The position numbers were made by a program, and so were the translations under genes. From Phycisphaerae bacterium (GTDB taxonomy: Bacteria > Planctomycetota > Phycisphaerae > SM23-33): a stretch of DNA of 37,851 nt. Positions 1 to 37,851 of this stretch are shown here, piece after piece (within the stretch, counting starts at the first letter, position 1; every line of letters starts with the position of its first letter). The stretch is from NCBI GenBank assembly GCA_016929245.1, contig JAFGJE010000045.1, forward strand, positions 1 to 37,851, given 5' to 3'. The notes below the pieces were generated by a model that was not told the origin of the DNA, ran no database searches, and was given only the letters and a program-made list of their open reading frames with translations.

Positions 1-1
1 A

Positions 2-79
2 ATCAGCCCCATGGCGACGGGCAAAAATGTAACTTCCGAAATTCAGGCGACTTCCGACGGCAGTGCCATTCGTACCTGA
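2..79 (+). CDS. possible 3' end of an upstream gene (partial)
   Basis: From base 2 one plus frame stays open for 25 codons and ends at TGA 77-79, reading ISPMATGKNV then TSEIQATSDGSAIRT. The start lies outside the window. The last codons and the stop fall inside the left inverted repeat (59-74 and its extension), so the repeat may have supplied the terminus of this gene. The open frame is too short to prove coding, and no family is recognisable. Confidence 0.25.
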   Translation: MSPMATGKNVTSEIQATSDGSAIRT

Positions 80-678
80 CCCCTTTTCCCCCCTTTTCCC
101 TCCATTAATGGCATGAAAGGAAAGCAAATGATAGGAACCATGAATGTCAATGGCGAAAAGTATCCTGTTATAAATGCGGAATTGCATTTTCCTTTGATAC
201 GTGGAGCCCGGTATTTGGATATATTGGTCATTGGACCAGGATGCTGTTCTTTCGGCCTTTCATATGTAGAGTTGTCATTACTAGACAATTTAGACGATCT
301 GGATGGGAAGCGAATTCATATTCATGCCGATGGTGAATCGTTTGGGGATGATACTCTTGGGACGAATATCATAGGAGCAGATGGTTTTACAGATGGAAAT
401 GTTTGGCAATATCCGAAGACGGTGTATTTCTATGGAGAAATTCAAATGGATTTCCAGAAAGTGGAGGATCGAATTTACCACTGCAAACTTTTCTGCCAAT
501 TAACATCCGATGACCAAATGGAAATAAGTCAACTTCCTTTAGATGCGTTTGTGAAGGGGACTGCGGAATTTGATGTTGAAGTAGATGAAGAGAATCCCCA
601 TGAAATTGGATAAAGAGAAATTATCGAGAGACAAAATACAAATAGGTACAAATAGGGGCAGTTACGAATGGCACTGCC
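59..678. mobile_element. inverted-repeat-bounded segment carrying one unknown gene
   Basis: GGCAGTGCCATTCGTA at 59-74 is repeated exactly in inverted orientation at 663-678. The match continues imperfectly inward (CCTGACCCC at 75-83 against GGGGCAGT at 655-662). The only gene between the arms is the AT-rich 162-aa ORF. A 10-bp tandem duplication (TACAAATAGG at 637-646 and 647-656) lies just inside the right arm. Similar 'GGGGTCAGGTACGAATGGCA'-like ends are, to my recollection, associated with REP/RAYT-type elements, but no transposase is present here. The interpretation as a non-autonomous cargo unit is inference. Confidence 0.45.
128..613 (+). CDS. hypothetical protein, 162 aa, acidic beta-rich
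   Basis: I do not recognise a family. The ATG at 128 is chosen over the in-frame ATG at 113 because AAAGGAAAG lies directly upstream at ribosome-binding distance. The product has no signal peptide or membrane segment. It alternates short hydrophobic and acidic stretches (LSLLDNLDDLDG, FDVEVDEENP at the C-terminus), which suggests a small soluble beta-structured protein. Small proteins of this look are common among immunity or accessory proteins, but nothing specific shows it. The gene is clearly more AT-rich than the GC-rich genes around it and is enclosed by a 16-bp perfect inverted repeat (59-74, 663-678), so acquisition by transfer is likely. Confidence 0.6.
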   Translation: MIGTMNVNGEKYPVINAELHFPLIRGARYLDILVIGPGCCSFGLSYVELSLLDNLDDLDGKRIHIHADGESFGDDTLGTNIIGADGFTDGNVWQYPKTVYFYGEIQMDFQKVEDRIYHCKLFCQLTSDDQMEISQLPLDAFVKGTAEFDVEVDEENPHEIG

Positions 679-804
679 CCCTTTTTCCCGCGAAGAATGT
701 GCGTATATTGATACGCACTTTTTGATTGCAATCGGTTGGATGGGAAGTATTCTACGCGCCGTATCGAGTGTCCGTTCCATGCATTTCCTACAGGAGAAAA
801 GTCC

Positions 805-1848
805 ATGCTGTTGAAACGATCCTTGCGGTCCATCATCGTACCGGAGAACGACTGGGAGAAAGACGCGAATTACTTTGCCGTGTCCGCCTTTGTGGACAGG
901 CAGGCCGAGGAGCTTCTGCTGTACTATCTGGTCCGCTTCGACGACGAGCCGCTGCGAAACGTTTTGTGTATCGCCCGGTCCAGGGACGGTGAGTCGTGGT
1001 CCAGGCCGGACCGCGGCGACGGTACGAATATCATCATGCGAGCGTCCAACAACAAGCCCGGCTGGGGCGAGTTCATGCCGGCGACGATTCTCAACGACGA
1101 GAAGGAAAGCGATCCGGGCCGTCGCTGGAAAATGCTCTACTGGGATCGCCCTGATCCGGACATGCCCGCGGGGATGTGCCTCGCGGTCAGCGCCGACGGG
1201 CTGCACTGGAATCCGCTGCTGCCCCGGCCCGTCATCACGGGCTTTAATGACGCCATGTCGATGATCCAAGCCGTCGCGAATTATCCGATTCCGGGCAAGT
1301 CGGCGGCGTATTATATTTATCAGCAGACCTGGAAGTACAATCCCGACCTGCCGATCGACCGCGACAACTTAAAGGGCAAGCACCGGCGGATTTCGATCTG
1401 GTCTTCGGGTGGATTCGGCGGCGGCTGGACTGGCCCGACGACGATCCTGGAACCCGACGAGAACGACGCGCCTGACACGCAGTTTTACTGGCTGACGCCG
1501 TTCCGGATCGCTTCGGGCGGATACGGCGCGTTTTTGAACTGCCACCACACGATTGAGCAGACGATGGACGTGCAATTGGTCAGCAGCGAGGACGGCTGGT
1601 CGTGGAAACGCGAGAACGACAGGAAACCGCTGCTTGATTTGGGGCGGAAGGGTCAATTCGACGCCGGCATCGTCTACGCGACCGCCCAGCCGGTGCTGTG
1701 GAAAGGAAACGTTCTGGTTTTTTACAACGGCAGATTCGCCGTTCACGACGATACCCCGCGCCATCCCGACACCCCCCCGCCGATCCCTGCCGCCGGCATC
1801 GGCATCGCGGAATTCAGCGATCTTGGTGAGAATCTTCCACTGGGATAG
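805..1848 (+). CDS. beta-propeller glycoside hydrolase-like protein (GH43/GH32/sialidase style)
   Basis: The 347-aa product contains three Asp-box-like turns of the form S-x-D-G-x-x-W: SRDGESW at about 59-65, SADGLHW at 129-135 and SEDGWSW near residue 270. These are typical of five-bladed beta-propeller glycosidases and related proteins. The later GRKGQFDAGIVYATAQPVLWKG stretch resembles the conserved blade that ends in a substrate-facing Asp. ATG 805 is preferred to an in-frame TTG at 736 because AGGAG at about 792-796 gives good spacing. No signal peptide is seen, so a cytoplasmic role on imported sugars is more likely than secretion. The gene stands alone. The exact family and substrate cannot be fixed from sequence by eye, and it could be a non-catalytic propeller. 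Confidence 0.6.
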   Translation: MLLKRSLRSIIVPENDWEKDANYFAVSAFVDRQAEELLLYYLVRFDDEPLRNVLCIARSRDGESWSRPDRGDGTNIIMRASNNKPGWGEFMPATILNDEKESDPGRRWKMLYWDRPDPDMPAGMCLAVSADGLHWNPLLPRPVITGFNDAMSMIQAVANYPIPGKSAAYYIYQQTWKYNPDLPIDRDNLKGKHRRISIWSSGGFGGGWTGPTTILEPDENDAPDTQFYWLTPFRIASGGYGAFLNCHHTIEQTMDVQLVSSEDGWSWKRENDRKPLLDLGRKGQFDAGIVYATAQPVLWKGNVLVFYNGRFAVHDDTPRHPDTPPPIPAAGIGIAEFSDLGENLPLG

Positions 1849-1922
1849 CGGAGGGTCGGTAGAGTGTGTAATGAGCTACGCAACCAACCACGCAAAACCA
1901 ATAGTCACAAGATGTTTCACAA

Positions 1923-2001
1923 ATGGATGGAAATGGGTGGGAAAGTGGTTGTTTTTTACATTGAACAGCCTATAATTGAATGGAAATGGGTGCGTAAATG
2001 G
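1923..2001. repeat. two direct repeats flanking the fic promoter
   Basis: The 13-mer ATGGAAATGGGTG occurs at 1927-1939 and again at 1980-1992, exactly 53 bp apart, about five helical turns. Each copy is followed by a similar 9-mer (GGAAAGTGG at 1940, CGTAAATGG at 1993). AAATGGATG also recurs at 1921 and 1997. The copies bracket the -35/-10 pair at 1949-1976, the arrangement expected for a repressor that loops or binds cooperatively. Confidence 0.55.
1949..1976 (+). promoter_or_regulatory. sigma70-type promoter of the Fic gene
   Basis: TTGTTT at 1949-1954 and TATAAT at 1971-1976 are separated by 16 bp. Transcription would begin near 1983, giving a leader of about 26 nt before ATG 2009. The promoter lies between the two direct repeats. 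Confidence 0.5.
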
Positions 2002-2008
2002 ATGAGCC

Positions 2009-3058
2009 ATGATAAATATCGATACATTGGTTATCACAAAACCTATATTGAATATCATCGCCGAAATCGATGAATTTAAGGGTGCATGGTCCACTCTGGG
2101 CAAACTCGCTCCCGATCGTCTGGAGGCATTGCGACACGTGGCGACGATTGAAAGCATCGGCTCTTCCACACGAATCGAAGGAAGTAAGCTTTCGGACCGG
2201 GACGTGGAAGTTTTGCTGGCCAATATCCGGATGGAGTCGTTTGCGAATCGCGACCAGCAGGAAGTGGCCGGTTACGCCGCCCTGATGGAAACGGTATTTG
2301 AAGCATACGCCCATATTCCTCTGACGGAAAATGTGATCAAGCAGTTTCATCGTGATCTTCTTCAATATAGCCACAAGGATTCCCGGCACCGGGGAGAGTA
2401 TAAAACGACACCCAATCGCGTTGAGGCCTTCGACGCCGACGGCAACAGCATCGGCGTCGTGTTCCAGACATCCTCGCCGTATGACACGCCGAACCACATG
2501 ACCGAGCTTACGGCATGGTTCGAGAAACAAAAAGCAAATGGTGAGTTACATCCTCTGTTGATGATCGCCGTATTCGTTGTGGTGTTTCTGGAAATCCACC
2601 CCTTTCAGGATGGTAACGGACGGCTGTCACGAATCATAACCACGCTTTTGCTTCTTCGATTCGGGTACAGCTATGTGCCGTATTCCTCCATGGAAAGCGT
2701 GATTGAACAAAACAAGGACACCTATTACCTGGCGCTACGGCGAACCCAAAAGACGATTCGGTCGGAGAATCCCGACTGGCAGCCATGGGTGTCGTTTTTC
2801 CTGCAATCCCTGCAACACCAAAAAGATCGTCTGCAAAAGAAAATCGAGCGTGAACGGATCGTCTTCGCGACGCTTCCGGAGTTGTCGCGACGGATTCTTA
2901 CATTCATACAAGAACATGGCCGGGCGTCCGTGGCGGAGATTGTCAAGGCAACCGGTACGAATCGGAACACGATCAAGGATCATGTACGTCAACTTGCCAA
3001 AACCGGCCATCTTACTATGCATGGTGCGGGTAGAGGGACATGGTACGCCATGGCCTGA
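2009..3058 (+). CDS. Fic family protein (class II, N-terminal inhibitory motif) with C-terminal winged helix
   Basis: The 349-aa protein carries the full Fic active-site loop HPFQDGNGRLSR at 197-208, including catalytic His197 and the phosphate-binding Gly/Arg residues. It is therefore expected to transfer AMP (or another nucleotide part) to a target hydroxyl. The inhibitory motif (S/T)xxxE(G/N) is present before the Fic core as S53-TRI-E57-G58, placing it in the self-inhibited class II. Residues about 285-349 form a helix-turn-helix/winged-helix domain (ASVAEIVKATGTNRNTIKDH), so the protein probably binds DNA. The gene has its own promoter flanked by direct repeats, which fits autoregulation. 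The start is the first ATG after the promoter; the ribosome-binding site is weak (GGATGAG). No separate toxin partner lies next to it. Confidence 0.9.
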   Translation: MINIDTLVITKPILNIIAEIDEFKGAWSTLGKLAPDRLEALRHVATIESIGSSTRIEGSKLSDRDVEVLLANIRMESFANRDQQEVAGYAALMETVFEAYAHIPLTENVIKQFHRDLLQYSHKDSRHRGEYKTTPNRVEAFDADGNSIGVVFQTSSPYDTPNHMTELTAWFEKQKANGELHPLLMIAVFVVVFLEIHPFQDGNGRLSRIITTLLLLRFGYSYVPYSSMESVIEQNKDTYYLALRRTQKTIRSENPDWQPWVSFFLQSLQHQKDRLQKKIERERIVFATLPELSRRILTFIQEHGRASVAEIVKATGTNRNTIKDHVRQLAKTGHLTMHGAGRGTWYAMA

Positions 3059-3185
3059 TGATCGAAGGATGTGTAACTCGTAACACACCGTCTCTCTGTA
3101 TTCATAATTGGTGGGTAGCAACCTACGCACCTTAACACGGAAAACCAGTAAGGCGTCACACCAAGAGAAGATCGAAAGACGCCTG

Positions 3186-3557
3186 TCAGGAATTGTCGAA
3201 TTGTCCCGTCTTCAGCAACACGATCGTACAGGCTTCCATAACCAATTTTCCGCTTTCCTGAATCTGTTTTTGAATCGATTCGGATTCGGTTCCGGGATTG
3301 AAAATGACCCTTCGGATATCGGATCGACAAATTTCCTCGACGTATTTTCCTATATGCATAGGCCCGACATAGACGGTTAACGTATCGATGGTTTTGGGGA
3401 CGTCATCAATGGATTTGTAACTCTCGAGTCCAAGGATCGTTCCCCCCCGAAAGGAAATGGGAACGACCTCATATCCCTTATCCATCAATATTTCCTGGGC
3501 CATCCGGGAATATCGCCCTTCTTTATTACTCGCACCGAGAATACCTACCGTCTTCAT
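3186..3557 (-). CDS. CoA-binding domain protein (YccU-like)
   Basis: This 123-aa protein is a single Rossmann-type CoA_binding_2 domain. It has the N-terminal nucleotide loop GILGASNKEGRYSRMA (about 5-20), the NPGTES turn at about 87-92 and the EACTIVLL strand near the end, all characteristic of the YccU family. The length matches the family. The function is unknown beyond probable CoA or acyl-CoA binding in the cytoplasm. The start ATG overlaps the stop of the truncated methyltransferase ORF by ATGA, and its ribosome-binding site (GAGGAAC) lies inside that ORF. Translational coupling is therefore likely. Confidence 0.85.
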   Translation of the reverse strand: MKTVGILGASNKEGRYSRMAQEILMDKGYEVVPISFRGGTILGLESYKSIDDVPKTIDTLTVYVGPMHIGKYVEEICRSDIRRVIFNPGTESESIQKQIQESGKLVMEACTIVLLKTGQFDNS

Positions 3558-3841
3558 GGATCGTTCCTCATAGTTTGTAATGTGCGTAATACCTTGGGCT
3601 TCCCAACTTCGTTTGTCGGCCTACCCCACGCGTCGTCCTCGGGCGTCACCATCACGTCGCAACCCTTCACGACGATGTGTTGGCCGGGTCCGACTTCGAG
3701 CACGGATTCCGGTTCGATGCGCCGCACGAAATCGACGACATGCCGGTAGTACTCCCAACGGCCGTCGTAGTACCGTCCCCACTTGGGATGATCCAGCAAT
3801 CGTTGAAAGTCGTCTTCCGTCATTGGTTCGAGCTTCTTCAT
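3554..3841 (-). pseudogene. truncated class I methyltransferase remnant
   Basis: The ORF encodes 95 aa from ATG 3841 (an in-frame ATG at 3868 would give 104). It contains the opening helices and the SAM-binding strand VLEVGPG, followed by VVKGCDVMVTPEDDAWGRP, as in SAM-dependent methyltransferases that normally run on for more than 100 further residues. Here the sequence stops soon after (KVLRTLQTMRNDP, which reads through the ribosome-binding site of the CoA-binding gene). The motif III-IV region and the C-terminal half are missing, so catalysis is unlikely. A deletion that joined the fragment to the leader of the next gene is the simplest explanation. It could instead be a small expressed peptide retained for coupling. 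Confidence 0.55.
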
Positions 3842-3965
3842 GTGTCTTGCCAATAGTATATTCCACATCAGTCATTATGGGGAAGGGTATCTTCAGCGTA
3901 AGATAAGAGCATGGGCCTTGGGTAGTTGGGGTTTGGGATTTCTCCGCAAGGAGTTGTCCAGAACC

Positions 3966-3993
3966 TTGATTTTGCCTCCAAGATTCGTATAAT
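3966..3993 (+). promoter_or_regulatory. sigma70-type promoter of the BamD-like/lptE operon
   Basis: TTGATT at 3966-3971 and TATAAT at 3988-3993 are spaced 16 bp apart. Transcription would start near 4000, 60 nt before ATG 4060. The rest of the 3870-4059 gap shows no gene. Confidence 0.6.
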
Positions 3994-4059
3994 CAAGAGC
4001 TTGTGTCTGCGGTTGTGGTATGCGCCCTGTGGGGAGCCGGCCGATAGACCTTCGCCGTC

Positions 4060-5256
4060 ATGCGAAATATACGAAACAACCTGTGGTTCGCCGCCGCGGC
4101 GGTGTTGCTCGCCCTGCTCGTTGCCGACGTGCGGGGACAGGAGCAACTCGTCTGGAACGGAACGGAATGGGTTTCGCCCAAGCCCGCCCAGCCCGGCACG
4201 CCCGAAGGCGACCTGGTGGTTCTGCGCCAGATGGTCGCCGACGGGCAGAACAAGCGCGTCGTCAAGAACGTCGAGGAATTCCTCGTCAACCACGGCGAAA
4301 GCCCCGCCTGCGAGGAGGCGATGAACCTCGCGGGGCAGGCGCTGATCCATCGCGGGCAATACTGGGAAGCCTACAAGTGGTACGAACGGCAGATTTCCAC
4401 GTACCCTAACGGCGCGTTCTTCCAGCGGGCGCTGGACCGGGAATTCCACATCGCCAACGCCTTCGTGGAAGGTAGAAAACGAAAGGCGCTGAAGATTTTC
4501 CGCGTCCCCGCCGACGAGGACGGCCTGGATATGCTCACCCGCATCGCCGCGCACGCGCCGGGCACGCCCATCGCCGAACGATCCCTGCTGCGCGTGGCGG
4601 ATCATCATTTCTCCAAGACCCAATACCCCCAGGCCGTCGCCTGCTACGAGGATTTCCTCAAAAACAGCCCGCTGTCCGAACATCGGAAATACGTCATGCT
4701 TCAGATCGCGCGGTCGTATCTGCTGAGTTATCGCGGCATCAAGTGGGACTCCACCCCCCTGCTGGACGCCCGCAAGCGATACCAGCTTTTCGCGCAGGCG
4801 TACCCGCGCGACGCGGAAAAGGAAAACGTCGAGGGAATCCTCGAGGAAATCCGCCTCGGACTGGCCCAGAAGGTCTATTCCACCGGGCGCTTCTACGAAC
4901 GAACGAAATACCCGCGGGCGGCCGCGTATTACTACCGGAAAACCATCGCGGACTACCCCGACACCCACTGGGCCAACAGCGCCCGCGGGCGGCTGGATAT
5001 GCTCGGTCCGCTCCCCACGGACGCCCTGCCGTACACCCCGCCTCCGCCGCCGACCGAAGCGCAGGCGAAATCCGAAGACAAAACACGACCCCCCGTCCCG
5101 ACCGCCCAAACGCGAATACCAACCGGGCCCCCTGCCGCGGACCTGCCCGTCGAAACGGACACGAACGAACCCATCCCGCCGGAATCCCCGCCGGAGGATC
5201 CCGCGAGCGAACCCGTTCCGCTGGAGGAGTTGTCGAAAACCCCTTCGGCGCGTTGA
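4060..5256 (+). CDS. periplasmic TPR protein, BamD/YbgF-like outer-membrane assembly factor
   Basis: The 398-aa precursor has a signal peptide (basic MRNIRNN, hydrophobic 8-22, likely cleavage just before QEQ near residue 27). There is no lipobox Cys, so it is probably soluble in the periplasm rather than a lipoprotein like classical BamD. Residues about 45-325 are helical tetratricopeptide-like repeats. The final unit, YYYRKTIADYPDTHWANSARGRLDML (about 295-320), is the signature seen in BamD/ComL proteins. The C-terminal 75 residues are a Pro/Glu-rich tail unlike BamD. It is followed after 12 nt by the lptE-like gene, so a role in outer-membrane biogenesis is likely. A generic TPR scaffold is the alternative. 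Confidence 0.75.
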   Translation: MRNIRNNLWFAAAAVLLALLVADVRGQEQLVWNGTEWVSPKPAQPGTPEGDLVVLRQMVADGQNKRVVKNVEEFLVNHGESPACEEAMNLAGQALIHRGQYWEAYKWYERQISTYPNGAFFQRALDREFHIANAFVEGRKRKALKIFRVPADEDGLDMLTRIAAHAPGTPIAERSLLRVADHHFSKTQYPQAVACYEDFLKNSPLSEHRKYVMLQIARSYLLSYRGIKWDSTPLLDARKRYQLFAQAYPRDAEKENVEGILEEIRLGLAQKVYSTGRFYERTKYPRAAAYYYRKTIADYPDTHWANSARGRLDMLGPLPTDALPYTPPPPPTEAQAKSEDKTRPPVPTAQTRIPTGPPAADLPVETDTNEPIPPESPPEDPASEPVPLEELSKTPSAR

Positions 5257-5268
5257 GGAGACACGTAT

Positions 5269-5808
5269 ATGAACATCCGAAACATCCATCCTGAGCGTCT
5301 CATCCGGGGCGGCCTGCTGGTCGCTCTCGTCGTCGGTCTGGCCGGCTGCGAACCCCTGGGCTACTCCGGGCAAAGCCAGTTCCGCCGGAACGTGCACACC
5401 ATCGCCGTTCCGATCTGGACGCGCGGAAAGGACGTCTACCACCGGGAAGTGGAAATCCGCCTCACGCAGGCGCTGGCGAAGCGCGTCGAACTGGACACCC
5501 CGTACAAGATCACCAACCGCCAGAAAGCCGACACGCTGATCACGGGAACCATCGACCGGATCGAGCAGGCGACCACGAGTTTCAACCCCGACACCGGCAC
5601 GCCGCGCGAAATCGCCGTGACGTTCTACGTCTCGTTCAAATGGGAAGACCTTCGCGACGGTAAGGTGCTCGTGCAGAAAACCAACTTCCCCGTCTCGGCG
5701 GTCTACCTGCCCAGCGCCCCGTTCAACGAGGATTTCTTCATCGGAACCGAAGACCTTTCCGATCGCCTCGCCAAGCGGATCGTCGAGACCATGGAATCCG
5801 ATTGGTGA
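5269..5808 (+). CDS. lptE: LPS assembly lipoprotein LptE-like
   Basis: The 179-aa protein starts with a lipoprotein signal: hydrophobic 15-25 and lipobox L24-A25-G26-C27. The mature part has the LptE/RlpB plan: a strand giving HTIAVPIW, then EIRLTQALAKRVELDTPYK, then a RQKADTLITGTIDRIEQ strand pair, and long strands to the end. LptE plugs the LptD beta-barrel and helps insert lipopolysaccharide into the outer membrane. No lptD is visible here. The ribosome-binding site GAGGAG sits in the 12-nt gap after the TPR gene, so the two are co-transcribed. The length fits the family. Confidence 0.75.
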   Translation: MNIRNIHPERLIRGGLLVALVVGLAGCEPLGYSGQSQFRRNVHTIAVPIWTRGKDVYHREVEIRLTQALAKRVELDTPYKITNRQKADTLITGTIDRIEQATTSFNPDTGTPREIAVTFYVSFKWEDLRDGKVLVQKTNFPVSAVYLPSAPFNEDFFIGTEDLSDRLAKRIVETMESDW

Positions 5809-5824
5809 AAATACGGAAGAATGA

Positions 5825-5996
5825 ATGAAAGTAGCCACGGGCGCAAGCCCGTGGAGAAAAGGACTACTATTATGATAAAGAGCCCTTCAGGGCGATTGAA
5901 ATGCATTCCCTGTCGTTCAATCGTCCCTCCGGGACTCCGATAGAAACAATTGGACGAACACCACCACGGGCTTGCGCCCGTGGCTGCTATTAAAGA
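5825..5996. repeat. compound palindromic repeat, copy A
   Basis: Terminal hairpin units (CCACGGGC-gcaa-GCCCGTGG at 5835-5854, and its inverted counterpart at 5964-5983) flank an inner inverted repeat (GATTGAA 5894-5900 / TTCAATC 5916-5922) inside GAGCCC...GGGACTC. The same architecture recurs at 14129-14289. It occupies the gap between lptE and ftsH and has no ORF. It resembles a MITE/REP-type element. Confidence 0.8.
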
Positions 5997-6029
5997 GTAT
6001 GAAATAAATCTGTTTGACTGATTATCCGA

Positions 6030-8042
<2,013 letters not shown>

Positions 8043-8047
8043 AATGT

Positions 8048-9280
8048 GTGACGGACCCCATGACCGAATCCATGGAACAAACGATCGCCCGACAGGTCGC
8101 TCTGCTGCAGCGCGGCTGTGAGACGCTGTACACCCCCGAAGAACTGACCGCCCGCCTGACCGCGGCCGCGAAGGAAGGCAAACAACTGCGATTGAAATAC
8201 GGCATGGACCCCACCGCGCCGGACGTGCACCTCGGACACAGCGTGCAACTGCGCATGCTCCGACGCCTGCAGAACCTCGGCCATCGCGTCGTGCTGATTA
8301 TCGGCGACTACACCGCCATGATCGGCGACCCCTCGGGGCGCGACAGCACGCGACCCATGCTGAGCCTGGAGGAAATCCAGAAAAACGCGCGGACCTACAT
8401 CGACCAGGCGGGATTGATCCTCGACACCTCCGCGGAGAAGCTGGAAGTCCGCCGCAACAGCGAATGGCTGGAAAACCTCCGCTACGCCGACATGCTCGGG
8501 ATTACCGGGATGGCGACCGTTCAGCAGATGATCGCGCGGGAGAACTTCAAGAAACGCCTGGAGGCGGGACGCGAAATCGTGATCACCGAACTGCTCTACC
8601 CGCTGATGCAGGGATACGACTCGATCGCGATCCGGGCCGACGTGGAATTCGGCGGCAGCGACCAGACCTTCAACTGCCTGCTCGGTCGGGACATGATGGC
8701 CAAGAAAAACCTCCCCCGCCAGATCGTCCTGATCACGCCGATCCTGGAAGGACTCGACGGCGTGGAGAAAATGAGCAAGTCCAAGGGAAACTACGTCGGC
8801 GTGACGGATGAGCCGAACGATATGTTCGGGAAAATCATGTCGATTCCCGATAAGCTGATGAACAACTTCTACACGCTCTTAACGGACTTGCCTGCCGACG
8901 AAATCGCGACGCTGACCAACCCGGACAAGACCCACCCCCGGCAAGCCAAAGCGGACCTCGCGAAGAGGATCGTGACGCAATATCACTCCGCCGACGCCGC
9001 CGACGCCGCCGCGGCCGAATTCGACCGCGTGTTCGCGGAGAAGAAAGTCCCCACCGACATGCCGGAAATTTCCGTCCCGGCCGGCGAGATCAACATCATC
9101 GACCTGATCCTGACAGCCGACTTCGCCCCCAGCAAAAAAGAAGCCCGTCGCCTGATCCAGCAAAACGCGGTGACCCTCGACGACGAGAAAATCACCGATA
9201 TCAACGCCAACGTGACGGTTAAACCCGGCGCGGTTCTGAAAGTCGGCAAGCGAAGGTTCGGGAAAATCACCGAAGGATAA
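8048..9280 (+). CDS. tyrS: tyrosyl-tRNA synthetase
   Basis: This class I aminoacyl-tRNA synthetase charges tRNA-Tyr with tyrosine in the cytoplasm. It has the HIGH signature as HLGH (61-64 counting from GTG 8048), a Rossmann core with DYTAMIGDPSGR, KMSKS at 241-245, and a C-terminal S4 RNA-binding domain (about 345-405, KKEARRLIQQNAVTLDDEKI). The 410-aa length fits the long TyrRS type. The start is uncertain: GTG 8048 or the in-frame ATGs at 8060 and 8072. All lie just past the ftsH stop, so translational coupling to ftsH is likely. Confidence 0.96.
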   Translation: MTDPMTESMEQTIARQVALLQRGCETLYTPEELTARLTAAAKEGKQLRLKYGMDPTAPDVHLGHSVQLRMLRRLQNLGHRVVLIIGDYTAMIGDPSGRDSTRPMLSLEEIQKNARTYIDQAGLILDTSAEKLEVRRNSEWLENLRYADMLGITGMATVQQMIARENFKKRLEAGREIVITELLYPLMQGYDSIAIRADVEFGGSDQTFNCLLGRDMMAKKNLPRQIVLITPILEGLDGVEKMSKSKGNYVGVTDEPNDMFGKIMSIPDKLMNNFYTLLTDLPADEIATLTNPDKTHPRQAKADLAKRIVTQYHSADAADAAAAEFDRVFAEKKVPTDMPEISVPAGEINIIDLILTADFAPSKKEARRLIQQNAVTLDDEKITDINANVTVKPGAVLKVGKRRFGKITEG

Positions 9281-9319
9281 TCACCATCAACCGGACGTTT
9301 TTTGCTATGAGGGAATATC

Positions 9320-12300
9320 ATGATCCGTATCGCTTCAGGACGATTGCAACATCATCGTCACGTCGCACGTTCTTCTTTCCGAAATCAGATGATTGCCGTT
9401 CTTTTTCGCCCGAAAGCCGTGGTGTTGTGCGCCTGGGTTCTGCTGTCGATGATTCCCTCCCGATCGCGCGCGGAGAATTTTTTGAACGCGGTGACGCCGG
9501 TGGAGGAAGAGGTAAAATCGAACGACCCCGCCGCCGGAACCGTCGAAGACCCGCTGAGGTTTCCTCGGAACCGAAAACGGCCGACCGAAGATACACCCCT
9601 GACCTTTTCCTTCCCGAATCATAACATCGAATTTCATCGTCCGTTCGGATTGTTTCATGTGAACAAGTACGATAAGAATTCCGAACCGGCGGTTCTCGAG
9701 CTGCAAAACAACAATCTGGAAATTCTGATGGTGTTTCGCGCCAAGAAAATGGACGCGGAGAACCTGGTGGATTTGCGGAATTTTGAGCGTCATCTCCAGG
9801 CGGAGCACGAAAAAAACGAAGCGGTGTTCTCCCGTCCCACGCGACTGGAAATCAACGGCGTGGATGGAATCCGCTATCTCCGCCGGAGCGACGACAACAA
9901 GGAAATCACGGGGATTTACTGGGTGGCCGTCAACGCGGATTTTATTTATGAAATGATCATCATCTGCAAAACGAAGAATATCGTCGAGATTCTCCGGTAT
10001 TCCAAAACGCTGTATGAAGGGTTGAAGAGAATCAATCCGAAGCGCATCGCTTCCGCCGACATCCGCCAGGCCCAGAACAAAGCGGCGGCGGCCGCGAATC
10101 CCGAATCGTTTTTCCCCTATCGCTGTCCGAAATACGGCTTGGAAATCCACCTGGACAACCGGTCCTATATTCCGCTGGAGAACATCGCTCAACACAATCC
10201 CCTCGCGGAATTCGGCGTCGTCCGGCGGACGCCGGAATGCGTTTTATTCGTGATGGTCTTTCCCCACGGAGATGTTCACATCAACGAAAAGGCGATCCAA
10301 GCCGCCCACCTGATGAAAATCCGGAACAACCTCTCCCTGACGGAAGGTCCCAAACGTACCTTCGGAAAAGCGTCCTGTTTCACGTATCGCGCCTCAACGT
10401 TCGGCGAAGACCAGGTGAAATATTATCACGAATTTCTCATCCTCTCCTATCCCAGGTGCGCCTACATGATCATGTGCAGCAGCGCCCGGGAGGATCATTT
10501 GTCGTGGCAGATCGGCAAATTTCTTTCCGGTTTGAAAATTTCGGAGGAAGGTCCGTCGCGGGAGGCTTTGGCGCCCACCGGTTTCCGCGAGCGACACCGA
10601 CTGGCGGACTACTTCAATGAGGCGGGGTTATACTATTACAACATGCAGGATTATGAAGCCGCCCTGCGCCACATACAAAAAGCCATTCCACTCGCCCCGG
10701 ACAATCCGGTGTATCTTTCCAACGCGCAGGAAGTGATGAACCAGATGGGGCGGTATCAGGAATCGTTGGATCTGATCAAACAATACTGGGAAAAACGCGA
10801 TCTTCCGCCGCTGGTCTCGGCGAACCGGGCCTGGAGTTACTGCAAACTCGAACGATGGAACGAAGCCTGGAAAATCTATCAGCCGCTGTTCGAGAAGGGA
10901 TTCGCCCGCGAAGACCATTTCCTCCTCTACATGCAATCTCTCGCGAATGACAATCAATTCGATCGAATGATCCCGGCCCTGCAGTCCTTCACCAAGCGAC
11001 ATCCCTCCCCGTCGGCGGAACTGGAAACGGCGAACCTCCTGCGACAATTTGAAAAACCGAAGCTCGCGGCGCCCCTTCTCGCCCGGCTGCACGATCAATT
11101 TCCCGCCAACGAAACCATTCTCGCCCATCACCTGCGATGTTACCTGGAAAACGAGGATTTTCAGACCGCTCTGGAGAAATCGAACAAGCTCATCGAGCGG
11201 AAAAAACACCTTCCGATCGCCTGGTACATCAAGGCGGAATCCGAATTCTGTCTCAAGCGGTACGCCCAGGCCAAGGCGTCCATGCAGGAATATCTTCGCT
11301 TATGCCCGGAAGACGCGGACGCGAAAAACCATTTAACGACGATCTCGGCCTTGCTGAGTCAGGGAAACAACAGCCTGGTCAAGGAGGAAATTCCCCCCGT
11401 TCCTCTCCCGCCTTCGTTGATCGAAACCCTGCGAAACCTCCCTCACCAGCCGGACGTCCCGGGATACGGTTCGTACACGCGGTATTCCATCGAAGCCGTT
11501 TCCTATCAACCGGGCAAGGAACAAAAATGCACGTTCCACGACCAGATCAAGGTCGTGGATCAGAACAGCGTTTCACAGTACAACACCATCCATTTCACGT
11601 TCAATCCGCTGTACTATCGCTTATACGTCAATGATCTGATCGTCCGAAACGAGAAGCAGGACATCGTCGCCCGGGGAAACCCGAACGATTATTACGTCAT
11701 CGACAGGCAACACGCCGACGCCGCCGACTTCAACGCGACGCTCCACATCCCCGTGCCTTCCCTGCGCCCGGGATACACCATCGAAATCAAAATCACCCGG
11801 AAGTCCCTGAATCCGGAATGGCCTTTGGCGTTTCACAAGACCCTGTTCAGCCAGTCGAAACCGGTGCGGTTCGCCGCCCTGTACTACCACGGGGATCCCA
11901 AGGACGTGTCGCACGTCACGAAACATCTTGCCGAACCGAAGGCCGTCCGGGACGGATTGTTGTGGTGCGCGGAAAATCCTCCCGTTTTCACACCCGAAGC
12001 CATGATCCCCAGGCTGGAATCGTTTCTCCCGTATGTCTGCCTCTCCGACGCGAAAGACAACTGGCCGGCGTTGCTCCGGGACTATCTGGACGAGATCAAA
12101 CCGACCCTCGCCGTGTCCGAGAAAATCAAATCCCTGGCGAACGAACTGACGGCGAACGCGAAATCGACGGAGGAAAAGATCGCGATCCTCGCGGAGTATG
12201 TCCAGAAGACACTCACCTACAACGCGATCGCGTTCGGCCGTCGGGCGCGCATTCCCAATCCGACCGACGTGATCCTGGCCAACCGATACGGAGACTGCAA

Positions 12301-13273
12301 GGATCACTCCCTGTTGCTGACGCAACTCCTGCGGGCCTGCGCGATTCCCGCCAAGCTGGTTCTCGTGAATACCGGGGAAACCATCGAAGAAAACCTGCCC
12401 TCCATGGATCAATTCGATCACATGATCGTCATGGTGGATTTGCCCGGGCGCCCGCGATTTCTCGATATGACCAACAAGGAATTCGACCTGAACCAACCCG
12501 TCCCGACGGGACTGGCGGGCTATCGGGTGCTGGTGCTGGATGCCGAAAACGGAAAACTCCAGACGATACCCCAGTACTCCCCGGATTCCGATCATGTGCG
12601 GATTCAACGTTCCATTCATATGATCAACGCGACGGATATCCGGGTGCGGGAAACGCTCTTCCTGCGGGGATACAGCGCCGAGAGCATGCGACGTTCCTTC
12701 AAATCGGAACACACCGCCGACCATAAGAAATTTTTGCAGTCCTTTCTCAATAACTACGTGCGGTCCGCACGACTGATCTCGTTTGACGCCCATAATATCA
12801 AAGACAATCAAAAGCCGTTTTCCCTGGATTGGGAATACGAAGTGCCCGAACAGGGAAGGCCCGAACAGGGGCGAATCCAATTGGCCATGCCCTGCGTCTG
12901 GGAGCAGTTCTATATCATGCCGGACAGCGTTCCGGAGAGAAAAAATCCTTTCCGGATTCTGTTTCCCGTGAAGGTGGACAGCCAGGTTACCGTGCACCCG
13001 GCGGTGGAGTATTCATTATGCCCCATGGCGCGCATGCCGGAAACCAACACGACGAAATACTGCTATTGGCGACACGCCGCAAACCTCGCGAAAAATCAAC
13101 TCCGCACCAACCTGTCTTTCCATTGTCAAAGAGGCGTCTTTGAATCGAAGGAATACGAAACCTTCCGCGGGCAGGCGATTCGCGCCTTAAAACCGATCGA
13201 GTTATCCGTCTACCTCCGGAAACAAGCGGAAACCTCCGCTTTCAGCAAGGAATTCCCCGCGCCCGCGAAGTAA
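9320..13273 (+). CDS. giant secreted TPR / DUF3857 / transglutaminase-like protein
   Basis: The 1317-aa protein has a hydrophobic segment at about 31-50 ending SRSRAEN, a signal peptide with a long basic N-region. The start at 9320 has GAGGG upstream; ATG 9389 would give a conventional signal but lacks a binding site. Residues about 75-245 and 265-405 look like two copies of one alpha/beta domain. TPR units span about 423-670, a DUF3857 beta domain about 720-890, and a transglutaminase-like core follows with a complete triad: Cys993 (YGDCKDHS), His1034 (FDHMIV) and Asp1049 (LDMTN). DUF3857-transglutaminase proteins are widespread in the envelope of PVC and Bacteroidetes bacteria and lack a defined substrate. 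The intact triad argues for a peptidase or amidotransfer activity. Confidence 0.85.
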   Translation: MIRIASGRLQHHRHVARSSFRNQMIAVLFRPKAVVLCAWVLLSMIPSRSRAENFLNAVTPVEEEVKSNDPAAGTVEDPLRFPRNRKRPTEDTPLTFSFPNHNIEFHRPFGLFHVNKYDKNSEPAVLELQNNNLEILMVFRAKKMDAENLVDLRNFERHLQAEHEKNEAVFSRPTRLEINGVDGIRYLRRSDDNKEITGIYWVAVNADFIYEMIIICKTKNIVEILRYSKTLYEGLKRINPKRIASADIRQAQNKAAAAANPESFFPYRCPKYGLEIHLDNRSYIPLENIAQHNPLAEFGVVRRTPECVLFVMVFPHGDVHINEKAIQAAHLMKIRNNLSLTEGPKRTFGKASCFTYRASTFGEDQVKYYHEFLILSYPRCAYMIMCSSAREDHLSWQIGKFLSGLKISEEGPSREALAPTGFRERHRLADYFNEAGLYYYNMQDYEAALRHIQKAIPLAPDNPVYLSNAQEVMNQMGRYQESLDLIKQYWEKRDLPPLVSANRAWSYCKLERWNEAWKIYQPLFEKGFAREDHFLLYMQSLANDNQFDRMIPALQSFTKRHPSPSAELETANLLRQFEKPKLAAPLLARLHDQFPANETILAHHLRCYLENEDFQTALEKSNKLIERKKHLPIAWYIKAESEFCLKRYAQAKASMQEYLRLCPEDADAKNHLTTISALLSQGNNSLVKEEIPPVPLPPSLIETLRNLPHQPDVPGYGSYTRYSIEAVSYQPGKEQKCTFHDQIKVVDQNSVSQYNTIHFTFNPLYYRLYVNDLIVRNEKQDIVARGNPNDYYVIDRQHADAADFNATLHIPVPSLRPGYTIEIKITRKSLNPEWPLAFHKTLFSQSKPVRFAALYYHGDPKDVSHVTKHLAEPKAVRDGLLWCAENPPVFTPEAMIPRLESFLPYVCLSDAKDNWPALLRDYLDEIKPTLAVSEKIKSLANELTANAKSTEEKIAILAEYVQKTLTYNAIAFGRRARIPNPTDVILANRYGDCKDHSLLLTQLLRACAIPAKLVLVNTGETIEENLPSMDQFDHMIVMVDLPGRPRFLDMTNKEFDLNQPVPTGLAGYRVLVLDAENGKLQTIPQYSPDSDHVRIQRSIHMINATDIRVRETLFLRGYSAESMRRSFKSEHTADHKKFLQSFLNNYVRSARLISFDAHNIKDNQKPFSLDWEYEVPEQGRPEQGRIQLAMPCVWEQFYIMPDSVPERKNPFRILFPVKVDSQVTVHPAVEYSLCPMARMPETNTTKYCYWRHAANLAKNQLRTNLSFHCQRGVFESKEYETFRGQAIRALKPIELSVYLRKQAETSAFSKEFPAPAK

Positions 13274-13314
13274 TCCGCACAGGAAGATTTCCCGCGCGCG
13301 GCGGGAGTACAGTC

Positions 13315-14085
13315 ATGACAAAGCGACGGAAACCGTACGAAGCCCACGAATTGCTGTATCAACGAATGCGCACCAAAGGGATTCGGTCCTGGGAGCAGTA
13401 CAACGCCGGGAATCAACATCGTCAAGGTCTGGACGTGTTCATGGAGCAATTGCTTAAAGTCATCCTGATGCATCCCTGGGCGCCGAATCCAAAACAGTCC
13501 AAGGCGCTGGAACTGGGCTGCGGAACCGGGCCGATCAGCCGCCGGCTGGCGAAACGCGGGTTTGACTGTCTTGGAATCGACATCAGCAAAACCGCGATCC
13601 GAATGGCGCGGGAACAATCCAAAGGCCTGAACGTTCGCTTCAAGCAGACCGACGCCTGCAATCCCGATTTGAAATCAAACCAGTATTCCCTCATCGTGGA
13701 CGGCCATTGTCTGCACTGCATCACGCAGCCGGAAGATCGAAAATCCTTCCTCACCAACGCCTATCGCCTATTAAAACCCGACGGGGTGTTCGTGATCTCC
13801 ACGATGTGCGGGCCGGTGGATCGAAAGGCGTTCCATGAATTATTCGGCGTTCAACGACTGATGGACTCGAAGGTGTACGTCCCCTGGGATCGCGCGAAAG
13901 ACTACGCCCACAGCCGCACCATCAGGGGAAAACTTCACATACCGACGCGATATATCGGACACTGGAAGGACATACTCGCGGACATCAAGGCCGCGGGATT
14001 TCATCCTCAATTCATCCAGTTGCACCACCCTTGTGAAGGGGAACCGGTCAGCACGCTGAAAACCGCGGTGCGGATTCTGAAATGA
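13315..14085 (+). CDS. class I SAM-dependent methyltransferase
   Basis: The 256-aa protein has motif I ELGCGTG (66-72), the acidic end of strand 2 in GIDIS (Asp89), a motif II/III region with FKQTDACNPD, and the post-strand-4 segment LIVDGHCLHCI followed by YRLLKPDGVFVIS. These are the hallmarks of the Methyltransf_11/25 fold. The C-terminal portion (VPWDRAKDYAHSRTIRGKLHIPTRYIGHW) is not familiar and would define the substrate. It lies 41 nt after the giant transglutaminase gene on the same strand and may be co-transcribed. It is soluble and cytoplasmic. The substrate is unknown. Confidence 0.85.
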   Translation: MTKRRKPYEAHELLYQRMRTKGIRSWEQYNAGNQHRQGLDVFMEQLLKVILMHPWAPNPKQSKALELGCGTGPISRRLAKRGFDCLGIDISKTAIRMAREQSKGLNVRFKQTDACNPDLKSNQYSLIVDGHCLHCITQPEDRKSFLTNAYRLLKPDGVFVISTMCGPVDRKAFHELFGVQRLMDSKVYVPWDRAKDYAHSRTIRGKLHIPTRYIGHWKDILADIKAAGFHPQFIQLHHPCEGEPVSTLKTAVRILK

Positions 14086-14128
14086 TTCCTATTCAACATA
14101 TGAAAAAACCGATATGGTTATGTGCTTT

Positions 14129-14289
14129 TCTTTGAAAGTAGCCACGGGCGCAAGCCCGTGGACATGGTGTTGATACGATATTCTCGAGCCCCGCAGGGGC
14201 GATTGAAACGCTCAATCGTCCCTGCGGGACTCGTTTATCATGAGGATCGTTTTTTCCCCACGGGCTTCCGCCCGTGGCTACTATCAAAG
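14129..14289. repeat. compound palindromic repeat, copy B
   Basis: This is a second copy of the 5825-5996 architecture. GTAGCCACGGGC at 14138 opens a terminal hairpin (14138-14161) whose inverted partner is at 14258-14281. Between them lies an inner palindrome from GAGCCCCGCAGGGGCGATTG (14186) to GGGACTC (14232). The outer flanks TTTGAAAGTAGCC and GGCTACTATCAAAG also pair. It lies between convergent genes. The remainder of the gap to 14393 holds a small hairpin (TTCCAT...ATGGAA near 14300-14328) and no gene. Confidence 0.8.
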
Positions 14290-14393
14290 AACAAATTCCC
14301 TTCCATATTGTTTGAATCAAACATGGAATGACTCTTACAAGCACAGGGGCGTGGTTCCTCCGCCCCCTAAGGAGTCACGGCACCCATGAATGA

Positions 14394-15527
14394 TTATTTT
14401 TTTTCTTCTTCTTTTTCGGTTTTCGTTTCCGCTTTCGTTTTTTCTTCCGGCGGGACGTCCAGCAGGGAATGGACGGCCGGTTTCGGTTTGGCGGGTTTCC
14501 CGAAACGGGCGGTTTCGATCTTCTGTTTCCACTGCTTCACGCCCGAATCGTCCGGCAGGAGCGCGGCGGCTTTGTCGATGTAGTGCATCGCCTTTCCGTA
14601 GGCGTCGGTGAAGTAGTAACACTGCGCCGCCAGGTAGGCAGCCCGCGGAGCGGCGACGGGATACTCCGCCGCCTGGGAGAACATCTCCGCGGCCTGGTCC
14701 CAGTGCTCGCCGGTCATCCGCGTCCTTCCGAGTTCCATCAGCACCGCGCCGCGCTGCGGGCCGGAGGCGTATTTCAGCGCGTTTTGCAACGACGCGATCG
14801 CCGGATCGGTTTCGCCGCGGTTTTTCTGTACCTCCGCGAGAATCGCCCAGGCCGGCACGGACTGGGGGGTCAGTTCCACGGCCCGTTTCAACAAGCGTTC
14901 GGCTTCGTCGATCTGATTGCGCCCGAAGGCGATCTGCCCCAGCGCCGCGTACACCAGCCCGTTCTTCGTCCCCCCTTCCATCGCGCGACGGAGATATTCC
15001 TGGGCTTCTTTGCCCTTCTCTTCCTGCAAAAGGAACAGGCCGTACATCCCCAGCACCTCCGCCGAGGCGTCGGGGGTACGGGCGGCCTGGCGAAACAACC
15101 CGGACGGATCCTCCCCGCGCGCCTGTTTGGACATCCCCCGCAGCCAGAGCGCTTCGGCGTTGTCGGGCGCGATCGCCAGGGATTCCCGGATCGTCGCGTC
15201 GCACTCGTCCGGGCGTCCCGTTCGGAGATACAATTCCGCCAGCGTGTTCCAGACGGCCACATCCCGGGCGTGCGTCGAGAGATATTGTTTCAGCAAATCC
15301 ACCGCCGTGTCAGGCTGATTCGACCGCAGCAGTTCCAGGGCGTCCATACGGACCTTCTGGGATTCCGTCATCGGTTCGGCGTCGGTTTTCGGCGGGGCTT
15401 GAGGCAGCATCGTGATATACACCGCCACACCCCCGGCGAGCACCACCACCGCCAGCAATATCAGGGGCAATCGATGCCGGGAAAAAGATCGGGTTGCTTT
15501 CGACTTCCTGGGTGAATCTTCGGCCAT
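14394..15527 (-). CDS. membrane-anchored TPR protein
   Basis: The 377-aa protein has a short basic cytoplasmic N-terminus, one membrane helix at about 23-43 and then tetratricopeptide repeats from about 55 to 330 (for example AVWNTLAELYLRTGRPDECDATIRESLAIAPDN). The tail is Lys/Glu-rich. The topology is type II with the TPR domain outside the cytoplasm, suited to scaffolding. It starts 2 nt after the trpC stop with AAGGAAGG as binding site, so it is translated with trpC. No functional link to tryptophan synthesis is evident. No catalytic domain is present. Confidence 0.8.
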   Translation of the reverse strand: MAEDSPRKSKATRSFSRHRLPLILLAVVVLAGGVAVYITMLPQAPPKTDAEPMTESQKVRMDALELLRSNQPDTAVDLLKQYLSTHARDVAVWNTLAELYLRTGRPDECDATIRESLAIAPDNAEALWLRGMSKQARGEDPSGLFRQAARTPDASAEVLGMYGLFLLQEEKGKEAQEYLRRAMEGGTKNGLVYAALGQIAFGRNQIDEAERLLKRAVELTPQSVPAWAILAEVQKNRGETDPAIASLQNALKYASGPQRGAVLMELGRTRMTGEHWDQAAEMFSQAAEYPVAAPRAAYLAAQCYYFTDAYGKAMHYIDKAAALLPDDSGVKQWKQKIETARFGKPAKPKPAVHSLLDVPPEEKTKAETKTEKEEEKK

Positions 15528-15529
15528 GG

Positions 15530-16348
15530 TTATCCTTCCTTCGGTCCGAGTAAATCCTCAACGGCCTGCGCGACGTCGGGTTGTCGCATGAACGTCTCGC
15601 CGACGAGAATCGCGCTGACGCCCACCTCCGCCAGACGGTCGATATCCCGGGGCGTGGAAATGCCCGATTCGCTGACGACCGGCACGGACTCCCCCGCCAG
15701 CTCGCGCAGGCGAAGGGTGGTATTGATGTCCACCTCGAACGTGGTCAGGTCGCGATTGTTCACGCCCAGCAGGCTGTACGCCTTGTGCGGAAAGCCCACG
15801 AGGCTTCGCACCCGCATCAGTTCGTCGGCGCTGTGCACCTCCAGCAGCACGGTTAAGCGCAACTCGGCTGCCAGGATCATCAGGTCCATAATTTCCCCGG
15901 GCGGCAAGGCCGCCGCGATCAGCAGAATCGCGTCCGCCCCGGCGGCCCGGGCTTCGTACACCTGCCACGGGTCGATAATGAAATCCTTCCGCAACAGGGG
16001 CAGTTCCACCGCCCGCCGGATCGCGCGGAGGTAGTCCAGGTGTCCCTGGAAATACGACTCATCCGTCAGGACGCTGATCGCGTCCGCCCCGGCCGATTCG
16101 TAGGCCCGCGCGAGTGAAACCGGGTCGAAATCCTCGCGGATCAATCCCTTGGAGGGGGAGGCTTTTTTCACCTCGGCGATGAGATTCACCCTTCGGGAGG
16201 CGGGTTTCGTGACGGCGGCGAAGAAATTCCGCGCCGGCGGCGCCTCCCGGGCGGCCGCCTTCAGCGCGTCGAGCGTCGTGGTTTCCCGCAGGCGGGCGAC
16301 CTCTTTGCGCTTGGTTTCCAGGATCGTGTGCAATATATTCTTCGGCAT
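15530..16348 (-). CDS. trpC: indole-3-glycerol phosphate synthase
   Basis: This 272-aa TIM-barrel enzyme closes the indole ring in tryptophan synthesis, converting carboxyphenylamino-deoxyribulose phosphate to indole-3-glycerol phosphate with loss of CO2 and water. The signature AEVKKASPSKG supplies Glu59 and catalytic Lys61. LLRKDFI supplies Lys121, and LLEVH supplies Glu170. The phosphate-binding SESGI and AILVGE loops are near the C-terminus. The length is normal and it is not fused to TrpF. No other trp genes are in the window. A strong -35 (TTGACA, complement of 16383-16388) lies upstream with only a weak -10. The downstream TPR gene follows after 2 nt. Confidence 0.96.
   Translation of the reverse strand: MPKNILHTILETKRKEVARLRETTTLDALKAAAREAPPARNFFAAVTKPASRRVNLIAEVKKASPSKGLIREDFDPVSLARAYESAGADAISVLTDESYFQGHLDYLRAIRRAVELPLLRKDFIIDPWQVYEARAAGADAILLIAAALPPGEIMDLMILAAELRLTVLLEVHSADELMRVRSLVGFPHKAYSLLGVNNRDLTTFEVDINTTLRLRELAGESVPVVSESGISTPRDIDRLAEVGVSAILVGETFMRQPDVAQAVEDLLGPKEG
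16311..16339 (+). promoter_or_regulatory. candidate promoter of the CPBP protease gene
   Basis: TTGGTT at 16311-16316 and TATATT at 16334-16339 are separated by 17 bp. They lie inside the 5' end of trpC on the opposite strand. Transcription would start near 16346, which rules out the GTG at 16328 as the main start codon. Confidence 0.35.
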
Positions 16349-16369
16349 CGTAATGCTAACGGTAACGAA

Positions 16370-17266
16370 ATGAAGATGGATATGTCAAACCCAATGTACC
16401 TTCGGGAATTGTGCCTGGGCGCCGGGGGAAGCCCCACCACCGCCCCGACGGCCCCCATGCTGTCCGAATCGGCGGATACCACGCAATGCACGCTGATTAT
16501 CATCGGGACGATTCTGCTGCTGATCTGGTGCGTCCGACGGCTGCGCAGACCGCGAAAACTCCGCCTGCTTCACACCCCGGGTCGTCCCAATTCGCTGACC
16601 GCTTTGCATATTCTTCCGGTGTTCCTGTTCTGGCAACTCGCCGGCGCGGCGGCGATGTACCTGCTGCAGAAAACCGCCCTCGAGGAATCCCACGCCCGGT
16701 TGCTGGCGGGACTCATCGGGCAAATCGTCACCCTTCCGCTGCTGCTGGTGGTGGGACACCTGACGTTCCGCCACGGCCTGACGCGGGGGCTGGGCTTGAG
16801 CCCGCGTCATTGGGGGTTCGACTCCCTGCGAGGCCTGTACGCCGTCCTGGCGGTGTTTCCGGTGTGCTGGGGATTGGCGAAGCTGTTCGGACTGCTGATC
16901 AAATTATTACAGCCGGAATGGTTTCAGCAACATTCGCTGCTGGTGACGCTGTGGAACGCCTCGGCGGGGTGGCAGATGGTGGTGGTGCTTTCGGCGGCTG
17001 TTTTGGCGCCGCTGGTGGAAGAACTGCTGTTCCGGGGATTGTTGCAGTCCATGCTGCGCCGCTACCTGTCCAATCCCTGGCACGCGATTCTGCTGACGGC
17101 CGGCGTGTTCGCCCTGTTTCACTTCAACACCCCGCAGAACATCCCGGCGCTGTTCGTGCTGGCGGTGGTGGTCGGATACAACTACGAACGCTGCGGCCGC
17201 CTTTGGCCGGCGATTCTGATCCACATGCTGTTCAACGGAATTACGTTGATACTGAACCTGCTGTAG
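16370..17266 (+). CDS. CPBP family intramembrane metalloprotease (Abi/CAAX-like)
   Basis: The 298-aa polytopic membrane protein carries the CPBP active-site set: EELLFRG (E217-E218-x3-R222), HFN at 251-253, and a final HMLFN with His285 and Asn289. These glutamate and histidine residues line the intramembrane zinc-dependent site of Rce1-type proteases. Multiple hydrophobic helices are visible (about 40-55, 78-98, 110-130, 155-180, 200-215, 236-270). The start could be ATG 16370, 16376 or 16382. Only 21 bp separate it from divergent trpC. Bacterial CPBP proteins act in self-immunity, envelope stress or peptide maturation, and the substrate is not indicated here. Confidence 0.88.
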   Translation: MKMDMSNPMYLRELCLGAGGSPTTAPTAPMLSESADTTQCTLIIIGTILLLIWCVRRLRRPRKLRLLHTPGRPNSLTALHILPVFLFWQLAGAAAMYLLQKTALEESHARLLAGLIGQIVTLPLLLVVGHLTFRHGLTRGLGLSPRHWGFDSLRGLYAVLAVFPVCWGLAKLFGLLIKLLQPEWFQQHSLLVTLWNASAGWQMVVVLSAAVLAPLVEELLFRGLLQSMLRRYLSNPWHAILLTAGVFALFHFNTPQNIPALFVLAVVVGYNYERCGRLWPAILIHMLFNGITLILNLL

Positions 17267-17268
17267 CG

Positions 17269-17385
17269 GTTTCATCTGTCATCCTGAGCGGAGCGCAGCG
17301 AAGTCGAAGGACCTTACGGGTTCGATAGCGTGAGGTCCTTCGACTTCACTCGAAGACTCGCTTCGCTCAGGATGACAATTGAAAC
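17269..17385. repeat. GTCATCCTGAGCGG-type inverted repeat, copy 1
   Basis: TGTCATCCTGAGCGGAGCGC at 17277 opens an arm whose inverted partner ends at 17377 (GCTTCGCTCAGGATGACA). An inner pair AAGGACCT / AGGTCCTTCG also matches. Outermost GTTTCA (17269-17274) pairs with TGAAAC (17380-17385). The right arm overlaps the end of the 744-aa gene and supplies its last codons and TGA stop (17367-17369). Confidence 0.85.
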
Positions 17386-19601
17386 ACCTTCACTCCCCCG
17401 GCGGGCAGTTCCAACGTAAACGTTCCCTGGATTGAAATTTCTTTGTTGGATTCCAGTTCCGTCGCCGCGGAAGCGTGTATCTCAGGCCGAATCGTCACGG
17501 CTTGGGATGAGAAATTACACGCGACCAGATAGCACCGGCCGTCCCGGCCCATCGCCTGCATCACGCGGACTCCGGGAACCTCGCAGGGGATTCGCACGGC
17601 GGAGTTTTCTTCCTGATAGTCTCGCGTCTGTTGGGAATCGACGCCGGTGAGGATCGCGCATCCCGTATCCAGCAGCACCGCCGGGCCGTCCACGTAACGC
17701 AAACCGATCTCGCCGGGATAGCACAGCACGTCCGTGCAGATACTTCCCGCATATCCGCCGGTGCGTCGCCCTTTGCGTACCAGGAACCAGCTTTCCGCCC
17801 CCCACACACCGACAACACCCAGTATATTTTCCACATTCACCCACGAGGAGTGCAGATCGATCACCTCCGGCGGGCCGAGATGCATTCGATGTTCCCGCCG
17901 GCCGGCGCTCGTGAAATATTCCCGGACACCCCGGTTGAACAGATCGTTGGGAATCTGCAATCGCACGCCTTCAACACCCTCGATATACACGCGGCGCTCG
18001 GAAATCGTCGCGTATTCCAGCCGTGCCACTGTATGTCCATCCGGCAGCGCGACGAACGCCAGCCAATGCTCCACCATATTCTCGGCCTGGAATCCTTCCG
18101 GGAGAAACACGTCCCTGCCTTCGTACATCATCCCGATCGTGGCGAATCCACCTTGGAAGGTTTGCATCGTCGCGGATTGAAACCGACTCTTTCTACCGAC
18201 GCTTTGCCCGTCCCGATCCCCCAACACCCAGATCGCGCCGGCGAGATTGCCCTGCCATTCGGCCAGGTCGCTCCGGCTGGGTGGAACGCACAACCCCACC
18301 GGACCTTCCGCGCCTCGCCAGGAAAAACTCGCGATTCTCGTCTCGCCGCGGTGCAACATTCCCTGATGTTCCGGCTCGAACCATCCGCCCTCCACCGCCT
18401 GGTCAAAACTTCGCGTCCTGGGTATTTCCGCGAGGGGGAATGTATCCAGCCAGTAAAGAATCATGGAAAGTACGCAGGCGTTATCCGACTCCATGCGAGT
18501 GTAATAATAGGGATTGGTTTTCGCGAGGTGTTCCAGGCGGGTCGAGAGAAATCCACCGTCGGAATTTTTCTCCTGCTCGGTGACCATCAATTCAATCACA
18601 CCTTGGATCTGATCCCGCGCATGCTCATCCTTCCACACGTCCGCGGCAAGATACAACGCCGGCAGGAGATAATCCTGACAATAGCAGTACCGCTGCCGCG
18701 TGTCCCCGCCGATGCGACACAGCCTGCCGTCCCGGAACGTGAACTTCTTCACCACGTCCCATAAGTCCTTCGCGTGGTGAAACGCCGTGGCGGGTGTTTC
18801 CCGCCCGTAACGCCGACAGCCGTAATGCAGCATCGCCAGGTTGCTCAGGCAGACGACCATGTATCCGACGTTGAGATATCCGTGGTGATCCAGCGCGAAA
18901 TGCGGGAAAAACTGCGCGTCGATGAATCGATCCTTCACCGGCTTGCCGGCCAGAACCGTTTCAACGGCCGCGTCGGAAGGAATGGAAATCGAATTGATAA
19001 AGAAACCATGGGCTTTTTCGATCCAGTCGGCCTCGTGGGGATGGTCGGGAACCCTCATCGCCGCGCGGTAAAGAATCGCGCCGTTCCACATGTTGGATTC
19101 CGGACGATTGGAGCCACGCGGATTGCCGCTCTTGCCCCACAAACCCGCGGGGATCTCGGTCGCCAATTGATGGTCGGCTTCGTCCGTCAGCATCCGTTTT
19201 AGATCGTCTTGATCCTGATCCGTCAGGAGGTGCTTCTCCGCCAGCAGATCCGTGGTGTGCATCATACGCTCGATGCCGAGGGAGGAAATCCACGTGCGGC
19301 CCCATTTCGTTCCGTCGGTGCATTGATACTCGCCGGTGTGATGACTCGCGAGGCTAAACCGAAGGGATTGAATCGCGCGGTCCAGACATTCCTCCGAAGA
19401 CAGTCCTGCCGACGGCGAGAATTGGGATAACATCCCCAGGGCGGCGAGATACTTCTGATTCGTCTGCACACCCCAGGCGTTGTATCCCGTGCCGAACCAG
19501 CCCAGCCCGGGCTGTCGAGGAGATTGATTCCAATACGATTCCGAAAACGTCGCCCAGGTTTCCAGGGCCTGTTTGCATAAGGACGATAGTTCCCTGTTCA
19601 T
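17367..19601 (-). CDS. uncharacterised 744-aa protein, probable alpha-toroid carbohydrate-active enzyme
   Basis: I cannot name a family with certainty. The first 400 residues are helical with aromatic and His-rich segments (NRPESNMWNGAILYRAA near 165-181, FFPHFALDHHGYLNVGYMV near 225-243, YCYCQDYLLPALYLAAD near 305-321). This suits an (alpha/alpha) toroid as in polysaccharide lyases and several glycosidases. From about 420 onward beta strands dominate and the end resembles a small beta sandwich, the usual lyase or hydrolase C-terminal arrangement. No signal peptide is seen. It sits last in an operon with GH88 and two oxidoreductases, so action on uronic-acid oligosaccharides in the cytoplasm is the best inference. 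The stop codon comes from the adjoining repeat. Confidence 0.7.
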   Translation of the reverse strand: MNRELSSLCKQALETWATFSESYWNQSPRQPGLGWFGTGYNAWGVQTNQKYLAALGMLSQFSPSAGLSSEECLDRAIQSLRFSLASHHTGEYQCTDGTKWGRTWISSLGIERMMHTTDLLAEKHLLTDQDQDDLKRMLTDEADHQLATEIPAGLWGKSGNPRGSNRPESNMWNGAILYRAAMRVPDHPHEADWIEKAHGFFINSISIPSDAAVETVLAGKPVKDRFIDAQFFPHFALDHHGYLNVGYMVVCLSNLAMLHYGCRRYGRETPATAFHHAKDLWDVVKKFTFRDGRLCRIGGDTRQRYCYCQDYLLPALYLAADVWKDEHARDQIQGVIELMVTEQEKNSDGGFLSTRLEHLAKTNPYYYTRMESDNACVLSMILYWLDTFPLAEIPRTRSFDQAVEGGWFEPEHQGMLHRGETRIASFSWRGAEGPVGLCVPPSRSDLAEWQGNLAGAIWVLGDRDGQSVGRKSRFQSATMQTFQGGFATIGMMYEGRDVFLPEGFQAENMVEHWLAFVALPDGHTVARLEYATISERRVYIEGVEGVRLQIPNDLFNRGVREYFTSAGRREHRMHLGPPEVIDLHSSWVNVENILGVVGVWGAESWFLVRKGRRTGGYAGSICTDVLCYPGEIGLRYVDGPAVLLDTGCAILTGVDSQQTRDYQEENSAVRIPCEVPGVRVMQAMGRDGRCYLVACNFSSQAVTIRPEIHASAATELESNKEISIQGTFTLELPAGGVKVFQLSS

Positions 19602-19630
19602 GGTTTTATACCCGATTCAGCGTCTTCCAT

Positions 19631-20866
19631 TTACAACGTCACGGCCACGGGTTTGCCTTGCACGCCCCATCCGCAGCCGATTTCCACGAAACTTTTCCGT
19701 TCGGTGAACATGGATTCCATGATGGATTGGATGTCCTTGACGTACGCGTCGTATCCGTTCTCGGCGTCGGCGTTCTCCACAAATTCGGCGGGAATCGCCG
19801 TCACGCCCCCCGAAGAGGCGAAGGACGACTCCACGCAGGCGACCATGGGGTAGGTGTTGTCGATCGTGCATAGCGGTGGTTCGCCGTTTTGCATCGCCTC
19901 GATCAGTTTCCGGAAGGAATTCCGGTGCACGTCGCAATCGCCGTTTCCGTGGGACTCGACGTATTCCAACTCGTCGCCGTCGCGGCGATAGATATGAGCG
20001 AAAAAGTCGGACGTTTCCTCGCCTTCCGCGTCGAACCGCCCCCAGCGCACCAGGCCCCGCTCATACTCGAAGTCGATTTTCGGATGAAGCGTCTCCTTCA
20101 CGGCGTGCGTGGCGGCGTAGTGCAGGACGACACCGGCGTCGGTTTTCACGCGAAGAAACTGCGTGTCGGCCGACTCGATGTTCTTGGCGCGATAATTCTC
20201 CCCGTACACCTCCGCGGGACGTCCGAATTCCCGCGGGCCGTCGCCGGCGATATAGAGCATGATGTTGAAGTAATGGTTGGTGGCGTTCTGAAGGGGCGAA
20301 TCGTACAGCCGTTTGCCCTGGACTTCGATTTTCCCCGCCCATTCGTTGCGCCGGTAATACCGGGCCCATCGCGGCCAGCGCACGACACCCGCGGCGGAGC
20401 GAAGTTTCCCGAGCGTTCCCTCGGTGGTGATCCGCTTGATCTTCCGCACGGACGGCGCGGCGATATTCTGATATCCGATCGCCAGCATCTTACCGGTGGT
20501 TTCGCCGGCGCGCTTCATTTCCAGCGCTTCGGCGGTGGTTCCGGCGATGGGTTTCTCGCACAGCACGTGAAACCCCGCGCGCATCGCGGCGATGGACAGC
20601 GGCGCGTGGAGATGTATTCCCACGGGAACCGTGACCAGGTCGAGTCTGCCTTTCTCGGCCTGGAACATCGCTTCGGCGGATTCGTACATTCGCACGCCGC
20701 GGTCCTGGAGTTCCTCGGCGGTCTCCTGGACCGACGCGTAATCCTGGGGACGAATGACGACGGCTTGCAGCCTGGCGGTTCCGAGAGACTCGCAGTATTT
20801 CACCGAGTCGATATGATGCGCGGCGAACCCTCCGGCACCGATGACTCCGACGTTGATGGGTTTCAT
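19631..20866 (-). CDS. Gfo/Idh/MocA family oxidoreductase
   Basis: The 411-aa protein begins with the dinucleotide-binding fold GVIGAGGFAAHH (7-18) and has the family Glu-Lys-Pro motif (CEKP, 103-106), whose Lys takes part in catalysis. The C-terminal half is the alpha/beta substrate domain. Members oxidise or reduce sugars, sugar acids and inositols with NAD(P). It lies 29 nt upstream of the 744-aa gene in the same transcription unit, so the substrate is likely a sugar released by that cluster. About 265 nt of mostly repeat sequence (20913-21099) separate it from the preceding oxidoreductase, so it may be transcribed separately. Confidence 0.9.
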   Translation of the reverse strand: MKPINVGVIGAGGFAAHHIDSVKYCESLGTARLQAVVIRPQDYASVQETAEELQDRGVRMYESAEAMFQAEKGRLDLVTVPVGIHLHAPLSIAAMRAGFHVLCEKPIAGTTAEALEMKRAGETTGKMLAIGYQNIAAPSVRKIKRITTEGTLGKLRSAAGVVRWPRWARYYRRNEWAGKIEVQGKRLYDSPLQNATNHYFNIMLYIAGDGPREFGRPAEVYGENYRAKNIESADTQFLRVKTDAGVVLHYAATHAVKETLHPKIDFEYERGLVRWGRFDAEGEETSDFFAHIYRRDGDELEYVESHGNGDCDVHRNSFRKLIEAMQNGEPPLCTIDNTYPMVACVESSFASSGGVTAIPAEFVENADAENGYDAYVKDIQSIMESMFTERKSFVEIGCGWGVQGKPVAVTL

Positions 20867-20912
20867 GGTTTCATCCGTTTAACAAACAGCCTATCTCTTT
20901 GTAAAAACATAC

Positions 20913-21099
20913 TGTCATCCTGAGCGGAGCGCCGCGGAGCCGAAGGACCTTACGGGTTCAGCATCGTGGCACCTTCAAGCTCGTCTGCCCTTAGGGCCAG
21001 GTCTCGCTTGTGGGTGCTTTCGGGAATAGCACCCACAAGCGAGACCTGGCCCTAAGGGCAGACGAGCTTGAAGGTGCCACGACTCCGCTCCGGATGACA
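20913..21099. repeat. nested inverted repeat with a perfect 55-bp hairpin
   Basis: A 17-bp outer repeat (20913-20929 against 21083-21099, 16 of 17 matching) begins TGTCATCCTGAGCGGAG as in copy 1. Inside it, 20964-21018 and 21028-21082 are exact reverse complements of 55 bp around a 9-nt loop. The left flank shares TACGGGTTC and neighbouring bases with the repeat at 17277. It lies between two Gfo/Idh/MocA genes and holds no gene. Confidence 0.95.
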
Positions 21100-21132
21100 A
21101 TGAGGAGTTTTGTTTGTACCCTGCCTCCCGCC

Positions 21133-22290
21133 TCACGTCAATGGCGGCACGTCCACCCACCGGCGTTTTTCCCAGGATTCCGTCGCCAGTTCCGCCAGTT
21201 GCACGCACTTGGCGCCTTCCAGGAGCGTCCAGGGAAATGCTTCGTCGGCGTGGACGTGCTTCAGGAATTTCTCCCACTGGGCGCGAAAGGCGTTGTCGTA
21301 CGTCTCATATTCCGGCACGTCCTGCCAGCCGTCGTAAAAATCCAGCGGTTGGTCCACGTCCGGGTTCCATACCGGGCGCGGCGTCGCGGAGGCGGGTTGA
21401 ATCCGGCAGTCGCGCAAACCCGCGACGGCGGACCCGTCCGTACCGTCCACCTGGATCGTCAGCAGATCGTCCCGCCGGACGCGCGTCGCCCAGGACGAGT
21501 TGAACTGCACGATGATATCGCCGTCCAGCTCGAACATCGCGTACGCTGAATCGTCCGCGGTGCATTGGAAGGGTCGGGCGCTTTCATCCCAACGCTTGTG
21601 GATGTGCGTCGCGCCGAGGCAGCAGACGGATCGTACCCGGCCGAACAGGTTGTCCAGCACGTAGCGCCAGTGCGAGAACATGTCGAGAATAATCCCCCCG
21701 CCGTCTTCCTTGCGGGAATTCCAACTGGGACGCTGGGTGGGCGTGGTGTCGCCCTCGAAGACCCAGTATCCGAACTCGCCGCGGACGGCAAAAATACGGC
21801 CGAAGAATTTCTGGTCGATCAACCGCCGGAGTTTCCGCAGGCCCGGCAGGAAGAGCTTATCCTGCACGACGCCGTTTTTACACCCGGCTTCCCTGGCGAG
21901 GTGATACAGCCTCAGCGCGTCGGCGCTGTTGAGGGCGGTGGGTTTTTCGCAGTAGACGTCCTTGCCGGCCTGGATGGCGGCTGTCACGGCTTCGACGCGC
22001 CGATCCGTCGTCTGGGCGTCGAAATAGACGGGATACGCGTCGTCGGAGAGCACCGCGTCGAGATCGGTGCTGATCTCCTCCAGGCCCGCTTCGTCGGCGA
22101 GGCGGCGCAGCTTGGCGACGTTTCGACCGACGAGGATCGGGCGGGGCATAATCACGCTACCGTCCGCCAGCCGCACGCCCCCGTCCCGACGAATCGCCAC
22201 GATGGACCGCATCAGGTGCTGGGAACTGCCCATCCGCCCCGTCACGCCGTTCAGGATAATCCCAATCGTGTGTTGCTGAATATCGGACAT
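21133..22290 (-). CDS. Gfo/Idh/MocA family oxidoreductase, second paralogue
   Basis: The 385-aa protein shows a Rossmann opening (IGIILNGVTGRMGSS, an unusual variant of GxGxxG) and the Glu-Lys-Pro motif (CEKP, 114-117). A typical substrate domain follows, with GGGIILDMFSHWRYVLDNL containing the conserved Asp and His. The start at 22290 is chosen because GGAGAAG lies just upstream; an upstream in-frame ATG (22338) falls in repeat sequence. Proteins of this subgroup usually act on sugars or sugar acids. It is only distantly similar to the neighbour at 19631-20866, so the two probably handle different steps. Confidence 0.88.
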   Translation of the reverse strand: MSDIQQHTIGIILNGVTGRMGSSQHLMRSIVAIRRDGGVRLADGSVIMPRPILVGRNVAKLRRLADEAGLEEISTDLDAVLSDDAYPVYFDAQTTDRRVEAVTAAIQAGKDVYCEKPTALNSADALRLYHLAREAGCKNGVVQDKLFLPGLRKLRRLIDQKFFGRIFAVRGEFGYWVFEGDTTPTQRPSWNSRKEDGGGIILDMFSHWRYVLDNLFGRVRSVCCLGATHIHKRWDESARPFQCTADDSAYAMFELDGDIIVQFNSSWATRVRRDDLLTIQVDGTDGSAVAGLRDCRIQPASATPRPVWNPDVDQPLDFYDGWQDVPEYETYDNAFRAQWEKFLKHVHADEAFPWTLLEGAKCVQLAELATESWEKRRWVDVPPLT

Positions 22291-22305
22291 GAATCTTCTC
22301 CGTGG

Positions 22306-22413
22306 CTTGGACATCCTGTCCAAGTGTCGCAAGGGCATCTTGCCCTTGCATATGATTTCACAATATACATCACGGGCGAGACGCCCGTGGTACGCATGGA
22401 CGAGACGTCCATG
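22306..22413. repeat. cluster of four small hairpins with 3-nt loops
   Basis: Four perfect palindromes stand in a row: 22306-22324 (CTTGGACA-TCC-TGTCCAAG), 22329-22349 (GCAAGGGCA-TCT-TGCCCTTGC), 22371-22389 (CACGGGCG-AGA-CGCCCGTG) and 22395-22413 (CATGGACG-AGA-CGTCCATG). Each has an 8-9 bp stem and a 3-nt loop. The last abuts the stop codon of the cupin gene. They lie between two genes of one operon. Confidence 0.9.
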
Positions 22414-22854
22414 CTACTTATCGGTGCATTGCGGCTGGGCGCCTTCGGGCAGAGGCGGCGCGTCTTCGCCGGCGCGGGGCAACGTGCCTTCGAGTTCCTG
22501 TTTCCAGTGGGCGACGTCGCCGGCAGGTCCGTAGACGTAGACCATTTCGGCAGGTTCGTCGCCGACGTTGGTCAACTGGTGAAACACACCCGAGGGAATA
22601 TAGACCATCTGGCCGGCGTGCAGGATTTGCCGTTCCTCACCGAGGCACATCTCGGTTTGCCCTTTCAGGAGGTAGTAAACTTCTTCCTGCTCCTGGTTGT
22701 GCCACGGCACCTGCCCGCCGTTGGGTTCGAGTGTGACGTGTCCGATCGAAAAGGCGGACGCGGAAATCGGCGCCGGTCCGCCGACAAGATTCCGCGTCCG
22801 CCGACGCGCGGGATACGATCGCCCTTCGATGTTCGACAGATCGGAAATGATCAT
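22414..22854 (-). CDS. cupin domain protein
   Basis: The 146-aa protein is a single cupin barrel. Motif 1 reads G47...H52-x-Q54...E58...G65, where the usual second His is replaced by Gln. Motif 2, G81-x5-P87-x-G89-xx-H92-xxx-N96, is complete. Metal binding through His52, Glu58 and His92 therefore remains possible. Small cupins in sugar operons often act as isomerases, epimerases or lyases, or bind sugar ligands. It sits 14 nt after the GH88 gene in the same direction. The specific reaction is unknown. Confidence 0.85.
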   Translation of the reverse strand: MIISDLSNIEGRSYPARRRTRNLVGGPAPISASAFSIGHVTLEPNGGQVPWHNQEQEEVYYLLKGQTEMCLGEERQILHAGQMVYIPSGVFHQLTNVGDEPAEMVYVYGPAGDVAHWKQELEGTLPRAGEDAPPLPEGAQPQCTDK

Positions 22855-22868
22855 GGTATATTCTCCGT

Positions 22869-24230
22869 TTATTTCATCGCGTGATAAAAGGTCAGATACT
22901 CCTTACCAACCGCCTGCCGCTGCACCAGCAGCGCCGCTTCCAGCAGGTGATAATCGCCCCATAGAACGGCTTCGCCGCACGGGATATTTTTGCCTTCGGG
23001 AATATGATCCCACCCGGCGGGCCTGTGATACACACCGTGGAGCAACAATCCCTGATGATCGACTGACTCGGACAGGTACGGCGGTTCGAGCAGCCGCTTC
23101 AACACGGTCAACCCGGCCCGGCGGAAACGCGCGGCGCCGGGATCGTTCTTTTTCGCGAGATATTCGCCCAATCGCAGCAGACCCTGGCAGGCGATGGCGG
23201 CGGCGGAGCTGTCCACCGGTTCGTACTCGTTATACGGCTCCGCCGGACGGTCGAGATAATCGCCCAGCTTCGCCAGTCCCGGCGCGCCGGTATCCCAGTA
23301 CGGCACGCCGTCCGTGGGCGTGTTGGCGATGTAAAATTCCGCCGTCGCGCGGGCGGCGGTCTCCAGCGCCTCGACGGTTTCGCCCCGCCGCGGATTCTCG
23401 TCGGATTCCTCCGCGAGGAATTCGAGTTGTTCCGCGCAGCCGAGGATCGCCCAGGCGAGTCCTCGCGTCCAGGTGGTAAACGGCGAATATCCCTGCTGCG
23501 TCGAGGGGCAGCGGAACGAACCGTCGTTGATGTTGAAAATCGCTTCGTGGGCGACCCGGCCCGGCGTGTCGTAGGCGTCGCGTCCGTCGCCATAATACAT
23601 GTTGTACTTCACGGTGGTTCGCGCGTGAGCGAGAAGCCGATCCAGCAGCGAGTCGGCTGTGCCTTCGATTTTCAGCGTCTGTCCGAGACGGTGCGCGACG
23701 GCCAGGCTTCGCAGTGTGCGGATCGTATCGATGAACAGCGAATGCGGGCCGTTGAAGGAGTAAATGTACCCATCCTCCGGCAGCGCGGTCCATCGCCGAG
23801 CCTGGACCGCGCCGCTGCAGCGAAGGGCGAGGCGATAATAGTCTTTTTGTTCGTCCGAAGCGTCGCGAATCCCTTCGAAGGCCTGCCGGAGCAGCGTTCC
23901 GAACGTGCTGATGCACTGAAACCCGTGGTCGTGCACGCCGAAGTTGGTGATCTGGTCCGGCATGTTCTCAAGCGTGCCGGTCCTGCCGATGTGCAGCAGT
24001 TCCTCGTCGCCCGTCGCTTCGTAGGCAAGCAGCGCACAGCCGTAACGGAATCCTTCCGTCCACGGCGTCCAGGCGCGGGAGGTGTATCGCCCTTCGACGG
24101 TGAACACTGGCGCTTCGTCCGGTCCGAGGATTCGGGCGATGAGTTTCACCTTTGGGCCGGCCAGTTCGAACACCCGCGCCAGGTCGGCGGACAGGTCGGC
24201 GGGGGAAATCGACTCGTTGATGTTTATCAT
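22869..24230 (-). CDS. GH88 unsaturated glucuronyl hydrolase
   Basis: The 453-aa (alpha/alpha)6 protein matches glycoside hydrolase family 88. WTEGFRYG is at 57-64. HDHGF (Asp101) and FIDTIRTL (Asp168) correspond to the two functional aspartates of the family. TTWTRGLAWAILG follows at about 252-264 and VDSSAAAIACQGLLRL later. It hydrates and releases the 4,5-unsaturated uronic acid from the non-reducing end of oligosaccharides made by polysaccharide lyases. No signal peptide is visible, which fits a cytoplasmic enzyme. Its start is 1 nt from the regulator's stop. It is the best-defined enzyme of the cluster and indicates a uronate-containing substrate. GH105 is a related alternative. Confidence 0.88.
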   Translation of the reverse strand: MININESISPADLSADLARVFELAGPKVKLIARILGPDEAPVFTVEGRYTSRAWTPWTEGFRYGCALLAYEATGDEELLHIGRTGTLENMPDQITNFGVHDHGFQCISTFGTLLRQAFEGIRDASDEQKDYYRLALRCSGAVQARRWTALPEDGYIYSFNGPHSLFIDTIRTLRSLAVAHRLGQTLKIEGTADSLLDRLLAHARTTVKYNMYYGDGRDAYDTPGRVAHEAIFNINDGSFRCPSTQQGYSPFTTWTRGLAWAILGCAEQLEFLAEESDENPRRGETVEALETAARATAEFYIANTPTDGVPYWDTGAPGLAKLGDYLDRPAEPYNEYEPVDSSAAAIACQGLLRLGEYLAKKNDPGAARFRRAGLTVLKRLLEPPYLSESVDHQGLLLHGVYHRPAGWDHIPEGKNIPCGEAVLWGDYHLLEAALLVQRQAVGKEYLTFYHAMK

Positions 24231-24231
24231 G

Positions 24232-24762
24232 TCAGAACCGCTTTCCTTTCTGGATGTGCGCGATCAACAGCCGGGTGTCTTCCAGCGCGGTGTAGCGATG
24301 CTCCAGCAGCGCGTCGAACTGGATCGCCTCGCCGGCGGCGAGTTCCATGCGGCTTTGCGGATGCTCGAACCGCACGCGCCCTTCCAATACCCAGCAGAGC
24401 TCGAAGTCGTCCTTGTGGATGCCGGGGTGGGAAATCTCCGCGCCTCGCGGGCCGGTGCACTGGATGCAGCGGATGTTGCGGTAGCGGACTTCGCGCATCT
24501 CGAATTGCTGCTCGTGGCGGGTTTGCTCGGTCGTGCGATGCACCAGGCGCGACTCGGCCATCGCGACCAGCTCCGAGGCGTGCATCCCGAACACCTGGGC
24601 GAGACGGCTGAGCGTTTCGAGTTCCGCCATCGTCCTGTTGCGTTCCAGCTTGGAGATCACGGCAGCCGACACGCCCGACCGCTGAGCGAGGTCGGAAATC
24701 CGAAGATTCTCCCGCTGACGCAACTGCCGCAGCACCGAAAAGTCATAGAATTTCGACGGCAA
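24232..24762 (-). CDS. XRE-family regulator with cupin sensor domain
   Basis: The 176-aa protein has an N-terminal helix-turn-helix (about 10-65, ISDLAQRSGVSAAVISKLERNR) and a C-terminal cupin (about 95-172, with HKDDFELCWVLEGRVRF and GEAIQFDALLEHRYTA). This architecture binds DNA through the HTH and a small ligand in the cupin. It heads the minus-strand operon and is divergent from the SDR gene across an AT-rich 120-bp region that contains a strong promoter and short repeats. It likely controls both units in response to a sugar acid. The cupin keeps some His residues, so metal-dependent ligand binding is possible. Confidence 0.9.
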   Translation of the reverse strand: MPSKFYDFSVLRQLRQRENLRISDLAQRSGVSAAVISKLERNRTMAELETLSRLAQVFGMHASELVAMAESRLVHRTTEQTRHEQQFEMREVRYRNIRCIQCTGPRGAEISHPGIHKDDFELCWVLEGRVRFEHPQSRMELAAGEAIQFDALLEHRYTALEDTRLLIAHIQKGKRF

Positions 24763-24777
24763 GGATAAACTCCAAAA

Positions 24778-24838
24778 TTTTCTTGTCCGATATATTATTT
24801 ATCGTATAATAGTGTATAAGAAAATAGATTCTTTGTCC
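24778..24838 (+). promoter_or_regulatory. promoter and candidate operators of the SDR gene
   Basis: TTGTCC (24783-24788) and TATAAT (24805-24810) are spaced 16 bp. An inverted repeat CGATA/TATCG (24788-24792, 24800-24804) occupies the spacer. A second inverted pair TTTTCTT/AAGAAAA (24778-24784, 24818-24824) encloses the promoter. TTCTTGTCC recurs as TTCTTTGTCC at 24829-24838. These are plausible binding sites for the adjacent XRE-cupin regulator. Confidence 0.55.
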
Positions 24839-24882
24839 ACGAAATCTATAAAAAACATACATAATTTTCACAGGAGTTTGTT

Positions 24883-25653
24883 ATGAAACGAGTTACGCTG
24901 ATTACAGGCGGTACGCGAGGTATCGGACTGGGAATTGCTCGCTCCTTGGCGGCGGAGGGGATGAATCTTGCCCTGTGTGGCCGACGGAACGAAAAAGACG
25001 TGCAAAACGTTTTAGAGGAATTACGCGGAAACAACGTGGATGTGCTGTACCTTGTCTGCGACATATCCGACACGAATCAGCGCGCGGCGATGTTGGATGC
25101 GATCCGCGAGACATTCGGCAGGCTTGACGTGCTGGTCAACAACGCGGGCATGGCGCCGCCGGAACGTCGGGATATTCTGGAAGCCTCGGAAGAAAACTAC
25201 GAACTGGTGATGCGCGTCAATCTGCAAGGCCCGTATTTCCTCACCCAGGCGGCGGCCGGCTGGATGATCGAACAGGGGAAAAGCGACCCGGACTTCCGCG
25301 GGTGTATCGTGAATATCACGTCGATTTCCGCGAAACTGGCGTCGAAGAATCGCGGGGAATACTGCATCTCGAAGGCGGGGCTGAGCATGGCGAGTCAGCT
25401 CTGGGCGATTCGGCTGGCGGAATTCGGGATCAACGTGTACGAGATTCAGCCCGGCCTGGTCGAGACGGACATGACGGCGGGGATACGCGAAAAATACGAC
25501 GAGCAGATACAGGCCGGCTTGATCCCCCAACATCGCTGGGGGCAACCCGCGGATATCGGCAAGGCCGTCGCTATGCTCCTCCGCGGCGAGATGCCCTACT
25601 CCACCGGCGCGGTTCTGCCCGTCGACGGGGGAATGATGCTCCGCCGGTTATAA
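24883..25653 (+). CDS. short-chain dehydrogenase/reductase (FabG-like)
   Basis: The 256-aa protein has the classical SDR features: cofactor loop TGGTRGIG (8-15), NNAG (86-89), a catalytic Ser in NITSIS (about 147-149) and Tyr160-x3-Lys164 (YCISK). The end has GAVLPVDGGMML as in 3-oxoacyl reductases and sugar-acid dehydrogenases. The ribosome-binding site CAGGAG lies before ATG 24883. Its divergent placement next to the XRE-cupin regulator and uronate genes suggests reduction or oxidation of a keto-sugar or sugar acid rather than fatty acid synthesis. The NAD(P) preference cannot be assigned reliably by eye. Confidence 0.92.
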   Translation: MKRVTLITGGTRGIGLGIARSLAAEGMNLALCGRRNEKDVQNVLEELRGNNVDVLYLVCDISDTNQRAAMLDAIRETFGRLDVLVNNAGMAPPERRDILEASEENYELVMRVNLQGPYFLTQAAAGWMIEQGKSDPDFRGCIVNITSISAKLASKNRGEYCISKAGLSMASQLWAIRLAEFGINVYEIQPGLVETDMTAGIREKYDEQIQAGLIPQHRWGQPADIGKAVAMLLRGEMPYSTGAVLPVDGGMMLRRL

Positions 25654-25678
25654 GGCACTGTATACACTCAAGAAAGAG

Positions 25679-25761
25679 CGACACTGAGATACTGAGAAAA
25701 CTGAGAAGACAAGAGAAGATATATAGAAAATTCTTCTCAGTTTCTCTGGAACTCAGTGTCG
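25679..25761. repeat. gene-less hairpin of degenerate 9-mer units
   Basis: The left arm at 25679-25708 and right arm at 25733-25761 are imperfect reverse complements (CGACACTGAG at the outer ends, ACTGAGAAG at the inner ends) around a 24-nt AT-rich loop. Each arm is built of degenerate units near ACTGAGAAN. The design matches the arms flanking 34058-34471. It lies in the 25654-25965 gap, which otherwise shows no gene. Confidence 0.75.
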
Positions 25762-25965
25762 GATTTGTTGCTTCTTCGTTCAACCGGAACATCCAGTCGC
25801 TCACTTTTCAACAAAACCACGATTCTCCGTCTTGACAATCGGGGCTAAACCCTTTATCATTATTCGGTTTATGGGTAAGGCGCGGTATGCGCCGACCTGT
25901 CGCTTCCGCCTGAAGGCGACGGTGTTCCTCTTCGCCGAAAGGACGGCGGGGGAAGGAGTTGAACC

Positions 25966-27069
25966 GTGGCGAGGAAAAAAGACTCCAAAGCGCTGTTCGA
26001 GGTTCTCTCCAAGACGGAAACCAACATGAACGTTCCGGATTGGATGAAACCCAAACCCGCCGTCGCGGCGACACCGTCGGCGATGGAGGCGGACGAATCG
26101 ACGACGGAAGAGGGACAATACGTCCCCACCCGGGAGGAACCGATATCGCCGACGACGACGGAAGAAGAAGCGGACGAGACGGTAGATACAGCGCCGCCCG
26201 TGGATGAAATTGACGAATTCGACGCTGAGGTCGAAGACGAAACGGACGAAATCGAAGAAGAAACCGAATACGAAGAACCGGAAACCATCGACGAAATCCT
26301 CCAGGACGACGAACTGGAACTCGACGAGAACGACAAGGCTACGATCGAGTTCCTGGAGCAATCGGATACGGAGGAAGCGACCCCGGCCGACGAGATTCCC
26401 TCCGACGCGGAAGACGAACCGCGGGACGTCGCGGAGGCGGCTCCCGCGAAGTCGAAATACCCGTGGAAACGTCCGCGACGGGATATCTTCTCGTCGGAAC
26501 AATCCGCCAAGGCGCCGTTTTCCGTGAATCCCAAAGCCGTCGTGATTCTGATCGTCGCGGCGGCGGCGTTGTTCTGCCTGGCGGCGTTCGTGCTGGGACG
26601 CATTACCGCCGGCCGGACGCCGACCGCGCCCCAATCCCCGGCGACCCAGCCGCCCGCCCGGACGGCGGAGTTTCGCGGGACGGTGGTCATGGACGACGCC
26701 CCCGTGCGATGCGAATCGGGAAAACGCGACCCGGATCGGTATTTTTTAATTATCGAAACCCTTCGCGGAAACGGCGACGCCGACAAGGTCGAAGCTGACC
26801 GGATCATCGAGTTCTGCAAACGGAACCGCCTGCCGGCGGATATGGTGGAACTGCAAATGGGCGGCCAGCCCCGCGTGGCGGTCTGGTGCCTGATGGGATT
26901 CCGCTACACCAACAGTACACCGGCGATGGAACACGCCCAACAGGTGGAGCAGGTCGGCAAGGCGTATTTCCGGAAATACAAAACCTACCGGTTTCGGCAA
27001 CGTCGGAAACCGGAAGGCCCCCTGGAGCCTTTCTATTTCTCCGGGAAGTACGAAAAACCGGCGGAATAA
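25966..27069 (+). CDS. acidic single-pass membrane protein, unknown function
   Basis: The 367-aa protein starts at GTG 25966 with AGGAG upstream. A basic N-terminus (ARKKDSKALFEVLSK) and VPDWMKP (24-30) are followed by a strongly acidic region at about 41-155. A basic patch, one membrane helix (191-212) and a globular C-terminal domain (about 235-367, DPDRYFLIIETLRG... near 245) complete it. The acidic half is predicted cytoplasmic and the C-terminal domain outside. An N-terminal LFEVL...VPxW motif is, from memory, common in planctomycete membrane proteins of unknown role. It precedes the small basic protein gene. No enzyme motif is seen. Confidence 0.75.
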   Translation: MARKKDSKALFEVLSKTETNMNVPDWMKPKPAVAATPSAMEADESTTEEGQYVPTREEPISPTTTEEEADETVDTAPPVDEIDEFDAEVEDETDEIEEETEYEEPETIDEILQDDELELDENDKATIEFLEQSDTEEATPADEIPSDAEDEPRDVAEAAPAKSKYPWKRPRRDIFSSEQSAKAPFSVNPKAVVILIVAAAALFCLAAFVLGRITAGRTPTAPQSPATQPPARTAEFRGTVVMDDAPVRCESGKRDPDRYFLIIETLRGNGDADKVEADRIIEFCKRNRLPADMVELQMGGQPRVAVWCLMGFRYTNSTPAMEHAQQVEQVGKAYFRKYKTYRFRQRRKPEGPLEPFYFSGKYEKPAE

Positions 27070-27218
27070 GGAAAAAAATTGTTAATGGACGCGGAGAAAT
27101 AGTTCCGCGAATTGGATAATGGCGCGTGGGACAAAACGCTCACGCGATGGATCGCTACAACGCTGACGGCGGAATGCGCAGCGACGATGGCTTTTTTTAA
27201 CTCAGGAGAGTTTTGACA

Positions 27219-27482
27219 ATGACTATGGACCGATCGTTGAAGAATCGCGGGGGATTAAAGGGCAGCCGAAGCGTGCTGACCCGCGCCGAACGCATCACGA
27301 AAATGATGGATGAAAACCGCTTCGACGCCGAAGCCGACAGTCCGTTCGGGCTGCCGAAGCTGCGCGTCCGCACCAGCAAGGCCGGTTCCAAGGGTAAGAA
27401 GGAAGAAGCCCCCGCCGCCGAAGCGGCAGCGGAAGGCGCCGAAGCAGCCGCGCCGGCGAAGGATGAAAAAGCGAAAAGCTGA
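27219..27482 (+). CDS. PVC-type small basic protein
   Basis: The 87-aa product begins MTMDRSLKNRGGLKGSRSVL and continues TRAERITKMMDENRF, then FGLPKLRVR. This is the pattern of the short basic protein family found in Planctomycetes, Verrucomicrobia and Chlamydiae and thought to be ribosome-associated. The tail is Ala/Glu/Lys-rich and longer than the core. ATG 27219 is chosen because CAGGAGAG sits 8 nt upstream. The upstream gap contains a CGCGGA/TCCGCG stem-loop. The gene is useful as a lineage marker; its molecular role is not established. Confidence 0.75.
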   Translation: MTMDRSLKNRGGLKGSRSVLTRAERITKMMDENRFDAEADSPFGLPKLRVRTSKAGSKGKKEEAPAAEAAAEGAEAAAPAKDEKAKS

Positions 27483-27530
27483 TCGCGCCATAATCAATGG
27501 GACGCCGCGGTTTTTGAAATCCCCGCCGGA

Positions 27531-27663
27531 AAGCAGCCACGAAAAAACGTGGTTGCTTCGCTGCGCTTCGCGAACCAAGGCACCCCAATATTTTTTTGAT
27601 CTTTTTCTACTGACTACTGGCTACTGACTACTCTGCTTCGCCCCGCGTAGCGGCTTCGCAGAG
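27531..27663. repeat. hairpin and CTACTGACTA tandem repeats
   Basis: AAGCAGCCACG (27531-27541) pairs with CGTGGTTGCTT (27548-27558) around a loop of six A, a possible 3'-end structure for the small basic protein mRNA. A tandem of CTACTGACTA units follows at 27607-27632, and CTCTGC (27631-27636) pairs with GCAGAG (27658-27663). No gene is seen in this 214-nt gap. Confidence 0.6.
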
Positions 27664-27696
27664 CAGGGCTGACTACTTCTTCCCAAGGAACATCCC

Positions 27697-28815
27697 ATGG
27701 CCCGCGACCCCTTTGCCATCGCCGAACGCATGCGCCTGCTGGACGCCAGCGGCATCCGGAAAGTCTTCGACCTGGCCGCCAAAATGACCGACCCGATCAA
27801 CCTTTCGATCGGTCAGCCGGACTTCGACGTGCCCGACGAAGCGAAGGACGTCGCCATTGAAGCGATCCGTTCCGGGGACAACAAGTATACCCAGACGCAG
27901 GGAAAAGGCGAGCTGCGCCAGGCCGTCGCGAAACTCTGCCAAGAAGAATTCGGCTGGTCCGACGCGATGGAGCGTCCCTACCTGATCACCTCCGGCGTCA
28001 GCGGCGGATTGCTGCTGGCGATCTTAACGACGGTGAATCCCGGCGACGAGGTGGTGTTCACCGATCCGTATTTCGTGATGTATTCGCACCTGGTGAACCT
28101 CGCCGGGGGCGTGCCGGTGCGCGTCGGCACGTATCCCGACTTTCGGGTGGACGTGAATAAAATCGCCGACGCGATCACCGACAAGACGCGGATGCTGATG
28201 ATCAACTCCCCGGGCAATCCCACCGGGGCGGTCTACACCGAGCGGGAGCTGCGCGACATCGCCTCGCTGGCGAGCCAATACGACCTGCTGGTGCTGTCGG
28301 ACGAAATTTACGACCTGTTCTGCTACGATCAGCCGTTCGTGTCCATCGCGGGTATGTACGAAAAGACGCTGCTGCTGCGGGGATTTTCCAAGAGCTACGG
28401 CATGACGGGCTGGCGCATCGGCTGGGCGACCGGGCCGAAACCGATCCTCGAGAAGATGACCATGCTCCAGCAGTACACGTTCGTCTGCGCCCCGAGCATC
28501 GCGCAGGCGTCGGCGATGGCGGCCTTGCAGGTGGACATGACCCCGCACGTGCGGGCCTACAAGAAAAAACGCGACCTGGTGTACGACGCGCTGGGCGAGA
28601 CGTTCGGGCTGGTCAAACCCGCCGGCGCGTTCTACGCCTTCGTGCCCGCCCCCGGTGGAAACGCGACGGAATTCGTCAAACAAGCGATCGACAACAACGT
28701 CCTGGTCATCCCGGGCAACGTCTTCTCCGACCGGGACACCCACTTCCGCCTCTCCTACGCGACCCAGGAAGAAACCCTCCAACGGGGACTGGAGATTCTG
28801 AAGTCTTTGGCGTAG
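27697..28815 (+). CDS. class I aminotransferase (aspartate aminotransferase-like)
   Basis: The 372-aa PLP enzyme has the fold-type I signature. NLSIGQPDFDVP binds substrate at the N-terminus, NSPGNPTG lies mid-protein, the SDEIYD loop carries the pyridine-contacting Asp, and GFSKSYGMTGWRIGW carries the Schiff-base Lys232. The Arg of FRLSYA near the C-terminus binds the substrate carboxylate. It transfers amino groups between an amino acid and a 2-oxo acid; aspartate or related amino acids are the likeliest donors, but the specificity is not fixed by eye. The length is normal. It appears to be monocistronic. Confidence 0.92.
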   Translation: MARDPFAIAERMRLLDASGIRKVFDLAAKMTDPINLSIGQPDFDVPDEAKDVAIEAIRSGDNKYTQTQGKGELRQAVAKLCQEEFGWSDAMERPYLITSGVSGGLLLAILTTVNPGDEVVFTDPYFVMYSHLVNLAGGVPVRVGTYPDFRVDVNKIADAITDKTRMLMINSPGNPTGAVYTERELRDIASLASQYDLLVLSDEIYDLFCYDQPFVSIAGMYEKTLLLRGFSKSYGMTGWRIGWATGPKPILEKMTMLQQYTFVCAPSIAQASAMAALQVDMTPHVRAYKKKRDLVYDALGETFGLVKPAGAFYAFVPAPGGNATEFVKQAIDNNVLVIPGNVFSDRDTHFRLSYATQEETLQRGLEILKSLA

Positions 28816-28849
28816 TCGATTCCTTCTCTCGAAAAAAAAGTAAAATAAC

Positions 28850-28879
28850 TTGTTTTTGTATTGTTATGAGCAATATAAT
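28850..28879 (+). promoter_or_regulatory. brnTA promoter, apparently leaderless, with palindrome
   Basis: TTGTTT (28850-28855) and TATAAT (28874-28879) are spaced 18 bp. Seven bases below the -10 hexamer is ATG 28886, so the transcript would start at or next to the start codon. TATTG (28859-28863) and CAATA (28871-28875) form an inverted pair over the -10, and CAATAT recurs at 28882. This suits an operator for BrnA. Confidence 0.55.
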
Positions 28880-28885
28880 AGCAAT

Positions 28886-29176
28886 ATGGATGAAATCGCG
28901 TTTTCCCGGGATGCTCGTAAACAACGGGAAAATCATCGCAAGCACGGTATTGTATTTGAAGAAGCGGCAACCGTTTTCGCGGATGAAAACGCCCGATTAA
29001 TACACGATCCGGAACATTCCGAAACGGAAGAACGGTTCATCCTTCTTGGATTCAGCGCGAAATTACGACTCCTCGTCGTTTCCCATACGTATCGTAAATC
29101 GGAACAGGAAATACGTATTATCTCCGCCCGGAAAGCGACACAACATGAAAAGAAACAATACGGTGAATACTTATGA
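28886..29176 (+). CDS. brnT: BrnT family toxin (ribonuclease)
   Basis: The 96-aa protein has the BrnT signature throughout: an N-terminal EIAFSRDARKQRENHRKHGI, then VFEEAATVFADENARLIHDPEH, then EERFILLGFSAKLRLLVVSHTY, and a C-terminal RIISARKATQHEKKQY. BrnT is a RelE-like ribonuclease that halts translation until bound by BrnA. ATG 28886 matches the family start better than an upstream in-frame TTG (28850). Its stop overlaps the brnA start by ATGA, so the pair is translated together. It is more AT-rich than its neighbours. Confidence 0.92.
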   Translation: MDEIAFSRDARKQRENHRKHGIVFEEAATVFADENARLIHDPEHSETEERFILLGFSAKLRLLVVSHTYRKSEQEIRIISARKATQHEKKQYGEYL

Positions 29177-29385
29177 ATAAAGAATATGATTTTTCCAAAT
29201 CCGTCAAAAATCCTTACGCAAAGCAACTGAAGAAGCAAGTGACATTGCGATTGAATACCGACGCGATTGCTTACTTCAAAGCAATGTCTAAAGAGACGGG
29301 GATTCCCTATCAAAATCTGATCAATCTGTACCTGATGGAATGCGCCATGTCCGGAAAGAAATTACGTCTCAAATGGGCTTCATAA
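29173..29385 (+). CDS. brnA: BrnA family antitoxin
   Basis: The 70-aa protein starts with a toxin-binding segment (YDFSKSVKNPYAKQ) and continues with a ribbon-helix-helix region (QVTLRLNTDAIAYFKAMSKETGIPYQNLINLYL). This is the BrnA/CopG arrangement that neutralises BrnT and, with it, represses the shared promoter. The gene order (toxin first) and the 4-nt overlap are typical. A palindrome over the -10 box is the probable operator. Confidence 0.88.
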   Translation: MNKEYDFSKSVKNPYAKQLKKQVTLRLNTDAIAYFKAMSKETGIPYQNLINLYLMECAMSGKKLRLKWAS

Positions 29386-29481
29386 AGTCAGTGATGTTTT
29401 CTCGAACTGCGCACAAACTACCATTTTGGGAAAATCCTGAAACTATCTCATTCCCTTCGCATATTCATGATGTGTTTCTTA

Positions 29482-30639
29482 TTATTTCGCGGGTATCCGG
29501 GGTTGGGTTTCTTCTGAGATGTAGGTTCCGGTGGCGGCCGCGTCGTTTTCGATGAATTCTTCCACCATCTGACGGGCTTCGTAGTCCGTGAACTGCTTGG
29601 GGGGATGTTTCATCGTGTAGGCGCTGATGCCCAGCAGCGGGCCGGCGAGTTCGCGGTCGCGCCCGATCTTGCAGACGCGGATCGCGTCGATGGTTTCCCC
29701 CGCCGAGTTGGGGGAGTCTTCCACGCTTAAGCGGGCCTCGATGTTCAGCGGAACCCCGCCGAACCCGCGGGCTTCGATCCGCAGGGCGCAGACCTTGTTG
29801 TCCTTCTGCCAGGGAACGAACTCCGCCGGGCCGATGTGCACCTGGTCTTCGGGCAGGGGCACGTCGAGTTGCGACTGGACGGCCTCGGTCTTCGAGATTT
29901 TTTTGCATTTCAGGCGGCTTCGCTCGAGCATGTTCAGGAAATCGGTGTTGCCCGCCCAGTTGAGCTGGTAGGTCGCGTCGATTTTCGCGCCGCGCTCGTA
30001 CATCATGCGCGCCAACACGCGGTGGGTAATCGTCGCGCCGACCTGGGCCTTAACGTCGTCGCCCACGCAGGGGATGCCCGCGTCGGAGAATCGTTTCGCC
30101 CAGGCGGGGTTGGAAACGATGAACACCGGGATGCAGTTGACCAGACTCACGCCGGCTTGCAGGCAGCACTCGGCGTAGAATTCGGTCGCCTTCTGGCTGC
30201 CGACGGGCAGATAGTTCATCAGGATTTCCGCGCCGCTGTCGCGCAGCAGTTTGACGATGTCGGCCTGGCTGGCCTGGGGCGCGTCGGAGACGCGAAACGC
30301 CTGCCGATCCGGAAATTCGTTCATGTGGGGCGGCACGCCGTCCAGCACCGCGCCCATGCGCACGATCACGTCGTCGTACGTGAACCGATCGTAAAACACC
30401 TTCGTGTTGTTGGGCGGCGCGAACAGCGCCTCGTGCAGCGGTTTAGAGACCTTGCGGGCGTCCACGTCGACGGCGGCGACGATTTCGATGTCGCCCGGAG
30501 CGTACCCGCCCAGCGTCGGATGCGCCAGGCCGATGATTTCCTCGCCCGTTCGGAACACCTCGCGATAATAATGAATCCCCTGAATCAAAGAGGACGAACA
30601 ATTTCCCACACCCGCGATCGCTACCCGTATGTTTTTCAT
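29482..30639 (-). CDS. ino1: inositol-3-phosphate synthase
   Basis: The 385-aa enzyme converts glucose 6-phosphate to 1L-myo-inositol 1-phosphate with bound NAD. It has the N-terminal NAD loop GVGNCSSSLIQGI, the NYLPVGSQKATEFYA segment, and the GDDVKAQVGATITHRVLARM and LNWAGNTDFLNML motifs that identify the family. The conserved catalytic Lys/Asp region is intact. The start at 30639 has GAGG upstream; an in-frame upstream ATG at 30699 is less likely. The product may feed inositol lipids, osmolytes or thiols, and no partner gene is adjacent to decide. Confidence 0.94.
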   Translation of the reverse strand: MKNIRVAIAGVGNCSSSLIQGIHYYREVFRTGEEIIGLAHPTLGGYAPGDIEIVAAVDVDARKVSKPLHEALFAPPNNTKVFYDRFTYDDVIVRMGAVLDGVPPHMNEFPDRQAFRVSDAPQASQADIVKLLRDSGAEILMNYLPVGSQKATEFYAECCLQAGVSLVNCIPVFIVSNPAWAKRFSDAGIPCVGDDVKAQVGATITHRVLARMMYERGAKIDATYQLNWAGNTDFLNMLERSRLKCKKISKTEAVQSQLDVPLPEDQVHIGPAEFVPWQKDNKVCALRIEARGFGGVPLNIEARLSVEDSPNSAGETIDAIRVCKIGRDRELAGPLLGISAYTMKHPPKQFTDYEARQMVEEFIENDAAATGTYISEETQPRIPAK

Positions 30640-30880
30640 TTCACACCTCAATCCCTTCCCATCCGTCGCGCGGAAACGCCTCCCATGCCGTCCTGTCAAC
30701 CGATCCTCCCTGACTCGCGGCGACGAATGTGAAGTTTATGTTTAACGTGTTTTGACCCATACCAAAAAAACAGCACTGCGATTGTAAAAACCGATTCGGC
30801 GTTCGTCAACGACGAGATTCAACAAAAACCCCTTCTCCGGCGGGGAATTGGAATCGGTGCACTCCCCGAATCCAAAAGAA

Positions 30881-30903
30881 AAGCCCCGCGAAAAGCGGGG
30901 CTT
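30881..30903 (-). terminator. Rho-independent terminator for the lipoprotein gene
   Basis: AAGCCCCGC (30881-30889) pairs with GCGGGGCTT (30895-30903) around a 5-nt loop. Read on the minus strand, the hairpin is followed by TTTTCTTTT. It lies 28 nt below the stop of the 728-aa lipoprotein gene. Confidence 0.88.
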
Positions 30904-30931
30904 GGAGAAATCGTAACCTGCTTTATAAAAA

Positions 30932-33118
30932 TCACTTAGACTTCGGAACATCCATCCTGAATCCGCTCATGTCGATGGTTTCCCATTTGCCGGCCTCGAC
31001 GTGGAAGGTTTCGGAAGTTTGCAGCGTCTTTTGCGTATCTTTTCCGCTATTTCCGACCACCCGCAGGAGGCAGGTCCGGGAGGTGACCATCGGTACGGTC
31101 CAGGTGGCGACCCGTCCGGGACGCAGATTCTTCGCCACGGTGATCCAGCTCTTTCCGTCGTTGGACGTGAACTGCAATTCAACGTTCTCGTACCCGCCCG
31201 TGGAGGCGGGCAGCCAGTTCAGCAGCCGGCTGACCCCGCCGTGCAGCGTCATATCCTTGGCGGGCCATCCCTGCTGGACGCTTTCGGGAATGTCGCTGAG
31301 TTTCAGCGTCGGGGGAAGGTCCGCGGCGGCCGTCTCGGGAGTTTCCGAGGCAATGGGTTTGGTTTCCCGGACCGGTTGAACGTCCAGCGGCTGGGGACCC
31401 GGCGTCTCGCGCGGCGGCGCGGGTTTCCAGGCCGGACCTGTCGCCGTTTTTTCCGGCGCCTTGGCGAGAACCTTCACCGGCACGGGTTGGGATTTCTCCG
31501 GCTGGGGCGTCGGTTCGGGTTGCTTCAACACCGCCACGGGCCTGGAGGGTTCCTGCTTGACCTGCGCAGGCTGCTTCGCGGGGGATGGTTCTTTTTCTTT
31601 CGCCTGACGGGCGGTTTCCATGTCCCGTTCCATCGCCGCCAGGGATCGTTCGGTTTTTGTCGGTTTTGCGGTGGGGGCTTGTTCCGGCTTGGAGATGCTC
31701 TTGGCCGGTTCGGGTTCCGCCTTCGCTTCCGCCTTGACGGCTACCGGTTCGGATTTCTTTGGGGATTCCTGTTTCACCACGGGCGCGGGAGCGTCTTTTT
31801 GGGGGGGCGCCGATGGTGTTTCTTTTTCCTTTTCGTCCTGGGCAAGACGTTCGGAAAGCGACAGAATGGGCGTCGGTTCCTCGACCCTGCTTTGCGGCTT
31901 GATCGTCTCAGCGGCCGGTTGGGCGGGTTCCGGCGCAGCCGGTTGGGCGGGCTCCGGCGTGGCCGGTTTAGCGGGCTCCGGCGCGGGCTTGTCGGCTGGA
32001 GTTTCGATGTTCACCGGTTCGGTCAGATCCGGCGGGGGTTCGGGTAGACCCAGCGGGGCCGCCTTGGGCTTCGGTTTGGATATTTTCGACGGTTCGGGAA
32101 CGGGTTTCACCGAACTCTTCACGGGTTCCTTCTCGATCGTTTTGACTTCGGCGGATTCGGTCGATTTCTTCGTTGGGGTTTTCGTCACCACGGTGGTTTC
32201 GGTTTTTTCCACCGTCCGAATTTCGGCGGTGGGGGTTTCTTTCCGGGCCGGCTCCGGTTGCGACTGGACGTCCATGATCTCACTCATACCCAGGCCGATG
32301 TTCCCGGCCTTGTCGTGCGCGATCATGCGGAACCGCATTCCCGCCTGGGACGCCGCTTCGGGGGGAATGACCACCTCCAGCGACCCGCTGGGGGCGAGTT
32401 TTCCCTTGAACCGCGACCAGACCAGATTGTGCGGGAACCGTGCGAAACAGGTGCTCAGTTCGAGGGTCTTGGATTCCAGGTTCGGGTCCGAAACCGTCCA
32501 GTACACGGTCACTTTCTCGCCCACGTGGTAGATGTGGGGACGGCGGACTTTCGTATGACAGCAGCAGCAGGAACCGTCCTCCTTGGCGGGAACTTCGTTG
32601 CCTTCGGAATCCACGCACACTTCCTCCACCGGGGGCGGAACCACTTCCATCGTAATCAAAGGCGGCTGGGTGTCGACGACGTGGATTTCGTGCGGCTGAC
32701 CGGGGGGCACTTCGGCGACGCCCATGTTGGGACCCACGAAGCGAATCCAGTATTGTCCCTCATGCTCCGCCGCGAAGGTATAGAAGGATTGGTACAATCC
32801 GTAATATCCGTTCTTCAGCCATGTATTCCCGCCGTCGTAGGAGAACCAAACCGCGGTGCGCGGACGGATATCCTCCTGTCGGCCTGCCGGGTGATGGATG
32901 AAAAACGTCTCGTTCGGGCTGTAATAGATGTCGATCCCGTTGGCGACCGTTTCATACGGTTTGGGTTCGACCGCCGGTTCGGTGTAAACCGGTTTGTCGT
33001 AAGCCCAGTCCGGATAATCGTTTGACGGACTCCAATTGGGGTTTTCGTCCTGGGATTGACACCCGCACAGCGCCAAACCCAGCAGTAACATCGTATACCA
33101 TCGCGTTGCATTGCGCAT
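30932..33118 (-). CDS. large lipoprotein with beta-sandwich ends and Pro/Lys/Glu-rich centre
   Basis: The 728-aa protein has a lipoprotein signal (MRNATRWYTMLLLGLALCGC, likely lipidated Cys20). Residues about 60-280 form beta-rich domains (VWFSYDGGNTWLKNG, EGQYWIRFVGPN, VYWTVSDPNLE), and the end (about 650-725, LQFTSNDGKSWITVAKNL) repeats that style. Between them lies a long low-complexity Pro/Lys/Glu stretch of about 350 residues including three tandem 24-bp repeats. A Cys-rich stretch (SCCCCHTK near residue 185) stands out. It is probably a periplasmic or outer-membrane-anchored protein that spans the cell-wall space. The terminator follows it. No enzyme motif is visible. Confidence 0.7.
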   Translation of the reverse strand: MRNATRWYTMLLLGLALCGCQSQDENPNWSPSNDYPDWAYDKPVYTEPAVEPKPYETVANGIDIYYSPNETFFIHHPAGRQEDIRPRTAVWFSYDGGNTWLKNGYYGLYQSFYTFAAEHEGQYWIRFVGPNMGVAEVPPGQPHEIHVVDTQPPLITMEVVPPPVEEVCVDSEGNEVPAKEDGSCCCCHTKVRRPHIYHVGEKVTVYWTVSDPNLESKTLELSTCFARFPHNLVWSRFKGKLAPSGSLEVVIPPEAASQAGMRFRMIAHDKAGNIGLGMSEIMDVQSQPEPARKETPTAEIRTVEKTETTVVTKTPTKKSTESAEVKTIEKEPVKSSVKPVPEPSKISKPKPKAAPLGLPEPPPDLTEPVNIETPADKPAPEPAKPATPEPAQPAAPEPAQPAAETIKPQSRVEEPTPILSLSERLAQDEKEKETPSAPPQKDAPAPVVKQESPKKSEPVAVKAEAKAEPEPAKSISKPEQAPTAKPTKTERSLAAMERDMETARQAKEKEPSPAKQPAQVKQEPSRPVAVLKQPEPTPQPEKSQPVPVKVLAKAPEKTATGPAWKPAPPRETPGPQPLDVQPVRETKPIASETPETAAADLPPTLKLSDIPESVQQGWPAKDMTLHGGVSRLLNWLPASTGGYENVELQFTSNDGKSWITVAKNLRPGRVATWTVPMVTSRTCLLRVVGNSGKDTQKTLQTSETFHVEAGKWETIDMSGFRMDVPKSK
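31914..31985. repeat. three tandem 24-bp repeats within the lipoprotein gene
   Basis: Near-identical 24-bp units begin at 31914, 31938 and 31962 (each starting GCCGGTT). In the gene's frame they encode Ala/Pro/Glu-rich octapeptides of the form PEPAQPAA. Confidence 0.9.
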
Positions 33119-33215
33119 AGAGCATACTCCCTATACCGGCGGTAAACCGCGCATACCTAGACGGATTCTCTAACGCAGAAATGTATCGGCAAGGGAGGGG
33201 CGACTTCATAAGCAT

Positions 33216-33998
33216 TTATTTTCGACAAAGATACTGAAATGCCCTCTGGAAAAAGATTCCCCCGTCCGCGCGGGGGATGTTCCGGCGGGTCCATTGGGGG
33301 TGATGCGTGATCTCGATGAACCGTTCGGGGTGCGGCATGAGGCCCATCACGCGCCCTGTCGGGTCGCAAATCCCCGCGATATCGTCCACGCTGCCGTTGG
33401 GATTGGCGAACCCGCCGACGTGCCCCGATTCGTCGCAGTAGCGAAGAGCAACCTGGTCGGCGGATTGGAGTTTCGTCAGGATCGATTCGTCGCGCGGGAC
33501 GAATTTCCCCTCACCGTGGGCGATGGGCAAGGCGATGACTTCCCCCCTGGGCAGAAAGACGCACTTGTCGCTGTCGCAGCTGAGGTGCACCCAGCGGTCG
33601 ACGAATTGCCCGCAATCGTTCCAGGCGAGGGTTGCGTCGGCGCCGGCTGACGACGGTTCGACGTGTCCCCAGGGCAGCAGGCCTGACTTGATGAGCACCT
33701 GGAAACCGTTGCAGATGCCCAGGATGAGTTTGCCGTCCTCGACGAATTGGTTCAGCGGTTCGGCGAGCCGGTGGAGCATCTGGTTGGCGAGAATCTTCCC
33801 CGCCGCCACGTCGTCACCGTAGCTGAATCCGCCGGGCACGACCATGAACTGGAAATCCCCCAGCATCCCGGGATTCTCCATCAGCCGATTGACATGCACC
33901 CGATCCGCGGAAAACCCCGCCTGCTGAAGGGCGTACGCGGTCTCCACGTCACAATTCGTCCCCGCCGCTCGTAATACCAAAGCTCTGATGTTCATCAT
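33216..33998 (-). CDS. purQ: phosphoribosylformylglycinamidine synthase, glutaminase subunit
   Basis: The 260-aa class I glutamine amidotransferase supplies ammonia to PurL in purine synthesis step 4. It has nucleophile Cys96 in GICNGFQ and the catalytic pair His223 and Glu225 in PHPERF. VVPGGFSYGDD (53-63) and AAGTNCD at the start are PurQ signatures. Start ATG 33998 or the adjacent ATG 33995 both fit. It is on the same strand and downstream of purL, but a 0.5-kb inserted segment carrying 34058-34471 lies between them. Confidence 0.96.
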   Translation of the reverse strand: MMNIRALVLRAAGTNCDVETAYALQQAGFSADRVHVNRLMENPGMLGDFQFMVVPGGFSYGDDVAAGKILANQMLHRLAEPLNQFVEDGKLILGICNGFQVLIKSGLLPWGHVEPSSAGADATLAWNDCGQFVDRWVHLSCDSDKCVFLPRGEVIALPIAHGEGKFVPRDESILTKLQSADQVALRYCDESGHVGGFANPNGSVDDIAGICDPTGRVMGLMPHPERFIEITHHPQWTRRNIPRADGGIFFQRAFQYLCRK

Positions 33999-34015
33999 CC
34001 GTCACTTTCGTCTGA

Positions 34016-34540
34016 ATCACAAAGCTCACGAAGATCACAGAAGTTCACAAAGAAGATTTAATTCACGATTCTTCGTAGGCCGTCTTTCAGCATATTCGTA
34101 TTGAAATTAATCAGAAAACCAAGTCGTAATTTTGTGCTTTTCAGATAACTTACCAACTGCCGTTCATGAATGGGCAAAATCATATCAATCGCTTTGAGTT
34201 CCACAACAACCTGAGAACCCACAACAAGATCAAGTCGTTGACCGGGCAATTGCAAATCTTTGTATGTAACAATGATGGGAACCTGCGTCTGTGTGGAAAT
34301 CTTTCGGAGATGCAGTTCGTGTACCAATGCTCTTTCGTAAATGCTTTCCAACAATCCTGGTCCGAGATGTCGATGCACTTCGATGGCTGCATCGACGACC
34401 TCTTTCCCGATCCGTTCCGTTTCATCCGAAATCGGAGTAAATTTATTTCCTATAAAATCACCATTTGCCATTCGTTTTTCCCCACATAAAACGCTTTTTC
34501 TTCTTCGTGATCTTCGTGAACTTTGTGCTCTTCGTGATTT
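34016..34540. mobile_element. candidate compact element: one nuclease-fold gene in inverted 9-mer arrays
   Basis: The left arm at 34016-34056 is a run of degenerate units near TTCACGAAG (CTCACGAAG, ATCACAGAAG, TTCACAAAG). The right arm at 34494-34540 is the same array inverted (CTTCGTGATCTTCGTGAAC and onward). Both arms point inward with AAGAAG. Between them is one gene, 34058-34471. The element fills the purL-purQ junction: the right arm ends 1 nt from the purL stop, and the left arm begins 17 nt from the purQ start. It has no recognised transposase. The mobile reading is inference from structure and position. Confidence 0.6.
34058..34471 (-). CDS. GxxExxY protein (PD-(D/E)xK nuclease-fold, PDDEXK_3)
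   Basis: The 137-aa protein carries the namesake motif G39-LL-E42-SI-Y45. It also has a PD-(D/E)xK-like set: Asp81 in RLDLVV and E91-L-K93 in VVVELKAI, with an upstream acidic Glu42. The family is widespread with no settled biochemical role, and the residues for a nuclease fold are intact here. The length is typical. It is clearly more AT-rich than purL and purQ. It is the only gene inside the inverted 9-mer arrays and is read in the same direction as purL and purQ, so it may be carried on their transcript. A DNA- or RNA-cutting role in the element's own spread is a hypothesis. Confidence 0.88.
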   Translation of the reverse strand: MANGDFIGNKFTPISDETERIGKEVVDAAIEVHRHLGPGLLESIYERALVHELHLRKISTQTQVPIIVTYKDLQLPGQRLDLVVGSQVVVELKAIDMILPIHERQLVSYLKSTKLRLGFLINFNTNMLKDGLRRIVN

Positions 34541-34541
34541 C

Positions 34542-37409
34542 TCACCAATCGAACGTCCCCTGCCAAGCGGATTTGGCGTCGTTGATGGTTACGTCGATAT
34601 TTTTGTCGATCACGATCCTGCCCGCATCCGTCACCTTGCCGATCGGCGCACAAGCAAGCCCGACAAAGCATTTTTCAAACTCCGAGGCCTTTTCGGGTTC
34701 CACTTCCACCAGGAACCGTCCCGCCGATTCGCCGAAGAGTTTCGCGGCCAAACCATCCGCGGCTGTCGGCATGTTCGTAAGCGAAATCTCCACGCCCAGT
34801 CCGCCGCTAAAGGCAAGTTCCGCGGCTGCCACCGCCAGGCCTCCTTCCGAGAGGTCGTGACAGGTTCGCACGAGTTTTCCGGCGATCGCCTTCTGCAACG
34901 CCCGCATCGTTTTGAGATTGGCAGCCAGGTCCACCGGCGGCACGTCGTTGCCGGTTTCGATGCCTTCGACGCGCAAGTAATGGCTGCCGCCGAGTTCCGG
35001 GCGGGTTTCGCCCAGCAGATACAGCAGGTTGCCCGCCTTCTTCGCGTCGCCGGTCACGCAGCACGTCACGTCCGGAACGACGCTGATCGCCGAGACTAAC
35101 AGCGTGTAGGGAATCGCGATGGTCTTTCCGTCGTTGGTCTGGAATTCGTTGTTCAGGCTGTCCTTTCCGCTGACGAACGGCACGGAGTACGCAAGGGCCG
35201 CGTCCCGACAGGCGAGGGCGGCCCGCACCAGCGCGCCCATGCGGTCGGGCTTGTTGCAGTTGCCCCAGCAGAAATTGTCGAGAATCGCGGTGCGCTCCAG
35301 ATCCCCGCCGACGGCGACCACGTTTCGCAGCGCTTCATCCACGGCGTGCAGGGCGCTTTGGTACGGATCGAGATCGCCCAGGTGCGGGTTCATGCCGCAC
35401 GCCAGCGCCACCCCGCGATTCGACCCCAGCACCGGGCGGGATACCGCCCCGTCACCAGGCCCGTCTTCGGCGGCGCCGACTAATGGTTTAATCACGCTGC
35501 CGCCCTGCACCTCGTGGTCGTACTGGCGGATGATCCATTCCTTGCTCGCGACGTTGGGGGCCGCGAGTATCTTTAATAATGTATCGTTGTAGTTGTCCTT
35601 CACGGGGGGAACGGGGGAAGCCTTCGGATCAACGTCCCACGTCGCGTCCTTCGTCGGACGCGGTAGGCCGTCGTGGAGAAATTCCATGTCCAATTCGCCG
35701 ACGTTCGCGTCATTGTAATACAGTTTCAGCGCCGGCTTGCCGTTCCGCGAATATCCGAAGGTTCCGATGACGGTTGCTTCCACGTTTTCGTCGGCGAAGA
35801 TTTTTAAAATCCGCTCCACGTTCTCCCGCGGCACCGCCAGGGTCATGCGTTCCTGGGCCTCGGAAATCCAGATTTCCGAATAGCTCAGTCCCGCGTATTT
35901 CAGCGGAACGCGGCCGAGGTGAACCTCCGCGCCGATCTTCTCGCCCATCTCGCCGACGGAGCTGGATAATCCGCCCGCGCCGCAGTCGGTGATGCAGGAG
36001 AACAGACCTTCGTCGCGGGCTTGCAGGATCGTATCGAGAACTTTCTTTTCGGTGATCGCGTTACCGATCTGCACGGCGTGGGAGAATTCCGTTTCGTGTT
36101 CGTGGGTCAGTTCGCCGCTGGAGAACGTCGCGCCGTGGATGCCGTCGCGCCCCGTCCGTCCGCCGACGCAGACGATCGCGTCGCCGGGATTGGGCCTTTG
36201 CTTCGTGCATTTACTTTTGGGCATGACGGCGGCAGTCCCGCAGAACACCAGCGGATTGCCCACGTAGCGGTCGTCGAAGTAGACGGCCCCGTTGACCGTC
36301 GGGATGCCCATGCGGTTGCCGTAGTCCCGCACGCCCGACACCACGCCGCGCATCACGCGCTTGGGATGCAGAGCGCCGGCCGGCACGTCGGATAAGTCCA
36401 TCGTCGTGTCGCCGAAGCAGAACACGTCGGTGTTGGCGAAGGGTTTCGCGCCCAGGCCCGTGCCCATCGGGTCGCGGACGACCCCGCCGATGCCTGTCGA
36501 AGCCCCGCCGTAGGGTTCGATCGCCGACGGGTGATTGTGCGTTTCGACCTTGAATCCGACGGCCCAGTCGTCGTCGAATTCGATCACGCCCGCGTTGTCC
36601 TCGAACACGTTCAAGCACCACGGTTTGTTCAATTCGCGCGTCGCGCTGAAGATCGTGCTTTTAATCAGGTTCGGAATTTCCTCGACGACCTTGCCGTGGC
36701 GGTCTTTCATGCGCACGTCGCTGCGGAACGTCTTATGGCCGCAGTGTTCGGACCACGTCTGGGCGATCATTTCCAGTTCCACGTCGCGCGGCTCCCTGCC
36801 TTGGGCGCGGTAATGATCCTGAATCGCTTTCATCTCCGTAAGGTTCAGGAACAAGTCGCCGTCCTTGCTTAACTTCTCCAAACCGGCGTCGTCCAGATCG
36901 CGGATGGGCACCTCGACGACGTTGAGTTCATACGAATGCCCTTGCGATTCGGGAGGGGTGTGGGCCTGGAAGTAGAAATCCTCGATCACGGCGTTGGCGA
37001 GGAGTTTCGTGGCGATGGTCTGACGCTCGTTGTCGGACACGTCACCGACGAGTTCATACCGCCGGCCGGTGCAGACCGCCTGTACCTTGACGCCCATATC
37101 GCGGATCGCGTTTTCCGCGGAGGCGGCCACGGGGTCCATCACGCCCGGCTGGAGGTGCACTTCGATCACGCGGGTTCGGTCGTCGGCCGACGCGCCGACG
37201 CGAAATTCCTCCGTCACCGGATCGGCGAGCAGTTCCCGCGCGACGCGACGCACGTCGGCGTCGGACAACTCGCCGGCGAGGAAGAACAATCTCGCGGAGC
37301 GAACCGCCGAAACGGATTCAATGCCCAACTCGCGGATGTGCGAGAAAACGCCCTCGGCGTGGGGATCGCCGAACGTTGATTTTGTCCATACCTCGACGCG
37401 ATGCATCAT
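34542..37409 (-). CDS. purL: phosphoribosylformylglycinamidine synthase, PurS-PurS-PurL fusion
   Basis: From ATG 37409 (GAGGA upstream) the 955-aa enzyme converts formylglycinamide ribonucleotide to its amidine using ATP and ammonia from PurQ. Residues about 1-75 and 80-150 are two PurS-like domains ([18 protein letters not shown], then [19 protein letters not shown]). The PurL linker and synthetase follow, with [27 protein letters not shown] and [10 protein letters not shown]. The late [12 protein letters not shown] and [11 protein letters not shown] belong to the second synthetase half. Fused PurS domains are separate small subunits in Bacillus. The stop lies 1 nt from the inserted element, so the C-terminus is intact. 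Confidence 0.96.
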
Positions 37410-37461
37410 AATCGTATCCTCGTGACGGAAACCCGCCTCTATCGGCCGGCAAGAAAGGGGC

Positions 37462-37490
37462 ATTGTAGCGAGAGGCGTCAAAGGGGACAA
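37462..37490 (-). promoter_or_regulatory. purL promoter
   Basis: On the minus strand TTGTCC (37485-37490) and TACAAT (37462-37467) are separated by 17 bp. Transcription would start near 37455 with a leader of about 46 nt. Confidence 0.5.
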
Positions 37491-37595
37491 AGAAAAACGC
37501 GACGGAGTATCTTCAGGTGTGCGACAACAAATCCTGGCCACGGATCGTCACCGCTCAAATAGGCCGCGAGATCACAAGACTTGTTTCGCGGAGAA

Positions 37596-37676
37596 GCGGG
37601 CAGGGCGTGCAACTTGTTGCACGCGGAATCTTCCATCCTCATTTTGCGCGTGCAACGAGTTGCACGCCCTACCCGC
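37596..37676. repeat. inverted repeat of GCGTGCAAC-type units
   Basis: Arms 37596-37625 and 37647-37676 match in inverted orientation at 28 of 30 positions. Each contains its own inner palindrome (GCGTGCAAC-tt-GTTGCACGC on the left). The right arm contains the TAG stop of the NifA-like gene (37669-37671). Confidence 0.9.
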
Positions 37677-37851
37677 TCGCGACCGATCTTCGGTATCGTT
37701 TGTACGCGATGCCCAGTTGTTTGATTCGGTAACCTAAAATCCGTGGAGTGGATCCCAGGTCCCTTGCGGCCGAGGAGATGTTTCCGCCGGTGCGCTTCAG
37801 GGCGTCCACGATAATGTCGCGCTCGAATAAATCGAGGCGTTCCTGGAGCGT
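37669..37851 (-). CDS. C-terminal end of a NifA/NtrC-type sigma-54 activator (partial)
   Basis: The 60 visible residues, read from the window edge, are the Fis-type helix-turn-helix tail of an enhancer-binding protein: ERDIIVDALKRTGGNISSA, then ARDLGSTPRILGYRIKQLGI. The TPRILGYRI recognition helix is closest to NifA-class regulators. The AAA+ domain lies outside the window, so the identity as NifA is tentative. The last codons (SVASG and stop) fall in the inverted repeat at 37596-37676. Such proteins bind upstream activating sites and drive sigma-54 promoters. Confidence 0.8.
   Translation of the reverse strand, partial: TLQERLDLFERDIIVDALKRTGGNISSAARDLGSTPRILGYRIKQLGIAYKRYRRSVASG

Follow-up and report, generated by a model that had tools for sequence, protein, structure and literature searches.

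Genes of the GxxExxY (PDDEXK_3) family are mostly bounded by inverted arrays of short tandem repeats in many phyla, and this association is real and general. We studied it from a segment at the purL-purQ junction of a Phycisphaerae bacterium, within a 37,851-nt stretch of DNA (the window) that belongs to a 4.16 Mb draft genome. On balance, we favour for this segment a REPIN/RAYT-like selfish or domesticated system of putative mobility, in which a nuclease resembling Cas4 and lambda exonuclease takes the place of the tyrosine transposase. The association is apparently undescribed, a novelty that is provisional, as the search covered the open literature; there GxxExxY was barely named, in one paper in a passage unrelated to arrays, and PDDEXK_3 was not found.

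Table 1. Features at the purL-purQ junction, with positions in the window.
Feature	Position	Strand	Remarks
purQ	33216..33998	-	intact; downstream neighbour
Inverted array, purQ side	34015..34056	-	downstream of the GxxExxY gene; about 4 degenerate 9-mer units, CACRRAG class
GxxExxY (PDDEXK_3) gene	34058..34471	-	137 aa; profile matches TIGR04256, PF13366
Inverted array, purL side	34499..34540	-	upstream of the GxxExxY gene; 4 units AATCACGAAGAGCACAAAGTTCACGAAGATCACGAAG
purL	34542..37541 (stop at 34542)	-	intact; upstream neighbour; start codon not refined

The two arms of the segment (Table 1) are 95% complementary between 34018-34038 and 34507-34527, the longer alignment giving AATCACGAAGAGCACAAAGTTCACGAAGATCACGAAGAAGA for the arm next to purL and AATCACAAAGCTCACGAAGATCACAGAAGTTCACAAAGAAGA for the arm next to purQ. 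The RNA hairpin that the arrays close is stable (z -4.7), and the DNA hairpins reach z values of -7 to -13. Together with the profile matches of the protein, these arms bear out the sequence-only reading, which had proposed a GxxExxY gene enclosed by inverted degenerate 9-mer arrays. Its description of the segment as harmless to both neighbours and foreign in composition was also correct, since the two flanking ORFs are intact and the GC content is 41% in the segment versus 61-62% in purL and purQ. GxxExxY is the sole ORF of the segment; neither a DDE nor any other known transposase was found there in the ORF list or by a Pfam search, and no known RNA family of Rfam matched it.

The protein matched TIGR04256 (GxxExxY) with 3.5e-39 and 133.8 bits for a cut-off of 35, and PF13366 (PDDEXK_3) with 9e-39 and 132.9 bits for a cut-off of 22, both matches above the curated cut-offs, which makes it a member of the GxxExxY / PDDEXK_3 family. 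Ten residues are invariant among 50 relatives (H33, G39, E42, Y45, D81, E91, K93, Q105, F123 and R134), among them the PD-(D/E)XK catalytic residues D81, E91 and K93, and Q105 and the nearly invariant Y109 resemble the QhxxY motif of the RecB family. When an AlphaFold model of the protein (pLDDT 92) was compared by Foldseek, the best fold match was Cas4 SSO0001 (probability 0.99), followed by LHK-Exo, lambda exonuclease and MGME1, with weak E-values (5e-3 at best) but in agreement with one another. No relative of solved structure was found by sequence search. A known defence gene was also considered as a candidate and rejected, the sole match being a weak one to AbiEii (E 0.015). In one paper, a gene beside a CRISPR reverse transcriptase was named GxxExxY by the paper's pipeline and cas4 by another program (PMC8934634).

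For the analysis of other loci, flanks were aligned against the reverse complement and a score of at least 15 was taken as a pass, the highest shuffled score being 14. Inverted arrays were detected in this way at the ends of 98 of the 125 GxxExxY loci, so that the arrays anticipated beside GxxExxY genes elsewhere are indeed present. These loci were drawn from many phyla as well as from the window's family, a set of 30 genomes, all drafts, which, to judge by the identical arms of L058 and L171 and of L059 and L146, appears to include planctomycete/Phycisphaerae assemblies. With simple, uncorrected flanks, 94 of the 125 GxxExxY loci passed, as did 23 of the 31 loci of the four-helix-bundle (IVP) family described below, versus 5 of the 99 control ORFs (Fisher p = 5e-29 for GxxExxY and 3e-14 for IVP, on loci that are non-independent and an IVP sample drawn from one family). 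The window's genome has three further GxxExxY genes, one at trpB-trpA, one with DUF58-like and BatA-like neighbours and one flanked by a pair of ABC genes (mlaF/mlaE-like); all three occupy gene junctions and have inverted arrays on both sides, with a word of its own for each gene (CTGAGATA, CACAGAGNN and GACGAATAA); thus, all four GxxExxY genes of this genome are flanked by arrays, each with a different word. Phage or plasmid cargo was rejected, as GxxExxY was found in 0 phage records, in none of IMG/VR and in 8 of 72,556 plasmids. The record NZ_OY725952.1 of Bacteroides finegoldii (L245), labelled as a plasmid, carries a GxxExxY gene amid thrA and radA, chromosomal-looking neighbours, and may be a chromosomal fragment.

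A similar arrangement was found around a gene family unrelated to GxxExxY. Two four-helix-bundle genes (TIGR02436) of the window's genome, L005 and L006 (G000:C30 and G000:C220), lie inside inverted 7-mer arrays of the words GGGGACT and GCGGATT. L006 corresponds to PF05635 (23S_rRNA_IVP), and both loci contain an IVP/S23 ORF, which is not the case at purL-purQ. The L005 gene has an in-frame TAG. The GCGGATT word was present in 7 of the 30 family genomes, and in 4 of those 7 an IVP gene lies at such arms, as judged by arm sequence in G000 (the window's genome) and G045 and by coordinates in G002 and G041. The array period, called by simple self-match, was 7 or 14 in 21 of the 23 IVP arrays versus 2 of the 94 GxxExxY arrays (p = 8e-19, on the same non-independent loci), the latter having a period of 9 in 47 cases and of 8 in 28. 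Between inverted CACAAAG arrays, L328:1501-1931 holds a small membrane-like ORF of 123 aa with no clear Pfam match, which is possibly a third cargo or a host gene caught between two arms.

Away from these genes, the genomes contain hairpins of 60-100 bp made of their own words. The three-unit pattern CRCNRAGNNCRCNRAGNNCRCNRAG had 64 matches in the window's genome versus 0 for the reversed pattern, so the array is not due to chance, and it was present in 23 of the 30 family genomes, with up to 367 matches (0-2 for the reversed control) and a median of 33 in genomes with a GxxExxY gene versus 0.5 in those without (p = 0.002). Most of the matches in the window's genome correspond to about 20 gene-less hairpins of 62-101 bp, in two subfamilies, one of which matches the purL-purQ arms. 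The gene-less hairpins fold strongly as single-stranded DNA, and the adjacent pairs that were counted had, without exception, the polarity plus-then-minus (14/14 for the sister species G001 and all pairs for the window's genome). Their arms are non-palindromic tandem 9-mers, and REP-type GTAG/CGTC ends are absent from the arms listed for the window's genome. Arm likeness was 0.81 within versus 0.78 between hairpins in the window's genome (p = 0.03), and 0.605 versus 0.646 in G001 (not significant), in such a way that arms are hardly more alike within than between hairpins; the word rather than base pairing therefore seems to be conserved, and arm pairing as the main constraint is unsupported. 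No target-site duplication was seen by eye at the flanks of the genome's own hairpins, and there is no close enough empty site, the nearest genome being around 81% identical in PurQ. Nested hairpins with different words at L020:15460-15565 and L332:1501-1736 suggest sequential insertions, and in L332 the non-repeat sequence adjoining the arrays is likewise inverted.

The word of the arrays follows the protein clade. On the family tree of 50 proteins there is a single change between two word classes, CRCNRAG and GATT-type, versus 14.7 changes expected in shuffles, with 0 of 500 as low, the classes having been defined after the arms were seen, with 5 rows unassigned and an SH-aLRT of 78 on the dividing branch. 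This agreement partly reflects common descent, because gene and arms are linked, but the host is not its cause, since several genomes contain both classes. Arrays of AGGATTACAGGGATT were found only in G009 and G023, both with the corresponding protein clade, and in G045, a congener of G009, and those of CACGAATT in 6 of the 7 genomes in which the mlaEF protein clade is present versus 3 of the 23 others (p = 9e-4). As for CACGGATT, 40 copies were present in 681 kb of G001 versus 1 in 329 kb of the window's genome, and the composite form of the G001 copies (L353, L373 and others) matches the arm of that species' own mlaEF GxxExxY gene. The number of CACRRAG arrays tracks that of GxxExxY genes (rho 0.62), with a partial r of 0.45 when Y1 transposases, four-helix-bundle genes and genome size are controlled for. 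Arrays with no detected gene were found in G045, G005 and G020, and genes with few matching arrays in G003 and G014.

The gene is not universal at the purL-purQ junction, as only 3 of the 15 resolved relatives have it, with an in-frame stop in that of G012, and the remaining junctions consist of 3 with gene-less inverted arrays, each of a different word, 6 clean ones (17-49 nt) and 3 others. The "clean" junctions of G022 (L036) and G020 (L040) retain one lone unit (CACGAAG and CTTCGTG), possibly an excision footprint or a target word. The purL-purQ protein clade includes members at other sites, G012 and G016 each having an additional one elsewhere, and a pair of near-copies is located at unrelated sites of G009, one of them adjoining tRNA-like sequence, their homology stopping at the arm ends. 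The trpB-trpA genes of seven genomes form one clade (SH-aLRT 97); at this junction G011 has arms of the same type with no gene between them, G005 has one arm, and several other genomes are clean, supporting that most gene copies are old, inherited vertically and subject to decay. An alignment of 85 kb between the two species of the window's genus contains 20 indels of at least 40 bp, and at least 11 of them involve arrays as read from the sequences, in that either one of the species lacks the array or the two have different words at the site; the flanks of sister species are too diverged to define exact ends. Several non-array hairpin repeat families, such as GTGCCGTGGTTCGCGAAGC... and CCCAGGGC...GCCCTGGG, also differ between the window's genome and G001, and Y1 transposases may drive them. 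The idea of a self-contained mobile unit, put forward by the sequence-only reading, thus stands in part: it survived the two refutation checks that it had proposed, and near-copies with matching ends at unrelated sites, presence or absence between species and dispersed gene-less copies agree with it, whereas the gene copies are old residents, as in the trpB-trpA clade, and the abundant units are gene-less hairpins.

Among known systems, REPIN-RAYT (PMC2817692, PMC8049555) is similar in several respects. RAYT genes are flanked by cognate inverted REPs (PMC2817692), and here too a single gene lies between copies of its own repeat in inverted orientation, a population of gene-less hairpins exists, repeat abundance tracks the cognate gene, and the gene is mostly vertical and rare on plasmids. 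The differences are that the enzyme is of the PD-(D/E)XK type and not a Y1 tyrosine transposase, Y1 genes being located elsewhere, that the ends consist of words of 7-9 bp arrayed in tandem instead of GTAG/CGTC palindromes, and that there are several paralogs per genome. The system, whose activity is putative, thus appears to work like REPIN/RAYT yet falls outside it by its enzyme and by the form of its repeats. Unlike in classical IS/MITE elements, no DDE or other known transposase is present in the full-length copy. The 23S rRNA intervening sequences (PF05635; PMC4990558) share the single small ORF between complementary ends, and the IVP-family genes of the window's genome have the same array layout, with period 7, but the purL-purQ locus lies in a protein operon and not in a 23S rRNA helix, its gene has an unrelated nuclease fold, and its ends are repeat arrays. 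Foldback/Galileo-type transposons also have internally repetitive terminal inverted repeats, but they are eukaryotic, far larger and use a P-type transposase (PMC3573991, PMC4168063), and no P/MuDR-type transposase is present at purL-purQ. Intergenic heptamer repeats are known in Xanthomonas, with 70-75 convergent inverted pairs per genome, and in Nostoc (PMC4692102); they are alike as intergenic arrays of short units, and words of the GGGGACT type also occur in the IVP element of the window's genome, but a cognate gene was not reported there (PMC4692102).

Other explanations have to be weighed against this system. The arrays could be operators or mRNA hairpins under domesticated regulation, with GxxExxY as a sequence-specific regulator or processing nuclease and a spread that is ancient and now inactive, as would fit the persistence of gene copies at the trpB-trpA, DUF58-BatA and mlaE-mlaF junctions, the stability of the RNA and DNA hairpins, and the near absence of GxxExxY from plasmids and phages. 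However, dominant words largely differ between sister species, at high copy number, hairpin presence varies at orthologous gaps, and near-copies exist at unrelated sites within one genome; with this turnover of words and hairpins regulation alone is insufficient, and we consider it unlikely. It seems distinctly unlikely that Y1 transposases of the IS200/RAYT type, or some other host enzyme, mobilise the hairpins in trans, with GxxExxY as a passenger or limiter. Y1_Tnp is indeed present in 27 of the 30 family genomes, with 2 matches in that of the window, and array and Y1 counts are correlated (rho 0.44), but the correlation is lost when GxxExxY and genome size are controlled for (r 0.17, not significant), while that with GxxExxY stays. 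Moreover, G004, G007, G014 and G040 have 5-11 Y1 matches and 0 CACRRAG arrays, the word tracks the GxxExxY clade, and the arms listed for the window's genome have no REP-type ends.

The similar likeness of arms within and between hairpins, where the word and not the pairing is kept, and the absence of an Rfam match make improbable an element that acts at the RNA level, in the manner of 23S rRNA intervening sequences, with the ORF in the loop, a hairpin trimmed from the transcript by RNase III, a harmless insertion and mobility by another route; this is despite the fact that the second family with the same layout is 23S_rRNA_IVP (PF05635) and that known intervening sequences have complementary ends and are excised by RNase III (PMC4990558). 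Local slippage and hairpin template switching could build arrays in place, with genes there by chance, and the variable unit number of tandem arrays and the single arms at some junctions (G005, G045) would be expected from it. Nevertheless, composite words common to dozens of unrelated sites, arrays at only 5% of control genes and the coupling of word and protein require copying and specificity, in such a way that this origin is hardly credible.

In the REPIN/RAYT-like system that we favour, two parts would act together, and the purL-purQ segment would be the one that carries the gene (the autonomous type). Its PD-(D/E)XK protein, of the Cas4/RecB/lambda-exonuclease type, would recognise a 9-bp word of its own, repeated in tandem at the two ends as mirror images. 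The protein would bind this word and cut DNA, the substrates probably being intermediates of the arrays in hairpin, cruciform or flap form, and would thereby help to copy hairpins into new gaps. The short gene-less hairpins with the same word would be non-autonomous copies across intergenic gaps, whereas the gene copies would persist mostly by descent at tolerant operon junctions, like RAYT genes.

More tentatively, these loci may represent an unrecognised class of bacterial mobile or domesticated elements, spread over many phyla, in which a small non-transposase protein (GxxExxY or the 23S-IVP four-helix bundle) sustains the inverted arrays cognate to it, the protein family determining the unit length (8-9 or 7 bp) while the word drifts. 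That the unit length is fixed for each protein family and the word is free offers a strong and unusual hint at the way in which the arrays are produced or read. No role is known for the widespread GxxExxY and 23S-IVP/four-helix-bundle families, and there is no accepted origin for short-unit repeats of intergenic regions, the heptamers of Xanthomonas and Nostoc among them; were every one of these genes the partner of one word, the two puzzles would merge into one testable system. If true, many short intergenic tandem-repeat hairpins of bacteria would be explained, and REPIN/RAYT-type biology would have more than one evolutionary origin, with enzymes that are unrelated.
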